Of a DNA stretch of 64,000 nt, positions 1 through 64,000 are shown in pieces (within the stretch, counting starts at the first letter, position 1; each line of letters begins with the position of its first letter). A program made the translations under genes and the position numbers. This stretch comes from Rhodoferax sp. (GTDB lineage: Bacteria > Pseudomonadota > Gammaproteobacteria > Burkholderiales > Burkholderiaceae_C), in assembly GCF_028715765.1 (NCBI RefSeq), contig NZ_JAQURE010000011.1, forward strand, positions 1 through 64,000. Reading direction: 5' to 3'. A model generated the notes under the pieces. It was not told where the DNA came from and did no database searches. It worked only from the letters and a program-made list of their open reading frames with translations.

Positions 1-3000
1 GTCGAGATGCAGTTTTTAAGCGACGTGTACCTGCGTTGCCCGGACTGCGATGGCAAACGCTACCGCCCGGAAATCCTGGAAATCACGATTGAGCGCAGTG
101 GAGCAGAAATGGGGTCAGATCCCAATTCGGGTTACAGCCTCTCGCAAAAACCTGAACGCCGTCCCGAATTGGGCTCTGACCCCAGTTTTGCGGAGCCAGT
201 TAAAGCTAATGCTGATGTGGAGGTGGCTTTAACCCGCAGCGCACGCGGGATTTCTGAACAGTTGAGGACAGAGCTAAAGGTCTGTCCCGCAAGTCTCAAT
301 GACGCGGATGTCCCCCGGTCCGGGCTGCGCCCGAGCCTCCCCCTTGATTCCGCTACGTCAGACACCCCACGCACGCCGCTAGACGGTGCTGGTCAGTCAA
401 CGCATAACTGGGCTGCAGATAAGCGCGGCGATAGCCAAAGAGCTGAAATGGGGTCAGATCCCAATTCGGGCTACATCGGCAAGCAAAACCACAACCGCAT
501 CACCGATTTGGCAAAACCCCAAGTCCAGGGCTCTGACCCCGTTTCTGCGGTGCCAGTTAAAACCACTGTCGTCAGGCACCTCAACGTCGCCGACGTTTTA
601 GACCTGACCGTCAGCCAGGCCGCCGACCTGTTCCGCCACGACCGCGATGTCATCCGCGCGCTGCAACCGATCATCGACGTGGGTCTGGATTACGTCAAAC
701 TCGGCCAGCCCGTGCCCACGCTCAGCGGTGGTGAGGCGCAGCGCCTGAAACTCGCCGGTTTTCTTGCTGAAGCGGCCAAAACCAGCAGCGCCAGCCGCCA
801 AGCTTTGGCGCGCAAGGGCACGTTGTTCATGTTTGACGAGCCCACCACCGGCCTGCACTTTGACGACATTGCCAAACTCATGCGCGCTTTGCGCAAACTG
901 CAAGATGCCGGCCACAGCCTGCTGGTGATCGAGCACAACCTGGACGTGATACGCGCTGCCGACTGGCTCATCGACCTCGGCCCCGAGGGCGGCGATGCCG
1001 GTGGTGAGGTGGTGGCCTACGGCACGCCCGAAGACGTGATGCTGCACGCCACCAGCCACACCGCGCTGGCGCTGCGCGACTACGCCGCCCAAATGGGCGT
1101 GGTGCATGAGGTGCGCGAATTCGCCATGTCGCCAGCAGCCAGCCCTCACCCTAACCCTCCCCCAGCGGGGGAGGCAACGCCGGCTTTGGCGGTTGCTCCT
1201 TCCCGCCTTTGGGGGAAGGTTGGGATGGGGGCTTCGGCCACCCTAGCGGATCAAAAGCCATTCAATCATGCAACAGCGCAGCCAGCCACAAAGCTACTCT
1301 CAAATAGAGAGCTGTCTGCGCATATTCCATATGCGCTAGAGGCCAAAAACACCATACAAATCATCAACGCCCGCGAACACAACCTGAAAGGCCTGAGCGT
1401 CAACATTCCGCGCGGCCAGTTCACTGTGGTCACGGGGGTCAGCGGCTCGGGCAAGTCCACGCTGGCGTTTGACATTTTGTTCAACGAAGGGCAGCGGCGT
1501 TATCTGGAAAGCCTGAACGCCTATGCCCGCAGCATCGTGCAACCGGCCGGGCGGCCCGAGGTGGACGCGGTCTACGGCATTCCGCCCACGGTGGCGATTG
1601 AGCAGCGCTTGAGCCGTGGCGGGCGCAAAAGCACGGTCGGCACCACCACCGAAGTCTGGCATTTTTTGCGCCTGCTGTTTGTCAAACTCGGCACGCAGCA
1701 CTGCATCCACGACGGCACGCCAGTGGCGCCGCAAACGCCTGAGCGCATAGCCGCCACGCTGCTGCGCGATTTCAAAGGTCAGCACATTGGCCTGCTCAGC
1801 CCGTTGGTGATGAACCGAAAGGGTGTTTACACCGAGCTGGCCGAGTGGGCGCGCCCGCGCGGTTTCACCCACCTGCGCGTGGATGGCGAGTTTTTGCCCA
1901 CCACCGCGTTCCCGCGCATTGATCGGTTCAAAGAGCACACCATTGAGTTGCCGGTAATCAGCCTGGACGTGTTGCCAGACCAAGAAGCGCAACTGCGCGA
2001 TGCGTTGGCACGGGCGCTGCAACATGGCAAAGGCGTGGTGCATGTGTTGAGCCATCTGGTTGGCTTGTCTGAGGCCATGCAAGCCGGTGCGTCCACGGCG
2101 GGCATTGGCCGCTTGAGTGTGTTTTCGACCCTGCGCGCCTGCCCGGTGTGCAGCACCAGCTATGCCGAGCTCGACCCGCGCCTGTTCAGTTACAACAGCA
2201 AACACGGCTGGTGTCCGGACTGCGTCGGCACGGGCGTGGCCCTGACGCGTGAACAGCGCAAGGTGTTTGACGATTCGGCGCGAGACGACGAGCAAAAAGG
2301 CCGCGAGCAGACCTTTGCCGAAGCCGATGTGGAAGATTTGGTTGATGCCGTGTGCCCCACCTGCCATGGCACGCGCTTGAACGCGACAGCGCGCGCGGTG
2401 CGGCTCAAATTGGGGTCGGATCCCAATTCGGGCTCAATTCGTATTCAAGAGTCTAGGTTTCTCACCGAATTGGCAAAACCCCAAGTCCAGGGCTCTGACC
2501 CCAATTTCCCCACCGAGGCCAAAAATGCCCCAACGATCACCGACCTGGCGCGCCTGAGCGTGAGCGACTTGCGCGCCTGGGTGCAGCGCTTGCAGTCCGG
2601 GGCGCGATTAAGCGCGCGCGAGGCTGGCATTGCGCGCGACCTGATTCCCGAAATTCTGGGGCGGCTGCAGTTTCTGGAACAAGTCGGCCTGGGTTACCTG
2701 ACGCTGGACCGTGGCGCGCCCACCTTGAGCGGTGGCGAGGCTCAGCGCATCCGCCTGGCCGCGCAACTGGGCAGCAACCTGCAAGGCGTGTGCTACGTGC
2801 TCGACGAGCCCACCATTGGCCTGCACGCGCGTGACAACCAGATGCTGCTGGGCGCGTTGCAAACTTTGAGCGACCAGGGCAACACCCTGGTGGTGGTGGA
2901 GCACGACGAGGACACCATTCGCCATGCCTCTCACATCATCGACATTGGCCCCAGCGCTGGCAAACGCGGCGGGCAGCTGGTGGCGCAGGGTTCGGTGGCC

Positions 3001-4332
3001 GACATTGCGGCAGCGCCCGATTCGCAGACCGGCCGCTACCTGCTGCACGCCATGCGGCATCCGCTGCAGCCCCGGCGCAGGGTGTTGAATGATATGAATT
3101 CAATAGCTGCTTGCACTTTATTATCAAGGGCTAGATGCCAAAATGACGCTTTAAAACGTGAGGCGGTAGTGAATTTGGGGTCGGATCCCAATTTCGCCCA
3201 AAAGCCTTTGAAAAAAACCAAAGCGTCATCGAAATTGGGCTCTGACCCCAAGTTCACGGACCACGAAGTACAGCAGTGGCTGACCGTACACAACGCCTCC
3301 CTGCATAACCTGCAGCACGTCACCGCCCACATCCCCCTCAAGCGCTTGGTCGCCATCACTGGTGTCAGCGGCTCGGGCAAATCCACCCTGGCGCGTGACG
3401 TGTTGCTGGCCAACGTGCACACCGCCGTGCAAAAGCGCAGTACCAAAGCGGGTCGGGACGCGCTCGATGCCGGTGAGGCCATCGCCTGGGTTGGCTGTGA
3501 CAGCGTCACCGGGTTTGAAGCTGTAGACCGCGTGCTGGAAGTGGACCAAACCCCCATCGGCAAAACGCCGCGCAGTTGCCCTGCCACTTACATCGGCTTC
3601 TGGGACACCATCCGCAAGCTGTTTGCCGACACGCTGGAAGCCAAAGCGCGTGGCTACGCCGCCAACCGCTTCAGCTTCAACACCGGCGCGGGCCGCTGCC
3701 CCAGTTGCGAAGGGCAGGGCATCCGCACCATTGGTATGAGCTTCTTGCCCGACGTGAAAGTGCTGTGCGAAACCTGCAAGGGCGCACGCTTCAACCCCGA
3801 GACGCAGGCGGTGACCTGGCGCGGCAAAAACATTGGTGACATTTTGCAAATGGAAGTCGATGAAGCGGTGGACTTTTTTGCCGCCATGCCCAACATCAGC
3901 CACCCGCTGCAATTGTTGAAAGACGTGGGTCTGGGTTACCTGACGCTGGGGCAACCCTCGCCTACCCTGAGCGGTGGCGAGGCACAGCGCATCAAGCTGG
4001 TCACAGAGCTTTCCAAAGTGCGTGATGACATCACCCGCCGTGGCCAGAAAGCCCCGCACACGCTGTATGTGCTGGACGAGCCCACGGTGGGTCTGCACAT
4101 GGCGGACGTGGAAAAACTCATCAAGGTGCTGCACCGCCTGGTGGACGGCGGCCACAGCGTGGTGGTGATCGAGCACGACCTGGACGTGATCGCCGAGGCC
4201 GATTGGGTGCTGGACTTGGGGCCCGACGGTGGCAACGCCGGTGGCCGCGTGGTGGCGGCTTGCCCGCCTGAACAGGTGGTGGCGCAGGGCACGCACACCG
4301 GGGTAGCGCTGCGGGCGGTGCTGGCGCGTTGA
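1..4332 (+). CDS. uvrA: Tandem-duplicated UvrA-type excinuclease ATPase (5' truncated by window)
   Basis: UvrA proteins are ABC-type DNA damage sensors of nucleotide excision repair. The reading frame is open at base 1, so the start lies upstream. Residues are counted from the ATG at base 7. Residues 1-370 are the C-terminal ATPase half of one UvrA: zinc-hook half CPDCDGKR, signature [11 protein letters not shown] near 239, Walker [10 protein letters not shown] near 275. From about 450 a complete second UvrA follows, with Walker [10 protein letters not shown] near 477 and 1119, signatures near 908 and 1321, and zinc cysteines CPVC, CPDC, CPSC and CETC. The full protein must therefore exceed 1441 residues, about twice canonical UvrA. 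Very large tandem UvrA proteins occur in Burkholderiales. The odd feature is in-frame repeat DNA: four element A copies, two element B copies and one PHPNP element, all in loops or linkers. The ATPase motifs look intact, so I call it functional rather than a pseudogene. Confidence 0.93.
107..190. repeat. Element A copy 1 (paired palindromes, GSDPN-coding)
   Basis: The left arm GGGGTCAGATCCCAATTCGGG and right arm CGAATTGGGCTCTGACCCC are near-perfect inverted repeats about 30 bp apart. Both arms are read in the uvrA frame as GSDP peptides. It sits just after the zinc-hook half of the first UvrA module. Confidence 0.85.
446..546. repeat. Element A copy 2
   Basis: The left arm is GGGGTCAGATCCCAATTCGGG and the right end GGGCTCTGACCCC. 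The internal stretch GGCAAAACCCCAAGTCCAGG is also present in copy 3, showing the two share descent beyond the arms. It is in frame within uvrA. Confidence 0.85.
1141..1232. repeat. PHPNP-type inverted repeat inside uvrA linker
   Basis: CCCTCACCCTAACCCTCCCC at the left faces GGGGGAAGGTTGGGATGGGG at the right, an imperfect inverted repeat of about 90 bp. In frame it encodes [11 protein letters not shown], a peptide typical of a widespread GC-rich proteobacterial repeat. It lies in the linker between the two UvrA modules. Confidence 0.7.
1290..1350 (+). repeat. Element B copy in uvrA linker
   Basis: Contains AGCTGTCTGCGCATATTCC followed by ATATGCGCTAGAGGCCAAAA, matching the element B consensus. 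In the uvrA frame the end reads ALEAKN. It lies directly before the first Walker A-containing domain of module 2. Confidence 0.8.
2405..2507. repeat. Element A copy 3
   Basis: AAATTGGGGTCGGATCCCAA faces GGGCTCTGACCCCAATTT, and the internal GGCAAAACCCCAAGTCCAGG matches copy 2. It is inserted in frame after the zinc-hook half [10 protein letters not shown], the position equivalent to copy 1 in the other module. Confidence 0.85.
3100..3145 (+). repeat. Element B copy between the UvrA ATPase domains
   Basis: AATAGCTGCTTGCACTTTAT followed by ATCAAGGGCTAGATGCCAAA fits the element B consensus with one change in the AGAGGCC tail. It is in frame within the inter-domain linker of module 2. Confidence 0.75.
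3172..3256. repeat. Element A copy 4
   Basis: AATTTGGGGTCGGATCCCAA faces GAAATTGGGCTCTGACCCCA. In frame it encodes LGSDPNF and LGSDPKF. It lies about 30 bp after an element B copy in the same linker. Confidence 0.85.
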
Positions 4333-4350
4333 CCCTCTTTGGTTCATGCA

Positions 4351-4380
4351 GTAAGATTCTTACAAATAGGAGTAAGAATC
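4351..4380. promoter_or_regulatory. Probable autoregulatory operator of the AbrB/PIN pair
   Basis: GATTCTTAC and GTAAGAATC form a perfect 9-bp inverted repeat separated by AAATAGGA, which contains the ribosome binding site. A further overlapping palindrome, GTAAGATTCTTAC, begins at 4351. AbrB-type antitoxins commonly repress their own operons, so this is a likely binding site; that role is inference. Confidence 0.55.
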
Positions 4381-4623
4381 ATGAAAATCACCAGCAAAGG
4401 CCAGGTCACCATTCCCCAAGCGGTGCGTGAGCAGGCGGGCATGCACCCGGACAGCAACGTGGAGTTTGTGGTGCGCGACAACGGCGAGGTGCTCATTCGC
4501 CTGGTTGAACCTGCACCGGTGGTCACGGTGCGCCAAGCCTTTGAGCGGGTGCGGGGCAGTGCCAATGCCAGTGCGTTCAAAGGCATGGGCACAGACGAAT
4601 TCATGGCGTTTTTGCGCGGATGA
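4381..4623 (+). CDS. AbrB/MazE-fold antitoxin
   Basis: This 80-residue protein starts MKITSKGQVTIPQAVREQAG, the classical swapped-hairpin DNA-binding motif of AbrB/MazE/VapB antitoxins at residues 1-45. The C-terminal tail probably wraps the toxin. I chose the ATG at 4381 rather than the upstream start in the ORF track because it follows AGGAG at good spacing and begins exactly at the family motif. Its stop overlaps the start of the PIN gene in ATGA. It should neutralise the PIN toxin and repress the operon through the inverted repeat that surrounds its ribosome binding site. Confidence 0.88.
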   Translation: MKITSKGQVTIPQAVREQAGMHPDSNVEFVVRDNGEVLIRLVEPAPVVTVRQAFERVRGSANASAFKGMGTDEFMAFLRG

Positions 4624-5141
4624 GCACGTTCACCCGCGTTTCTCCCAAGGGCTTGGCCGGAGCCGAATCAGACAGCGGCAGCGCTGGCCAAGCCCAAGTG
4701 CGCGAACCGAGCGCACGTTATTTGCAGCGGCCACCGCCACGGGCAACTTTGGTGGACAGCTGTGTGCTGATTGATGTACTGGCCGATGACCCGGCCTGGG
4801 CGGACTGGTCACTGGCGCAGCTTGAGCACTGCGCCGGTGCAGGCGCGCTGGTCATCAACCCGATCATCCTGGCCGAAATCAGCCCGCGGTTTGAGTGTGT
4901 GAATGATCTGGAGGCGGCGCTGGTGGGTTTGCCCCTGGTGCGTGAGGCCTTGCCGTGGGATGCAGCGTTTTTGGCCGGGCAGGCGTTCAAGGCCTACCGC
5001 CACTTGCAGGGCACCAAAACATCACCCATGCCAGACTTTTACATTGGCGCGCACGCCCTGGTGGGGCAAATGCAGCTGCTCACGCGGGATCGTGCGCGGT
5101 ACAGCAGTTACTTTCCACGCTTGGCGTTGGTTGCGCCTTGA
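4620..5141 (+). CDS. PIN-domain toxin (VapC-like ribonuclease)
   Basis: PIN domains are Mg-dependent ribonucleases, and VapC toxins cleave tRNA or rRNA. The PIN domain begins at about residue 43 (TLVDSCVLIDVL). The acidic quartet is probably D46, E86 (ILAEIS), D139 (MPDFYIGAHA) and D157 (LTRDRARY). The start overlaps the antitoxin stop by 4 bp, the usual translational coupling of toxin-antitoxin pairs. The odd feature is about 40 residues of Ser/Gly/Pro/Arg-rich sequence before the PIN fold, where related toxins usually begin right at the VDSxVLID strand. The only in-frame alternative starts near the fold are TTG 4749 and GTG 4752, without a good ribosome binding site. Confidence 0.85.
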   Translation: MSTFTRVSPKGLAGAESDSGSAGQAQVREPSARYLQRPPPRATLVDSCVLIDVLADDPAWADWSLAQLEHCAGAGALVINPIILAEISPRFECVNDLEAALVGLPLVREALPWDAAFLAGQAFKAYRHLQGTKTSPMPDFYIGAHALVGQMQLLTRDRARYSSYFPRLALVAP

Positions 5142-5160
5142 GTTTCAAAATGCTAGTTAA

Positions 5161-5204
5161 GTTGTAGCTGTTTAAGCATATAAATAAAGGGCTAGAGGCC
5201 AAAA
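5161..5204 (+). repeat. Element B copy, intergenic
   Basis: TGTAGCTGTTTAAGCATATA then AATAAAGGGCTAGAGGCCAA. It ends immediately before the start of the acetylpolyamine amidohydrolase gene, so it forms its leader. Confidence 0.82.
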
Positions 5205-5206
5205 TC

Positions 5207-6256
5207 ATGCATATTTTTTACAACCATCAGCACGCCTTGCACCAAGGCAAAGTCGAGATGTTTCGCGGCGAACTGGTGCCGTGTTTTGAAGTGCCCGCGC
5301 GTGTTGACCATGTGCTGGCCGAGCTGCAACGCCGCCGCTTTGGCACGCTGCAAGCGCCGCAAACTTTTGACGACGCGGTGCTGGCTCGCATCCACAGCCC
5401 GCGCTACCTGGATTTTTTGCAGCATGCCTGGGACGAATGGGTGGCGCTGGACGCAGCCAACGCCGCGCGTGACGCACTGCCTTCGGTGTGGCCGGTGCGC
5501 ACCCTGCGCAGTGACGTGTTGCCAGCCAATTTTGCGGCGCGCTTGGGGCTATTTTCGATGGATGCCGGTTCGCCCTTGACCTCTGGCACCTGGGCCGCAG
5601 CGCGCGCCGGGGCCGATTGCGCTTTGAGTGCCGCCAGCCATGTGGCGGCCGGTGCACGCTCTGCCTTTGTCCTGACGCGTCCGCCGGGTCACCACGCCGG
5701 AGCCGATTTTTTTGGCGGCTATTGTTTCTTAAACAACGCCGCGCTGGCCGCGCAGCAGCTGCGTGACCAGGGCGCGGCGCGGGTGGCGGTGCTGGACCTG
5801 GACTACCACCACGGCAACGGCACGCAAGCCATTTTTTATGAACGCGCTGACGTGTTTTTTGCCAGCATCCACGGCGACCCGCACACCGAATACCCGTTTT
5901 ACCTGGGCTATGCCGACGAGCGGGGTGCGGGGTCGGGCTTGGGCTTTAACCGCAACCTGCCGCTGCCGCGCGGCACGGACTTTGCTGTGTGGCGGCAGGC
6001 GCTGGCCGCTGCGTTGCAAGACATCCAAGCCTTTGGCGCGCAGGCGCTGGTGGTGTCGCTGGGCCTGGACACGTTTGCCGGCGACCCGATCTCAGGGTTC
6101 AAGCTCGCCAGTAACGACTACCTGCGCGTGGGGGAAGACCTGGCGCGTGCCGGTCTGCCCACGGTCTTGGTGTTTGAAGGTGGCTATGCGGTGGCTGAGG
6201 TAGGGGTCAACGCGGTGAATGTGTTGCAGGGTTTCATGCAAACGTCAAAACCATAA
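5207..6256 (+). CDS. aphA: Acetylpolyamine amidohydrolase (class II HDAC-like)
   Basis: The 349-residue protein belongs to the arginase/deacetylase fold. Its N-terminus (HQGKVEMFRGELVPCFEVPAR) and overall layout match the Mycoplana acetylpolyamine amidohydrolase more closely than the AcuC or HdaH types. Visible motifs are RPPGHHAG (general base histidines near 162-163), DLDYHHGNGT (zinc ligands near D199 and H201), LGLDTFAGDP (third zinc ligand) and EGGYAV (transition-state tyrosine). It should remove acetyl groups from acetylputrescine or related polyamines in the cytosol, allowing their reuse or degradation. It is preceded by an element B copy and followed by an orphan parA. Substrate choice is inferred from the family. 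Confidence 0.88.
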   Translation: MHIFYNHQHALHQGKVEMFRGELVPCFEVPARVDHVLAELQRRRFGTLQAPQTFDDAVLARIHSPRYLDFLQHAWDEWVALDAANAARDALPSVWPVRTLRSDVLPANFAARLGLFSMDAGSPLTSGTWAAARAGADCALSAASHVAAGARSAFVLTRPPGHHAGADFFGGYCFLNNAALAAQQLRDQGAARVAVLDLDYHHGNGTQAIFYERADVFFASIHGDPHTEYPFYLGYADERGAGSGLGFNRNLPLPRGTDFAVWRQALAAALQDIQAFGAQALVVSLGLDTFAGDPISGFKLASNDYLRVGEDLARAGLPTVLVFEGGYAVAEVGVNAVNVLQGFMQTSKP

Positions 6257-6261
6257 AAACC

Positions 6262-6292
6262 AGGACTTACGCAAAACCGCCCCAGCGTTGTT
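6262..6292 (+). repeat. Element D end copy (CAGGACTTACGCAAAACCGC)
   Basis: CAGGACTTACGCAAAACCGC followed by CCCAGCG closely matches the reverse complement of 52262-52290. It looks like one end of a dispersed element lying in the aphA-parA gap. No partner end is obvious here. Confidence 0.6.
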
Positions 6293-6346
6293 ACCCTGAC
6301 TTGCCGTACGCTTGTACTGTCTGCGTCGGGGCGCCTAGCCTCGCTA

Positions 6347-6391
6347 CGCCACAGCACGGTGGCGCTGAAGTTGTCAGCCACAATGGTGGCT
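6347..6391. other. Two small hairpins in the parA leader
   Basis: CGCCAC/GTGGCG (6347-6364) and AGCCAC/GTGGCT (6376-6391) form two adjacent stem-loops upstream of parA. They lack a U-tract. They may belong to the element D remnant or to the parA leader; their role is unknown. Confidence 0.4.
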
Positions 6392-6444
6392 TTACACCGA
6401 CCCCGTTTGTATTGTTCTGTGGCTTGCCCAAAAGGAGTTTTTTT

Positions 6445-7221
6445 ATGCCCATTGTTGTGTTTAACCAAAAAGGTGGCGTTGGCAAGTCCACCATCACCTG
6501 CAACCTGGCCGCCATCAGCGCCAGCCAGGGGCTGCGCACGTTGGTGATTGACCTGGACCCGCAAGGCAACTCCACCAGCTATTTGCTGGGCGGTACGGCC
6601 ACCGACGACCAGCCCACCGTAGCGGGCTTTTTTGAGCACACCTTGAGCTACAGTTTCAAGAGCATTCCACCGACAGATTTTGTGCGCTCCACACCGTTTG
6701 AGAACCTGGATGTGATGCCGTCGAGCGCGGCCTTGAGTGAGTTGGTGGTGAAGCTGGAGTCGCGCCAAAAAATCTACAAATTGCGCGAGGCATTGGCGGA
6801 GTTGGCGCAAACCTACGACCGCATTTACATCGACACCGCCCCGGCGCTGAACTTCTACACCCGCGCTGCGCTGATTGGTGCCACGGGGTGTTTGATTCCG
6901 TTTGATTGCGACAGTTTTTCGCGCCAGGCGCTCTATGCGCTGCTGGACAATGTGCAAGAAATTCGTGCTGACCACAACCCGGCGTTAGAGGTGGAGGGGA
7001 TTGTGGTGAACCAGTTTCAGGCGCGCGCCAATTTGCCCCAGCGCATGGTGGCCGAGTTGATTGAAGAAGGTTTGCCGGTGCTGCAGCCCTATCTGCCCAG
7101 CTCGGTGAAGATTCGTGAGTCGCATGAGCTGGCGCAGCCCATGATTTACCTCGACCCCAGCCACAAAATCACCCAAGCCTTTGTCGCACTGCATGATGCA
7201 CTGCGCTCAAAGTCTGTTTGA
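6445..7221 (+). CDS. Orphan ParA/MinD-family ATPase
   Basis: The 258-residue protein has the deviant Walker A motif NQKGGVGKSTITCNLA at residues 7-22, DLDPQGNSTSY (Walker A') and YIDTAPALNF (Walker B). These ATPases use the nucleoid or membrane as a matrix to position DNA, pili or protein clusters. The ATG at 6445 is chosen because it follows AAAGGAG and starts right at the family's N-terminus; the longer ORF upstream would be read through element D. No parB or parS-like gene adjoins, so it is probably not the chromosomal segregation ParA. Its cargo cannot be told from the sequence. Confidence 0.85.
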   Translation: MPIVVFNQKGGVGKSTITCNLAAISASQGLRTLVIDLDPQGNSTSYLLGGTATDDQPTVAGFFEHTLSYSFKSIPPTDFVRSTPFENLDVMPSSAALSELVVKLESRQKIYKLREALAELAQTYDRIYIDTAPALNFYTRAALIGATGCLIPFDCDSFSRQALYALLDNVQEIRADHNPALEVEGIVVNQFQARANLPQRMVAELIEEGLPVLQPYLPSSVKIRESHELAQPMIYLDPSHKITQAFVALHDALRSKSV

Positions 7222-7277
7222 TTGCTATTGAATAAAGAGCTATCTAAACTTATTTGACGGGTTCTAGAGGCTTATTT
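7222..7277 (+). repeat. Element B copy downstream of parA
   Basis: AAGAGCTATCTAAACTTATT then GACGGGTTCTAGAGGCTTAT, a diverged copy filling the convergent gap between parA and yacG. Confidence 0.65.
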
Positions 7278-7300
7278 GCCTTGCGGTTTAGGCGTTGATG

Positions 7301-7510
7301 TTAGCCTGCTGCACCCGCAGCCAAATCATCGTCTGGCGGGACATCGGGCAGGCTGAACTGCTCGCTGGCCCAGGCACCCAAGTCCATCAGCTTGCAGCGC
7401 TCGCTGCAAAACGGGCGAAAACGGTTGCTGGGGGCGTAAATGCTGTCGCCGCCGCAACTGGGGCAGCGCACCAGTTTGAGCACCGGCACATCATCAGGCA
7501 GCGGGCTCAT
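7301..7510 (-). CDS. yacG: DNA gyrase inhibitor / zinc protein YacG
   Basis: A 69-residue protein with the YacG treble-clef zinc site: CPSCGG near the N-terminus and FCSERCKLMDLGAW in the middle, followed by an acidic Pro/Asp tail. YacG binds GyrB and inhibits DNA gyrase in E. coli. I chose the ATG at 7510, whose A overlaps the zapD stop in ATGA, over the GTG two codons upstream. It is the last gene of the pilB-pilC-pilD-coaE-zapD-yacG series, a conserved order in proteobacteria. Confidence 0.9.
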   Translation of the reverse strand: MSPLPDDVPVLKLVRCPSCGGDSIYAPSNRFRPFCSERCKLMDLGAWASEQFSLPDVPPDDDLAAGAAG

Positions 7511-8262
7511 GCGCACAACGCCAGTTCAAACGGAATGTCTTCAGCTGCCGCATGTGGGCGGTGGTCATCGCCCAAGCGCAACATCCGAATCGACACCAGC
7601 AGGCGGTTGCCGCTGATCTCGGGCGTCACATCCAGTTGCTGGTCGAGCGCCAGGCGCAGCAGCAAAAAGGTGCGCCCTTGTGGCAGGTTTTGCTGAAATT
7701 GCCCGGCTGTCGCCATCACTTTTTGTGGCGCGCCAGAGTCGCGCAGCAAGCGCAGCAGCAGGTGCACCGCTTGGGTCAATGGGGTCAGGGTGCTGACCCA
7801 TTGCGCAAGCTCGCTTTGGCGGTGCACGCCGGTTTTGTGTTGCCAGGCGTAGTAGGCCGGCAGGTCAAATTCACAGGTGCCACCCGGAATGCTGATGCGG
7901 CTGCGAATGCTCATCAGCCAATCGTTCTCAAGCAAGCTTTGGCCAGCTTTGCCGGTGAGGTTGTTCATGGCTTCAAGGGCGCTGGCCAGCTCGGCTATCA
8001 CTTGTTCAAGCGCGGCCTCGGCAATGGCGGGGTTGCCACGGTAGCCCTCGAGCTGGTGTTTTTGGCGTTCTAGGTCTTTGAACAGGTCAGACTTCAGGTC
8101 GGGGCGGGCCGCCACGTCCATCAGTTCAAACAGGCTGACCAGTGCAAAGTGATGATCTAGCGCGTCCATGCGGGCGGCCAGCTGGTGCAGCCGCAGTGCC
8201 AAATGCTCCAGTCGCAAATAGGTGCGAATGCGTTCGTGCAGAGGGTATTCGTAAAGGATCAC
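7507..8262 (-). CDS. zapD: Cell division protein ZapD
   Basis: The 251-residue protein starts MILYEYPLHERIRTYLRLEHL, the characteristic ZapD (YacF, DUF1342) N-terminus, and is helix-rich with a beta C-terminal domain (RTFLLLRLALDQQ). ZapD bundles FtsZ filaments through the FtsZ C-terminus at the division ring. It lies 14 bp after coaE and overlaps yacG, so it is probably cotranscribed with both. The length is typical for the family. Confidence 0.93.
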   Translation of the reverse strand: MILYEYPLHERIRTYLRLEHLALRLHQLAARMDALDHHFALVSLFELMDVAARPDLKSDLFKDLERQKHQLEGYRGNPAIAEAALEQVIAELASALEAMNNLTGKAGQSLLENDWLMSIRSRISIPGGTCEFDLPAYYAWQHKTGVHRQSELAQWVSTLTPLTQAVHLLLRLLRDSGAPQKVMATAGQFQQNLPQGRTFLLLRLALDQQLDVTPEISGNRLLVSIRMLRLGDDHRPHAAAEDIPFELALCA

Positions 8263-8276
8263 TGAAATGGCTTAGG

Positions 8277-8903
8277 TCAAAAATGTGAAGCCAATGATAG
8301 CTGCAAGCGTGCAAAAAACGCACTCACCTGGCAGGCCAATTCATCAAGCGTGATGCTGTCATTGAAGATGACTGCATCAGCCGCTTGCAGGCGCGCCGCC
8401 CGGCTGGCCTGGGTGGCCATGATGGCCTGCACCGCGGCGCGCTCCAGCCCACTGCGCGCCATGACGCGGCTGATTTGCGTCTCAGGCAGGCAGTCCACCA
8501 CCAGCACCTGATCTACCTTGCCCCGCCAATGGGCAGATTCCACCAGCAGCGGCACGTCAAACACCAGGCAACGGTGACCCGCAGTTTGTGCGGCTTGCGC
8601 CAGGCGCGCGGTTTCGGCGCTGACCAGTGGGTGAATGATGGCCTCTAGTTGCTGTTTGGCTTGTGGGTTGGCAAACACCAGGTCGCGCATGTGGGGGCGG
8701 TTCAAGGCGCCCTCTGCGGTGATGAATGCTGCCCCAAACTGATGGCGAATGGGCTCGATGGCCAGCCCGTGCGGTGCGGTCAAGGTGCGCGAGATGGCAT
8801 CGGCATCCAGCACCGCAGCTCCCAGCCCGGCGAGCAAGTTGGCTACGGTGCTTTTGCCACTGCCAATGCCGCCGGTCAGACCCAGTTGAAAGGCTTGCGC
8901 CAT
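8277..8903 (-). CDS. coaE: Dephospho-CoA kinase
   Basis: CoaE phosphorylates the 3' hydroxyl of the ribose of dephospho-CoA, the last step of coenzyme A synthesis. The P-loop GLTGGIGSGKST is at residues 8-19, DADAISR follows as the substrate-binding segment, and the lid region RSGLERAAVQAIMATQAS contains the expected arginines. The length of 208 residues is normal. It begins 4 bp after the pilD stop; the pilD-coaE-zapD-yacG order is conserved in many beta- and gammaproteobacteria. coaD, the preceding enzyme of the pathway, is at 20909. Confidence 0.94.
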   Translation of the reverse strand: MAQAFQLGLTGGIGSGKSTVANLLAGLGAAVLDADAISRTLTAPHGLAIEPIRHQFGAAFITAEGALNRPHMRDLVFANPQAKQQLEAIIHPLVSAETARLAQAAQTAGHRCLVFDVPLLVESAHWRGKVDQVLVVDCLPETQISRVMARSGLERAAVQAIMATQASRAARLQAADAVIFNDSITLDELACQVSAFFARLQLSLASHF

Positions 8904-8907
8904 GGCG

Positions 8908-9753
8908 TTACAGCCCCAGGGTTTTGAGGATGGCGTTGGGGCCGGCCACCATGGCGGTCAAGCCGGCGCCAGCCAAAAAGGGGCCAAAGGGGATGTAGCC
9001 ACCCTCGCGCAAACCGCTGGAAAATTTCATGGCAATGCCAGTGGCCGCGCCAATGACTGATGCCATCAAAATGATCGGAATCAGCGCCTGCCAGCCAAAC
9101 CAGGCACCCAGCGCCGCAAACAATTTGAAGTCGCCAAAGCCCATGCCTTCTTTGCCCGTGGCCAATTTGAACGCCCAATACACCAGCCACAACGACAGGT
9201 AGCCGCCCACCGCACCCCACACCGACTCGGTCAGGGTGATGTGGGTAAGGTTCAGCGTGGTGGCGATCAAGCCCGCCCACAGCAGCGGCAGCGTCAGGGT
9301 GTCGGGCAGCAAGGTGGTGTCCCAGTCAATCATGGTCATGGCCAGCAGCGCCGCGCTAAAGCCGCACCAGGCCAAGCCATAGGCGTTGGCACCCCAGCGC
9401 CAACCGCAGTAGAAAAACAGGGCTGCGGTGGTCAGTTCGATCAACGGGTAGCGTGGGCTGATGCGGCTGTGGCACTGGCTGCATTGGCCGCGCAGCACCA
9501 GGTAGCTCAGCACCGGCACGTTTTCAAACCAGCGCAGTTGGTGGCTGCAGGCTTGGCAGCGCGAGCGTGGCGTCATCAGGTTAAAGGCTGGCTGCTCAGG
9601 CACTGGTTTGCCGTGCAAATCTGCACATTCGGCTTCCCACTGGGCTTGCAGCATGACGGGCAAGCGGTAAATGACCACGTTCAAAAAACTGCCAATCAGC
9701 AAGCCCAGCAGCCCCAGCAGGGCGGCCTCAAAACCTGGCGGAACCAGCATCAC
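8908..9753 (-). CDS. pilD: Type IV prepilin peptidase / N-methyltransferase
   Basis: PilD is an inner-membrane aspartyl protease that cleaves the leader of type IV prepilins and methylates the new N-terminus. The sequence has the zinc tetracysteine segment (CQACSH and CSQC), the first catalytic aspartate in MIDWDTTLLPD, and the second in the GxGD-type motif GMGFGDFKLF. About eight hydrophobic segments are visible. Its start overlaps the pilC stop by 4 bp. The length of 281 residues is typical. Confidence 0.94.
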   Translation of the reverse strand: MMLVPPGFEAALLGLLGLLIGSFLNVVIYRLPVMLQAQWEAECADLHGKPVPEQPAFNLMTPRSRCQACSHQLRWFENVPVLSYLVLRGQCSQCHSRISPRYPLIELTTAALFFYCGWRWGANAYGLAWCGFSAALLAMTMIDWDTTLLPDTLTLPLLWAGLIATTLNLTHITLTESVWGAVGGYLSLWLVYWAFKLATGKEGMGFGDFKLFAALGAWFGWQALIPIILMASVIGAATGIAMKFSSGLREGGYIPFGPFLAGAGLTAMVAGPNAILKTLGL

Positions 9754-10967
9754 ACCACCTGCCCGAGTTTGAAGATGGGCAGGTACATGGCCACCACAAT
9801 GCCACCAATCACCGTGCCCAGAATCACGATGATGATGGGCTCCATCAGGCTGGAAATGCCGGCCACCATGTCGTCCACTTCAGACTCGTAAAAGTCAGCG
9901 GCTTTGCCCAGCATGTGGTCGATGGAACCTGACTCTTCCCCAATGGCGCACATTTGCAGCACCATGCTGGGAAACAGGTTGGAATTGGTCATGGCGGTGG
10001 TGAGCGCTGTGCCGGTCGAGACCTCTTGCTGAATTTTGAGGGTGGCCGACTCATAGACCCAGTTGCCTGCCGCGCCACCCACCGAGTCGAGTGCTTCCAC
10101 CAGCGGCACACCGGCCGCAAACATGGTCGAGAGGGTGCGCGTCCAGCGGGCGGTGCAAGATTTGTCGACCAAAATGCCAAAAATGGGCATTTTCAGCAGC
10201 AGCCGATCCATCACCTGCTGCATCTTGACGTTGCGCCGCCAGGCCTGCATGAAAAAGTAAAAGCCGCCGCCAATGCCACCAAAAATCAGCCACCAATACT
10301 GCACAAAAATCTCGCTGATGGCAATCACCATCAAGGTCGGCGCGGGCAGGTCGGCACCAAAGTTGGCAAACACTTCTTTGAACGCGGGCACGACAAAAAT
10401 CATGATCACCGCCGTGACCACAAACGCCACCACCAGCACCGAGATGGGGTACATCAGCGCGCTTTTGATCTTGGACTTCATGGCCTCGGTCTTTTCCATG
10501 TAGACCGCCAGCCGATCAAGCAGCTGGTCCAAAATACCGGCCGACTCACCGGCTTCGACCAGGTTGCAATACAGGTTGTCAAAATACAGCGGGTATTTGC
10601 GAAACGCCACACTCAGTGACGTGCCGGTTTCGACATCGGTGCGAATGTCGTTGAGCAGGCGCGTCACGCTGGGGTTGGGGTTGCCGCGCCCCACAATGTC
10701 AAACGCTTGCAGCAGCGGCACCCCGGCCTTCATCATGGTGGCGAGCTGGCGCGTGAAGATGGCCATGTCTTTGGGCTTGATGGCGCGCCCGGCGCTCATG
10801 CGGCGTTTCTTGACCTTGGTGGGCAGCACGCCTTGACGGCGCAGCGAGGCGGTGACCTGGTTTTCGCCGCCAGCGCGGATTTCACCGCGCACTTGTTTGC
10901 CGTTGCGGTCTTTGCCTTCCCATTCAAAGACAAATTCCTTGTTGGTGCTGGGTTTTTTGGTGGCCAT
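9750..10967 (-). CDS. pilC: Type IV pilus inner-membrane platform protein PilC
   Basis: The 405-residue protein contains two T2SS-F domains, each with the expected membrane segments (e.g. VLVVAFVVTAVIMIFVV and PIIIVILGTVIGGIVVAMYLPIF). PilC anchors the pilus in the inner membrane and couples PilB-driven assembly. It starts 24 bp after pilB and overlaps pilD. The N-terminal KKPSTNKEFVFEWEGKDRNGK is normal for PilC. Confidence 0.94.
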   Translation of the reverse strand: MATKKPSTNKEFVFEWEGKDRNGKQVRGEIRAGGENQVTASLRRQGVLPTKVKKRRMSAGRAIKPKDMAIFTRQLATMMKAGVPLLQAFDIVGRGNPNPSVTRLLNDIRTDVETGTSLSVAFRKYPLYFDNLYCNLVEAGESAGILDQLLDRLAVYMEKTEAMKSKIKSALMYPISVLVVAFVVTAVIMIFVVPAFKEVFANFGADLPAPTLMVIAISEIFVQYWWLIFGGIGGGFYFFMQAWRRNVKMQQVMDRLLLKMPIFGILVDKSCTARWTRTLSTMFAAGVPLVEALDSVGGAAGNWVYESATLKIQQEVSTGTALTTAMTNSNLFPSMVLQMCAIGEESGSIDHMLGKAADFYESEVDDMVAGISSLMEPIIIVILGTVIGGIVVAMYLPIFKLGQVV

Positions 10968-10991
10968 AAGAAATAAGAAGGAAGGGTGGGA

Positions 10992-12749
10992 CTATTGGTT
11001 GCTGACAGCCAGCACTTCGGCCACGGATGTTAGCCCCAGTTTGACCTTGTACAAACCGGCTTCACGCAGGCTGCGCACGCCTTCGCGCTTGGCTTGCTCG
11101 GCAATTTCAAGGGCACTGCCATCGCGCAAGATGATGCGTTGAATTTCTTCAGTGATGGGCATCACCTGGTAAATGCCAACGCGCCCTTTGTAGCCGTTGT
11201 TGCAGGCACTGCAGCCCACCGGCTGGTAGGGTTTCCAGCTGCCGTCGAGCTCTTCGGGCTGAAAACCAGCCTCAAGCAGGGCTTTGGCAGGAATCTCAAC
11301 CGGTTTTTTGCAGTTGGGGCACAAGCGCCGCGCCAGCCGCTGGGCGGTGATCAAGATCACGCTGGAGGCAATGTTGAACGGGGCAATGCCCATGTTGCGC
11401 ATGCGGGTGAGCGTGGTGGGGGCGTCATTGGTGTGCAAGGTCGAGAGCACCAGGTGACCGGTTTGCGCGGCTTTGATGGCAATGTCGGCGGTGTCAATGT
11501 CGCGAATTTCACCGACCATGATGATGTCGGGGTCTTGCCGCAAAAACGACTTGAGGGCGGCGGCAAAGGTCAACCCGGCTTTGTCATTGACGCTGACCTG
11601 GTTGACCCCCGGCAGGGTGATTTCGCACGGGTCTTCGGCGGTGGCAATGTTCACGCCGGGGTTGTTGAGCAGGTTCAGGCAGGTGTAGAGCGACACGGTT
11701 TTGCCAGAGCCGGTGGGGCCCGTGACCAAAATCATGCCGTAAGGGCGGTTGATGGCTGAGAGCAGTCGCTCTTTTTCAACCGGCTCGTAGCCCAGTGCAT
11801 CAATGCCCAGCTTGGCGCTGCTGGGGTCCAAGATACGGATCACGATTTTTTCACCAAACATGGTGGGCAGGGTGCTGACGCGGAAGTCAATCACGCGGTC
11901 AGGGTCAATCTTGAGCTTCATCTTGCCGTCTTGCGGCACGCGCTTTTCGGAGATGTCCATTTTGGAGATCACCTTGATGCGCGACGCCAGTTTGTCTTTG
12001 ATGGCCACGGGCGGCGAGGCCACTTCGCGCAGCTCGCCGTCAATGCGAAAACGCACCCGGTAGTTGTGCTCATAGGGCTCAAAATGCAAGTCTGAGGCGC
12101 GCATGCTGAAGGCATCGACCAGCATTTTGTGCAAAAACTTCACCACCGGCGCGTCGTCTACCTCAGAGGTGGCCGACGCGGCATCGGCGGCTTCGGCGGT
12201 GGGGAGGTCATCAAACTCAAAGTCATCGCCCACAATGCTGTCAATGGACTCGGTGGCTGAGGCGGTGCTGACTGAGACCAGCTTGAGCAGTTTGTCGTAT
12301 TCGGCAATCACCCAGTCGATGTTGAGCTGGGTGGCAAATTTGATTTTTTCAACCGCTTGCGAATCCGCTGGGTCGGCTGTGGCCACCACCAGCCGGTTTT
12401 GACGTTTGGCCAACGCCACCACCCGAAAGGTCTGGCTGATTTTGCTGTCCAGCAAGCCTTTGGGCAGGCGCAGCGGGTCGACTGCACTCAAGTCAATCAG
12501 CGGGGCCGCAAAAGCCACCGACATGGTGTGCGCCAGGTCGGCTGCTGACACCGCACCAGAGCCTGTGAGCTCGGCAATGAAGCTGGTGCGGTTGGCTTGC
12601 GATTTGGCAAACAGGGTTTCGGCTATTTTTTGATCCAGCTTGCCAGCCATGACCAGGGTGCGACCCAAGCCCGGCAGGGCGCTGCTGGCATCGGTGGACG
12701 GTGCGCTGGTGACGGTATTGGAGTGAGGGGAGGTTTCAACGGCTGCCAT
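10992..12749 (-). CDS. pilB: Type IV pilus assembly ATPase PilB
   Basis: PilB is the hexameric extension motor of type IV pili. The 585-residue protein has an N-terminal MshEN-type domain, Walker A ILVTGPTGSGKTVSL, Asp box and Walker B region with DIIMVGEIRD, the His box and the zinc tetracysteine CPNCKKP/CSACNNG. I chose the ATG at 12749, ten codons inside the ORF track, because the preceding bases belong to the gap after the kinase gene. The upstream sensor kinase ends only 13 bp away, so the two are likely cotranscribed. A second, more diverged PilB/GspE-like ATPase is at 49702. Confidence 0.93.
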   Translation of the reverse strand: MAAVETSPHSNTVTSAPSTDASSALPGLGRTLVMAGKLDQKIAETLFAKSQANRTSFIAELTGSGAVSAADLAHTMSVAFAAPLIDLSAVDPLRLPKGLLDSKISQTFRVVALAKRQNRLVVATADPADSQAVEKIKFATQLNIDWVIAEYDKLLKLVSVSTASATESIDSIVGDDFEFDDLPTAEAADAASATSEVDDAPVVKFLHKMLVDAFSMRASDLHFEPYEHNYRVRFRIDGELREVASPPVAIKDKLASRIKVISKMDISEKRVPQDGKMKLKIDPDRVIDFRVSTLPTMFGEKIVIRILDPSSAKLGIDALGYEPVEKERLLSAINRPYGMILVTGPTGSGKTVSLYTCLNLLNNPGVNIATAEDPCEITLPGVNQVSVNDKAGLTFAAALKSFLRQDPDIIMVGEIRDIDTADIAIKAAQTGHLVLSTLHTNDAPTTLTRMRNMGIAPFNIASSVILITAQRLARRLCPNCKKPVEIPAKALLEAGFQPEELDGSWKPYQPVGCSACNNGYKGRVGIYQVMPITEEIQRIILRDGSALEIAEQAKREGVRSLREAGLYKVKLGLTSVAEVLAVSNQ

Positions 12750-12762
12750 GGCTGGGAATGTA

Positions 12763-14361
12763 CTACGCTTGGGTCTCAAGGGGTTCAGGACGATGGGTTG
12801 GCAAGGTCACCCGCAAAGTGCTGCCTTGGCCGGGTTGGCTGTGCCTGACTTCAATGCGGCCGCCGTGTGCACGCACCAGCTCGTAGGCTTGGCTCAAGCC
12901 CAGGCCACTGCCTTGTCCGACAGCGCGGGTGGTAAAGAAAGGCTCAAAAATGTGGGGCACCACCTCAGGCGGCATGCCACAGCCGGTGTCAGACACTTCA
13001 AACCAGACTTCTTGCGCCTCACAACCGCTGCGCAGCGTGATGCGCCCGGGCGCGCTGAGGGCTCGCGCCGCGTTGTCCAGCAGTACACCCGCCACTTGGC
13101 TGAGGTGTGCTGCCACACCGGGCACCTGCGGCAGCGCCGCCCATTCGCACACCACTTCAGCGTGTGGGCCGAGTTGTGGCCGCAGCAACGCCAGGGTATG
13201 CGTCAGCATCTCATTCAGGTCAAGCCATGGGCTGGTTTGGGTATCGACCGAAGCCACCGCGCGCAGCTGGCCGACCAGCGTTTTGATGCGTGCCAGACCA
13301 CCTTCAGACTCTTGGAACAAATCGGCGACATCCGCTTGGATGAAATCAAAATCAGCCTGTGCAAAATCGGCTTCAGTGGCCAGTCCGGCACGGCTGCGCG
13401 TGGCCAGTGCCAGCAGTTGGGCGGTGTAGTCCTTGAGGGTGGCCAGATTGGAGGTGACAAAGCCCACCGGGTTGTTGATTTCATGGGCCATGCCAGCCGC
13501 CAGTTGCCCCACAGAAGCCATTTTTTCGGCCAGCAGCAGCTGCCGCTGCGACGCACTCAACGCTTCGGCCTTTTGAATCAGGTCGAGCCAGCGCTGGCGC
13601 AACAGCTCCAGCAGCGCCCAGCCGCCAAGCGCCACCAGGGCAAAGATCAGCAGGTACATCCAGGCGTCTTCTTTGAGGTGCGTTTGTGTGGCCTGCAACA
13701 TGGGCGCGTAGGGTTGCGAGACGCTGATGCCACCGCGCACATCGCCCACCTGGTAGCCCTGCTTGGCGTGGCAGGCCATGCAGCTTTGCTGCACTTTCAA
13801 GGGCGCCATGTAGCGCAGTTGCAGGCCGCGCTCGCTGGGCTCAAGGGTGGTGGCCTCGCGCGCGCCATGCTCAAACGTCGCCAGTGCCAGCCGCTCCCAC
13901 GGGTCTGCGCTGTTTTCAGGACGCAGCGGGCGCAGGCTGGTGAGGCGAAACACCGCACCGGTTTGACCATTGGCAATGGCGGCAATCAGCCGGGTCATGT
14001 AGGCGGGGTTGATTTTGGTCAGTGCCAAGCCACTGGTGGTGACCACGTCGCGCTGTGGGTCTTCAAGGTAAGGGTTGGGCGGGGTCTGGGGGGTGATGGG
14101 CACATACACGCCGCCGTGGCTGGCGTTCCACGTGCGCGTGAGCACCACCATTTGAAACATGTGGCGCGCACCTTCCAAGGCCACCGTCATGCTTTGCGCA
14201 CGCAGGCTAAGGCTGTGGACATAAAACGCAGAGCCCACCACCACCCCCCACGCACACAGCAGCAGCCACCAGCGCCGCCCTTGCAGTACCGTGGGCAAGC
14301 CGGGCAAGGCTGGCGCGTCCAGCGTGTTGTGGGGGGTGGGGCGAGCGGTTCGGGCGGGCAT
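12763..14361 (-). CDS. Membrane sensor histidine kinase with haem-binding DUF3365 domain
   Basis: The 532-residue protein has a membrane segment at about 31-50, a periplasmic DUF3365/Tll0287-like domain, a second segment at 234-255 and a cytoplasmic kinase. The sensor domain has a c-type haem motif CMACH at 194-198, followed by GDVRGGISVSQP. The kinase part shows the phosphoacceptor MAHEINNPVG (H293), N box LLDNAARAL, DTGCGMP, and the G2 box GSGLGLS. Haem-linked sensors of this type respond to redox, NO or oxygen state; the ligand here is unknown. No response regulator adjoins. It lies 13 bp upstream of pilB, suggesting a link to pilus expression, but that link is inference. Confidence 0.85.
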   Translation of the reverse strand: MPARTARPTPHNTLDAPALPGLPTVLQGRRWWLLLCAWGVVVGSAFYVHSLSLRAQSMTVALEGARHMFQMVVLTRTWNASHGGVYVPITPQTPPNPYLEDPQRDVVTTSGLALTKINPAYMTRLIAAIANGQTGAVFRLTSLRPLRPENSADPWERLALATFEHGAREATTLEPSERGLQLRYMAPLKVQQSCMACHAKQGYQVGDVRGGISVSQPYAPMLQATQTHLKEDAWMYLLIFALVALGGWALLELLRQRWLDLIQKAEALSASQRQLLLAEKMASVGQLAAGMAHEINNPVGFVTSNLATLKDYTAQLLALATRSRAGLATEADFAQADFDFIQADVADLFQESEGGLARIKTLVGQLRAVASVDTQTSPWLDLNEMLTHTLALLRPQLGPHAEVVCEWAALPQVPGVAAHLSQVAGVLLDNAARALSAPGRITLRSGCEAQEVWFEVSDTGCGMPPEVVPHIFEPFFTTRAVGQGSGLGLSQAYELVRAHGGRIEVRHSQPGQGSTLRVTLPTHRPEPLETQA

Positions 14362-14394
14362 CTGCAGACGGGTCAGTTGGTTATGAGCAAATTA

Positions 14395-14446
14395 TGCCTC
14401 TAGCGCTTATGATTCATGCCCAAATAGCTATTAAATAAATAGCTTT
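14395..14446 (-). repeat. Element B copy between the Hsp70-like gene and kinase gene
   Basis: On the minus strand it reads AAATAGCTATTTGGGCATGA then ATCATAAGCGCTAGAGGCAT. The adjoining AGCTATT/AATAGCT forms a small hairpin near the Hsp70-like stop codon. Confidence 0.78.
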
Positions 14447-15738
14447 TAAGCGTTTGCAGCCGCCCAGGCCAAGCCATTGGCGACGCCGCCGAAGCGGTCG
14501 CCGTGCACCAGCTGGGCAGCGGGAAAGGCGTGTTGCAATTGCGCCACCAATGGCTGCAGCGCCGATGACCCGCCGGTGAGATAGAGCACTTCAGGAGCCT
14601 GCGCACCCGCTTGTGCTACACACGCCAGCGCGCAGGCCGTGATGGCGCTCAACGGCTTGTGCAGCAGGGTGGGCAACACGGCTGGGTCAAGCTCGGCCTG
14701 AGCTGTGGCCAATGCGTCAGCGGCGTACAGATTCGCAAAGTGGATGGCTTGCCGCTGCTGGCTCTCAGAGCAGGCAATTTTGGCTTGCTCCACCAAGGCC
14801 AGTAACTGGTGCCCCAAGCGCTGCTGCAGCACCTGCAGCAAGCGCTGGTGCATGGCGGGGTTGGCGTAGTCACGCCACAGGTCGCGCGCCTCGGCCAGTT
14901 TTTGGCGGCTGCTGGCATGGTGCACCAAATGCCAGGTCGAGAGTTCGTAAAAAATGCGGTTGGGCAGCTCGCGCCCGCTGGGGGTGCGCTGACCGTAGCC
15001 CAGCAGCGGCATGATGCAGCCCAGGTCGAGCAGGCGGTCAAAGTCGGTGCCACCCCAATGGATGCCGCTGGTGGCCAAAATGTCTTGGCCACGCGGCCGC
15101 TGTGGGCTGGGGTGGGCATGTAACTGCATCAGGGTGAAGTCTGAGGTGCCCCCGCCAATGTCTACCACCAGCACGCGTGTGTCTTGCGTCAAGCGGCGCT
15201 CAAAGTCAAAGGCGGCGGCAATCGGCTCCAGTTGAAACTGCACCTGCTCAAAGCCGGCGGCGTGGGCGGCGCGCTGCAAGGTGGCTTGCGCCAGGGCATC
15301 GCGCTCGGGGTTGTCGTCGACAAAGTGCACGGGTCGTCCCAGCATGGCGGCATGCAGCTCGGTGCCCAGTTGGGCTTGGGCGCGGCGTTTGAGCTCGCGC
15401 AAAAACATCACCACCACCTCGAAAAAGCTGATTGAGCGACCGTTGACCACGGTTTGCTCGTCGATCAGTGCACTGCCCAGCAGGCTTTTGATGGCGCGCA
15501 TCAGCCGCCCGGTGCCCAGGCCGTCTTGCACATCGGCCAAATACTGCTGCATGGCCGCGCTGCCAAAAGACACGTGCGCGTTTTCGCTGGAGAAATAGAC
15601 CGCCGTGGGCATGGCGTTGCGCGGGGCTTCTAACGCAATTGGGTGCAGTTGCCCCTGTGCGTCAACGCAAGCTGCGGCCGAGTTGGAGGTGCCAAAGTCA
15701 ATGCCCAGCACTGGGCTTGCCGTGCGTGCCAAGGTCAA
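14446..15738 (-). CDS. yegD: YegD-like Hsp70-family ATPase without substrate-binding domain
   Basis: The 430-residue protein has an actin/Hsp70-type nucleotide fold only: phosphate 1 loop GIDFGTSNSAAA, phosphate 2 loop VVDIGGGTSDFTL, and adenosine motif YLTGGSSALQPL near the C-terminus. It lacks the beta-sandwich peptide-binding domain and lid of DnaK. YegD-type proteins are poorly characterised putative chaperones. Its start overlaps the ftsY stop by 4 bp (ATGA), implying coupled translation with the signal-recognition-particle receptor, which is suggestive but not proof of a functional link. Confidence 0.85.
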   Translation of the reverse strand: MTLARTASPVLGIDFGTSNSAAACVDAQGQLHPIALEAPRNAMPTAVYFSSENAHVSFGSAAMQQYLADVQDGLGTGRLMRAIKSLLGSALIDEQTVVNGRSISFFEVVVMFLRELKRRAQAQLGTELHAAMLGRPVHFVDDNPERDALAQATLQRAAHAAGFEQVQFQLEPIAAAFDFERRLTQDTRVLVVDIGGGTSDFTLMQLHAHPSPQRPRGQDILATSGIHWGGTDFDRLLDLGCIMPLLGYGQRTPSGRELPNRIFYELSTWHLVHHASSRQKLAEARDLWRDYANPAMHQRLLQVLQQRLGHQLLALVEQAKIACSESQQRQAIHFANLYAADALATAQAELDPAVLPTLLHKPLSAITACALACVAQAGAQAPEVLYLTGGSSALQPLVAQLQHAFPAAQLVHGDRFGGVANGLAWAAANA

Positions 15739-16898
15739 GACAGCAGGGCTTGGGCAAATTCGCGGGCGTTGAAGGTTTCCAGGTCTTCAAGCTTTTCGCC
15801 CACGCCAATGAAGTACACCGGCACCGGGCGCTCGCGCGCAATGGCCGCCAGCACGCCGCCCTTGGCTGTGCCGTCAAGTTTGGTGACGATCAGCCCGGTG
15901 AGGCCGAGCGCATCGTCAAAGGCTTTGACTTGGGTGAGGGCGTTTTGGCCGGTGTTGCCGTCTATCACCAGCAGCACCTCGTGCGGGGGCAGGCTGCTGG
16001 CTGCGGTGTCGATGTGGGCGGGGTCGGTGTCGCTGCATGCGCCGGTTTTTTGCACCACGCGCTTGATTTTTTTCAGCTCTTCCATCAGGTGCAACTGGGT
16101 TGGCAAGCGGCCAGCGGTGTCGACCAGCACCACATCGCGCCCGCGAGCCTTGCCGGCGGTCACGGCATCAAAGGCCACGGCAGCAGGGTCGCCACCGTCT
16201 TGGCTGATGATGTCGACCGCGGTGCGGTCGGCCCACACACCCAGTTGTTCGCGTGCCGCGGCTCTGAAGGTGTCGGCTGCAGCCAGCAGCACGCTGGCGC
16301 CCGAGCCCGCCAAATGGCGCGTGAGCTTGCCAATGGAGGTGGTTTTGCCCGCCCCATTGACCCCGGTGACCATGATCACGGTCGGTTTGAAGCGGCCGAT
16401 TTGCAGCGGTTTTTGCAGTGGCAACAGCAGGCTGGCCAAAGACTCCACCAGCAAGCCCTTGACTGCTGCGGGGTCGGTGGTTTTGGTTTCCTTGACGCGG
16501 CGCTTGAGGTCTTGCAGCAAGTGCTCGGTGGCCTTGACCCCGGTGTCGGCCAGCAGCAGTGCGGTTTCCAGGTCTTCGTACAAGGCCTCGTCAATTTGGG
16601 TGCCAGTGAACACTGCGGCAATGCCGGCACCGGTTTTGCGCAAACCGGCTTTGAGCTTGTCCATCCATGACTTGCGCGTGGCTGCGGGTGCCACAGGGGC
16701 GGGTTGGGCTGCGGGCAGGGGCGACGGGCTGGCGTGTGGCGCCAGCGCTGTGTCTGGTGCAGTGCTGGCAGCAGGGGCAACGGGCGTGTTGACCACTGGC
16801 GCGGGCACGGGCACGGGGGCAATGCTGGGCGCGGGCGCGGACTCAGGTGCGAGAAGAGGTGCCGGTGGCGGCGGTTTTTTTTTGAAAAAACTGAACAT
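15735..16898 (-). CDS. ftsY: Signal recognition particle receptor FtsY
   Basis: FtsY is the SRP GTPase receptor that docks nascent inner-membrane proteins at SecYEG. The NG domain occupies about residues 85-387: G1 GVNGAGKTTSIGKL, DTFRAAAREQL, G3 DTAGRLPTQ and G4 TKLDGTAKGG. The N-terminus MFSFFKKKPPPPAPLLAP starts with a short basic/aromatic membrane-targeting stretch, then about 60 Pro/Ala-rich residues in place of the acidic A domain of E. coli. It is transcribed divergently from the M16 peptidase pair with only 29 bp between the starts, and overlaps the Hsp70-like gene downstream. Confidence 0.95.
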   Translation of the reverse strand: MFSFFKKKPPPPAPLLAPESAPAPSIAPVPVPAPVVNTPVAPAASTAPDTALAPHASPSPLPAAQPAPVAPAATRKSWMDKLKAGLRKTGAGIAAVFTGTQIDEALYEDLETALLLADTGVKATEHLLQDLKRRVKETKTTDPAAVKGLLVESLASLLLPLQKPLQIGRFKPTVIMVTGVNGAGKTTSIGKLTRHLAGSGASVLLAAADTFRAAAREQLGVWADRTAVDIISQDGGDPAAVAFDAVTAGKARGRDVVLVDTAGRLPTQLHLMEELKKIKRVVQKTGACSDTDPAHIDTAASSLPPHEVLLVIDGNTGQNALTQVKAFDDALGLTGLIVTKLDGTAKGGVLAAIARERPVPVYFIGVGEKLEDLETFNAREFAQALLS

Positions 16899-16927
16899 TT
16901 TGTGGTCAAGTGGTATCAGTGCATTCT

Positions 16928-18382
16928 ATGAAACACAACACCACATTATCTTTTCGCCACGCTGCCTGCCTGGTGCTGGGTCTGGGCTTGGGTTGCGCCG
17001 CAGGGGCAACACCCGCAACCACGGCGCCGGTTGCGCCATTGCCGGTGGCTCCAACCCAGGTGCGGACAACGGCGGAACAATTTACCTTGGCCAATGGCAT
17101 GACGTTGATCGTCAAGCCTGACCGGCGCGCCCCCACCGCGGTGCACATGCTGTGGCTGCGGGTGGGCGCCATGGACGAAGTTGACGGCACCTCGGGCGTG
17201 GCGCATGTGCTGGAGCACATGATGTTCAAAGGCACACCCAGCGTGCCTGCGGGCGAGTTTTCGCGCCGGGTGGCCGCTCTAGGTGGTCGCGAAAACGCCT
17301 TCACCAGCCGCGACTACACCGGCTATTACCAGCAAATACCCGCTGCCAAGCTGGAGCAAGTGATGCAGTTGGAGGCCGACCGCTTTGCCCATAACCAGTG
17401 GCCAGACGATGAATTCAAAAAAGAGCTGGAAGTGGTCAAGGAAGAGCGCCGCATGCGCACCGAAGACAACCCGCTGGCGCTGATGGGTGAAGCACTCAAC
17501 GCCACCGCTTTTGTGGCCTCGCCCTACCGCCGCCCCATTGTGGGCTGGATGAGCGATCTGCAAGCCTTGAAGCCGCAAGATGTGCGCGACTTCTACCAGC
17601 GCTGGTACGTGCCCGCCAATGCCGCTGTGGTGGTGGCCGGTGACGTGGAGGTGAGCCAGGTCAAGGCCTGGGCGGAGAAATACTACGGCGGCTTGCCCGC
17701 CCGCGCTGTGCCTGAGCGCAAGCCGCGCGAGGAGCCGGCGCAAGTTGGCCTGAAACGCCTGGCATTCAAAGCCCCCGCCGAGCAAGCCAATGCCACCCTG
17801 GCCTACAAAGTGCCAGGCTTGCAACTGCGCCCAGGGGTGCCCACCGATGCCGACGCCCTGGCCTTGACGGTGCTGGCCGCGGTGCTGGATGGCTACAGCG
17901 GCTCGCGCCTGGAGCGCGCCCTGACGCAGGGCACCGACCGGGTGGCCGACAGTGCAGGCGCTTACAACGGTCTGTGGGGACGTGGTCCGCAGTTGTTCAT
18001 GCTGATGGGGGTGCCCGCACCGGGCAAGACCGCCACCCAGGTGGAGGAGGCTTTGAAAGCGCAAGTGGCACGCATTGCCCGCGAGGGCGTGACCGCGGCG
18101 GAGTTGGCGCGGGTCAAAACCCAATGGGTGTCGTCAGAGGTCTACAAGCTCGATTCGGTCTTTAACCAAGCGCGTGAGCTGGGCACCCAGTGGGCGCAGG
18201 GCTTGGATGTGAATGCCGGTGAGCAGCTGATTGCGCAACTGCGTGGCGTGACCGCCGAGCAAGTGCAGGCGGTGGCGCAACGCTATTTTGGCGACGACGC
18301 CTTGACCGTGGCGCATTTGCTGCCCCAGCCCGTAGACAAAACCCGTAAACCGCGTCTGCCACTGGCAGGTGCGCGCCACTGA
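16928..18382 (+). CDS. M16-family zinc peptidase, catalytic subunit (exported)
   Basis: The 484-residue protein begins with a signal peptide (hydrophobic LVLGLGLGCAAGA). It carries the inverted zinc motif HVLEH (H93, E96, H97) followed by the downstream glutamate in VVKEERRMRTEDNP, as in pitrilysin/processing-peptidase family M16B. I chose ATG 16928 because the six codons before it in the ORF track precede the signal peptide. The next gene encodes a second M16 chain lacking the zinc motif, so the pair is likely a periplasmic heterodimer. Substrates are unknown; peptide turnover is the family role. Confidence 0.9.
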   Translation: MKHNTTLSFRHAACLVLGLGLGCAAGATPATTAPVAPLPVAPTQVRTTAEQFTLANGMTLIVKPDRRAPTAVHMLWLRVGAMDEVDGTSGVAHVLEHMMFKGTPSVPAGEFSRRVAALGGRENAFTSRDYTGYYQQIPAAKLEQVMQLEADRFAHNQWPDDEFKKELEVVKEERRMRTEDNPLALMGEALNATAFVASPYRRPIVGWMSDLQALKPQDVRDFYQRWYVPANAAVVVAGDVEVSQVKAWAEKYYGGLPARAVPERKPREEPAQVGLKRLAFKAPAEQANATLAYKVPGLQLRPGVPTDADALALTVLAAVLDGYSGSRLERALTQGTDRVADSAGAYNGLWGRGPQLFMLMGVPAPGKTATQVEEALKAQVARIAREGVTAAELARVKTQWVSSEVYKLDSVFNQARELGTQWAQGLDVNAGEQLIAQLRGVTAEQVQAVAQRYFGDDALTVAHLLPQPVDKTRKPRLPLAGARH

Positions 18383-18425
18383 CCCTTGTTTGATCCGACT
18401 GCATCCCGTTCTTTGAGGCTTTCTG

Positions 18426-19844
18426 ATGACTCTTAAAAAAATAGCTGCTCACGCTTTCATATCAAGCGCCACAGCCTTATTTCTTATAAATTCTGCATGG
18501 GCTGCCATTCCCATTGAGCACTGGACGCAGCCCCAGGGTGCCCAGGTTTTTCTGGTGCAAAACCACGCCATTCCGATGGTGGATGTGCAGCTGGACTTTG
18601 ACGCCGGCAGCCGCCGCGACCCCGCGTCTCAGGCCGGCTTAGCCACGGTCACGTCGGCCATGATGTCCAAAGGGCTGCAAGCTGGCACGGCCAGCGCCGA
18701 GCCTGCCATGGATGAAAACGCCTTGGGCGAAGCGTGGGCAGACCTGGGTGCCCATTTTGGCGGCCATGCCAGCACCGACCGCATGAGCTTTGCCCTGCGC
18801 TCCTTGGCTTACCCTGAGTTGCTGGCGCAGGCCGCGGCACTGGCTTCACGGCAGCTGGCGCAACCGGCCTTTCCGGCAGCGGTCTGGCAGCGTGAACGCG
18901 AGGCCATGCAAGCCTCCATCCGCGAGGCCAACACCCGCCCCGCCACGGTGGCCGGCCGAGCCTTCAACCAAGCCGTTTATGGGACACACCCTTATGGGTT
19001 TGAAGTCACGCCTGAGACCCTGGCCGCCATTGACGTGCGCGCCATGGCGGATTTGCATCAACGCAGCGTGCTGGCGTGCCGCGCCACCGTGACGGTGGTG
19101 GGGGCGGTGACCCGTGACCAGGCTGACGCACTGGTCAGCACGCTGCTGTCGCGCCTGGCACCTGCGCCCAAGCCCGCTTCAACCGGAGCCCACAGTTGTC
19201 CGGCGCTGCCCGCTGTGGCAGACATTGCGGCGCTGACGCAAGCCATTGAGTCGCGCTTGGCGTTTGATTCGGCCCAGGCGCATGTGCTGATGGGGCAACC
19301 TGGCTTCAAACGCAACGACCCCGATTTTTTGGCCTTGACGGTGGGCAACTACATTCTGGGTGGCGGTGGTTTTGTCTCGCGCCTGACCGAAGAAGTGCGT
19401 GAAAAACGGGGCTTGAGCTACAGCGTGTACAGCTACTTTGCCCCGGCCATGCACGCGGGCGCCTTCACCATTGGTTTGCAAACCCGGCCCGACCAGGCCG
19501 AGCAGGCCTTGCAAGTGGCGCGTGAGGTGCTGGCGCGTTTTGTCAGCGAAGGCCCCACTGAGGCCGAACTCCAGGCCGCCAAAGCCAATTTGATCGGTGG
19601 TTTTGCCTTGCGACTGGACAGCAACCGCAAGCTGCTTGACAACGTGGCCAACATCGCCTGGAACAAGTTGCCGTTGAATTATTTGGACACTTGGACACAG
19701 CATGTTGAGCAACTGACCACAGAGCAAATTCGTGCCGCTTTTGCGCGCAAATTGCAGCCGCAACGCATGGCCACCGTGGTGCTGGGTGCTGCTGCGGCTA
19801 CACCTGCACCTGCAATATCTGTATCAACTGCAGTAACGCAGTGA
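18426..19844 (+). CDS. M16-family peptidase, non-catalytic partner (exported)
   Basis: The 472-residue protein has the M16 fold but no HxxEH; the corresponding region reads LATVTSAMMSKG. It keeps the C-terminal substrate-binding segment REKRGLSYSVYSYF that completes the active site in M16B heterodimers. The signal peptide (KKIAAHAFISSATALFLINSAWA) is encoded by a copy of element B, an unusual origin for an export signal. It starts 43 bp after the catalytic partner and is probably cotranscribed. Confidence 0.9.
   Translation: MTLKKIAAHAFISSATALFLINSAWAAIPIEHWTQPQGAQVFLVQNHAIPMVDVQLDFDAGSRRDPASQAGLATVTSAMMSKGLQAGTASAEPAMDENALGEAWADLGAHFGGHASTDRMSFALRSLAYPELLAQAAALASRQLAQPAFPAAVWQREREAMQASIREANTRPATVAGRAFNQAVYGTHPYGFEVTPETLAAIDVRAMADLHQRSVLACRATVTVVGAVTRDQADALVSTLLSRLAPAPKPASTGAHSCPALPAVADIAALTQAIESRLAFDSAQAHVLMGQPGFKRNDPDFLALTVGNYILGGGGFVSRLTEEVREKRGLSYSVYSYFAPAMHAGAFTIGLQTRPDQAEQALQVAREVLARFVSEGPTEAELQAAKANLIGGFALRLDSNRKLLDNVANIAWNKLPLNYLDTWTQHVEQLTTEQIRAAFARKLQPQRMATVVLGAAAATPAPAISVSTAVTQ
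18436..18480 (+). repeat. Element B copy encoding a signal peptide
   Basis: AATAGCTGCTCACGCTTTCA then TATCAAGCGCCACAGCCTTA aligns with the element B consensus over its whole length. It lies within the first 18 codons of the second M16 gene and supplies IAAHAFISSATAL of the export signal. Confidence 0.7.
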
Positions 19845-19928
19845 ATCAGCGAGATTCATTCGTCTCTTTGACTGGCTCAGCTTGGGTGAGTCTGACTCAA
19901 CGTTGCTTTGGTGGCTCTGGCACGGCGC

Positions 19929-20050
19929 GGCGGCTGGGTCAGGTTCGTGCGGTTTTGGGGGCAAAACACGCGCGGGGCTGACGGCTCAGTGTGCCAGCAC
20001 TGCTTGCGCGCGCCTTTGCCCCCAAAGCCCGGTCACCTGACCCAACCACC
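19929..20050. repeat. Long imperfect inverted repeat
   Basis: GGCGGCTGGGTCAGGTTCGT at the left faces ACCTGACCCAACC at the right, and GGTTTTGGGGGCAAAACACG faces CGCCTTTGCCCCCAAAGCCC. The arms total roughly 50 nt each with interruptions, around a smaller central hairpin near CAGTGTGCCAGCACTG. It may be a terminator of the M16 pair, a structured RNA or a mobile-element relic. Confidence 0.65.
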
Positions 20051-20092
20051 ACGCCTTATCTGTGTGGATGGTGCGTTGTCAAATTACCAAAA

Positions 20093-20140
20093 TTCATAGC
20101 TGCTTATGCTTATTGGATATGGGCTACAGGCTGTTTTCTT
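20093..20140 (+). repeat. Element B copy, intergenic
   Basis: CATAGCTGCTTATGCTTATT then GGATATGGGCTACAGGCTGT, a moderately diverged copy upstream of rsmD. Confidence 0.7.
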
Positions 20141-20242
20141 ATAAATTTTAGAGCCCCAGTCGCCCTGCCGGGTTCTACCCTTAACTCTCCCTGAACGACA
20201 ACTTGAGCAAGCTGCAACAGCGCATGTTTTAAGATCAGGCGC

Positions 20243-20872
20243 ATGAACAAAGAACGCACACCCGTCAAGCCCCGCGTGCCTCGCATCAAGCGGGTGCAAA
20301 GCCACGAAATCCGCATCATTGGCGGGCAATGGAAGCGCACCAAATTGCAAGTGGCTGACAAGCCCGGCTTGCGCCCCACGCCCGACCGGGTACGTGAAAC
20401 CTTGTTCAACTGGCTGGGTCAAGATTTGACCGGCTGGCGCTGCCTGGATGTGTTTGCTGGCACAGGGGTGCTGGGGTTTGAAGCGGCCTCACGCGGCGCC
20501 AAGCAAGTGCAACTGGTGGAGCACGATGCCGCTTTGGTGGCACAGCTCAAACAGGTGCAAACCCAGCTGCATGCCCATGAGGTGCAGATCACTCGGGGGA
20601 ACGGCGTGGCGGTGCTGCGCCAGGCGCTGGCGGCCAGCCTGGATTTGATTTTTTTAGACCCGCCATTTGAATCCGATTTGTTTGCCCCGGCGGTGCAAGC
20701 GGCTGCCCAAGCGGTGTCGCCACGCGGCTGGATTTACCTGGAGGCTCCGGTGGCCTGGACGGCGCCCCAAGCGCAAGCCCTGGGGCTGCAACTGCACCGT
20801 CACTTGAAAGCGGGTATGGTGCATGCCCATTTGCTCCAGCGCGCCGAACCAGCCCCTGCAGTGGCGGGCTGA
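20243..20872 (+). CDS. rsmD: 16S rRNA (guanine966-N2)-methyltransferase
   Basis: RsmD methylates G966 of 16S rRNA using S-adenosylmethionine. The 209-residue protein shows RIIGGQWKRTKL, RPTPDRVRETLFNWL, the SAM-binding loop LDVFAGTGVLGFEAASRGA and the catalytic LDPPFESDLF. The rsmD-coaD order is conserved across proteobacteria; here 36 bp separate them. The N-terminus is slightly extended by basic residues (MNKERTPVKPRVPRIKRVQ). Confidence 0.94.
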   Translation: MNKERTPVKPRVPRIKRVQSHEIRIIGGQWKRTKLQVADKPGLRPTPDRVRETLFNWLGQDLTGWRCLDVFAGTGVLGFEAASRGAKQVQLVEHDAALVAQLKQVQTQLHAHEVQITRGNGVAVLRQALAASLDLIFLDPPFESDLFAPAVQAAAQAVSPRGWIYLEAPVAWTAPQAQALGLQLHRHLKAGMVHAHLLQRAEPAPAVAG

Positions 20873-20908
20873 TAATGACCGCTTGATGACTTCAGCTGTT
20901 TTTTCACC

Positions 20909-21403
20909 ATGACGCATGACCTGATTGCCGTTTACCCGGGCACGTTTGACCCCATCACGCTCGGGCATGAAGACGTGATTCGTCGCGCTGCACAGCTGTT
21001 TGGGCATGTGATTGTGGCGGTGGCTGCCGGACACCACAAAAAAACCCTGTTCACGTTGCCTGAGCGCATAGAGATGACGCAGGAGGCCGTCAAACCCTAT
21101 CCAGGGGTTCAGGTGGAAAGCTTTACCGGGCTGATGCGTGACTTTGTGGTGGCACGCGGCGCGCGTGCCATGGTGCGCGGCTTGCGCGCGGTGACTGACT
21201 TTGACTATGAATTTCAGCTCGCAGGCATGAACCGCAGCTTGATGCCTGATGTCGAAACTGTCTTTCTTACCCCGGGCGACAAGTACCAATTTATTTCCAG
21301 CACCTTTGTGCGTGAGATTGCCACGCTGGGTGGCGAGGTAGACAAATTTGTGTCACCTGCTGTGAATGCGCGCTTGCTGCACAAGGTGCGTTCGCCGTCC
21401 TGA
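20909..21403 (+). CDS. coaD: Phosphopantetheine adenylyltransferase
   Basis: CoaD transfers AMP from ATP to 4'-phosphopantetheine, the penultimate step of coenzyme A synthesis. The 164-residue protein has the nucleotidyltransferase motif YPGTFDPITLGHEDVI (T/HxGH type) and the second motif FISSTFVREIATLGG, both intact. It follows rsmD and precedes a universal stress protein. CoaE, the next enzyme, is encoded at 8277. Confidence 0.95.
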   Translation: MTHDLIAVYPGTFDPITLGHEDVIRRAAQLFGHVIVAVAAGHHKKTLFTLPERIEMTQEAVKPYPGVQVESFTGLMRDFVVARGARAMVRGLRAVTDFDYEFQLAGMNRSLMPDVETVFLTPGDKYQFISSTFVREIATLGGEVDKFVSPAVNARLLHKVRSPS

Positions 21404-21422
21404 AACAATTTTTGGAGAAAAC

Positions 21423-21878
21423 ATGAAGATTCTTTTGCCTTTTGATGGTTCAGCCGTGGCGCTGGACGCTGTTCGTTTTGCCATTCGCTTGGCGGGCGAT
21501 GGGCTCACGACCCAGCTGGTGTTGGTGAATGTGCAAGAACCTGCCTCGTTGTACGAGCTGGTGGTGGCGCATGACCCGCAGATGATCGAGCAAGCCAGTG
21601 CTGCTGCGGGCGCTCACATTTTGCAAGCTGCCCAGCAATTGCTGGATGCCGCTGGCTTGCCGTATGAGACTGAGGTGGTCTCTGGTGACCCGGCGCACAT
21701 GCTGGTCGACTGCCTTGAAAATCATGGCTGCGATGTGGTGGTGATGGGTGCCAGTGGCACCAGTGCACTGCGCAGCGCCTTGCTGGGCTCGGTCTCCAAT
21801 GAAGTGCTGCACGCCGCGGGCGTGCCGGTGATGATCGTCAAGGGCGGTGACGAAGACAATGCTGAGGTCGCGGGTTAA
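21423..21878 (+). CDS. Universal stress protein (UspA family)
   Basis: The 151-residue protein has a Rossmann-like Usp fold beginning MKILLPFDGSAVALDAV. The ATP-binding signature GASGTSALRSALLGSVSNEVL followed by VPVMIVKGG places it among nucleotide-binding Usp proteins. I chose ATG 21423, preceded by TTGGAGAAAAC, over the longer ORF that would read back through coaD. It lies 19 bp after coaD and is probably cotranscribed. A specific role cannot be assigned. Confidence 0.9.
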   Translation: MKILLPFDGSAVALDAVRFAIRLAGDGLTTQLVLVNVQEPASLYELVVAHDPQMIEQASAAAGAHILQAAQQLLDAAGLPYETEVVSGDPAHMLVDCLENHGCDVVVMGASGTSALRSALLGSVSNEVLHAAGVPVMIVKGGDEDNAEVAG

Positions 21879-21926
21879 GGCTCCTTTTTAAAATAGTCGC
21901 CTGTTTACTTGTTGGGAACGATTCAC

Positions 21927-22181
21927 ATGGCTTTGCTGATTACCGACGCCTGCATCAACTGCGATGTGTGTGAACCAGAATGCCCCAACGAGGCCATTTT
22001 CATGGGGCCTGAAATTTATGAAATCAACCCCCAAAAATGCACTGAATGCGTTGGCCATTTTGATGAACCACAGTGTGTGCAGGTGTGCCCGGTGAACTGC
22101 ATTCCCGTGAACCCGCAGTGGGTGGAAAGTCAAGACACCTTGTGGGAAAAATACCGACAGCTCCAGGCCTCTGTGGCGTGA
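21927..22181 (+). CDS. YfhL-type 2[4Fe-4S] ferredoxin
   Basis: The 84-residue protein has two cluster motifs: CINCDVCEPECPNEAI, and CTECVGHFDEPQCVQVCPVNCI with the longer spacing typical of the YfhL/Alvin ferredoxin group. It acts as a low-potential electron carrier in the cytosol. I chose ATG 21927 because MALLITDACINCDVCEPECP is the usual start of this family; the ORF track uses an upstream alternative start. The rsmD-coaD-ferredoxin neighbourhood is common in betaproteobacteria. Confidence 0.92.
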   Translation: MALLITDACINCDVCEPECPNEAIFMGPEIYEINPQKCTECVGHFDEPQCVQVCPVNCIPVNPQWVESQDTLWEKYRQLQASVA

Positions 22182-22224
22182 CTGCCGGTTCTTGTGAGCT
22201 TGTGCAGCCACCCCGCGATCAAGC

Positions 22225-22677
22225 TCAAAATGTTGTGGTCACGGCCGTTTTTCTTGTCTTTTTGCTGACCTTTTTCTTCTCGCTACCGGGTATTTCAGCA
22301 ATGAAGGCCTCCGGTTTTTTGCCAGGTTTTTTCAGCCGCTTCGGTGTGATCACGGTCATCTGTGGTTGCGGTGTGGGCAGTTGCGCTGCCACAGGTGTTT
22401 TCGCCGGGCTATTGACCTGTTTGGCCGCGATTTTTTCGTTGGCAAGGCGCATTTTTTCAAGTTGCCTGGCTTGCACGGCATCTTGTGATGCGGCACGGCG
22501 GGTTTGCGCTTGTTGCGCCGTGGTGCGCTCGTCACTCACATCCAAGGTTTGTCCGTTGGCGCACGGCGTGCTGCTGTAGCTGTTGCCGCATTTATAAACA
22601 TTTTCGGCTGTGGCGCTTACGGAATAAGCACTGATAGCTATGAATAATGAAGTTAAAAAAGCACGGGTGAGCTTCAT
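22225..22677 (-). CDS. DUF4124-like exported protein of unknown function
   Basis: The 150-residue protein has a signal peptide ([18 protein letters not shown]) and then [21 protein letters not shown], which resembles the DUF4124 pattern of a short cysteine-pair domain at the mature N-terminus. The rest is Lys/Gln/Pro-rich and probably extended. The signal peptide is largely encoded by an element B copy. It overlaps the pth stop region by 4 bp and is the last gene of the prs-rplY-pth series. Function is unknown. Confidence 0.75.
22604..22655 (-). repeat. Element B copy encoding a signal peptide
   Basis: On the minus strand CATAGCTATCAGTGCTTATT then CCGTAAGCGCCACAGCCGAA fits the element B consensus. 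It encodes [13 protein letters not shown] of the DUF4124-like protein, closely parallel to the copy in the second M16 gene. Confidence 0.7.
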
Positions 22678-23333
22678 GGTTGAGCGTCTGGCTGCGGCGT
22701 GGCCTGGGTTGGCATGACCGTCGGGGGTGGCGCTGCAGGGCGTGCAGGCTTGGGACGGGGTGGTTTGCTGGTGTGGATCAGGCGTGTGGCTTCAGCCATG
22801 TCGTCAGCCATCAAAGCGGGCACGGCTTTGAGCGCACGGTCAATGGTCTGCTCTATGGCGATGCGGTGATCTGCTGAGGGTTTTTTGAGTACCCAGTGAA
22901 TCACTTCAGCCTTGATGCCTGGGTGGCCAATGCCCAAGCGCAGTCGCCAATATTGGTCAGTGCCGAGTTGGGCATGAATGTCGCGCAGGCCGTTGTGGCC
23001 AGCGTGGCTGCCACCCAATTTGACTTTGGCCTCGCCGGGCGCAATGTCCAGCTCATCATGTGCCACCAAAATTTCCTGTGCTGGAATTTTGAAAAAATGA
23101 GCCAGCGATGCAACCGATTTGCCACTAAGGTTCATGAAGGTTTGAGGTTTAAGCAACCAGACACTTTGGCCATGCATGCTGGTGCGTGCCACCAGGCCGT
23201 GGAAGTTTTTGTCCATGACCCAACTGAGTTTGAGCTCTTTGGCCAGTGCGTCCATCCACCAAAAACCCGCGTTGTGGCGGGTGTGTTCATAGTCAGAGCC
23301 AGGGTTGCCCAAGCCAACAAAAAGTCGAATCAT
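22674..23333 (-). CDS. pth: Peptidyl-tRNA hydrolase
   Basis: Pth releases tRNA from prematurely dropped peptidyl-tRNA. The 219-residue protein starts [26 protein letters not shown], containing the catalytic histidine in RHNAG. It also has [34 protein letters not shown] and [11 protein letters not shown] chose ATG 23333 because the five extra codons upstream are not part of the fold. About 30 C-terminal residues rich in Pro/Ala ([13 protein letters not shown]) extend past the usual end. It lies downstream of rplY, separated by a terminator hairpin. Confidence 0.95.
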
Positions 23334-23360
23334 GGATGGATGATACAAAAATGGTAGACG

Positions 23361-23394
23361 AAAAAAAACGGCTCAAGATTGAGCCGTTTTTGAA
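23361..23394 (-). terminator. Rho-independent terminator of rplY
   Basis: AACGGCTCAA and TTGAGCCGTT form a strong stem flanked by A-rich and T-rich runs on both sides. It lies between the rplY stop and the pth start, so pth probably also has its own promoter or depends on readthrough. Confidence 0.8.
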
Positions 23395-23406
23395 CTGATG
23401 AAAAGC

Positions 23407-24054
23407 TTATTTTTTGGCTTTAGCTGCGGGCTTGGCGGCTGGTTTGGCTGCGGCGTCTGCTGCAGGCGCTTCAGCGGGTGCGGGTTCGGCACCGGCTACA
23501 GCCACCACCGACACCACCACTGGGTTTTTGTCGCCACCGTGAATGACCACGCTGACACCCTTGGGCATTTCAATTTGTGCCAAGTGCAATGAGGCACCCT
23601 TGCGCAGGCCACTGAGGTCAACCTTGATGAATTCAGGCAGATCGCTGGGCAGGCAGAGCACATCAAGCTCGCTGATCACGTGGTTGGCAATGCAACCTTC
23701 GGTTTTGACAGCTTGTGAATTTTCGTCGCCGAAGAAGTGCAATGGCACTTTCATGTGCAGGCGTGTGGTGGCATCGACGCGTTGGAAGTCGATGTGCAAC
23801 ACGAGTTGCTTGAACGGGTGCATTTGCACGTCGCGCAACAACACGGGGCTCTCAGTGCCACCAATGTCCATGGTCAACACGCTGGAGTGAAACGCTTCTT
23901 TTTTCAGAGCGTGCCACAAGGCGTTGTGATCAACTTCGATCAGTTGTGGGGCAGTAGCGCCACCATAAACAATACCCGGTGTGCGACCGGTGATGCGCAG
24001 ACGGCGGCTCGCACCCGTACCCTGCTTGGCTCGCTCAAAGGCGGTTAATTTCAT
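23407..24054 (-). CDS. rplY: 50S ribosomal protein L25/CTC
   Basis: L25 binds 5S rRNA in the large subunit. The 215-residue protein is the long CTC form with an N-terminal L25 domain ([16 protein letters not shown]) and a C-terminal TL5-type beta domain, ending in a flexible Ala/Pro/Lys tail ([12 protein letters not shown]). It follows prs by about 100 bp; prs-rplY-pth is a conserved order. A clear terminator follows. Confidence 0.95.
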
Positions 24055-24151
24055 GTTTGATACTCCAGAAAGAGTCCACCGCGACCAGTGTGACTCCGAT
24101 TAAAAAAGCCAACCACCCCCGAGCGGGACGGTCGACAGCGATGGATTCTGA

Positions 24152-25129
24152 TCAGAAAAGATTTTCCTGGTCAGAAAACAAACTCATCACCGACTTGCCT
24201 TTGGCTATGCGGCCAATGGTCTCAGCAATCAAGGGAGCTACATTGAGTTGCCTGATTTTGGGACACGCGGCAGCGGCAGCGCTCAAGGGGATGGTGTTGG
24301 TGACCACCACTTCATCGAGCGCGTCACCTTGGCTGATGCGATCAATGGCAGGGCCCGAAAAAATGGGGTGGGTGCAATAGGCGTAGACTTTTTTGGCCCC
24401 ACGTTTTTTCAAAACCTCTGCGGCTTTGACCAACGTGCCAGCGGTGTCGATCATGTCGTCCATGACCACGCAGTTGCGGCCTTCAATTTCACCAATCACG
24501 TGCATGACTTCGCTGACATTGGCTTTGGGGCGACGTTTGTCGATGATGGCCAGGTCGCAACCGAGCTGTTTGGCCAAGGCGCGGGCGCGAACCACGCCAC
24601 CCACGTCGGGCGATACCACAATCAGATCGTCGTAGTTTCTTTGCCTCAGATCACCCAACAACACCGGCGATGCGTAGATGTTGTCAACCGGGATATCAAA
24701 GAAGCCTTGGATTTGGTCGGCATGTAAATCCATGGTCAGCACGCGTGCCACGCCCACCGCTTGCAACATGTTGGCAACCACTTTGGCTGAAATCGGCACG
24801 CGGCTTGAGCGTGGACGACGGTCTTGGCGGGCGTAACCGAAGTAAGGAATCACGGCACTGATGCGCTCGGCTGATGCACGTTTGAGCGCATCGACCATGA
24901 TCAGCAGTTCCATCAGGTTTTCGTTGGTGGGCGCGCAGGTGCTTTGCACCACAAACACGTCGCGGGCGCGGACGTTTTGTTTGATTTCAACGGTGACTTC
25001 GCCGTCTGAGAAACGGCCTACTTCGGCAGCACCCAGCTCTGTTTTGAGGCACCGGGCAATGTCAGAGGCCAGCGCGGGATTGGCATTGCCCGTAAAAACC
25101 ATGAACTCAGGGGGTTGATCGGCTTGCAT
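24152..25129 (-). CDS. prs: Ribose-phosphate pyrophosphokinase
   Basis: Prs makes PRPP from ribose 5-phosphate and ATP for nucleotide, histidine and tryptophan synthesis. The 325-residue protein shows [14 protein letters not shown], the flexible ATP-binding region [14 protein letters not shown]-like ([11 protein letters not shown]), [11 protein letters not shown] and the PRPP loop [13 protein letters not shown]. It is preceded by tRNA-Gln and followed by rplY. Length and motifs are canonical. Confidence 0.96.
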
Positions 25130-25164
25130 GAATATCCCAACTTGTTAGTTGCAGTGTGCGTTTT

Positions 25165-25181
25165 GGCTCAGTGAATGAGCC
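25165..25181 (-). other. Hairpin in the tRNA-Gln/prs gap
   Basis: GGCTCA and TGAGCC pair around GTGAA. It could terminate the tRNA transcript or be a processing stem; a T-run on the minus strand is lacking. Confidence 0.4.
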
Positions 25182-25193
25182 TGATTGAAAATT

Positions 25194-25270
25194 TGGCAGG
25201 GGAAGAAGGATTCGAACCTTCGCATGCTGGAATCAAAATCCAGTGCCTTAACCAACTTGGCGACTCCCCT
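25194..25270 (-). tRNA. tRNA-Gln (TTG)
   Basis: On the minus strand the 77-nt sequence AGGGGAGTCGCCAAG...CTTCCCCTGCCA folds as a cloverleaf. The acceptor stem pairs AGGGGAG with TTCCCCT, with G as discriminator and an encoded CCA. The anticodon loop ATTTTGATT contains TTG, and GTTCGAATC forms the T loop. The lolB-ispE-tRNA-Gln-prs order is conserved in betaproteobacteria. Confidence 0.96.
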
Positions 25271-25275
25271 ACGCG

Positions 25276-25300
25276 GGTGAACCATGAGACATGGTTCACC
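25276..25300. other. Perfect inverted repeat between ispE and tRNA-Gln
   Basis: GGTGAACCATG and CATGGTTCACC form a perfect 11-bp stem with a 3-nt loop. It is 6 bp 5' of the tRNA and 10 bp after the ispE stop. There is no U-tract. It may be a tRNA processing or transcription-separating signal. Confidence 0.55.
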
Positions 25301-25310
25301 GAAAACTTGC

Positions 25311-26144
25311 TCAATTAGCCCACCCAATCAACGGATGGCTAACCAAATTCTGACACTGCCTGACCTTAAACCCAGGCAGTTGTAGCTGGCTATGGTCAAG
25401 TAAGGTCTTCGCAAACACGGCACTTCCTGAACCAGTCATCCGGCCTTGGAGTCCGTGATTTTGTAGCCAAGACAAACCTTGACTGATTTCAGGACAAAGA
25501 CCTTCAGCAACTGCTTGCAAGTCGTTGTTACCGAAGTCATATGCGTCTGCAGCGAAGCCTGAGATTATAGCGGGCTGTGTGTCCCTTTTTAAATTGGGGT
25601 GCGAAAAAATTTGTGCGGTGCTCAAGCCAACGTGTGGCTTGAGCACCAGAAACTGGGCGCTGGGGAGCTCAATGGGGGTGATGTGCTCACCAATACCGCT
25701 GACCCAGGCGTTTTGACCTTTCAAGAAGAAAGGCACATCGGCTCCGAGCTGCAACCCCAACGGGAGTAAATCAACCAGACCGAGATTGAGATGCCACAAA
25801 CGGTTCAGTGCCAGCAGGGTGCTGGCCGCATCAGACGAGCCGCCGCCGAGGCCAGCCTGGGATGGGATGCGTTTTTCTATGGCAATGTGCACGCCGAGCG
25901 GCGTGGCACTGAGCGCCTGCAAGGCGCGCGCTGCACGCACCACCAAGTCATCTTGCGGGAGCGCGGTGCCTAAGTCTTCTCGGCTGATTTTTCCGTCTCC
26001 TCTGATTTCAAAGTGCAAGGTGTCACACCAGTCAATCAACATGAAAGCCGATTCAAGCAAGTGGTAGCCATCGGGTCTACGCCCCACAATGTGCAAAAAC
26101 AGGTTGAGTTTGGCGGGGGCAGCCACGTCGTAGAGCGATTTCAT
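25311..26144 (-). CDS. ispE: 4-diphosphocytidyl-2-C-methyl-D-erythritol kinase
   Basis: IspE is the GHMP kinase of the non-mevalonate isoprenoid pathway. The protein starts YDVAAPAKLNLFLHIVGRRPDGYH and has the ATP-binding glycine loop PSQAGLGGGSSDAAS and the C-terminal MTGSGSAVFA. I chose ATG 26144 (MKSLYDVAAPAKL); the ORF track start five codons upstream is also possible. It lies 34 bp after lolB. Confidence 0.94.
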   Translation of the reverse strand: MKSLYDVAAPAKLNLFLHIVGRRPDGYHLLESAFMLIDWCDTLHFEIRGDGKISREDLGTALPQDDLVVRAARALQALSATPLGVHIAIEKRIPSQAGLGGGSSDAASTLLALNRLWHLNLGLVDLLPLGLQLGADVPFFLKGQNAWVSGIGEHITPIELPSAQFLVLKPHVGLSTAQIFSHPNLKRDTQPAIISGFAADAYDFGNNDLQAVAEGLCPEISQGLSWLQNHGLQGRMTGSGSAVFAKTLLDHSQLQLPGFKVRQCQNLVSHPLIGWAN

Positions 26145-26178
26145 GTCGATGAGGAGCAAGCGCTGGGTCGGGGTGAAG

Positions 26179-26694
26179 TTAGTTGTCCAAAATCACACGC
26201 AATTGCGCTTCGGGCGCAGGGGTCAATCTTTGAGCTGTGATTTTGCCTTGGTTGAATTGCGTCAAGTCGACATCCCAGCCAGCTGCAGTGAGTGACTGCC
26301 CTTTGAGCCAGGAAAAAAAGGCTGTGACCGGTACCTCGGTGCCTAGCATGTGTATGGTCAAGGGAGCCAGGCCGTTGAACTGGTGCGTCTCACCACGAGC
26401 GGTGAGTTGGGCAGATTCAGGCGTCCAGCGAATGACCGCGGCTGTGCTGCCCAGCGGGGTGTAAAAATTCAAGCTGCCTTGTTGGGCGTCGCCTTGCAGA
26501 TCAAATGCGGCTGAAAAAGACTGTGGCTGTGACTGTGGGTCTGCCGGGTCAGGCTGAACGTGCATGGACAAGCGCCCTTGCCAACTTGAAATATTTTGAT
26601 CATTTCGGCTTGTAGGCCTAGTGGTGCTTGCACAACCAGCTATGAAAATTAAAGCAATGAAAATCCAGCACCAAGAGCTGATCTGACGCTTCAC
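26179..26694 (-). CDS. lolB: Outer-membrane lipoprotein insertion factor LolB
   Basis: LolB accepts lipoproteins from LolA and inserts them in the outer membrane. The 171-residue protein has a lipoprotein signal (WIFIALIFIAGC, acylated Cys at about 21) and a LolB-type beta-barrel with WQGRLSMHV, FSAAFDLQGDAQQGSLNFYTPLG and WLKG. The lipobox and following residues (IAGCASTTRPTS) overlap a shortened element B-like sequence. It overlaps the TPR gene stop by 4 bp and precedes ispE. Confidence 0.9.
   Translation of the reverse strand: MKRQISSWCWIFIALIFIAGCASTTRPTSRNDQNISSWQGRLSMHVQPDPADPQSQPQSFSAAFDLQGDAQQGSLNFYTPLGSTAAVIRWTPESAQLTARGETHQFNGLAPLTIHMLGTEVPVTAFFSWLKGQSLTAAGWDVDLTQFNQGKITAQRLTPAPEAQLRVILDN
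26612..26650 (-). repeat. Probable shortened element B in the LolB lipobox
   Basis: On the minus strand TCATAGCTGGTTGTGCAAGC then ACCACTAGGCC matches both ends of element B, but the middle is about 6 nt shorter. It could be a deleted copy or convergence with lipobox codons. Confidence 0.4.
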
Positions 26695-28439
26695 AGCACC
26701 GCTTTCAGTCTTTGTACGGTTTGCAGCAGGGTCTCATTGGCAGGGTTGAGTTTGATGCCCTCGCGCCAGATGTCGCGTGCCTCGGCCTGGCGGTTCAGGT
26801 GCCAAAGCACTTCACCCAAATGGGCGGCAATTTCAGCGTCTGGCTTGGCTTTGAAGGCGGTCTGCAACTGTTGCAGCGCTTTATCGGCGTTGCCGCTGCG
26901 AAACTCGGCCCAGGCCAAGCTGTCTAGGATGAACGGGTCATTGGGTGTCAACTCAAGCGCTCGGGTGATCAGGGCGATGGCTTCGGGCAGGCGCAGGCCA
27001 CGGTCTGCCAGCGAGTAGCCCAGCGCGTTGTAGGCATGCGGGTCGTTGGGCCTGGCCTCAATCAATTGGCGCAGCAGGCGTTCCATGTCATCGAGTTGCC
27101 CCAGTTTCTCTTGCACCATGGCCAATTCGTAGATCAAGTCAGGGTCGGTTGGATTGTGGTTCAGCTGGGTTTGAAGCAGGGCACGCGCCCGCTCAAATTG
27201 CTTGCCATCTTTGAGCAACTGAACTTGTGCAGCCTGCTTGAGTTGCTGCTCTTCTGCAGAGCGTGTGGGCAAGTTTTGCAACATGCCCAGGGCAGCATCC
27301 AGCTGGCCTTGTTCGGCCACCAGCTGGGCGCGCCGAATTTCCGCGCGGGTGGTGTCCTCTGGCGTGGCGATGCGCAGCAACCAATCATCGGCTTGTTTGT
27401 AGTCTTTGCTTTGCTGGGCGATTTGGGCTAATGCAAAAAAGGCTTGAGTGCGGCCTCTGGCATTCACCTCAACGGCCGATGGCGATGCACTGGGTTCCGT
27501 CAAGTCCAGGTAGTGCTGAAACTGCCCTTGGGCTTGCTGCGGTTGGTTCATCTGAAGCTTGAGCGCACCGCTGATGAGCCAACTGTCCGCATAGTCGGGA
27601 TGATTTTTTTGCAGCAGTGCAAGTTGCGCGCTGGCATCGGCATCACGCTGGGCCGAGATCAGTACTTTGACGTAGGAAATTCGAAATTCTGGCCTGGCGT
27701 GTGGCAAATGTTTTTGCACCAGTTCTTCGGCTGATGGTGTGTTGGCGCTCATCAGGGTCAGCGCCAATAAGGCAGGGTGTTCAGCCTTGGCATTCATACG
27801 CAAGCCGCTGGCAGCTGCTTTGAGGGCTGTGCTGGCCTGATCAGCGCTGTGCCACATCCGGCCAATGGTGGCCCAAGCCGTTGGCCCGAGCTCCATATTG
27901 CCGAGGTAGCTGGCCAAGGCTTTTTGCACTGTTTGGGCTGCCAGCGGCCGATCGCTGACACGTTCAAACAGGCTGGCCACATGCCAGATGGCTTCTTGTT
28001 GTGTCGTTTTGGGAGTCAAGGCGATGTCACGCTTGAGCGGCTCAAGTGCCTCAGCCGTGCGATTGAGACCGAGCAACACTTGCAAAACAAAACGGTTGGC
28101 TTCTCTGGACTGGGGTTCAGCTTTGGCCCAGGCTTGCGCCGCCATGAGTGCCGAAGGCCCAGAGCGGGCTTGCAACGCAATTTGAACCGCTCGGTTGAAA
28201 AGTGCCGGGTCTTTGGTTTGATGCGCTGCATCCAGCATCAGTGAAAATGCGCTGGCTGGCTCTTCGTTACGTGCATTGAGCTCGCCCAGCAACAGTTGGT
28301 AAAACAAGGCACTGCTGAGAGCTGAACTTTGAGCAACTGGCTCGGTTTTTTGAGGAGCCGGCTGTGCGGCTGTTTGAGCGGGAGCCTGCGGCAGCAAAGC
28401 CAGCAGCAAAGGCAGGAGAGAAAGGTGTTTGAAGCGCAT
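26691..28439 (-). CDS. Exported TPR-repeat protein
   Basis: The 582-residue protein has a signal peptide (MRFKHLSLLPLLLALLPQAPAQ) and many tetratricopeptide repeats, clearest in the C-terminal half (ARPNDPHAYNALGYSLADRG, LTPNDPFILDSLAWAEFRSG). TPR proteins of this type, placed before lolB in betaproteobacteria, may assist outer-membrane biogenesis; that role is inferred from context. I chose ATG 28439 because it begins the signal peptide. It is divergent from mutM with a gap under 40 bp. Confidence 0.88.
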   Translation of the reverse strand: MRFKHLSLLPLLLALLPQAPAQTAAQPAPQKTEPVAQSSALSSALFYQLLLGELNARNEEPASAFSLMLDAAHQTKDPALFNRAVQIALQARSGPSALMAAQAWAKAEPQSREANRFVLQVLLGLNRTAEALEPLKRDIALTPKTTQQEAIWHVASLFERVSDRPLAAQTVQKALASYLGNMELGPTAWATIGRMWHSADQASTALKAAASGLRMNAKAEHPALLALTLMSANTPSAEELVQKHLPHARPEFRISYVKVLISAQRDADASAQLALLQKNHPDYADSWLISGALKLQMNQPQQAQGQFQHYLDLTEPSASPSAVEVNARGRTQAFFALAQIAQQSKDYKQADDWLLRIATPEDTTRAEIRRAQLVAEQGQLDAALGMLQNLPTRSAEEQQLKQAAQVQLLKDGKQFERARALLQTQLNHNPTDPDLIYELAMVQEKLGQLDDMERLLRQLIEARPNDPHAYNALGYSLADRGLRLPEAIALITRALELTPNDPFILDSLAWAEFRSGNADKALQQLQTAFKAKPDAEIAAHLGEVLWHLNRQAEARDIWREGIKLNPANETLLQTVQRLKAVL

Positions 28440-28477
28440 CCAGTCATAATAATCCAAGCTCCCAAAGTATTTGATGT

Positions 28478-29293
28478 ATGCCTGAATTACCTGAAGTTGA
28501 AGTCACACGCCTGAGTTTTGCCAGCGCCATTGCTGGCGCCACTGTCACAGCTGTGTTTTTGGGCAAGCCGTTGCGCTGGCCACTGGGTTGTGATGTGGCA
28601 CTGCTGAACGGACAGCGCATTTTGGGGGTGCAGCGGCGGGGTAAGTATTTATTGATTGAACTCAGTCAAGGGTATTTGCTGGTGCATTTGGGCATGTCGG
28701 GCAGTTTGCGTTTTGCCCCGCAATTGCCCGCCTTGGGTGTGCATGACCATTTTGAAATGCACACCACCCACGGCTGCTTGCGCTTGACGGATCCGCGCCG
28801 CTTTGGAGCTGTGGTGTATGTGTCAAGTTTGACTGATCCACAAGCCACCAAGTTGTTGGGACGGTTGGGCATGGAGCCGTTGTCAGACGCGTTTGAGTTG
28901 AGCCGGTTTGCCACCGGGTTGCACCAACGCAAAGCTGCTATCAAACAGGTGCTGCTGGCGGGTGACTTGGTGGTGGGGGTGGGTAATATTTACGCCTCTG
29001 AGGCGCTTTTTATGGCGGGCATTCGCCCCACCCAATCTGCTGCAACTTTGAGCAAACCCAAAATGGCACGTTTGCATGCTGCCATTCGGGATGTGTTGGC
29101 CAGAGCCGTGGCAAAAGGCGGCAGCACGCTGCGGGATTTTTCCAGCGCCCAAGGCCAAACCGGTTATTTCCAGCTTGAAGCCATGGTGTATGGCCGTGCA
29201 GGGTTGCCCTGCAAGCAATGTGGTGCAGTGGTCAAAATGCTTCGCCAGGGGCAGCGTTCAACCTTTTATTGCCCCACGTGCCAGAAGCACTGA
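28478..29293 (+). CDS. mutM: Formamidopyrimidine-DNA glycosylase
   Basis: MutM (Fpg) excises 8-oxoguanine and ring-opened purines. The 271-residue protein starts [10 protein letters not shown] with catalytic Pro2 and Glu3, has the void-filling and lesion-recognition regions ([20 protein letters not shown]), the helix-two-turn-helix [14 protein letters not shown] and the C-terminal zinc finger [11 protein letters not shown]...CPTCQ. It opens the mutM-GTPase-mutY group. Confidence 0.96.
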
Positions 29294-29370
29294 ACGCCAC
29301 CCAAGTCCGGGCATGGGGTGGCAGTGCTATATTGCCTTTATTGAATGAAAACCGCAGGTTTGGAGGTACT

Positions 29371-31329
29371 TTGGGCACTTCTTTTAACGAAAAATTTGAT
29401 CAGCACAGTGTCTGGCGACGCGAGTTTGCCTTGCGCTTGAAGCTGCTCGCGCAGTGGCTCAGAGAGCAAGACCTGCTGGATGCTTCTGTGGAAGACCGCA
29501 TGACGCGGCTGGAGTCACAGGTGCGGGCAGACAAAGTGATGGTGGCTTTTGTAGCCGAGTTTTCACGTGGCAAGTCTGAGTTGATCAATGCCATCTTTTT
29601 TGCTGACTATGGTCGGCGCATCATGCCCGCCAGTGCTGGGCGCACCACCATGTGCCCGACCGAGATGGGGTATGACGTTGACGTGCCACCGTGTTTGCGT
29701 TTGCTGCCTATTGAAACCCGTTTGCAGCCGCAAAGCTTGATGGAATGGCGCATGGCGCCTGAAAAATGGGAGCGCATTGACCTGGATGTGGCAGACCCTA
29801 AACAGTTGGCGCAGTCGTTTGCCAAAGTGGCTGAAACCCGCCGGGTCACTCAAGAAGAGGCCAAGGCACTGGGCTTTTGGCAGGAAAACAGCATGCTGCC
29901 CCAAGCCTTGTTGGATGCCAAAGGCTTGGTTGAAGTGCCTAAATGGCGGCACGCACTCATCAATATTGCCCATCCTTTGCTCAAGCAGGGCTTGGTGATT
30001 TTGGACACGCCTGGACTGAATGCCATTGGCGCAGAGCCAGAGCTGACGGTGAGCTTGATCCCGCAAGCCCAGGCCATTGTGTTTATTTTGGCAGCAGATA
30101 CTGGGGTGACTCAGTCAGATTTATCCATTTGGCGCGAGCACTTGGTCAAAGATGCGCGAGACACCTCGACCCGAGTGGTGGTGCTTAACAAAATTGACAC
30201 ATTGTGGGATGCGCTGGACAGCCCCCAGCAAGTGCAGGTGCAAATCCAGAGTCAAAAGTTGACAGCCGCGGAAATTTTGGCTGTGCCATTGAATCAAGTG
30301 GTGGCCGTGTCGGCGCAGAAAGGGTTGCTGGCCAAAGTACAAAACGACCCTGCATTGCTCGCTCGCAGCTGTTTGGCGCAGCTTGAAGACGCCTTGAGCC
30401 AAGGCATCATGGGGCGCCGGCAAAAGATTTTGGCCTCGGCTGTGGCACGTGGCATTGCTGATTTGCGCAGCGAAACCGCTCGGGTGGTGCACATTCGCCG
30501 CCGTGATGTGACTGAGCAGCTGCTGGAGCTTAAAGGTTTGCAGGGAAAAAATATCCCGGTGATCAAAAACATGCGTTCACGCATCGCTCAAGAGCAGGCG
30601 GATTTTGATGCGGGTGGCGTCAAGATTCATGCGGTGCGCTCGGTGCACATGAAGCTGCTGCGAGATATTTTTAGCTTGTTGGGGCCTACCAATTTGCGTC
30701 GTGAGATGGCTGACTTGACCGAGGTCTTGCAACAAAAGGGCTTCAAGCTGGGTGTCAAAAAGGCCTATGACGATGCCTTTGGCAAGCTCCGTGCGAATGT
30801 ACAACTGGTGCACGCCAAAGGGGTTGAGATTCACAAAATGTTGCTAGCCACTTTTGTTCAGTTGAACACAGACTTTGGCTTTTCTTTGCAAGTGCCTGAG
30901 GAGTTGGGTGTGGACAGTTACTTGCAAGAGCTTGAGTTGATCGAGCGCAGCCACGTGCAGTATTTGAGTTTGGGCAATGCTTTCAGGCTCGCACAGCCGG
31001 CGTTTGCTGACCGTCTGGTACGCGCTTTGTCAAACCGGGTGCGCTCAGTTCATGAAACAGCGCTGGCCGACATTGAGGCTTGGAGTAAATCAGCCGCATC
31101 GCAGTTGGACGCCCAATTGCGCGAGCGGCGCAAAAACTTTGCCAGACGCTTGGAGGCGATCGATCGGATCGCGCAGGCATCCAGTGGGTTGGATGAGCGC
31201 ATTGCAGATGTCCATTTGCGTAACGCCGAATTAGATGGTGTAGAAGCCAAATTGGCAGAACTCACTGACTATTTGTTGAATATGACTGCCCCCGCACGCT
31301 TTGGTATTGCGGTGGAAGCATTGGCTTGA
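29371..31329 (+). CDS. Dynamin-like GTPase between mutM and mutY
   Basis: About 652 residues from a TTG start at 29371, preceded by TTTGGAGGTAC; the ORF track start would lie inside mutM. The N-terminal GTPase domain has a P-loop variant (FVAEFSRGKSELINAIFF), switch I threonines (SAGRTTMCPTE), G3 DTPGLNAIG and G4 NKIDTLWD. A long helical region follows with probable coiled coils. The family is annotated as dynamin-like. Its place between two 8-oxoguanine repair genes, with the mutY start overlapping its stop, implies cotranscription; a repair or membrane role is not established. Confidence 0.85.
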   Translation: MGTSFNEKFDQHSVWRREFALRLKLLAQWLREQDLLDASVEDRMTRLESQVRADKVMVAFVAEFSRGKSELINAIFFADYGRRIMPASAGRTTMCPTEMGYDVDVPPCLRLLPIETRLQPQSLMEWRMAPEKWERIDLDVADPKQLAQSFAKVAETRRVTQEEAKALGFWQENSMLPQALLDAKGLVEVPKWRHALINIAHPLLKQGLVILDTPGLNAIGAEPELTVSLIPQAQAIVFILAADTGVTQSDLSIWREHLVKDARDTSTRVVVLNKIDTLWDALDSPQQVQVQIQSQKLTAAEILAVPLNQVVAVSAQKGLLAKVQNDPALLARSCLAQLEDALSQGIMGRRQKILASAVARGIADLRSETARVVHIRRRDVTEQLLELKGLQGKNIPVIKNMRSRIAQEQADFDAGGVKIHAVRSVHMKLLRDIFSLLGPTNLRREMADLTEVLQQKGFKLGVKKAYDDAFGKLRANVQLVHAKGVEIHKMLLATFVQLNTDFGFSLQVPEELGVDSYLQELELIERSHVQYLSLGNAFRLAQPAFADRLVRALSNRVRSVHETALADIEAWSKSAASQLDAQLRERRKNFARRLEAIDRIAQASSGLDERIADVHLRNAELDGVEAKLAELTDYLLNMTAPARFGIAVEALA

Positions 31330-32390
31330 ACCGCCAACAAGCGGTGTTGCCGCGCATCGATGATTTTTTGGCGCGGTCGGTGGTGAGTTGGCAACTGTTG
31401 CACGGTCGGCATGATTTGCCGTGGCAAAACACCCGCGATCCCTATCGGGTTTGGCTCTCTGAGGTGATGTTGCAGCAAACGCAGGTGGCCACCGTATTGA
31501 CATACTTTGATCGTTTCCTGCGTCGATTTCCTACTGTGACTGCGTTGGCGCAAGCGACGTTGGACGAAGTGCTGGGGTTGTGGACGGGTTTGGGGTACTA
31601 CAGCCGAGCGCGGAACTTGCACCGCTGCGCACAGCAGGTGGTGCAGGAACACGCGGGCAGTTTCCCGACATCGGCGCAGCAACTGCAAGGTTTGTCAGGC
31701 ATCGGACCGTCTACCGCGGCTGCCATTGCTTCCCTGTGCTTTGGTGAAAGAGTGGCCATTTTGGATGGCAACGCCAAGCGTGTACTGACACGCTATCTGG
31801 GTTTTGCACATGATTTGTCGGTGGCAGTCAATGAGCGTCTGTTGTGGCAACAGGCGCAAGCATTGTTGCCTGTGAATGATGTGACACAGGCCATGCCACG
31901 GTACACCCAAGGCATGATGGATTTGGGAGCCACGCTGTGCACAGCCAAAAATCCAGCTTGCCAGCGTTGCCCGCTTCAAGCCCGGTGTGTGGCCGCTGAA
32001 ACATCCAGCCCACAAGACTTCCCCGTCAAAACGCGACGGATCAAGCGCAGCGATGAGTCCATCTGGTTGCTTTGGGCGAGCGATGCCGCTGGCGCCGTGT
32101 GGCTGCAGCAACGCCCCACGCCTGGTGTGTGGGCTGGTTTGTACTGTTTTGCCTTGTTTGAAACTGAGCATGATTTACGCCAGGCCGTGCCGCAGCCCTA
32201 TCAGGCGCACATCAGCTGTTTGCCCGCACTCAAACACGTGCTGACACACAAAGACATGTATTTGCACCTGTGCAAAGTGGTGTTGCCCAACGGGTGCCAG
32301 CCAGCTGCGCCTGGCGCTTGGTTCAGCCCTTCACAGTGGCCAGGCTTGGGCTTGCCTGCACCGGTGCATAAATGGCTTCAAAAGAGCTAG
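31326..32390 (+). CDS. mutY: A/G-specific adenine DNA glycosylase
   Basis: MutY removes adenine mispaired with 8-oxoguanine. The 354-residue protein has the HhH-GPD region with LQQTQVATV (catalytic Glu in [10 protein letters not shown]), [25 protein letters not shown], the 4Fe-4S motif [17 protein letters not shown] and a C-terminal NUDIX-like domain ([18 protein letters not shown]). It starts at TTG 31326, overlapping the GTPase stop. It converges with rapZ, overlapping its stop by 4 bp. Confidence 0.93.
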
Positions 32391-33280
32391 GGGCGTGCAT
32401 CCATTTCACGGTGGCGAATGAGGGTGTGCCAGGTTTTTGAAAAAAATGCCGCGAGTTGCTCGACCAAATAGACCGAGCGATGTTGACCGCCTGTGCAGCC
32501 AATGGCCACGGTGACATAACTGCGGTGATTGTGTGCCAGCGCATCCAGCCAGTTCTCCAGAAAACCCTGAAGATGGTTTTGCATGCGCGTCACTTCTGAC
32601 TCTTGTTGCAAAAATGCTATCACTGACGCATCTTTGCCTGTGAGATGTTTCAAAGCGGGCTCATAGTGTGGGTTGGGTAGCATGCGCACATCAAAGACAA
32701 AGTCTGCGTCATTGGGGATGCCGCGTTTGAAAGCAAATGACTCAAACACCAGTGTCAGCTGTTCGTTGGGGCTGGCAATCAGGTTTTTCAGGTAACTTTG
32801 AAGCTGGGTGGGTCTGATCAAACTGGTGTCAATCACATGGGCATGCGCACGCAAATCTTGTAGCAACGCACGCTCAAGTTCAATGGCTTCAGTCAAGGCA
32901 TGGCGTTGGTCAGTTTCGATATTTTTGGTTTGATAGTCAGACAACGGGTGCCGCCGCCGTGTTTCTGAGTAACGTCGAATCAATGTGTCGGTGCTGGCAT
33001 CCAAAAAAACAGAGTCAATCTGTACGCCTTGGCTTTGCAAAAGTGCCAGTTGTTCAGGCACTTGTGGCAGTGAACTGGCGCTGCGCACATCCATGGCAAT
33101 GGCCAGTTGGCTAGACAGGCCGGTGCGCTCTAGGTTGACCAAAGAGATCATCAGCTCTGGTGGCAGGTTGTCTACACAATAAAACCCCATGTCTTCTAGC
33201 GAGTGCAGGGCGACAGATTTTCCCGAGCCAGACATGCCCGTGAGCAAGACCAAATGCAGGGGGTGGGTGTTGGCGCTCAT
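32387..33280 (-). CDS. rapZ: RNase adapter / P-loop protein RapZ
   Basis: RapZ binds small RNAs and in E. coli controls glucosamine-6-phosphate synthesis. In other proteobacteria it is often linked to PTS genes, which are absent here. The 297-residue protein has Walker [50 protein letters not shown] and the C-terminal domain [20 protein letters not shown]. It begins at the recN stop with a 4-bp overlap. Confidence 0.94.
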
Positions 33281-34935
33281 GGCTTTTCACTTTGGGTTTG
33301 AAGCAGGTCACGCGCATGTGCCAAGGTGCTGCTCATCAAGCGCTCACCGCCTAGCATTCGAGCCAACTCTGCCACACGGACTTCGTCCGACACATTTTTG
33401 ACTTGGCTCATGGTTTGTGTGTTTTGTGTCTGTTTTTGCACCACCAAATGGTGGTCAGCACAAGCCGCCACTTGCGGCAAGTGAGTGACAGCAAAGACTT
33501 GTCGATCTGCCCCAAGCTGCTGCATGAGTCGCCCCACCGTCTCCGCCACTGCGCCGCCTACGCCGGAGTCCACTTCGTCAAAAATCAAGGTTTGAGCATC
33601 GCCGAGTTGGCTGGTGGTGACCGCAATCGCCAAGGCCAGGCGAGACAGCTCACCGCCCGAGGCTACTTTTTGAATCGGGCGTGGTGTGCTACCGGTGTGA
33701 CCCGCCACCAAAAAACTCACCTCTTCCATGCCGTGTTGCATGGGTTGCTCTGTTGGCTGCAGACTTACCTCAAACACCCCTCCTTGCATGCCCAGGCTTT
33801 GCATGGCTTGGGTAATTGTGTGGCTTAACTTGGGTGCGGTTGCCTTGCGCAACTGAGTCAGTTGGTGCGATTCTGTTTGGTAGATCCGCCAAGCAGCTGC
33901 CAATGTTTGCTCGATGCGCGAAACATCGGCGGCTGATTCCAGCGCTGACAAGTCTTGGTGCCATTGGGTGAGCAGGTCTGGCAGTTCTTCAGGATGGCGC
34001 TTGTAACGCCTGGCCAGTGACAACCACAGGCGCATGCGCTCATCCAACTCGCCCAGGCGCTGCGGGTCAAGCTCAGTTTTGCGCAAATAGCTACGCAGTG
34101 TGTGCACTGCATCTTGTGTTTGTGCCAGGCTTGATGACAAAACATCTGCCAGCGATTTAAATAAGGGTTCTAGATGCTCTTGTTTTTGAAGTAAATCTAA
34201 GCAACTGGTCAAACTGCTCAGGGTGCTGTTTTCTGAATCGTCAAGAGTTTGCATGACGTGTTGTGCTGATTCAATCAGGCTTTGTGCATGCGAGAGTCTG
34301 GTGTGTTCTGCATTGAGTGCAGCCCATTCGTCTGCGCTGGGAGAGAGTTTTTCAAGCTCGCTGATTTGCCACATCAGCCGTTCACGCTCACTGGCCAGAC
34401 TGGTTTGCGCCGCGTTGGCTGCTGTGAGTTGCTCTTGAGCGGTGCGCCAGTTGTGCCAAGCCTGTGCGGTGGCTGCTGTTGAACATTTTGCATAGGCATC
34501 GAGCAGGGCACGCACAGTCTCTGGGCGTGTCAAACTTTGCCAGGCGTGCTGCCCATGAATGTCAAGCAGTTGTTCACCCAACGCGCGCAGTTGTGTGGCT
34601 GTGGCTGGGCTGGTGTTGATCCAGGCGCGGCTTTTGCCTTGGTTGTCTACCGTGCGACGCAACAGCAGCATGTCATTTGCATCAAAACCTGCCTCTTCAA
34701 GCCACGCCTGCTGTTTGGGAGAGGCATCAAATTCAGCACAAACTTCAGTCTTGGTGCAGCCTTCACGCACCAAATTCACATCGGCACGGCCACCGGTGAC
34801 CAGTTGTAAGGCATCAATCAAGATCGATTTGCCAGCGCCGGTTTCACCTGTCAAAACGGTAAAGCCATTGTCAAACTCAAGGTCAAGCGCGTGCACGATG
34901 ACAAAGTCGCGCAACACAATGCGTTTCAGACTCAC
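33277..34935 (-). CDS. recN: DNA repair protein RecN
   Basis: RecN is an SMC-like ATPase that tethers double-strand breaks for recombination. The 552-residue protein has Walker [18 protein letters not shown], a long coiled-coil middle, the signature [11 protein letters not shown] and Walker [13 protein letters not shown]. Its start overlaps the nadK stop by 4 bp and its stop overlaps rapZ. nadK-recN next to hrcA is a conserved arrangement. Confidence 0.95.
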
Positions 34936-35834
34936 GTGGTGGGTACTCCTTCGTTCCAGTGCAATTTTTCACGTAGGGTGTCAAAGTAAGACCAGCCTTT
35001 GGGGTGCAGAAAACGCACATGGTGGTCAGATCGGGTGACTTCAATGCGGTCGCCGTGCATCAAAGATGCCAACGACTGCATGTCAAAGCTGGCACTGGCG
35101 TCTCTGCCTGATACTATTTCAATAGCTATGTGTGAAGAGTTAGACAGCACTATAGGCCGATTAGACAAGGTATGTGGCGCAATGGGTACCATCACCCAGC
35201 CGGGGATGGTGGGGTGCAACAGCGGCCCGCCTGAAGACAGTGCGTAGGCCGTTGAGCCTGTTGGCGTGGCAATGATCAAGCCATCAGCGCGCTGGTTGGC
35301 AACAAAATGGCCATCCACCTCTACGCGAAGTTCCACCATGCCCGATGTGGCTCCGCGGTTGACCACTACGTCGTTCATGGCGACGGCTTTAAAAACACAA
35401 TGACCATCGCGCATGACTTTGGCGTTGATCAGGCTGCGGTGATCTTCCTCAAACTCACCTTGGAGCATGTGCGTCAAACTGGTCGCAAAGTTGTCATAGG
35501 GAATGTCGGTGATGAATCCTAGGCGACCTTGGTTGATGCCAATCAATGGCACACCATAGGCGGCCAACCGGCGGCCAATGCCCAGCATGGTGCCATCACC
35601 CCCCACCACCAAACCTAAATCGCACTGCGTGCCAATTTGAGACACATTCAAAATGGGGTAATCGGTCAGCCCCATGTTTCTCGCAGTGTCATATTCAATC
35701 ACCACTTCACAGCCCTGAGTTTCAAGAAACTGCAAGATGGCTTCTAACGCGCTGCGTGAGCTGGTGCCAGATGCACCAGACGCCAGGGTTTGGTACTTGC
35801 CGATCAATGCCACATGATGAAAGGTTGACTTCAT
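34932..35834 (-). CDS. nadK: NAD kinase
   Basis: NadK phosphorylates NAD to NADP. The 300-residue protein has the diphosphate-binding [11 protein letters not shown], the glycine-rich [20 protein letters not shown] and the conserved [19 protein letters not shown]. It diverges from hrcA with 28 bp between starts. A 42-nt A/T-rich stretch near 35110-35155 resembles element B in spacing but encodes the conserved SNRPIVL region. Confidence 0.95.
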
Positions 35835-35862
35835 TTTTAAATTACATCACTAAAATGAATCA

Positions 35863-36867
35863 ATGCTTGATGAACGTGCCAAGTTATTGTTGAAAGCGCT
35901 GGTAGAGCGCTACATTGCCGATGGACAACCCGTCGGTTCACGCACGTTATCACGGGCATCAGGCTTGGAGTTGTCGCCCGCGACCATTCGAAATGTGATG
36001 TCAGACTTGGAAGAGTTGGGTTTGATTGCCAGCCCGCACACCTCGGCCGGGCGCATTCCGACCGCAAGAGGTTACCGATTGTTTGTTGACACCATGTTGA
36101 CCGTGCAACGCGGCCCCTTGGGAACGCACAGCTTGGCCTCTGATCAGCCGCAAAGGGTCATTTCTAACGCCGCAAACCTACTGTCAAATCTCTCTCAATT
36201 TGTCGGGGTGGTGATTGCACCCAAGCGCTCATCGGTATTTCGTCACATCGAATTTTTGCGCTTGTCTGAGCGCCGCTTGCTGGTCATCATTGTGTCGCCA
36301 GAGGGTGATGTGCAAAACCGGGTGATTTTTACCGAGCAAGATTTTTCGTCTGCACACCTCACAGAAGCTGCCAATTACCTCAATGCCAATTACGTCGGCC
36401 TGACGCTTGAACAGGTGCACGAGCGACTCAAAAATGAGGTGAACTCATTGCGTGTTGAGATCGCAAGTTTGATGAATGCGGCGGTTACTGCCAATTCAGA
36501 GGTTTTGTCTGAAGCCCAAGATGAGGTGGTGATCTCGGGTGAGAAAAATCTCTTGTCTGTCAGTGATTTTTCTCATGACATGACGCACTTGCGGCGGGCG
36601 TTTGATCTTTTTGAGCAAAAGGCTCAGTTGATGCGTTTGCTTGACGTGACTGGGCAGGCAGAGGGTGTGCGCATTTTTATTGGTGGCGAAAGTCAAGTGG
36701 TCCCATTTGAAGATTTGTCCATTGTGACGGCACCTTATGAGGTAGATGGACAAGTGGTTGGGAAATTGGGTGTGGTGGGGCCTACGCGCATGGCTTACGA
36801 CCGCATGATCCAGATTGTGGACATCACTTCCAAATTAGTCAGCAATGCGCTCAGTCACCATAAGTAG
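35863..36867 (+). CDS. hrcA: Heat-inducible transcription repressor HrcA
   Basis: HrcA represses chaperone genes by binding CIRCE operators. The 334-residue protein has an N-terminal winged helix ([62 protein letters not shown]) and the family's GAF-like C-terminal region ([22 protein letters not shown]). I saw no CIRCE (TTAGCACTC-N9-GAGTGCTAA) anywhere in the window, including before htpG and hsp20. Its targets therefore probably lie elsewhere, for example at dnaK or groESL. Confidence 0.94.
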
Positions 36868-36891
36868 GCATTTACAATCACAGGTTCGGTC

Positions 36892-36968
36892 GGGCCGTTA
36901 GCTCAGTTGGTTAGAGCAGAGGACTCATAATCCTTTGGTCCACAGTTCAAGTCTGTGACGGCCTACCA
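36892..36968 (+). tRNA. tRNA-Met (CAT), elongator type
   Basis: GGGCCGTTAGCTCAGTTGG begins a 77-nt cloverleaf ending CGGCCTACCA. The anticodon arm GGACTCATAATCC carries CAT, and AGTTCAAGT is the T loop. The D-arm and the first base pair fit an elongator Met tRNA. A CAT anticodon could also mark a lysidine-modified tRNA-Ile, so the identity is not fully certain. Confidence 0.93.
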
Positions 36969-36996
36969 CTTAAAATCTTGTATAATTTAATGCTTA

Positions 36997-37073
36997 GCGG
37001 CTGTAGCTCAGTTGGATAGAGCACTTGGCTACGAACCAAGGGGTCGTGGGTTCAATTCCTGCCAGCCGCACCA
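36997..37073 (+). tRNA. tRNA-Arg (ACG)
   Basis: GCGGCTGTAGCTCAGTTGGA begins a 77-nt cloverleaf ending CAGCCGCACCA. The anticodon loop CTACGAA contains ACG. It follows tRNA-Met by 28 bp. TATAAT at 36981-36986 lies 10 bp upstream, but I see no convincing -35 box, so cotranscription with tRNA-Met is as likely. Confidence 0.96.
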
Positions 37074-37080
37074 AAAATAA

Positions 37081-37114
37081 AGCCTGCAACTTCAAAAGAG
37101 TTGCAGGCTTTTTC
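37081..37114 (+). terminator. Rho-independent terminator of the tRNA pair
   Basis: AGCCTGCAACT and AGTTGCAGGCT form a perfect 11-bp stem with a 7-nt loop, followed by TTTTTC. It ends the tRNA transcript before greB. Confidence 0.9.
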
Positions 37115-37153
37115 TTTGTGGGATTCAAGCATGTAGTCATCTTGGAGACATTC

Positions 37154-37711
37154 ATGAGCAAAGCATTTACGCGTGAGGCTGATGAGGATGAAGAAGAGTT
37201 ACAACTTCCAGCTTTGCCGTCAACGGGTAAAAACTACATCACACCTGCTGGTTATGCCGTGATGCACCAAGAGTTGATGGCTTTGATTGACGTTGAGCGC
37301 CCCAAAATTGTTGATGTGGTGCATTGGGCGGCAAGCAATGGCGATCGTTCTGAAAACGGTGACTATTTGTATGGAAAGAAAAGGCTTCGCGAAATTGATC
37401 GACGCATTCGATTTTTAACCAAACGCCTTGAAATCGCTGAAGCGATTGACCCTTCTGTTCACCACGGCTGTGACCAGATTTTTTTCGGTGCCACTGTGTC
37501 TTATGTCGAAGAAACAGGTGTTGAACGCAGTGTCACCATTCTTGGTATTGATGAGGCAGAGAGTTCGCGTGGACAAGTCAGCTGGGTTTCTCCCATTGCA
37601 CGAACCTTGTTAAAAGCACGTCAAGGTGATGTGCTCAAGCTGATCACGCCCAATGGTGTCGTTGAAATCGAGGTGCTTGAAGTGACTTACCCCGCTCCAT
37701 CTACCGTGTGA
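37154..37711 (+). CDS. greB: Transcription elongation factor GreB
   Basis: Gre factors rescue backtracked RNA polymerase by stimulating transcript cleavage. The 185-residue protein has the N-terminal coiled coil (YITPAGYAVMHQELMALIDVERP, AASNGDRSENGDYLYGKKRLREIDRRI) with the acidic tip DRSENGDY, and an FKBP-like C-terminal domain. An acidic stretch DEDEEELQ precedes it. I chose ATG 37154 after GGAG; the ORF track start lies inside tRNA-Arg. It is convergent with spoT, overlapping by 11 bp. Confidence 0.93.
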   Translation: MSKAFTREADEDEEELQLPALPSTGKNYITPAGYAVMHQELMALIDVERPKIVDVVHWAASNGDRSENGDYLYGKKRLREIDRRIRFLTKRLEIAEAIDPSVHHGCDQIFFGATVSYVEETGVERSVTILGIDEAESSRGQVSWVSPIARTLLKARQGDVLKLITPNGVVEIEVLEVTYPAPSTV

Positions 37712-39956
37712 CTGGATTGGCGTTTGTGATGCGTGTTGCCTTTAAAACAGCAGGCGTTCGCCGCAGATTGCGCAACACAAGCTCAAGCTGATGAATGTCA
37801 CGCACCGCAATCACAAAAGTCAAGTCCATGGCACCGTGGTCGGATTCGTCTGCCATGTCAATGTGCGTGATATCAGCCTCAGCAGACGATAGCGCGCCAG
37901 CTACTTTGGCTAACACACCCTTGCCGTTGTTGACGGTCACGATCAAGCCTGTTTCGAAAGTTCGCACCGGCTCGTCCGCCCATTCCACGCTGATGAAGCG
38001 TTCACTGTCTTTGTACTTTAATTTTTGGGCGACTTGGCAGGTTTGTGTATGCAACGTCAATCCTTCGCCCCGCCCTAAATAGCCTACGATTGCATCGCCA
38101 GGAATGGGGCGACAGCAGGTCGCAAAACGCACCGATGTGTTTTCACTGCCATCAATTTGCACGGCGGCCTCAGCCACGCTACCCGTGCCAGAAAATCGCT
38201 CACGTGTCAGCAGCAACACATCAGGTTTTTCACCATGGTCGGCTAGCAGCTTGGCCAAACGTTTGGCTAGCATGCTGGCAATGCGTTTGCCCAAACCGAT
38301 GTCAGTGAGAAGTTCCGCACGCGACTTGTTACCGCTGAATCGGATCAATTTGTCCCAAATGGCTTGATGGGCATCAGAGGCATCGGGTAACGCTTCAATG
38401 CCTTCGGCGCGCAAGGCTTGAGCCAGCATTTTTTCACCCAAATGTTGCGAGTCGGCCTGCGCCAAGGTGCGCAGGTGTTGGCGAATTTTGGAGCGAGCCC
38501 GCGCGGTACGCACAAAACTCAGCCAGCTTGGGTTGGGATTTGACTGCGCATCGATGATGATTTCAATCACATCGCCATTCTTGATTTCTGTTCGCAGTGG
38601 TACTTGCTCGTTGTTGACTTTGGCCGAGATTGCGTGATCGCCAACATTGCTGTGTATGGCATAGGCAAAGTCCACTACGGTGGCGCCACGTGGCATGGAC
38701 ATGATGCGGCTTTTGGGCGTGAAAACATACACCGCGTCTGGGAAAAGGTCGACTTTGACATGCTCCCAAAACTCGGCCGCATCGCGGGTTTCGTCTTGAA
38801 TGTCCAGCAATGACTGCAACCACTTGGATCCCATGCGGTCGTTGTGCGACACATCATCCGGACTGGTGTCTTTGTAAAGCCAGTGTGCCGCAACGCCGGT
38901 CTCTGCCACCAGATGCATGGCTTGCGTGCGTAACTGAAATTCAACATTGATGCTGGACGGCCCCACCAAAGTGGTGTGCAAAGACTGGTAGCCATTGATT
39001 TTGCTGATGGCAATATGGTCTTTGAATTTACCTGGCACTGGTTTGTAGAGCTGGTGCAGCAGCCCTAGCGCGGTGTAACAGTCAATCAAGTGCGGCACAA
39101 CCACCCGAAAGCCATAAATGTCAGTGACCTGGGCAAAGCTGAGGTTCTTTTCATCCATTTTTTGATAAATGGAAAACAAGGTTTTTTCACGGCCGCTGAT
39201 TTGCACCGACATGCCGTAGTGGTCAAAGGTTGTCTGTAAATCGCTTTGCACCTTTTGAATCAAATCGCGCCGCCGGCTGCGCGCCTTGGCAACTGCTTTC
39301 GACAAAATGGCATAGCGCCACGGACGCAGGTAACGAAAAGACAAATCTTGCAACTCGCGGTATGTCTGATTCAAGCCCAGCCGATGTGCAATCGGTGCAT
39401 ACACATCAAGGGTTTCAGACGCAATACGATGCCATTTGCTACGCGGTGTATCAGCCAGTGTGCGCATGTTGTGCGAGCGGTCTGCCAATTTGATCAAAAT
39501 CACTCGCACATCCCGCGCCATGGCCAATAGCATCTTGCGAAACGATTCAGCTTGATTTTCCTCGCGGGTGTTGAATTGCAATTTTTCAAGTTTGGTCAGC
39601 CCATCCACCAACTCCGCTACGGGCGAGCCAAAACGTTCGATCAAATCAGTTTTACTGATGTCACAGTCTTCCAGCGCGTCGTGCAGCAAGGCGGCCATCA
39701 GCGCCTGGGCATCCAGTTTCCATTCAGCACACTGCGAGGCTACGGCAATGGGATGGGTGATGTAAGGTTCACCACTGTTGCGCAGCTGCCCCAGATGGGC
39801 CTCATCGGCAAACCGGTAGGCCAAGCGCACTTTGGCCAAATCTTCTGAAGTCAAGTAGTCCAACTTGCCCATCAAGATGGCAAAACTGGCAGCGGCAGCA
39901 TTCACTGCGGCGCTGCTTGATGGCGAAGGCTGCTTGTTGACGGCGGATTGGTTCAT
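37701..39956 (-). CDS. spoT: Bifunctional (p)ppGpp synthetase/hydrolase
   Basis: The 751-residue RelA/SpoT-family enzyme makes and degrades (p)ppGpp. The hydrolase HD motif is in ALLHDALEDCDI (about 92-93). The synthetase domain has GREKTLFSIYQKM, IYGFRVVV and KINGYQSLHT. A TGS domain (VYVFTPKSRIMSMPRGATVVDFAYAIH) and a C-terminal ACT domain follow. The intact HD and downstream position after rpoZ favour SpoT over RelA. A terminator separates it from rpoZ, so it likely has its own promoter. Confidence 0.94.
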   Translation of the reverse strand: MNQSAVNKQPSPSSSAAVNAAAASFAILMGKLDYLTSEDLAKVRLAYRFADEAHLGQLRNSGEPYITHPIAVASQCAEWKLDAQALMAALLHDALEDCDISKTDLIERFGSPVAELVDGLTKLEKLQFNTREENQAESFRKMLLAMARDVRVILIKLADRSHNMRTLADTPRSKWHRIASETLDVYAPIAHRLGLNQTYRELQDLSFRYLRPWRYAILSKAVAKARSRRRDLIQKVQSDLQTTFDHYGMSVQISGREKTLFSIYQKMDEKNLSFAQVTDIYGFRVVVPHLIDCYTALGLLHQLYKPVPGKFKDHIAISKINGYQSLHTTLVGPSSINVEFQLRTQAMHLVAETGVAAHWLYKDTSPDDVSHNDRMGSKWLQSLLDIQDETRDAAEFWEHVKVDLFPDAVYVFTPKSRIMSMPRGATVVDFAYAIHSNVGDHAISAKVNNEQVPLRTEIKNGDVIEIIIDAQSNPNPSWLSFVRTARARSKIRQHLRTLAQADSQHLGEKMLAQALRAEGIEALPDASDAHQAIWDKLIRFSGNKSRAELLTDIGLGKRIASMLAKRLAKLLADHGEKPDVLLLTRERFSGTGSVAEAAVQIDGSENTSVRFATCCRPIPGDAIVGYLGRGEGLTLHTQTCQVAQKLKYKDSERFISVEWADEPVRTFETGLIVTVNNGKGVLAKVAGALSSAEADITHIDMADESDHGAMDLTFVIAVRDIHQLELVLRNLRRTPAVLKATRITNANPVTR

Positions 39957-40000
39957 GCGTTGAATATAGCGCGCACTCAGCTTGATTTGGCGTCAAAAAC

Positions 40001-40026
40001 AAAAAAGCACCGCGAGCGGTGCTTTT
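40001..40026 (-). terminator. Rho-independent terminator of rpoZ
   Basis: AAAAGCACCGC and GCGGTGCTTTT pair around a short loop, and the minus strand continues with TTGTTTTTG. It lies between rpoZ and spoT. Confidence 0.85.
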
Positions 40027-40046
40027 GATCAGCTTCAAAAAACAAA

Positions 40047-40250
40047 TTAAAGTGGGACTTTTTTCAGCATCTCCAGTCCGACCTTACCAGCGGCAATTTC
40101 GCGCAAGGCTGTCACACCAGGCTTGTTTTTGCTTTCCACTTTGGCGGTGTGACCATGACTGAGCATGCGCGCGCGGTAAGACGCTGCCAACACCAGTTGA
40201 AAGCGATTTGGAATCTGCTGCAAGCAGTCTTCAACAGTGATACGAGCCAT
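40047..40250 (-). CDS. rpoZ: RNA polymerase omega subunit
   Basis: The 67-residue protein starts [27 protein letters not shown], the omega fold that wraps the beta-prime C-terminus and forms part of a ppGpp site. Length and sequence are typical of betaproteobacteria. It lies 30 bp after gmk, with spoT next, an arrangement that puts ppGpp synthesis beside a ppGpp-binding subunit of RNA polymerase. Confidence 0.96.
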
Positions 40251-40280
40251 GAATTCTCCAAAACCGTGAGGGGCGCACTG

Positions 40281-40898
40281 TCAGAGGTGCAGTGCATTAA
40301 ATGTTTCAGCTCTGGCGCGGCGCTGCGCCAAATACTTGAGCCTTTGTGCATGCACGATTGATTTCAAATCAAAAACCGCGCGGTCAAAAGATTCATTGAT
40401 TATAACGAAGTCAAATTGATGGGCTTGCGCCATCTCTAAAGCCGCATTGTGCAAACGCACCTCTATCACATCAGCCGCATCTTCACCGCGCCGTTCTAGC
40501 CGTGCGCGCAACTCTTCCCAACTTGGCGGCAAGATAAAGATGGTGACGGCGTTGGCGAAAATTCCCTTGATTTGCAGCGCCCCTTGGTAATCAATTTCAA
40601 GAATCACATCTGCGCCCTGCGCCATGCGCTCTTCAATCGCTTTTTTAGAGGTGCCGTAGCGGTGGTTGTGCACATGCGCCCATTCCACAAAGGCCTGCGC
40701 CTGCACCATGGCATCAAATTCAGCATTTGAGACAAAAAAGTATTCACGCCCATGCTTCTCTTGGCCACGCGGGGCGCGGGTGGTGTGCGAGACCGAGGGC
40801 TGTACATGAGAGTCAAGCTCCATGAGCGCTTTGACCAAGCTGGATTTGCCTGCCCCGCTGGGTGCAGCCACCACAAAAAGATTACCTGGGTATTCCAT
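40281..40898 (-). CDS. gmk: Guanylate kinase
   Basis: Gmk converts GMP to GDP. The protein of about 205 residues has the P-loop [18 protein letters not shown], the GMP-binding [23 protein letters not shown] and the lid region [13 protein letters not shown] chose ATG 40898 ([10 protein letters not shown]); three codons upstream is another ATG. It lies between yicC and rpoZ, a conserved order. (p)ppGpp is a known Gmk inhibitor in some bacteria. Confidence 0.94.
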
Positions 40899-40940
40899 AG
40901 TCTGCATAGACGTAGGCTTTCAACATGATAAAGTAGCGCG

Positions 40941-41858
40941 TCATTCTATGTTTTGCACCTGTTCCCGCATTTGTTCAATCAGCACTTTCATGTCAACAGA
41001 AATGTGGGTCAGCTCCAGCGCAGCTGATTTAGACCCCAGTGTGTTGGCTTCGCGGTGCAGTTCTTGGATCAAAAAGTCCAAACGCTTGCCGATTTCACCG
41101 CCGCGTGTGATCAACCGTGCCAACTCATCCAAGTGCGAAGTGAGCCGGGTCAACTCTTCTGCCACATCAATGCGAATGGCAAATGCCGTGGCCTCTGTCA
41201 GCGCCCGGTCTTGCGCCGCTTCGGGCAACTGCACGCTGTCGGTCAACCCCATGGCTTCTTGCCAGCGATCCATAAACCGCTGACGCTGTTGCGCCACCAA
41301 CTGTGGAATCAACGGCACGGCTTTGGCCGTCAAGCCGCGCAACTGTTCGATCCGATCTTGCAGCATCAAGGCCAGGCGTGCACCTTCGCGCTCGCGTGCG
41401 GCCAGCAACGACTGCAAGGCCGAGTCAGCCAGCGTCAACAGCTCAGCCGTCCAGTCTTGAGTGGAGCTTGTTTCGTTGCCCGACATCCGAATCACATCCG
41501 CCACACTCAGCACCGGTGCATTGGGCAGCCAGGCTTTCACATTGTCTTGAATCGCATTCAAGCGCTGCAGTAGCCGCACCGAGGGGTCTGGCAGCACGTG
41601 GCTGGCGTTGCTCTCCAGTGCTGCGCGAAACTCCACCTTGCCGCGCTTGAGCTTGGCCGTGAGGCGCTCGCGTAACGCTGGCTCTGCGGCTCGAAGCTCG
41701 TCAGGCAGCCGAAACGTCAGGTCAAGAAAGCGGCTGTTGACAGACCGAATCTCAATACCCAGCCGTGTCGATGCTGCAGATTTTGGCTCTTCGTCGTGCC
41801 CAATGGGCGCGCTGCCGTGCTGGGCACTGGCATAACCGGTCATGCTGTAAACTGACAT
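40941..41858 (-). CDS. yicC: YicC-family endoribonuclease
   Basis: The protein of about 305 residues begins MSVYSMTGYASAQ, the invariant YicC start, and ends in the DUF1732 region (FLIQELHREANTLGSKSAALELTHISVDMKVLIEQMREQVQNIE), which carries the metal-binding catalytic part. YicC-type proteins are endoribonucleases linked to RNA turnover under stress. I chose the ATG at 41858; the 19 codons upstream in the ORF track lie in the divergent promoter region. It is divergent from the protein kinase gene. Confidence 0.92.
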   Translation of the reverse strand: MSVYSMTGYASAQHGSAPIGHDEEPKSAASTRLGIEIRSVNSRFLDLTFRLPDELRAAEPALRERLTAKLKRGKVEFRAALESNASHVLPDPSVRLLQRLNAIQDNVKAWLPNAPVLSVADVIRMSGNETSSTQDWTAELLTLADSALQSLLAAREREGARLALMLQDRIEQLRGLTAKAVPLIPQLVAQQRQRFMDRWQEAMGLTDSVQLPEAAQDRALTEATAFAIRIDVAEELTRLTSHLDELARLITRGGEIGKRLDFLIQELHREANTLGSKSAALELTHISVDMKVLIEQMREQVQNIE

Positions 41859-41936
41859 TTGAATGTGATTTTGATGAAACTCGTTCAAGAATAACCCGGT
41901 TCTGACTCCGTGCACGTCCGCCCAACTTAAAAATAC

Positions 41937-42944
41937 ATGTCCAAGGTCAAGCCTTCACCGCTCCCGCCAGATACCCTGATTGGTGGGTACCGGGTGATTC
42001 GTCGGGTGGCCGCTGGCGGGTTTGGCGTGGTTTACCAGGCCATCGACCCTGATGGCCAGCAGGTGGCGATCAAAGAGTATTTGCCTGCGTCGCTGGTCAG
42101 CCGTGCGCCAGGAGATTTGTTGCCCCAAGTGGCGCCTGAAAAACTCTCGCTCTACCGTTTGGGCTTGAAAAGTTTTTTTGAAGAAGGCCGCTCGTTGGCT
42201 CAAATTTCTCACGCCTCGGTAGTCAGCGTGATGAATTTTTTCCGGGAAAACGAAACCGTTTACATGGTGATGAACTACCTCGAAGGCGCCAGCTTGCAGG
42301 AGTACATCTTGATTGCGCGAGACCTCAAGCAAGAAAAAGTCTTTCGTGAGTCCACCATCCGGTCTTTGTTTGATGAAATTTTGCGCGGCTTGCGCATCGT
42401 TCACCAGCACAAAATGCTGCACCTTGACATCAAACCCGCCAACATCTTCATCACTGACGACAACAAGTCGGTGTTGATTGACTTTGGTGCCGCGCGTGAA
42501 GTGCTCAGCAAAGAAGGCAACTTCATTCGCCCCATGTACACCCCCGGTTTTGCAGCCCCAGAGATGTACCGGCGCGACAGCGCCATGGGCCCGTGGACCG
42601 ACATTTACGCCATTGGTGCATGCATGTACGCCTGCATGCAGGGTTACCCGCCAGTCGAAGCGCCGCAACGCATGAGCAACGACCGCATGACGTTGGCCTT
42701 GAAAAAATTGCAAGGCGTGTATTCAGACAATTTGATTGAAGTGGTGCAGTGGTGCATGGCGCTTGACCCCTTGGCTAGACCGCAATCCGTTTTTGCGCTT
42801 CAAAAAGAACTCAACACCGTGGGTGAATTGCGCTATACCCGGCTCAGTGTGGGTGAAAAAGTGCGTTTGCAGTTTGAAACCATGGTGGCAGGAACCAAAA
42901 AAACGGTTCTCAAAGCCACCAATATTGGCCATAGAGCAACATGA
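41937..42944 (+). CDS. Eukaryotic-type serine/threonine protein kinase
   Basis: The 335-residue protein is essentially a soluble Hanks-type kinase domain: glycine loop RVAAGGFGVVYQA (24-36), catalytic Lys46 in VAIKEYLP, catalytic loop HLDIKPANI (Asp164, with L replacing R of the usual HRD), and IDFGAARE (DFG 182-184). No membrane segment or sensor domain is visible after the kinase fold. Its stop overlaps the PP2C phosphatase start in ATGA. The pair sits across from yicC-gmk-rpoZ-spoT. Targets are unknown. Confidence 0.92.
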   Translation: MSKVKPSPLPPDTLIGGYRVIRRVAAGGFGVVYQAIDPDGQQVAIKEYLPASLVSRAPGDLLPQVAPEKLSLYRLGLKSFFEEGRSLAQISHASVVSVMNFFRENETVYMVMNYLEGASLQEYILIARDLKQEKVFRESTIRSLFDEILRGLRIVHQHKMLHLDIKPANIFITDDNKSVLIDFGAAREVLSKEGNFIRPMYTPGFAAPEMYRRDSAMGPWTDIYAIGACMYACMQGYPPVEAPQRMSNDRMTLALKKLQGVYSDNLIEVVQWCMALDPLARPQSVFALQKELNTVGELRYTRLSVGEKVRLQFETMVAGTKKTVLKATNIGHRAT

Positions 42945-43855
42945 AATTTTCTGTCTTTCAGGTCAGTCGCAAGGGCGGTCGCGACAAAAACGAAGATCGC
43001 ATGGGCTACTGCTACACCCGCGCGTCGGCGGTTTTTTTGCTGGCTGACGGCATGGGTGGGCACCCTGAAGGCGAGGTGGCTGCGCAAATGGCCTTGCAGG
43101 CGGTGGCAGCGTTGTTTCAAAAACAAGCCCGCCCCGAGTTACCTGATGTCAAAGCCTTTTTGTCCGAGGCGTTGCTCACTGCACAACAGCACATCTTGCG
43201 CTATGCCAATGACCGTGCCATGCTGGACTCGCCTCGCACCACGGTGGTGGTGGCGGTGCTGCAAGCGGGCGCAGTCACCTGGACACATTGTGGTGACTCG
43301 CGGTTTTACCTGGTGCGCCAATCCAAATTGCTGGTGCGCACCAAAGACCATTCCCTCATGGAGCAAAACCTCACGCGCCCGGCGCCCGCAAACACCGCGC
43401 GTACCTCCAACCGCAATGTGCTCTTCACCTGCCTGGGCTCACCCATCAAACCCGTGTTCAATGTGGCCGGACCGGTCTCTTTGCAGCAGGGCGACCGCCT
43501 GATGCTGTGCTCTGACGGCTTGTGGTCGGTCATGTCTGATGACGACATTGTGTTTCACTTGTCACAAAAGTCGGTTGAAGATGCTGTGCCAGACCTGGTG
43601 GAAAAGGCCTTGCGGGCCGGCGGTGAAGGCTCTGACAACGTGACCTGTTTGGCGCTGGAGTGGGAAACCCCAGACGACTTTGACTCTACCCGCGGCAGTG
43701 TCAGCACCGACTCCATCAGCGATGGCGTGTTTGCCTCAACCGTGCAGGCGGGCTTGTGGAACGACACCCTGGAAGACCTGGACGAGGCCGCCATTGAGCG
43801 CTCGATTGCTGAAATCAACGAAGCCATTCGCCGCTCAGCCCTCAAAAAACCATAA
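42941..43855 (+). CDS. PP2C-family serine/threonine phosphatase
   Basis: The 304-residue protein has the PP2C metal-binding motifs: GGRDKNEDRMG near the N-terminus, LLADGMGGHPEGEVAA, WTHCGDSRFYLVR, LMLCSDGLW and GGEGSDNVTCL. It starts within the kinase stop codon (4-bp overlap), the standard arrangement of cognate kinase-phosphatase pairs. About 60 acidic C-terminal residues follow the catalytic domain. It is expected to reverse phosphorylation by the adjacent kinase. Confidence 0.93.
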   Translation: MKFSVFQVSRKGGRDKNEDRMGYCYTRASAVFLLADGMGGHPEGEVAAQMALQAVAALFQKQARPELPDVKAFLSEALLTAQQHILRYANDRAMLDSPRTTVVVAVLQAGAVTWTHCGDSRFYLVRQSKLLVRTKDHSLMEQNLTRPAPANTARTSNRNVLFTCLGSPIKPVFNVAGPVSLQQGDRLMLCSDGLWSVMSDDDIVFHLSQKSVEDAVPDLVEKALRAGGEGSDNVTCLALEWETPDDFDSTRGSVSTDSISDGVFASTVQAGLWNDTLEDLDEAAIERSIAEINEAIRRSALKKP

Positions 43856-43870
43856 CCCGCTTTGCGGGTT
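43854..43870 (+). terminator. Possible weak terminator after the PP2C gene
   Basis: AACCCGC TTT GCGGGTT begins within the stop codon. The stem is only 7 bp and no U-tract follows, so it may be attenuating rather than terminating. Confidence 0.35.
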
Positions 43871-43961
43871 GAACGGGTTTCAGGCCAGTCCTGCGGTGTG
43901 AGGCATCTCGCTTGTCGTGCCTTCGCACCGCGCCCCCATTTCCTTGATTGAAAGACCTGCC

Positions 43962-44690
43962 ATGACTGAATTTTCTAGAACCCAAGGCCGCTTGGCCAAT
44001 GCGCTGCGCCCAGTGCGCCTGACCCGCGCTTACACCCTGCACGCCGAAGGCTCGGTGTTGATCGAGTTTGGCCACACCAAAGTGCTGTGCAATGCCTCGG
44101 TGCTCGACAAAGTGCCGCCGCACCAAAAAGGCCGCGGCCTTGGCTGGGTCACCGCCGAATACGGCATGCTGCCACGCGCCACCCACAGCCGCAGCGACCG
44201 CGAAGCCGCGCGCGGCAAGCAAACCGGACGCACACAAGAAATTCAGCGTTTGATCGGCCGTGCCCTGCGCTCGGTGTTTGACCTCAGCCTGCTCGGCGAG
44301 CGCACCTTGCACCTTGATTGCGACGTGCTGCAAGCCGATGGCGGCACCCGCACGGCGGCCATCACCGGCGCCTTTGTCGCTGCGCAAGATGCTGTCAATG
44401 GCTTGCTGGCGGCGGGTAAATTGACGCAGTCGCCGATTCGTGAAGCGGTGGCGGCCATCTCGGTTGGCATGGTGCAAGGCACGCCGTTGCTCGACCTGGA
44501 ATATGTTGAAGATGCCGCTTGCGACACCGACATGAACGTGGTCATGACCGCCAGCGGGCATTTTGTCGAGCTGCAAGGCACAGCCGAAGGTGCGCCCTTT
44601 AGCCGCACCGAAATGGATCAACTCTTGAACTTGGCCGACCAAGGCATTCGTGAGCTGATTCTGTTGCAGCAAGAATCGCTCTCTAAATAA
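43962..44690 (+). CDS. rph: Ribonuclease PH
   Basis: RNase PH is the phosphorolytic 3'-5' exoribonuclease that trims tRNA 3' ends. The 242-residue protein has [22 protein letters not shown], the arginine-rich [39 protein letters not shown] and the phosphate-binding [15 protein letters not shown] chose ATG 43962, the start of [10 protein letters not shown]. It precedes rdgB, a conserved pair, with element B between. Confidence 0.95.
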
Positions 44691-44733
44691 GAGCTACTCA
44701 CGCACTAACCATAAGCGCTAGAGGTCTATTTGT
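44685..44733 (+). repeat. Element B copy between rph and rdgB
   Basis: AAGAGCTACTCACGCACTAA then CCATAAGCGCTAGAGGTCTA. It overlaps the rph stop codon and ends next to the rdgB start. Confidence 0.8.
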
Positions 44734-44734
44734 T

Positions 44735-45337
44735 ATGAAAATTGTATTGGCATCCAACAACCCCGGGAAATTGGTTGAGTTGCAAGCCATGTTGGCGCCG
44801 CTGCAGCTGGAGCTGGTGACCCAAGGCAGCCTGGGCATTCCTGAAGCGGCCGAGCCGTTTCACACCTTCATTGAAAACGCTTTGGCCAAAGCGCGTCACG
44901 CGGCGCATTTGAGCGGCCTGCCGGCCATGGCCGATGACGCCGGTTTGTGCGTGGATGCCTTTGGCGGCTTGCCGGGGGTGGACACCGCTTATTACGCCAC
45001 CCAGTTTGGCTACGCCAAAAGCGACGCCAACAACGTGCGTGCCCTGTTGGAGCAAATGCAAGGCATTGACAACCGGCGCGCCGCCATGGTCAGCACACTG
45101 GTGGCGCTGCGCTCAGCCGACGACCCCGAGCCACTGGTGGCGGTGGGGCGGGTGGTGGGCGACATCACCCAGGCGCCGATGGGTAGCAACGGCTTTGGCT
45201 TTGACCCGGTGATGTGGTTGCCCGAATTCGGCCAAACCTTTGCCCAGTTGCCCACCGAAGTTAAAAATGCCCACAGCCACCGCGGCCGCGCCGTGGCCGC
45301 CATGGTGGCGCTGATGCGTGAGCGCTGGCAGATTTGA
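44735..45337 (+). CDS. rdgB: XTP/dITP pyrophosphatase (RdgB/HAM1)
   Basis: RdgB hydrolyses non-canonical purine triphosphates (ITP, XTP) to keep them out of DNA. The 200-residue protein starts KIVLASNNPGKLVELQAML and has FIENALAKARHAAHLSGLPAMADDAGLCVDAFGGLPGV, GYGFDP-like GFGFDPVMWLP and the C-terminal NAHSHRGRAVAAM. It follows rph. Its leader is almost entirely element B, leaving little native ribosome binding sequence. Confidence 0.95.
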   Translation: MKIVLASNNPGKLVELQAMLAPLQLELVTQGSLGIPEAAEPFHTFIENALAKARHAAHLSGLPAMADDAGLCVDAFGGLPGVDTAYYATQFGYAKSDANNVRALLEQMQGIDNRRAAMVSTLVALRSADDPEPLVAVGRVVGDITQAPMGSNGFGFDPVMWLPEFGQTFAQLPTEVKNAHSHRGRAVAAMVALMRERWQI

Positions 45338-45367
45338 GCGTCCCTGCAGTTTTGCCGCACTTGAACC

Positions 45368-45396
45368 CTTGAATTCGCCTGGGTTGTCCTTATTTA
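45368..45396 (+). promoter_or_regulatory. Sigma-32 (RpoH)-type promoter of htpG
   Basis: CTTGAAT, a 13-bp spacer and CCTTATTTA match the heat-shock consensus CTTGAAA-N13-CCCCATTTA closely. Transcription would begin near 45403, leaving a leader of about 60 nt. Confidence 0.75.
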
Positions 45397-45461
45397 TGGG
45401 ATTGCTCTGGCACCAGCGCGCTCGTTGCTGGCCTCTATTTTTTTGACACCTCTGTAACACC

Positions 45462-47444
45462 ATGACCAAACAAACCCTTTCCTTCCAAGCTGAAGTGGCG
45501 CAACTGCTGCACCTTGTCACGCACTCGCTCTACTCCAACAAAGAAATTTTCCTGCGTGAACTCATTTCAAACGCGTCTGACGCCTGCGACAAACTGCGTT
45601 TTGAAGCCATCAACGACGGCGGTCTGTACGAGAACGACCCCGAGCTCAAGGTCAAAGTCATGTTTGACAAAGACGCCAAAACGCTCACCATCACCGACAA
45701 CGGCATTGGCATGAGCACGCAAGAGGCCATTGACCACCTGGGCACCATCGCCAAAAGCGGCACCAAAGACTTTGTGAGTAAGTTGAGCGGCGACCAAAAG
45801 GCTGACTCGCAACTCATTGGCCAGTTCGGCGTGGGCTTTTACTCAGGCTTCATCGTGGCCGACAAGATCACCGTTGAGTCGCGTCGCGCCGGTATGAAGG
45901 CCGAAGAGGGCGTGCGCTGGATCAGCGGTGGCGCGGGCAACTTTGAGGTCGAAGCTATCACACGGCCAGAGCGCGGCACCAGCATCATCTTGCACCTCAA
46001 CGACGACGCGCTCGACTATGCCAGTGCCTGGAAGCTCAAGAGCATCATCAACAAATACTCCGACCACATCAGCTTGCCCATCTTGATGGAAAAAGAAGAG
46101 TGGAAAGACGGCGAACTCATCAATCCATCAGATGAGGCCGGCGGCCGCCAACCTGGTGCCATGGTGAAAACCGGCGAATGGGAAACCATCAACAAAGCCA
46201 ACGCCATTTGGGCGCGCGCTAAAAAAGACGTCACGCAAGAGCAATACGACGAGTTTTACAAGCAAATCAGCCACGACTTTGAAGCCCCGCTGGCGCACAC
46301 CCACAACCGGGTGGAAGGCAGTACCGAATACACCCAGCTGCTGTACATCCCTGGCAAAGCGCCGATGGATTTGTACAACCGCGAAAAATCAGCTGGGGTC
46401 AAGCTCTACGTCAAGCGCGTTTTCATCATGGACGATGCCGAAGCGCTGTTGCCCACCTACCTGCGCTTTGTCAAAGGCGTGGTCGACTCGGCTGACTTGC
46501 CTTTGAACGTGAGCCGCGAACTGCTGCAAGAAAGCCGCGACGTGAAAGCCATCCGTGAAGGCTGTACCAAGCGCGTGCTGGGCATGCTCGAAGACCTGGC
46601 CAAAAACGACAAGCTGCCAGAAGTGTCTGCCGACGGCGTGACCGACGTGCAAACTGCCGAAGAAAAAGCCGAGGCGGAAAAAAATGTGGGCAAGTTCACC
46701 AAGTTCTACAAAGAATTTGGTGCTGTGCTCAAAGAAGGCCTGGGCGAAGACTATGCCAACAAAGACCGCATTGCCAAGCTGCTGCGCTTTGCCAGCAGCA
46801 CCACCGATGGCGTGATGGTCAGCTTTGCCGACTACAAAGCCCGCATGAAAGACGGCCAGGAAGCCATTTACTACATCACCGCCGACACCTTGGCAGCAGC
46901 CAAAAACAGCCCGCAACTTGAAGTGTTCAAGAAAAAAGGCATTGAAGTGCTCTTGATGACCGACCGCGTGGACGAATGGGCGCTGAACTACGTGCACGAG
47001 TTCGACGGCACACCGCTGCAAAGCGTGGCCAAAGGTGCGGTGGATCTGGGCAAACTGCAAGACGAGTCTGAGAAAAAGGCTGCTGAAGAAGCCGCTGAGT
47101 CCTTCAAGCCGCTGCTGGCCAAGCTCAAAGAAGCCCTCAAAGACAAGGCCGAAGACGTGCGTGTGACCACCCGCTTGGTCGACAGCCCAGCCTGCCTGGT
47201 GGTGCAAGACAACGGCATGAGCACGCAACTGGCGCGCATGCTCAAGCAAGCCGGCCAAGCCGCGCCAGACGTGAAACCCGTCCTGGAAGTCAACGCTGAG
47301 CATGCCTTGGTGAAGAAGCTTGAAAGCTCCCCTAGCTTCAACGACCTGGCGCACATCTTGTTTGACCAAGCCCTGCTGGCCGAAGGTGGCCTGCCCGATG
47401 ACCCCGCCGCCTACGTGCGCCGCGTGAACGCCTTGCTGGTTTGA
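45462..47444 (+). CDS. htpG: Hsp90-family chaperone HtpG
   Basis: HtpG is the bacterial Hsp90, an ATP-dependent dimeric chaperone. The 660-residue protein has the GHKL ATP site ([55 protein letters not shown]), the middle domain with [33 protein letters not shown], and a C-terminal dimerisation domain. A sigma-32-type promoter precedes it and a terminator derived partly from element B follows. Length is somewhat over the E. coli protein, which is usual for this group. Confidence 0.96.
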
Positions 47445-47458
47445 TTTTTATATAAGAA

Positions 47459-47510
47459 ATAGGCCTCTAGAGCCCATGTATAAAGCGTGGACAGCTATTT
47501 AAAATATAGC
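47459..47510 (-). repeat. Element B copy after htpG
   Basis: On the minus strand AAATAGCTGTCCACGCTTTA then TACATGGGCTCTAGAGGCCT. The left part of this copy overlaps the htpG terminator stem. Confidence 0.8.
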
Positions 47511-47529
47511 TTTCCACGCTTTTCTTTTT
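47485..47529 (+). terminator. Rho-independent terminator of htpG, built from element B sequence
   Basis: GCGTGGACAGCTAT and ATAGCTTTCCACGC pair over 14 positions with one mismatch around TTAAAAT, followed by TTTTCTTTTT. The left arm is element B sequence. Confidence 0.85.
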
Positions 47530-47556
47530 GCTTTTTCCTTCAACTTTTCCAACCCC

Positions 47557-48003
47557 ATGAAAAACCTCTTCAACGTCACCCTGCTCGCCAGCGCCTTGTG
47601 CCTACCCCTGACTTCATTCGCCGCCGATGCGGCGTTGGCGGCCGCCGCCAAAGAAGCTGGTGCCGTGGTCACTGCCAGCGGCTTGGTGTACAAGTCGCTC
47701 AAAGACGGCACCGGGGCCAGCCCCAAAGCCAGCGACACAGTCAAGGTCAACTACCGCGGCACGTTCCCGGACGGCAAAGAATTTGACAGCTCTTACAAGC
47801 GCAACCAAGCCATAGAGTTCCCGCTCAACGGCGTCATCAAGTGCTGGACGGAAGGCGTGCAGCGCATGAAAGTGGGCGGCAAAGCCAAGTTGACTTGCCC
47901 GTCGAGCATCGCCTATGGCGAGCGTGGTGCCGGTGGTGGCCTGATTCCCGCCAACGCCACCTTGCTGTTTGAGGTGGAACTGCTGGGCATCAACGGCAAA
48001 TAA
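47557..48003 (+). CDS. FKBP-type peptidyl-prolyl isomerase (exported)
   Basis: The 148-residue protein has a signal peptide (NVTLLASALCLPLTSFAADA) and a single FKBP domain: VKVNYRGTFPDGKEFDSSYKR, FPLNGVIKCWTEGVQRMKVGGKAKLTCP, AYGERGAGGGLIPANATLLFEVELLGI. It should catalyse prolyl isomerisation in the periplasm. It lies just after the htpG terminator, in a small protein-folding neighbourhood with hsp20. Confidence 0.93.
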   Translation: MKNLFNVTLLASALCLPLTSFAADAALAAAAKEAGAVVTASGLVYKSLKDGTGASPKASDTVKVNYRGTFPDGKEFDSSYKRNQAIEFPLNGVIKCWTEGVQRMKVGGKAKLTCPSSIAYGERGAGGGLIPANATLLFEVELLGINGK

Positions 48004-48050
48004 CCCACGCCGTCGGCACAAGATTTCCGCATTTTTTCAGCCGCCAAAAT

Positions 48051-48078
48051 CTTGAAAACCTTGCCATAACCCTCATTT
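48051..48078 (+). promoter_or_regulatory. Sigma-32 (RpoH)-type promoter of hsp20
   Basis: CTTGAAA, a 13-bp spacer and CCTCATTT differ from the heat-shock consensus CTTGAAA-N13-CCCCATTT at one visible position. Transcription would start near 48085, giving a leader of about 65 nt. Confidence 0.8.
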
Positions 48079-48149
48079 TTCAACTTGTAGGCTCAACGCC
48101 ATGGGGGCACTGAGCCGACACCCCTGACTTGTTGAAAAAGGAGAATCTC

Positions 48150-48581
48150 ATGAATGCACTGATGACACGTGGCGGATTGTTTGACGAATTTTTCCGCGAT
48201 GTTGCGCCTGGTTTTTACATCAAGCCCCTGCATGGCGACGGCTTGCCCAACCCGGCGCAGATCAAGGTGGATGTCAAAGAAAGTGGCGAAGCCTACACCA
48301 TCCACGCCGAAATTCCAGGGGTGCCCAAAGAAGACATCCAGGTGGCCGTGGACGGCAATGTGGTGACCTTGCGTGCCGAGGTCAAGCAGCAAGACAGCAC
48401 CTCGCAAGATGAAAAGGTGTTGCGCAGTGAGCGCTTTTACGGTGCCGTCTCCCGCAGTTTTCAGCTCGCGGGAGACATCGACCAAGCGCAGGCCAAAGCC
48501 AAGTACGACAACGGTGTGCTGACCCTGACCTTGCCCAAAAAACAAGCCATGAGTGGCGCCCAACGCCTGACCATCGAGTAA
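48150..48581 (+). CDS. Small heat-shock protein (Hsp20/alpha-crystallin)
   Basis: The 143-residue protein holds an alpha-crystallin domain (IKVDVKESGEAYTIHAEIPGVPKEDIQVAVDGNVVTLRAEV, FSRSFQLAGDIDQAQAKAKYDNGVLTLTLPK type) between a short N-terminal arm and a short tail. It acts as an ATP-independent holdase for aggregating proteins. I chose ATG 48150, eight bases after AAAGGAG. The sigma-32-type promoter upstream indicates heat induction. Confidence 0.93.
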   Translation: MNALMTRGGLFDEFFRDVAPGFYIKPLHGDGLPNPAQIKVDVKESGEAYTIHAEIPGVPKEDIQVAVDGNVVTLRAEVKQQDSTSQDEKVLRSERFYGAVSRSFQLAGDIDQAQAKAKYDNGVLTLTLPKKQAMSGAQRLTIE

Positions 48582-48616
48582 CCGTGCGGCCGGCCGGCCG
48601 TTGCAGCGCCACCCCA

Positions 48617-48653
48617 CAGCCGCCGCTGGCGCTTACACCGCCAGCGGCGGCTG
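48617..48653. terminator. Perfect 15-bp inverted repeat at the hsp20/srkA convergence
   Basis: CAGCCGCCGCTGGCG and CGCCAGCGGCGGCTG flank CTTACAC. One arm encodes the last residues of SrkA and the loop contains its stop codon. It lacks a U-tract but could end transcripts from both sides. Confidence 0.55.
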
Positions 48654-49709
48654 TTGCATGGCTTCCAACTGGTCTTGCAGCATGACCACCTGGCCTTGCC
48701 AATAGTCGCTGCTGCCGAACCAGGGAAAGTTGATGGCAAAAATGGGGTCTTCCCAGCGCCGCGCCAGCCACGCGCTGTAGTGCAGCAAGCGCAGTGTGCG
48801 CAGCGGCTCCAGCAACGCCAGTTCGCGTGCATCAAAGGGGCGAAACTGCTCGTAGCCGTCCACCAGCGCGGCCAGTTGCCGGGTTTGTTGCGCCCGGTCG
48901 CCGCTCAGCAGCATCCACAGATCTTGCACCGCCGGGCCACTGCGGCAGTCGTCCAGGTCGACAAAATGCGGGCCGGGCAGCTGGCTGGCAGGCACCTCCA
49001 GCGGTGTCCACAAAATGTTGCCGGGGTGGCAGTCGCCGTGCAGGCGCAGCGTCTGCATGGCGCTGGCACCTGGGTTGGCCTCGTTCGTTAAATTATTTAA
49101 GTCTTTTTGGCCTCTAGCGCCCGTCAATAGGGCATGAGTAGCTATCAAATCAATGGCGTCTTGGGCAGCCTTGGCCCAGGCGCTTTGCACATCCAGCGGC
49201 ACTTTGTCATGACCCAGCAGCCAGTCGCGCGCGGCCACGCCAAAGCTGGCCACATCCAGCGCCGGGCGGTGGACAAAGGGGTGTGCCGTGCCCACGCTGT
49301 GGATGCGTGCCAAAAAACGGCCAATCCACTCCAACACCTCACCGTCTTCCAGTTCGGGCTGGCGGCCACCGCGCCATGGGCTCACGCTGAAGTCAAAGCC
49401 ACCATGGTGGTGCAGCGTCTGGCCGTTCAGCATCAGCGGTGCCACCACCGGAATTTCTGCCGCAGCCAGCTCGGCTGAAAATGCATGCTCTTCTTCAATT
49501 TGCGCCCGGGTCCAGCGCTGCGGGCGGTAAAACTTGGCCACCACCTTGCGGCCATCGTCCAAGTGGGCTTGGTAAACCCGGTTTTCGTAAGAGCTCAAGG
49601 CCATTTGCCGGCCGTCGCCCAGCAGCCCCACGCTGGCCAGCGCGTCTTGCACCACATCGGGCGTGAGTGCCTGAAACGGGTGGCTTGCGGTGGGCGAGGT
49701 GCTAGGCAT
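48633..49709 (-). CDS. srkA: Stress response kinase A (SrkA/RdoA)
   Basis: SrkA is a choline-kinase-fold Ser/Thr kinase that protects against envelope and MazEF-linked stress in E. coli. The 358-residue protein has SSYENRVYQAHLDDGRKVVAKFYRP, LHGDCHPGNILWT (catalytic Asp) and HFVDLDDCRSGPAVQDLWML. The segment IATHALLTGARGQKDLNNL before the catalytic loop is encoded by an in-frame element B copy and replaces a variable loop. It overlaps the upstream GspE-like gene by 8 bp. Confidence 0.92.
   Translation of the reverse strand: MPSTSPTASHPFQALTPDVVQDALASVGLLGDGRQMALSSYENRVYQAHLDDGRKVVAKFYRPQRWTRAQIEEEHAFSAELAAAEIPVVAPLMLNGQTLHHHGGFDFSVSPWRGGRQPELEDGEVLEWIGRFLARIHSVGTAHPFVHRPALDVASFGVAARDWLLGHDKVPLDVQSAWAKAAQDAIDLIATHALLTGARGQKDLNNLTNEANPGASAMQTLRLHGDCHPGNILWTPLEVPASQLPGPHFVDLDDCRSGPAVQDLWMLLSGDRAQQTRQLAALVDGYEQFRPFDARELALLEPLRTLRLLHYSAWLARRWEDPIFAINFPWFGSSDYWQGQVVMLQDQLEAMQQPPLAV
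49097..49149 (-). repeat. Element B copy inside srkA
   Basis: On the minus strand GATAGCTACTCATGCCCTAT then TGACGGGCGCTAGAGGCCAA. It is read in frame, giving a peptide that shares ARGQKD with the ABC permease N-terminus. Confidence 0.8.
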
Positions 49710-52188
49710 TGCTGCTGGCTCGCACTTCTTCCATGCTGGTCAGGCCGGCCAGCATTTTGCTGATGCCGTCTTGGCGCAAGGTGCGAAACACCCCGCTTCT
49801 GAACGCCGCGTGCTGCACTTCTTCAGAGCGTGCGCCGCTTTGAATCAAGCGCCGCACCTCGGGCGTGACGCGCAACAACTCGTGCAACCCCACCCGCCCC
49901 GACATGCCGGTGCCCAGGCACTTGCTGCAGCCGGTGGCTTGGTGGTGGCTGAGCCAGCCTTTTTGACCATATTGCGCCATCCACTGTGCCAGCACCTCGT
50001 CTTTGGTCGGGCGCATGTCTTCAGGAAAGGCGTGCAGATAGTCGGCCAGCCACTCCTCAATGGTGTCGTCTGAGGCTGGTTGCACGGTGCGGCATTCGGT
50101 GCAAAAACGCCGTGCCAAGCGCTGCGCCAGCACGGCCAAGAGCGAGTCGGCAAAGTTGAACGGGTCCATGCCCATGTCAATCAGCCGGGTCACGGTTTCA
50201 GCCGCGCTGTTGGTGTGCAAGGTCGAGAGCACCAAGTGCCCGGTGAGTGAGGCTTCAATGGCAATTTGCGCTGTTTCCGCATCACGTATTTCGCCCACCA
50301 TGATGATGTCGGGGTCGGCGCGCAAAAACGAGCGCAGCGCTTTGGCAAATGTCCAGTCAATTTTGGGGTTGACCTGCACCTGGCGCAAATCGGGTTGGGT
50401 GATCTCGATCGGGTCTTCGGCGGTCCAAATTTTGCGCTCGGGCGTGTTCAAAAAGCCCAGCACCGAGTGCAGGGTGGTGGTTTTACCCGAGCCAGTGGGC
50501 CCCACGCACAGCACCATGCCGTAGGGGCGGCTCACCGCCTCGGTCAGCTGCGCCAGGTTGTCAGGCGAGAGGCCGAGCTTTTCAATGGCAATGGGTTTGC
50601 GCGACGCCAGCAGCCGCATCACCACGTCTTCCAGGTTGTTGGCGGTGGGGATGGTGGCAATGCGCAGCTCCAGCTTGTGGCGTGGTGAGAATTTACTGAA
50701 GTCAATCTTGCCGTCTTGCGGTTTGCGCCGCTCGGAGATGTCGAGGTCGGCCATGATTTTCAAGCGCGCCACCAGCGCTGCGCGGTAGGTGTGGGGCAGC
50801 TCCAGGTAGGGCGACAAGATGCCATCTTTGCGAAACCGGATGCGCACTTTGGCGCGCTTGGGTTGCGACTCCACGTGAATGTCTGACACGCCGCGGGCGT
50901 GCGCTTCAATGATCATGGTGTTGATCAGGCGCACCAGGGTGTTGTCAGACTGGGCAATTTGCTGGCCGTCTTCAGACTCATCTTCCAGCCCCATGTCTTG
51001 CATTTGCATTGACTCAAGCAACTGGGTGCCGCTGGCCTGGCCGTCGTTGGAGGGGGGCAACAGGTCATCGTCGGCAGGCCAGGCGTTAATGCCCAGTTTT
51101 TCGTAGGCACTTTTCTGGGTCTGGGCGATTTGCATCTCGTCACCCAGGGTGGCAATCACCCGACCCTGCACCATAAATTCAAGCTCTTCGAGCAGTTTGC
51201 GCTGGGTCGGGTCCACCGCGGCAATCACCAGCAGCTTGTCGCGCCACAGCAGCGGCATGATGTGCAGGCGCTGGGCGGTGCTGGCAGGCACTTTTTTCAG
51301 GGCTTCGGGGTCGATTGGAAACTGGGTCACGTCCACCACGGGGTAGCCCATTTTGCGTGCCAGAGCGGTGTTGAGGTCTGCGCGGGTGAGGTAGCCCATG
51401 TTCACCAGCAGTTGCCCCAAGGGCACCGAGCGCTCGGTCTTTTGCCGCTCCAGCGCCTGCTTGAGCTGGTCATCGTCAATGTAGCCCAGCCGGGTCAGGG
51501 CTTCGCCCACGCGAATCATTGGCATTTTGGACTGCTGATCCAGCGCCAACATCAGTTGGTCGGGCGACACCACGGCGTTGTCCACCAAGTAGTCACCCAG
51601 TTTTTTGATGCGGCGGCTGTGCTGCTCGGTGGCCGCATCTTCAACCTGCTGGCTGGTGACCACTTTTTGATCGACCAGCATTTGGCCAATGTGGTCGCCC
51701 AGAATGACCGAGGTGAACGCGTCGCGCGGCACAAACACCCGCTCCAGCGTGCCCTGCTCATCGAGCGGAGTGAACAAAAACAGACCGTAATGGGTTTCCA
51801 CATAGCCCACAGTTTTGCCGGTCAGGGTGCTGCCGTTGTCGAGTTGCAGCTTGTAGTCGACGGTGCAGCGGTAGCTCAAAATGTCGGCAAAGTCTTCGCT
51901 GCTGATGATTTCTTGTGGGTGGATGCGGCTTTTGAGCGTGACCCGGCGAAACTGCGCAAAGGTCATGGGCACGGGTGTTTTGCTGTGTTCCAGTTGGATC
52001 AGAATCGTTTGCTCATCCGGGTCGACCGAGACCAGGGTGCAGGTGCGAATGGCACCGTTCAAGCCTTCAAGCTCACACGCTTGCGGCGCGCTCCAGGGTT
52101 GGGCGGCGCTGTAAATGGCATAAGGCGGCGCTGGCCAGCTGAAGCTTTTGCGGGCTGGCGCCTTGGCGTCTTTGGGCGTCAAACTCAT
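49702..52188 (-). CDS. GspE/PulE-family secretion ATPase with long N-terminus
   Basis: A type II secretion/type IV pilus superfamily ATPase of about 828 residues. The C-terminal motor has Walker A VGPTGSGKTTTLHSVLGF, DIIMVGEIRDAETAQIA, the His box and a zinc CTEC/CSKCLGTG. Upstream are at least two MshEN-type c-di-GMP-binding-like repeats (LGDYLVDNAVVSPDQLMLAL, LGQLLVNMGYLTRADLNTAL) and an additional 130-residue N-terminal domain. I chose ATG 52188 (MSLTPKDAKAP). No pilin, platform or secretin gene adjoins, so the machine it drives is not visible here. It is probably cotranscribed with srkA. Confidence 0.85.
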   Translation of the reverse strand: MSLTPKDAKAPARKSFSWPAPPYAIYSAAQPWSAPQACELEGLNGAIRTCTLVSVDPDEQTILIQLEHSKTPVPMTFAQFRRVTLKSRIHPQEIISSEDFADILSYRCTVDYKLQLDNGSTLTGKTVGYVETHYGLFLFTPLDEQGTLERVFVPRDAFTSVILGDHIGQMLVDQKVVTSQQVEDAATEQHSRRIKKLGDYLVDNAVVSPDQLMLALDQQSKMPMIRVGEALTRLGYIDDDQLKQALERQKTERSVPLGQLLVNMGYLTRADLNTALARKMGYPVVDVTQFPIDPEALKKVPASTAQRLHIMPLLWRDKLLVIAAVDPTQRKLLEELEFMVQGRVIATLGDEMQIAQTQKSAYEKLGINAWPADDDLLPPSNDGQASGTQLLESMQMQDMGLEDESEDGQQIAQSDNTLVRLINTMIIEAHARGVSDIHVESQPKRAKVRIRFRKDGILSPYLELPHTYRAALVARLKIMADLDISERRKPQDGKIDFSKFSPRHKLELRIATIPTANNLEDVVMRLLASRKPIAIEKLGLSPDNLAQLTEAVSRPYGMVLCVGPTGSGKTTTLHSVLGFLNTPERKIWTAEDPIEITQPDLRQVQVNPKIDWTFAKALRSFLRADPDIIMVGEIRDAETAQIAIEASLTGHLVLSTLHTNSAAETVTRLIDMGMDPFNFADSLLAVLAQRLARRFCTECRTVQPASDDTIEEWLADYLHAFPEDMRPTKDEVLAQWMAQYGQKGWLSHHQATGCSKCLGTGMSGRVGLHELLRVTPEVRRLIQSGARSEEVQHAAFRSGVFRTLRQDGISKMLAGLTSMEEVRASSNA

Positions 52189-52252
52189 GCTAACGGTCTC
52201 TTGCGCTGCGGCGGGCAAGGAAATAGATGAAAACACCTGCACTCCTTCATGG

Positions 52253-52290
52253 AGGACTCAGGCCGCTGAAGCGGTTTTGCGTGAGTCCTG
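52253..52290 (-). repeat. Element D copy with terminal inverted repeat
   Basis: AGGACTCA and TGAGTCCT bracket a 38-bp sequence. The minus strand reads CAGGACTCACGCAAAACCGC, matching 6262-6281 with one change. It lies in the divergent gap between the GspE-like and GMC genes. Confidence 0.6.
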
Positions 52291-52419
52291 TAAATGGTTC
52301 AAGCCTCTATCATGCCTGAATGCGTGGTCTGCCCGCAGCGCTGGCTTCGTCACCCTTGAGACATGGCTCTAAAACACGGCTTGGTTTTCCGTTAACCTGC
52401 AAGCCCCTCGGAGAACACC

Positions 52420-54018
52420 ATGTTTGACTACCTCATCATCGGCGGCGGCTCGGCCGGCTGCGTATTGGCGGCGCGCCTCACTGAAGACCCCCACATCCAT
52501 GTGGCGTTGCTGGAAGCGGGCCCCGCCGACCGCAGTGTGCTGATCCATTGCCCGGCGGGTCTGGCGGTGATGGCCAAGTTCAGCCTGCATGGCTGGGGGT
52601 TGAACACCGTGGCGCAGCCCGGCCTGAATGGGCGCAGTGGCTACCAGCCGCGTGGCAAGGTCATGGGTGGGTCAAGCTCGCTCAACGCCATGATCTACAC
52701 CCGCGGTCACCCCGTTGACTACGACCGCTGGGCGGCGGAGGGCAACCCTGGCTGGTCTTATGCCGATGTGCTGCCTTACTTCAAAAAAGCCGAGCACAAC
52801 GAACGCGGCGCGGATGACTTTCATGGCAGCCAGGGGCCACTCAATGTGATGGATCTAGCGCAACCCAACCCACTCTCTGAGCTGTTTGTGCAAGCTGGTG
52901 TGCAAGCGGGCTACCCGCGCAACCCAGACTTCAATGGTGCCTGCCAAGAAGGTGTGGGGCACTACCAGGTGACGCACAAAAACGGCGAGCGTTACAGCGC
53001 TGCCAAGGCTTACGTCACCCCCCACCTGCAGCGTCCCAACTTGCAGGTGTTTACCGGCGCGCTGACCACCCGCATCTTGCTCAAAAAAAATCGCGCAGTG
53101 GGTGTGGAGTTTGAGCACCAGGGGCAAACCAAGCAGCTGCATTGCCAGCGCGAGGTGCTGCTGTGCGCTGGCGCCATTCAGTCGCCGCAAATTCTGATGC
53201 TTTCGGGCATTGGCCCCAAAGCGCATTTGCTCGACCATCACATCGTGCCACTGCACCCCTTGCCTGGCGTGGGGCAGCATCTGCATGACCACATTGATGT
53301 GGTGCAGGTGGTGGACGCCCCCGCCGCCCTTGACACGTTTGGCCTCTCGGTGCCGGGCGCGGCCAAGCTGCTCAAGGGGGTGTGGGATTGGCGTGAGAAG
53401 CGCACCGGTATGCTGACCACCAATTTTGCCGAAGCTGGTGGCTTTATCAAAAGCAGCCCGGCCGAGCGGGTGCCTGATTTGCAGCTGCACTTTGTCATTG
53501 GCAAGCTCATCAACCACGGCCGCACCACCACGCTGGGGCACGGCTACTCGTGCCACGTGTGCCTGCTGCGCCCCAAAAGCTATGGCAGCGTGCGCCTGGC
53601 CAGCGCCAACCCGCAAGACCTGCCGTTGGTAGACCCCGATTTTTTGGCCAGCCGCGACGACGTGGATCGCTTGGTCAAAGGCTTCAAGCTGATGCGTGGC
53701 ATTTTGGCGCAGCCAGCGCTGGCGCAATTCGGCGGGCGTGAACTCACCGCCACTGCCGCTGCCCAGACTGATGAAGACATTGAGCAAGCCATTCGCAACC
53801 TGGCTGACACCATTTACCACCCGGCGGGCAGTTGCCGCATGGGGCAAGACGAGATGGCGGTGGTAGATGCCCAGTTGCGCGTGCACGGCTTGCAGGGGCT
53901 GCGCGTGGTGGACGCGTCGATCATGCCCCACCTGGTGGGTGGCAACACCAACGCGCCGGTCATCATGATTGCCGAAAAAGCCGCCGACATGATCAAGGCG
54001 GCGCAACAGCCGCTTTGA
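52420..54018 (+). CDS. GMC-family flavin alcohol/choline dehydrogenase
   Basis: The 532-residue protein is a glucose-methanol-choline oxidoreductase. It has the FAD-binding start [20 protein letters not shown] signature 1 [20 protein letters not shown], signature 2 [16 protein letters not shown] and the C-terminal catalytic His region [10 protein letters not shown] and [13 protein letters not shown]. It is closest in layout to AlkJ/BetA-type membrane-associated dehydrogenases. It stands alone; the substrate (aliphatic alcohol or choline) cannot be decided. Confidence 0.92.
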
Positions 54019-54057
54019 TCGTTCAACCAAGTATGTCACCCAGACTGGCAGACCCCA

Positions 54058-55314
54058 TCAAGCTGCAATGCGCTCGGCCTGCTGTGCCAGAAAAGCTGTG
54101 ACGCGTTTGGACAGTGCTAGGCTGCCGCCTGCATTTTTGATGGCCAAGTGCGCCTGAGCGGCCACCGTTTGCCCAATGTTTTGAATGATGTGCGCTGCAC
54201 TTGCGTCCGATTGCCCGAAATGTGGTGCTGCTTCACGCACCAGCGCCAGGCTGGAGGCGTGCCGGCCCGGCAAAATGGCCAGTTCCTGATAACCCGTGTG
54301 GCTGCTCAATTGCGCCACCAGGTCAAAGGCCGGGGCCAGTCGCCAAGACCCCTGGCCTTGGTGGAGTGCGCCATGGTTTTTGACGTGGTCGTCGCTGTTG
54401 CCCACCACCAGGTTGAACACCATCCGTCGAAACAGCTCGGTGACATCTTGTTCAGGCTTGGCAGAGATGCGGCGCAGCGTTTGCGCCAGTTCCACATAGC
54501 TCCCGCCACTGGATTCGTAAGGCACGTTGAGCAAAGCTGACGCTGAGAGGTAGTGAAACCGGCGTTCGTGGCTGATTGGGCCGGTACGGTCAAAGCGCTC
54601 CAGCAACAGCGCATGCCCACCCGCCAGATCGCGCAGGTGAAACGCTGGCACGGTGATGCCACAAGCCAGTGCCATGCCCAGCGTGGCGGCCTCCACCACC
54701 TCCATGTCGAATTCGTCGCCGCGTGAGGCAAATTTGGCAATGTAACGGCGACCTTCATGCACAAAGGTGGCTTTGGGGCGTGCGCCGCCCAGACTTGCCC
54801 CGCCGCGCAGCAGTTGCTGCATGCGTGGAGTCACATCCAAACCGGTTTCAATCCGGCGCGCCGCTTCGGCCAGGTCGGGCAGTTGCAGCAGCTCAGCGGG
54901 CGGCTCACGGGTCTGAATGGGCAGTGACTCGGAAAAAACCATGGCGCCAATTCGGTCGTCATTGGTGAGCAGCAGGGCATCGATGTCACAGATGGACTGA
55001 CCCTGTTGCACCTCCAGCACCTTGCGACCCCACGTGTCGGGCAAGGCATCACGCAAGGTCAGCGGCATGGCACCGCCATCACGCAAACGGCGCTCTGGCA
55101 GCACAAAACCTGCTTCTCTCAAGGGTAAGTGTTCAGGATTTAACGATTGAGCGTGCGGCGTGTGCAGATAGCGGCGGCCATAGGCAAATTCACCTGACTC
55201 CATCACGCCGTGGCGTGCCAGCTTCAGTAGGCCGACTGGCTGCACCTCATGATTGGCGTGCCAGGCCAAGCCAACGTAAATCAGACGTTCTGGTGGCGCA
55301 GCGTCAGAAGTCAC
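54058..55314 (-). CDS. hipA: HipA-family toxin kinase
   Basis: HipA toxins are PI3K-like Ser/Thr kinases; E. coli HipA inactivates GltX and induces persistence. The 418-residue protein has the N-terminal Couple_hipA-like domain (GLLKLARHGVMESGEFAYGRRYL), a glycine-rich ATP loop GGASLGGARPKATFV, the lysine region YIAKFASRGDEFDMEVVE, catalytic NSDDHVKNHGAL and metal-binding PAFDLVAQ. It overlaps the upstream helix-turn-helix gene by 11 bp. It shares its intergenic end with the GMC gene in convergent orientation. Confidence 0.9.
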   Translation of the reverse strand: MTSDAAPPERLIYVGLAWHANHEVQPVGLLKLARHGVMESGEFAYGRRYLHTPHAQSLNPEHLPLREAGFVLPERRLRDGGAMPLTLRDALPDTWGRKVLEVQQGQSICDIDALLLTNDDRIGAMVFSESLPIQTREPPAELLQLPDLAEAARRIETGLDVTPRMQQLLRGGASLGGARPKATFVHEGRRYIAKFASRGDEFDMEVVEAATLGMALACGITVPAFHLRDLAGGHALLLERFDRTGPISHERRFHYLSASALLNVPYESSGGSYVELAQTLRRISAKPEQDVTELFRRMVFNLVVGNSDDHVKNHGALHQGQGSWRLAPAFDLVAQLSSHTGYQELAILPGRHASSLALVREAAPHFGQSDASAAHIIQNIGQTVAAQAHLAIKNAGGSLALSKRVTAFLAQQAERIAA

Positions 55315-55645
55315 GTTCGCTCTCAGTGATCACACCGGGTGCAGCGCGTCCGGCCGGGCGGCGCACGCGTCTGTTGGCGGCCAAGGCGGCGGGGGCAGGG
55401 GCCACGGTGTCGAGCGAATCGGTTTCGCCGAACAGCCACAACGCATGCAGCATGAGTCCCAAGCTGGTGCCCGGTTTGCCGGCCTCCAGCGCGCGCACCG
55501 TGGTGGGGGAGCACATCAGCCGCTGCGCCATTTCAGCCAACGTCCAGGCACGCTGCACCCGGTGCGCACGCAGGCGCTGACCCAGGCGAACCAGTGCCAG
55601 TTGTGCTGGGGCGGGCAGGGCGGTGATTGACATGGGATGCATCAT
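55304..55645 (-). CDS. hipB: HipB-like helix-turn-helix antitoxin
   Basis: The 113-residue protein has an Xre-type helix-turn-helix at about 20-75 (LGQRLRAHRVQRAWTLAEMAQRLMCSPTTVRALEAGKPG). An Arg/Pro-rich tail follows and may contact HipA. It overlaps hipA by 11 bp. Two starts (ATG 55645 and ATG 55633) are possible and neither has a strong ribosome binding site. It should repress the operon through the direct repeats just upstream. Confidence 0.85.
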   Translation of the reverse strand: MMHPMSITALPAPAQLALVRLGQRLRAHRVQRAWTLAEMAQRLMCSPTTVRALEAGKPGTSLGLMLHALWLFGETDSLDTVAPAPAALAANRRVRRPAGRAAPGVITESERDF

Positions 55646-55690
55646 TAAACTGGTTATTAAGTAGCTTTATTGACAGTTTACTGGTTAATT
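55645..55690. promoter_or_regulatory. Probable hipBA operator with direct repeats
   Basis: AAACTGGTTATTAA (from 55647) and TTACTGGTTAATT (from 55678) are near-identical direct repeats with starts about 30 bp apart, roughly three helical turns. CAGTTTA at 55674 also forms an inverted match with TAAACTG. They sit at the hipB start. Confidence 0.5.
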
Positions 55691-55709
55691 TGCGCTGTGG
55701 CCTTGCGTG

Positions 55710-56555
55710 TCAGCCCCGAAAGCGTTTGCGCGTGAGCGCCAGCGCCACCCAAAAACCCACCACGGCGTAGGTCGCCAACACCGCCAGCGGGCGCAGCCAT
55801 TGCGCTGGCCATTGGTCCATGAATAGCGGGCGCACCAGCGCCACGGCGTTGGTCAGTGGCAGCCAGTCAGACACCATGCGCACCACGCTGGGCAGCTGTT
55901 CCAGCGGGAAAAAAATGCCGCTCAGAAACATCATGGGAGTTAAAAACAGCGTGAAGTAATAGGTGAAAAAGTCGTAGCCCTTGGCCAGCGCGTTAAAGAT
56001 CAGCGCGACACAGCTGAAGGTGATGCCCACCCCCAGCAGCACCGGCCAGGCCACCAGCAGTTTGGGGCTGTGGCTGATGCCCAAGCCCAGCATCACCCCC
56101 AAAATGGCGGTCACGGTAAACAGCGACTTGAACGCCGCCCACAGCATTTCAGCCAGCACAATGTCGTCGAGCGTGACCGGTGCGTTCATGATGCCGTCCC
56201 AGGTTTTCTGCACATGCATGCGGCTAAAGGCCGAGTACAAAGCCTCAAAACTGGCGGCATTCATGGCGCTCATGCAAATGCTGCCACTGGCCAAAAACAA
56301 GATGTAAGGCACTGGCACGCCGTCCACGCTGATTTGCCCCACCAGCGCACCCATGCCGTAGCCAAACGCCACCAGCCACATCAGTGGCTCGGCAATGTTG
56401 CCCACCAGGCTGGGAATGGCGAGCTTTTTCCACACCAGCCAGTTGCGCAAAAACACCGGCCACCAGCGCATGGAGAGTTTGGGATAGCTCCAAACTGATG
56501 TATCTTTTTGGCCTCTAGCGCTTATGGATATTGCTTTAGCAGCTTCTTTATTCAT
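55710..56555 (-). CDS. nodJ: ABC-2 type permease (NodJ-like)
   Basis: The 281-residue membrane protein has six probable transmembrane segments (e.g. EPLMWLVAFGYGMGALVG, LFTVTAILGVMLGLGI, LFLTPMMFLSGIFFPLEQLPS) and fits the NodJ/ABC-2 family of export permeases. The first residues MNKEAAKAISISARGQKD are encoded by element B, yet GAAGAGG lies 9 bases before this ATG, so the start is plausible. It begins 4 bp after the ATPase gene. In non-rhizobia this family exports unknown lipid or polysaccharide-like substrates. Confidence 0.87.
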   Translation of the reverse strand: MNKEAAKAISISARGQKDTSVWSYPKLSMRWWPVFLRNWLVWKKLAIPSLVGNIAEPLMWLVAFGYGMGALVGQISVDGVPVPYILFLASGSICMSAMNAASFEALYSAFSRMHVQKTWDGIMNAPVTLDDIVLAEMLWAAFKSLFTVTAILGVMLGLGISHSPKLLVAWPVLLGVGITFSCVALIFNALAKGYDFFTYYFTLFLTPMMFLSGIFFPLEQLPSVVRMVSDWLPLTNAVALVRPLFMDQWPAQWLRPLAVLATYAVVGFWVALALTRKRFRG

Positions 56556-56556
56556 A
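56497..56556 (-). repeat. Element B copy forming the ABC permease N-terminus
   Basis: On the minus strand AGAAGCTGCTAAAGCAATAT then CCATAAGCGCTAGAGGCCAA. It contains the permease start codon and first 17 codons. Confidence 0.8.
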
Positions 56557-56559
56557 GTA

Positions 56560-58871
<2,312 letters not shown>

Positions 58872-58928
58872 GTTTTTGGCGACTTTCTTTCAGGTCTCTT
58901 CAAATAAGTCGCGCTAATCCGCCCCAAG

Positions 58929-60482
58929 TTACTGAAACGCCACCTCGGCAAAACTGCGCAGTTTGCGGCTGTGCAACTGCGCCACGCCTTGGGCGCGCAG
59001 CAGCTCCAGCGCCCGGATGCCAATGCGCAGGTGCTGGTCGACCCGCTCGCGGTAAAAGTGGTTGGCCATGCCGGGAAGCTTGATCTCGCCGTGCAGCGGT
59101 TTGTCGCTCACGCACAGCAAGGTGCCGTAGGGCACACGAAACCTGAAACCATTGGCAGCGATGGTGGCGCTTTCCATGTCCAGCGCCACGGCGCGGCTTT
59201 GGCTAAAGCGGCGTTGCGGGCCGTTGTCGGGCAGCAGTTCCCAGTTGCGGTTGTCGGTGCTGGCTACGGTGCCGGTGCGCATGATGCTTTTGAGCTCAGA
59301 CCCTTTGAGCTGGGTGACCTGTGACACCGCGCTGGCCAGTGCCACCTGGATTTCAGCCAGGGCCGGCAGCGGCACCCACAGCGGCAGTTCTTCATCAAGC
59401 ACATGGTCTTCGCGCACATAGCCGTGCGCCAGCACAAAGTCGCCCAGTTGCTGCGTGCTGCGCAGGCCGGCACAGTGGCCAAGCATGATCCAGGCGTGTG
59501 GGCGCAGCACGGCAATGTGGTCGGTGATGGTTTTGGCATTGGCCGGGCCAACACCGATGTTGACCATGCTGATGCCACTGCCATCGGCGCGCACCAGGTG
59601 ATAGGCGGGCATTTGCGGCAGGCGCGGTGGTGGGGTGCCGGTTCGGCTGGGGAAATTGGGGTCAGAGCCCAATTCCGCTGGCGCAAAATTGGAATCTGAC
59701 CCCAATTTTTCTGACCCCAATTTGGAGTTTGCCCGGCTTGTCACCACATTGCCAGGCTCCACAAACGCTACATATTCGCTAGCTGCTTGCGCCATTTGGG
59801 CGTGGCCTAGGGCAATGAATTCATCAATGTAAAACTGGTAGTTGGTGAACAGCACAAAGTTTTGAAAGTGCTCGGGCGCGGTGCCGGTGTAGTGGCGCAG
59901 GCGCTGCAGCGAATAGTCCACCCGCGGCGCGGTGAACAGGCTCAAGGGTTGTGGCTCGCCAGGGCGTGGCACGTGGGTGCCGTTGGCAATGCCGTCGTCC
60001 ATGGCGGCCAGATCCGGCAGGTCAAACACATCGCGCATGAGCTGGCGCCGCTCGGGGCTCAAGCTGCCTTCCACATGGTCGTTTTCAGCAAACGAAAAAT
60101 GCACCGGAATCGGTTGGTTGCTGGTGCCCACTTCAAGCTCAACACCATGGTTTTCCAGCAGCAGGGTGAACTGCTCAAGAAGGTAGTGGGCAAACAAATC
60201 TGGCCGCGTCAAGGTGGTCTCAAAACGCCCCGCACTGGCCACAAAACCATAGCTCAAACACGCTGCATCCGCATGAGTGTGGCGGTTGACCGTGTCGGTT
60301 TGCACCCGCACAAAGGGGTAGCAGGCGCGCACATGGCCGGGTAGCTCAGTGCCTGCCACAAAGCGCTGCATGGCCAGGCGCAGGTGGTTGATGCTGTTGG
60401 CGTAAATCAGCTGCACTTGTGCCAAGGCGGCCGCTGGGTCTGAAAAGCGCGTGGGCGCAATGAAAGGGGGTAAATGAGGCAT
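58929..60482 (-). CDS. amn: AMP nucleosidase
   Basis: Amn splits AMP into adenine and ribose 5-phosphate to adjust adenylate levels. The 517-residue protein matches the bacterial Amn architecture, with the conserved QMPAYHLV, SMVNIGVGPANAKTITDHIAVLRPHAWIMLGHCAGLR, DMESATIAANGFRFRVPYGTLLCVSDKPLHGEIKLPG and HSRKLRSF. At residues about 252-279 an element A copy (KLGSEKLGSDSNF, LGSDPNF) replaces the variable hinge between the N-terminal domain and the phosphorylase-like domain. Flanking conserved blocks are intact, so activity is likely preserved. Confidence 0.93.
   Translation of the reverse strand: MPHLPPFIAPTRFSDPAAALAQVQLIYANSINHLRLAMQRFVAGTELPGHVRACYPFVRVQTDTVNRHTHADAACLSYGFVASAGRFETTLTRPDLFAHYLLEQFTLLLENHGVELEVGTSNQPIPVHFSFAENDHVEGSLSPERRQLMRDVFDLPDLAAMDDGIANGTHVPRPGEPQPLSLFTAPRVDYSLQRLRHYTGTAPEHFQNFVLFTNYQFYIDEFIALGHAQMAQAASEYVAFVEPGNVVTSRANSKLGSEKLGSDSNFAPAELGSDPNFPSRTGTPPPRLPQMPAYHLVRADGSGISMVNIGVGPANAKTITDHIAVLRPHAWIMLGHCAGLRSTQQLGDFVLAHGYVREDHVLDEELPLWVPLPALAEIQVALASAVSQVTQLKGSELKSIMRTGTVASTDNRNWELLPDNGPQRRFSQSRAVALDMESATIAANGFRFRVPYGTLLCVSDKPLHGEIKLPGMANHFYRERVDQHLRIGIRALELLRAQGVAQLHSRKLRSFAEVAFQ
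59648..59728. repeat. Element A copy 5, inside amn
   Basis: GGAAATTGGGGTCAGAGCCC faces TTGGAATCTGACCCCAATTT, with an additional CTGACCCCAATTTGG half-copy. It is read in frame on the minus strand as LGSDSNF and LGSDPNF. Confidence 0.85.
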
Positions 60483-60574
60483 GGCCGTATTGTTTCACGC
60501 GCCTGTGACATGGGTATGGCGGTGCTTTAAAGCTGCCATACTTACCCCCCAAGATTGTTGAGGCTTAGATTGCG

Positions 60575-62137
60575 ATGCTGAAATTTACCTGTTGTAGCGC
60601 CGTGCGCCAGTTCTCTGAGGCTTCTCAGGCCCAGCTGTTAAGCCAGATCACCCGCGGCTTTGAGCGCGAGTGTTTGCGTGTCGATCGCGCTGGGCAGTTG
60701 GCAAAAACGCCCCATCCTGCGGCGCTGGGGCACAAGTTGACCCACCCCTGGATCACCACCGACTACGCGGAGGCGTTGCTCGAATTCATCACCCCGCCGT
60801 CCACCGATGCGGCTTACCCGCTGGCTTTTTTAACCGACATTCACCGCTTCAGCGCCCAGCAGCTCGGCGGGGAATACCTGTGGGCGGGCTCCATGCCGTG
60901 CAAGATTGGCGCAGATGCCGACATTACCATTGCCAACTACGGCACATCGCATGAGGCACGTTTCAAAATGGTTTACCGCGAAGGCTTGGGGCTGCGCTAT
61001 GGCCGTGCCATGCAGACCATTGCCGGGGCGCATTACAACTGGTCTTTGCCCACCGAGTTTTGGCTGGCGCTGCGTGACTGCTGCCCGGGCTCGGGCGACT
61101 TGCAAGACTTCATCAACCAACGCACTTTTGGCCTGATTCGCAATTTTTTGCGCTATGGCTGGCTGGTGCCGTATTTGTTTGGCGCGTCCCCCGCGCTGTG
61201 CCAGTCTTTTTTGCAGGGGCACCCGTCAGATTTGGTCGAACTGTCACTGGGCACCTGGCACGGCCCTTATGCCACCAGCTTGCGCATGAGCGACCTGGGT
61301 TACCAAAACCATGCCCAAGACAAACTGGCCATCAGCTTCAATTCGCTGGCCGAATACACCCAGGGCCTGGAAGCCGCCATTCGCACCCCAGACCCCTATT
61401 ACACCGAGTTGGGCGTGCGCGAGGGTGACAGCTGGCGCCAACTCAGCGACAGTGTGTTGCAAATCGAGGCCGAGTTTTACGCTTCCATGCGCCCCAAGCG
61501 CGTGGCGCCCAGCGGGCTGCGCCCCGCCAAAGCGTTGCGTCAGCAAGGCGTGCAGTATGTCGAAATGCGGCTGTTTGACCTGAACCCGTTCATTGACATC
61601 GGCATTGCGCCTGAGCAGCCGCTGTTTGCCGATGTGCTGCTGCTGATGTGCCTGTTTCGCGACAGCCCGCCCATCACCTGCCGTGAGCAGAGCGAGAACG
61701 ACGAGAACAAACACCGTGTGGTCACGCGTGGCCGCCAGCCGGGTTTGCAACTGCTGGTGCACAACCGCGAGCAGCCCTTGCAGACCCTGGCCAGTGAGTT
61801 GTTTGACGACATGGCGCCCTACGCTGCCATGCTGGATGCGGCTTATGGCAGCCACCGTTACCAGCGTGCCATGCAAGACCTGCGCCAACGCATCACCCAG
61901 CCTGAGTTAACGCCGTCGGCCCAGGTGCTGGAAGCCGTCAAAAAACACGGCAGCTACTTTGACTTTGCGTTCGAGCAGGCCAAAGCCCACACCCAAAGCT
62001 TGCAAGCAGTGGGTTTGCCAGAGGACACGATGGCCACCTTCAAGGCCAGCGCGCAGGCCTCGCAGGTGCAAGCGCAGCAGGCAGAGGCCGCCACCACGGG
62101 CTCGTTTGAAAACCATGTGGCGGCGTACTTTGCTTGA
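60575..62137 (+). CDS. gshA: Glutamate-cysteine ligase (GshA type 1)
   Basis: GshA joins glutamate and cysteine, the first step of glutathione synthesis. The 520-residue protein is of the gammaproteobacterial type: RGFERECLRVD, TDYAEALLEFITPP, LWAGSMPCKI, GRAMQTIAGAHYNWS and VQYVEMRLFDLNPFIDIGI are visible. gshB is not in the window. It converges with the M48 peptidase gene across an element B copy. Confidence 0.93.
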   Translation: MLKFTCCSAVRQFSEASQAQLLSQITRGFERECLRVDRAGQLAKTPHPAALGHKLTHPWITTDYAEALLEFITPPSTDAAYPLAFLTDIHRFSAQQLGGEYLWAGSMPCKIGADADITIANYGTSHEARFKMVYREGLGLRYGRAMQTIAGAHYNWSLPTEFWLALRDCCPGSGDLQDFINQRTFGLIRNFLRYGWLVPYLFGASPALCQSFLQGHPSDLVELSLGTWHGPYATSLRMSDLGYQNHAQDKLAISFNSLAEYTQGLEAAIRTPDPYYTELGVREGDSWRQLSDSVLQIEAEFYASMRPKRVAPSGLRPAKALRQQGVQYVEMRLFDLNPFIDIGIAPEQPLFADVLLLMCLFRDSPPITCREQSENDENKHRVVTRGRQPGLQLLVHNREQPLQTLASELFDDMAPYAAMLDAAYGSHRYQRAMQDLRQRITQPELTPSAQVLEAVKKHGSYFDFAFEQAKAHTQSLQAVGLPEDTMATFKASAQASQVQAQQAEAATTGSFENHVAAYFA

Positions 62138-62145
62138 GTTTGCCT

Positions 62146-62219
62146 AAAAAATATAAGCGTTTTAGGCCTCTAGAGCTTATGAAATAAGCTTAAGCAGCTA
62201 CTTAATAAATAGCATTTCA
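62146..62219 (-). repeat. Element B copy between gshA and the M48 gene
   Basis: On the minus strand AGTAGCTGCTTAAGCTTATT then TCATAAGCTCTAGAGGCCTA. It fills the convergent gap, and AGCTTAT/ATAAGCT within it can form a hairpin. Confidence 0.8.
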
Positions 62220-62220
62220 T

Positions 62221-63711
62221 TCACTCCACCACCTTCACCGCCTGCCCGGGGCGCGGCTCGCCACCGCCGTAGAAGCCGTTGATCAGGCGCAGTTGTGCTT
62301 CGGCCTGAGGCAGGGGAGAGCGTTTGGCCAGCTGCGCAAAACCACCGGCGGGGTAAGACGTGGTCTGGATCACCCAGGGCTTGGCGGCGGCACGGTCTTG
62401 GGCGGTCAAGGCACGAAAACTGTTTTGCGCTTGCACCAGGCTAGGTCTGGCTTGCTGCAAGGCCGCCGCATTTTTGGCTGCGGGGGTGAACACATACACA
62501 CTTTGCCGGGGCCCGGTGACCAGCGTGGCTTCAATCGCTTGTTGCCCCTGGCTGCTGGTGCGGCTGCCAACAAAGCGGGTGGCGGGCAAGCCGTTGATGC
62601 TCAGGCGCTCGGTGCGGCCCTGGCTGGGTTTGAGCAGGTTGCGAATCACCTCGTCATGGCTTGTGCCCGCTTTGGGCGGGGCCACTTGCACCATCAGCGC
62701 TGCATCCCCGGTGGCATTCACCAGCGCCAGTTGGCTCGGTTCGTTTTGAATCTGCCAACCGGCTGGCGCGGTAAGTGCAATGCCCAGGTCGGTGTGGTAA
62801 AAATTTTGCCCACGGGTCAAGCCCTGGTCTGCACTTTCACCAAACGCCAGGCCTTGGGTGATGTGCTGGTAGCGGGTGCGGCCTTCGTCGCTGTAGTTGC
62901 CTTTGTATTGGGCGGCCAGTTGGGTGATTTGCTGCAGCCGCTGGTCGTTGCTGGGGTGCGAAGCCAGCCAACTGTTGCCGCTGGGTGCGGCACGGCCTGC
63001 GGCACGCGCCTGGTCTGCGGCAAAACGCTCCTGGGCTTTGAGTGCCCCGATCACGTTGATCATGTTGCGCGGGTCAAACGCGGTGCGAGCCAGGTATTCG
63101 GCGCCCAGGCTGTCGGCCTGCAATTCCTGGTCGCGCCCGTAAGAGGCCACATAACCCGCCGCAGCGGTTTGCGACAAGTCGCTGGCCAGCCGCCCGGCTC
63201 CGCTGATGCCTTGGCTTTCCAGCACCGCCCCCAGCACGCTGGCGGCCAGCACGCCCAGGCCGGCATCTTGCTGGCGGGTGGCGCGCTGGGCGCCGTGGCG
63301 TGCGGTCACGTGGCCAATTTCATGCCCCATGACACCGGCCAGTTCGGCCTCGGTTTGCAGGTAGGCCATGATGCCGCGTGTCACGTACACATAGCCGCCA
63401 GGCAGGGCAAAGGCATTGATCTCGGGGCTGTCGAGCACGGTAAAGTGCCATTGCAACTGGTTGCGGTGCGACAGCTTGGCCAGCCGCTGGCCCAGGTTGT
63501 TGACATAGGTTTGCACCCGTGCATCACGCACCACGCCGTATTCCTGCAGCACTTGCTGGTGCGCCTGGGCGCCTTGCGCTACCTCGTCTTGTTCACTCAT
63601 GACCGAGCGCTCGGCCTGGCCGCTGACCGGGTTGATCACTGCGCTGCCGCAGCCAGAGAGCAGGGTGGCGGCCAGCAGCCAGGGGCTGAGGCGATGCAAG
63701 AGGTGTGTCAT
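62221..63711 (-). CDS. M48-family metallopeptidase lipoprotein (BepA-like)
   Basis: The 496-residue protein has a lipoprotein signal (LLAATLLSGCGS), the zinc motif HEIGH with downstream LQADSLGAEYLAR (third ligand) and a C-terminal domain of unknown type (IALTAPAGWQIQNEPSQLALV). BepA/YfgC-type periplasmic M48 peptidases help outer-membrane protein assembly and degrade misassembled porins. I chose ATG 63711 because it begins the signal. It diverges from dbpA with about 100 bp between starts. Confidence 0.9.
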   Translation of the reverse strand: MTHLLHRLSPWLLAATLLSGCGSAVINPVSGQAERSVMSEQDEVAQGAQAHQQVLQEYGVVRDARVQTYVNNLGQRLAKLSHRNQLQWHFTVLDSPEINAFALPGGYVYVTRGIMAYLQTEAELAGVMGHEIGHVTARHGAQRATRQQDAGLGVLAASVLGAVLESQGISGAGRLASDLSQTAAAGYVASYGRDQELQADSLGAEYLARTAFDPRNMINVIGALKAQERFAADQARAAGRAAPSGNSWLASHPSNDQRLQQITQLAAQYKGNYSDEGRTRYQHITQGLAFGESADQGLTRGQNFYHTDLGIALTAPAGWQIQNEPSQLALVNATGDAALMVQVAPPKAGTSHDEVIRNLLKPSQGRTERLSINGLPATRFVGSRTSSQGQQAIEATLVTGPRQSVYVFTPAAKNAAALQQARPSLVQAQNSFRALTAQDRAAAKPWVIQTTSYPAGGFAQLAKRSPLPQAEAQLRLINGFYGGGEPRPGQAVKVVE

Positions 63712-63811
63712 GGGGATTCCGAAGTCGATTTGAAACGGTCTATTCTTGCCCAATTGTGGGCGTGCGGTACGGGTCTGCCCCTGAAAAGCACGGTGAATCG
63801 ATAATTGGTGC

Positions 63812-64000
63812 ATGACACAAACCCACACCATCGCTTTCAGCACACTGCCCCTGAACCCCGCCACGCTGGCCAATTTGCAGCAATTGGGCTACTTGAGCAT
63901 GACTCCGATCCAGGCCGCCAGCTTGCCAACCGCCCTGGCAGGCAAAGACATGATTGCCCAGGCGCAGACTGGCAGTGGCAAGACTGCCGCTTTTGGCCTG
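63812..64000 (+). CDS. dbpA: DEAD-box RNA helicase DbpA (3' truncated by window)
   Basis: The first 63 codons are visible and run off the window, which is why the ORF track lacks it. They read [20 protein letters not shown], the Q motif ([10 protein letters not shown]) and Walker [16 protein letters not shown]. The [19 protein letters not shown] start is typical of DbpA, a 23S rRNA helicase in 50S assembly. Other DEAD-box helicases share the motifs, so the symbol rests on the N-terminal sequence. Confidence 0.85.

Follow-up and report, generated by a model that had tools for sequence, protein, structure and literature searches.

The window analyzed here, 64,000 nucleotides of a Rhodoferax sp. 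contig, contains a pair of M16 peptidase genes on the forward strand: an upstream gene at 16910..18382 (Pfam PF00675, 2.7e-25; PF05193, 2.9e-31) and its partner at 18426..19844, which encodes 472 amino acids (PF05193, 5.8e-31; PF00675, 1.5e-7). Orthologs of the partner are 64-80% identical in relatives, and its named relatives come from Rhodoferax, Polaromonas, and other Comamonadaceae. The protein starts with MTLKKIAAHAFISSATALFLIN-SAWA, and codons 1-26 (18426..18503, +) encode a presumed Sec signal peptide, MTLKKIAAHAFISSATALFLINSAWA, with two Lys, a hydrophobic core, and AWA, after which the mature protein would begin with AIPIEHW (the cleavage is inferred). By inspection, not with a predictor, the layout of a type I Sec signal is met, with MTLKK, IAAHAFISSATALFLIN, and AWA in this order, and the orthologs follow the same plan.

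A dispersed repeat accounts for most of this presumed signal peptide. The core codons, IAAHAFISSATAL (18441..18479, +), are in frame with the ATG at 18426 and, in the genome-wide scan, show one mismatch to the core pattern of the repeat. An earlier note on this DNA took these codons for a full-length match to the element; the match is real, with a score of 35 against the 67-bp consensus and a maximum of 15 among 1000 shuffles, but its true extent is longer. The near full-length copy spans 18430..18492 (+), that is, codons 2-23 in its only fully open frame, with 49 identities in 63 positions, and includes the right end of the element, LFLIN. At E<1e-3, the N-terminal DNA of the M16 gene matches 30 or more other sites of the genome, with 83-85% identity over 52-60 bp for the best of them. 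The probable signal peptidase I motif, A-W-A (codons 24-26; 18495..18503, +), lies beyond the end of the match at 18492 and so outside the element, and the element's own A-T-A (codons 15-17) sits within the hydrophobic stretch. Judging from the sequence alone, the element probably supplies the n-region and the h-region of the presumed signal, and the cleavage motif comes from non-element DNA; both cleavage and export are inferred.

The consensus of the repeat, built from 100 genomic copies, is AATTGCTATTAAATTAATAGCTGCTTACGCTTATTTCATAAGCGCTAGAGGCCTATTTCTTATAAATT, an AT-rich sequence of ~67 bp that forms two hairpins (stem-loops). Only one of its six frames is open from end to end; it reads IAIKLIAAYAYFISARGLFLIN, a peptide with one Lys, a hydrophobic core, and small residues at ISA. 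As far as can be told from this translation, the consensus of the repeat, even untranslated, would already be close to a signal peptide. Allowing up to 3 mismatches, the core pattern matches the 3.4-Mb genome at 341 places (174 on the forward strand and 167 on the reverse), compared with 0 for the reversed pattern that served as a control in the same genome; a slightly wider pattern yields 390. Within the bacterial family, the repeat is present in 52 of 151 genomes, with a maximum of 470 copies per genome. An Rfam search of window positions 17800-19000 returned no match. Y1 transposases were considered as the mobilizer and rejected because they occur in genomes of the genus both with and without the repeat, showing no association with its presence. 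In one relative (G025), the stem of most copies reads ACCCTT..AAGGGCT rather than GCGCTT..AAGCGCT; the two subfamilies thus differ by a compensatory change that keeps the stem paired. Six copies (G000:C53:13462, C13:6711, C31:18462, C24:28552, C3:104598, and C17:44701) have longer flanks in common (TATCTGTGTGG...GAGTCC...GTGAGGCAGGGTGATTG) and look like parts of a larger repeat that carries the element.

The M16 partner is not the only protein that begins with the element. We searched the genome with a profile built mostly from non-signal copies and then took the stretches with long open frames; the resulting counts of coding copies are not an exhaustive census. Seven proteins of exported families in this genome begin with the element, all in one frame: the M16 partner, LolA (MKRIALLFIATYACISSATG...), SCO1/SenC (MNKRNALKKIATCALFISATGVFYG followed by C, lipobox-like), GspD, DsbD, SIMPL, and a polysaccharide deacetylase, the last on a contig with an early end. 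All seven copies score well above shuffles. Relatives contribute four more families (phospholipase A1, TctC, SLT_2 transglycosylase, and cupredoxin), DsbD in another genus, and two short proteins that match no Pfam family; in Rhodoferax G214, the element is also found on the orthologs of M16, SCO1, GspD, DsbD, SIMPL, and the deacetylase. The Ala-x-Ala-like ending that the earlier note ascribed to the element-encoded peptide, and that probably does not serve for cleavage in the M16 protein, is met here: in the polysaccharide deacetylase, TctC, phospholipase A1, and SLT_2 transglycosylase, the presumed cleavage site coincides with the element's own SA[T/R]A, before Q. The signal model is not merely finding signal peptides, because it gives only 0-1 matches in each of the eleven genomes of the genus that lack the core pattern. 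The element matches of a hypothetical protein in G104 and of SCO1 in G036 score weakly, and chance stays open for both.

Copies also occur in other arrangements. One, at window positions 49092-49148 (-), is read in the usual frame, as LIATHALLTGARGQKDL, within the ORF 48633..49709 (-); another, at 44687-44743 (+), ends right at the ATG of the ORF 44735..45337. N-terminal coding status was dropped for the copies at C27:34057 (L047), C13:31967, and C11:44687, where the gene start is at or after the end of the element. At L090 (G000:C40:12614-12769), two in-frame copies, 33 nt apart, lie within a single open frame of 402 amino acids, which, by eye, we take to be MiaA-like. Reverse-strand coding copies exist as well, with opposite-strand copies at L067, L075, and L053 of the same genome lying within long ORFs in another frame (..PLALMNKAQAAIN..). 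At L173 (1450-2490; G000:C27:4203), a D-Ala-D-Ala-ligase-like gene may start at an ATG inside the element (MGQFLINSEKVAVLLGG).

Altogether, ~20 coding copies are in frame and share one frame, including ~11 that are internal to long open frames, which, together with the hairpins, meets one criterion for a protein-coding palindromic repeat like those of Rickettsia, namely, a dispersed palindrome in frame within unrelated genes. Several of the genes with internal copies presumably encode UvrC, MiaA, ThiL, and PepN (recognized by eye, without a Pfam run). Two of the N-terminal copies belong to cytosolic proteins, a CysN-like GTPase and a DUF934 protein. Thus, the element is also simply tolerated, and the most durable rival explanation, which we consider a real possibility albeit not the favored one, extends such tolerance to all copies: the repeat inserts anywhere, N-termini put up with it, and the Sec system accepts many hydrophobic stretches, so that the peptides work, the single open frame being the only peculiarity, as in the Rickettsia palindromic elements. 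Indeed, the internal and the cytosolic N-terminal copies are in the same frame as the signal copies, and the other five frames of the consensus contain stops. What such tolerance does not readily accommodate is that exported proteins account for 7 of the 9 N-terminal copies (p 3e-4 at a base rate of 20% exported proteins, an assumption of the analysis), that the untranslated consensus already reads as signal-like, and that hydrophobicity goes up in the signal copies and down in the other coding copies. The mean Kyte-Doolittle value of the first ten codons is 1.71 in signal copies vs 0.73 in other coding copies (p 9e-5) and 1.14 in untranslated ones (p 0.018 for the comparison with signal copies).

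The signal copies contain no acidic residues, and Thr in place of Arg at codon 11 is typical of coding copies as a whole (13:5 vs 15:62, p 3.5e-5). Stem pairing is lower in the signal copies (3.9 vs 5.0 of 7 pairs, p 0.007). Because the groups are small and were set up after inspection, the p-values for the copy classes are descriptive only. These data bear on the alternative that the element at a gene start is an RNA hairpin that governs translation or mRNA stability, with the peptide as a by-product. The two hairpins of the consensus and the retention of 6-7 of the 7 stem pairs in the LolA and deacetylase copies are compatible with such a role, but the average signal copy has fewer stem pairs and yet retains the frame and the hydrophobicity, which disfavors a function in the 5' leader and makes this explanation improbable.

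We scored the N-termini of M16 orthologs against the element and counted the repeat copies in the same 51 genomes; four Polaromonas-type entries were scored against the Polaromonas variant. The score of the M16 signal correlates with copy number (rho 0.80), and an element-like signal is present in 22 of the 30 genomes that have 20 or more copies vs 1 of the 21 with fewer than 20; neither figure is corrected for phylogeny. The earlier note held that its derivation of the signal from the repeat would be refuted by orthologs sharing the same codons in lineages without the element. The one low-copy genome with an element-like M16 signal (L210) does not provide such a case: it belongs to the Polaromonas-type group and matches a variant, ATAGCTGCTTAGGCAATAAATACGCCGGCTACAGCC, whose copies the pattern counts incompletely. 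The Polaromonas-type M16 signals (L185, L190, and L210) score 22-27 against the local variant and 6-10 against the Rhodoferax type, with shuffles reaching 12 at most. This match to the local variant argues for independent recruitment of the repeat by the same gene, or conversion by local copies, and against the repeat having arisen from the signal. Element-free orthologs have unrelated signal-like N-termini with the same end point, before AIP/GIPIEHW. The M16 tree requires ~10 changes of the element label, which does not support a single clean insertion; with so many changes, ancestral insertion followed by erosion, repeated gain, and loss are not separable.

Descent of the repeat from a signal-peptide gene, that is, an ancestral signal sequence that was copied and spread, would explain why the entire element is open in a signal-like frame, and a faint remnant of the left arm may survive in the M16 signal of Paracidovorax anthurii (L194), a genome with 0 copies. 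Nevertheless, we regard this origin as very unlikely: apart from the fit of the M16 signals to the variants of their own lineages, the coding copies are degraded forms of the palindromic consensus, and the element was not found in the M16 genes of Variovorax and Ramlibacter. A chance likeness between Ala-rich signal peptides and the element, to which the compositional bias of signal peptides might contribute, is hardly tenable given the rare ATA, GCT, and TTA codons in register, the lack of such N-termini where the element is absent, and the DNA-level scores far above shuffles; it is refuted for M16, LolA, SCO1, GspD, SIMPL, and the deacetylase.

We therefore consider it highly likely that a Comamonadaceae repeat was recruited for the signal peptides of exported proteins and subsequently tuned. 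Homology at the DNA level, the common frame, recurrence in exported proteins, the association with repeat abundance, and the lineage-matched variants are observed; Sec export by the peptide, the route of arrival (by insertion or through recombination with a different copy), and the chronology of these steps are inferred. The proposed scenario would start from the ~67-bp repeat with two stem-loops and one open frame for a Lys-bearing hydrophobic peptide that is rich in Ala, Ile, Phe, and Ser, ends in small residues, and might approximate a Sec signal peptide without further change. Copies at the starts of genes for exported proteins would have displaced an earlier signal peptide, and point changes would then have tuned them, with Arg replaced by Thr at codon 11, acidic residues absent, hydrophobicity increased, and pairing in the hairpin eroded. 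One such case would be the M16 partner at 18426, comprising the ATG, the element, and SAWA, with cleavage before the next Ala. The proposal of the earlier note, a repeat able to serve directly as an export signal, is thus supported by six more exported proteins with the element in the same frame in this genome, and by those in relatives, with the caveat that export itself is inferred. A stronger version, in which the repeat is a mobile signal-peptide cassette whose frame is kept signal-competent and which repeatedly overwrites conserved signals, the M16 signal being refreshed from the lineage's own subfamily by insertion or gene conversion, is a tentative suggestion that we doubt more than we credit.

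The nearest precedents are RU-2 in Yersinia YPO1552 and the Rickettsia palindromic elements. The enterobacterial RU-1f and RU-2/YPAL (Delihas 2007, PMC2759123; PMC2229807) also are small palindromic mobile-like repeats with a hydrophobic open frame; unlike the repeat described here, they are 127-168 bp long, reside in unrelated hosts, and contribute to one or a few putative proteins, and no lineage-matched replacement is described in these papers. The Rickettsia palindromic elements (Ogata et al., as cited in PMC10969869 and PMC2229807) likewise are in-frame in many conserved genes, with a preferred frame and tolerated insertion. They are 105-150 bp long and belong to Rickettsia, in contrast to the ~67-bp repeat enriched at the N-termini of exported proteins, and the portions available mention no role in signal peptides. 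BRE (PMC3110155) similarly is dispersed in Comamonadaceae and Bordetella, at times within ORFs; identity with it was rejected on length and GC content (~90 bp, ~69% GC, and at most 29 copies, compared with ~67 bp, AT-rich, and hundreds of copies), although the sequences were not aligned. REP elements (PMC3733652) share the small size, the palindromic structure, and the high copy number, but GTAG/CGTC REP identity was rejected since neither tetranucleotide is at the ends of the consensus; none of six Comamonadaceae terms occurs in that paper. In its behavior, the element resembles coding repeats of the MITE or RPE type, and we claim no membership in a named family. We found no report of a repeat that recurrently serves as the signal peptide of conserved exported proteins, but subscription papers mostly were not covered, so that novelty is provisional.

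Where bacteria obtain new signal peptides can seldom be observed; in this case, the source is a repeat that can be counted. A single repeat with a selfish look seems to have supplied export signals ready for use again and again, with export inferred, and it can overwrite the first codons even of conserved genes, such as lolA, dsbD, gspD, and sco1. Hundreds of copies that are not translated serve as internal controls, so that one can follow how export signals arise, are tuned, and are replaced, base by base across dozens of genomes.

The window also contains a second short repeat (AATTGGGGTCAGATCCCAATT and relatives), at positions 107-133, 446-472, 2408-2434, 3173-3260, and 59654-59714. It occurs several times within the 1441-aa ORF 7..4332, and again at ~59.7 kb, and apparently is coding.
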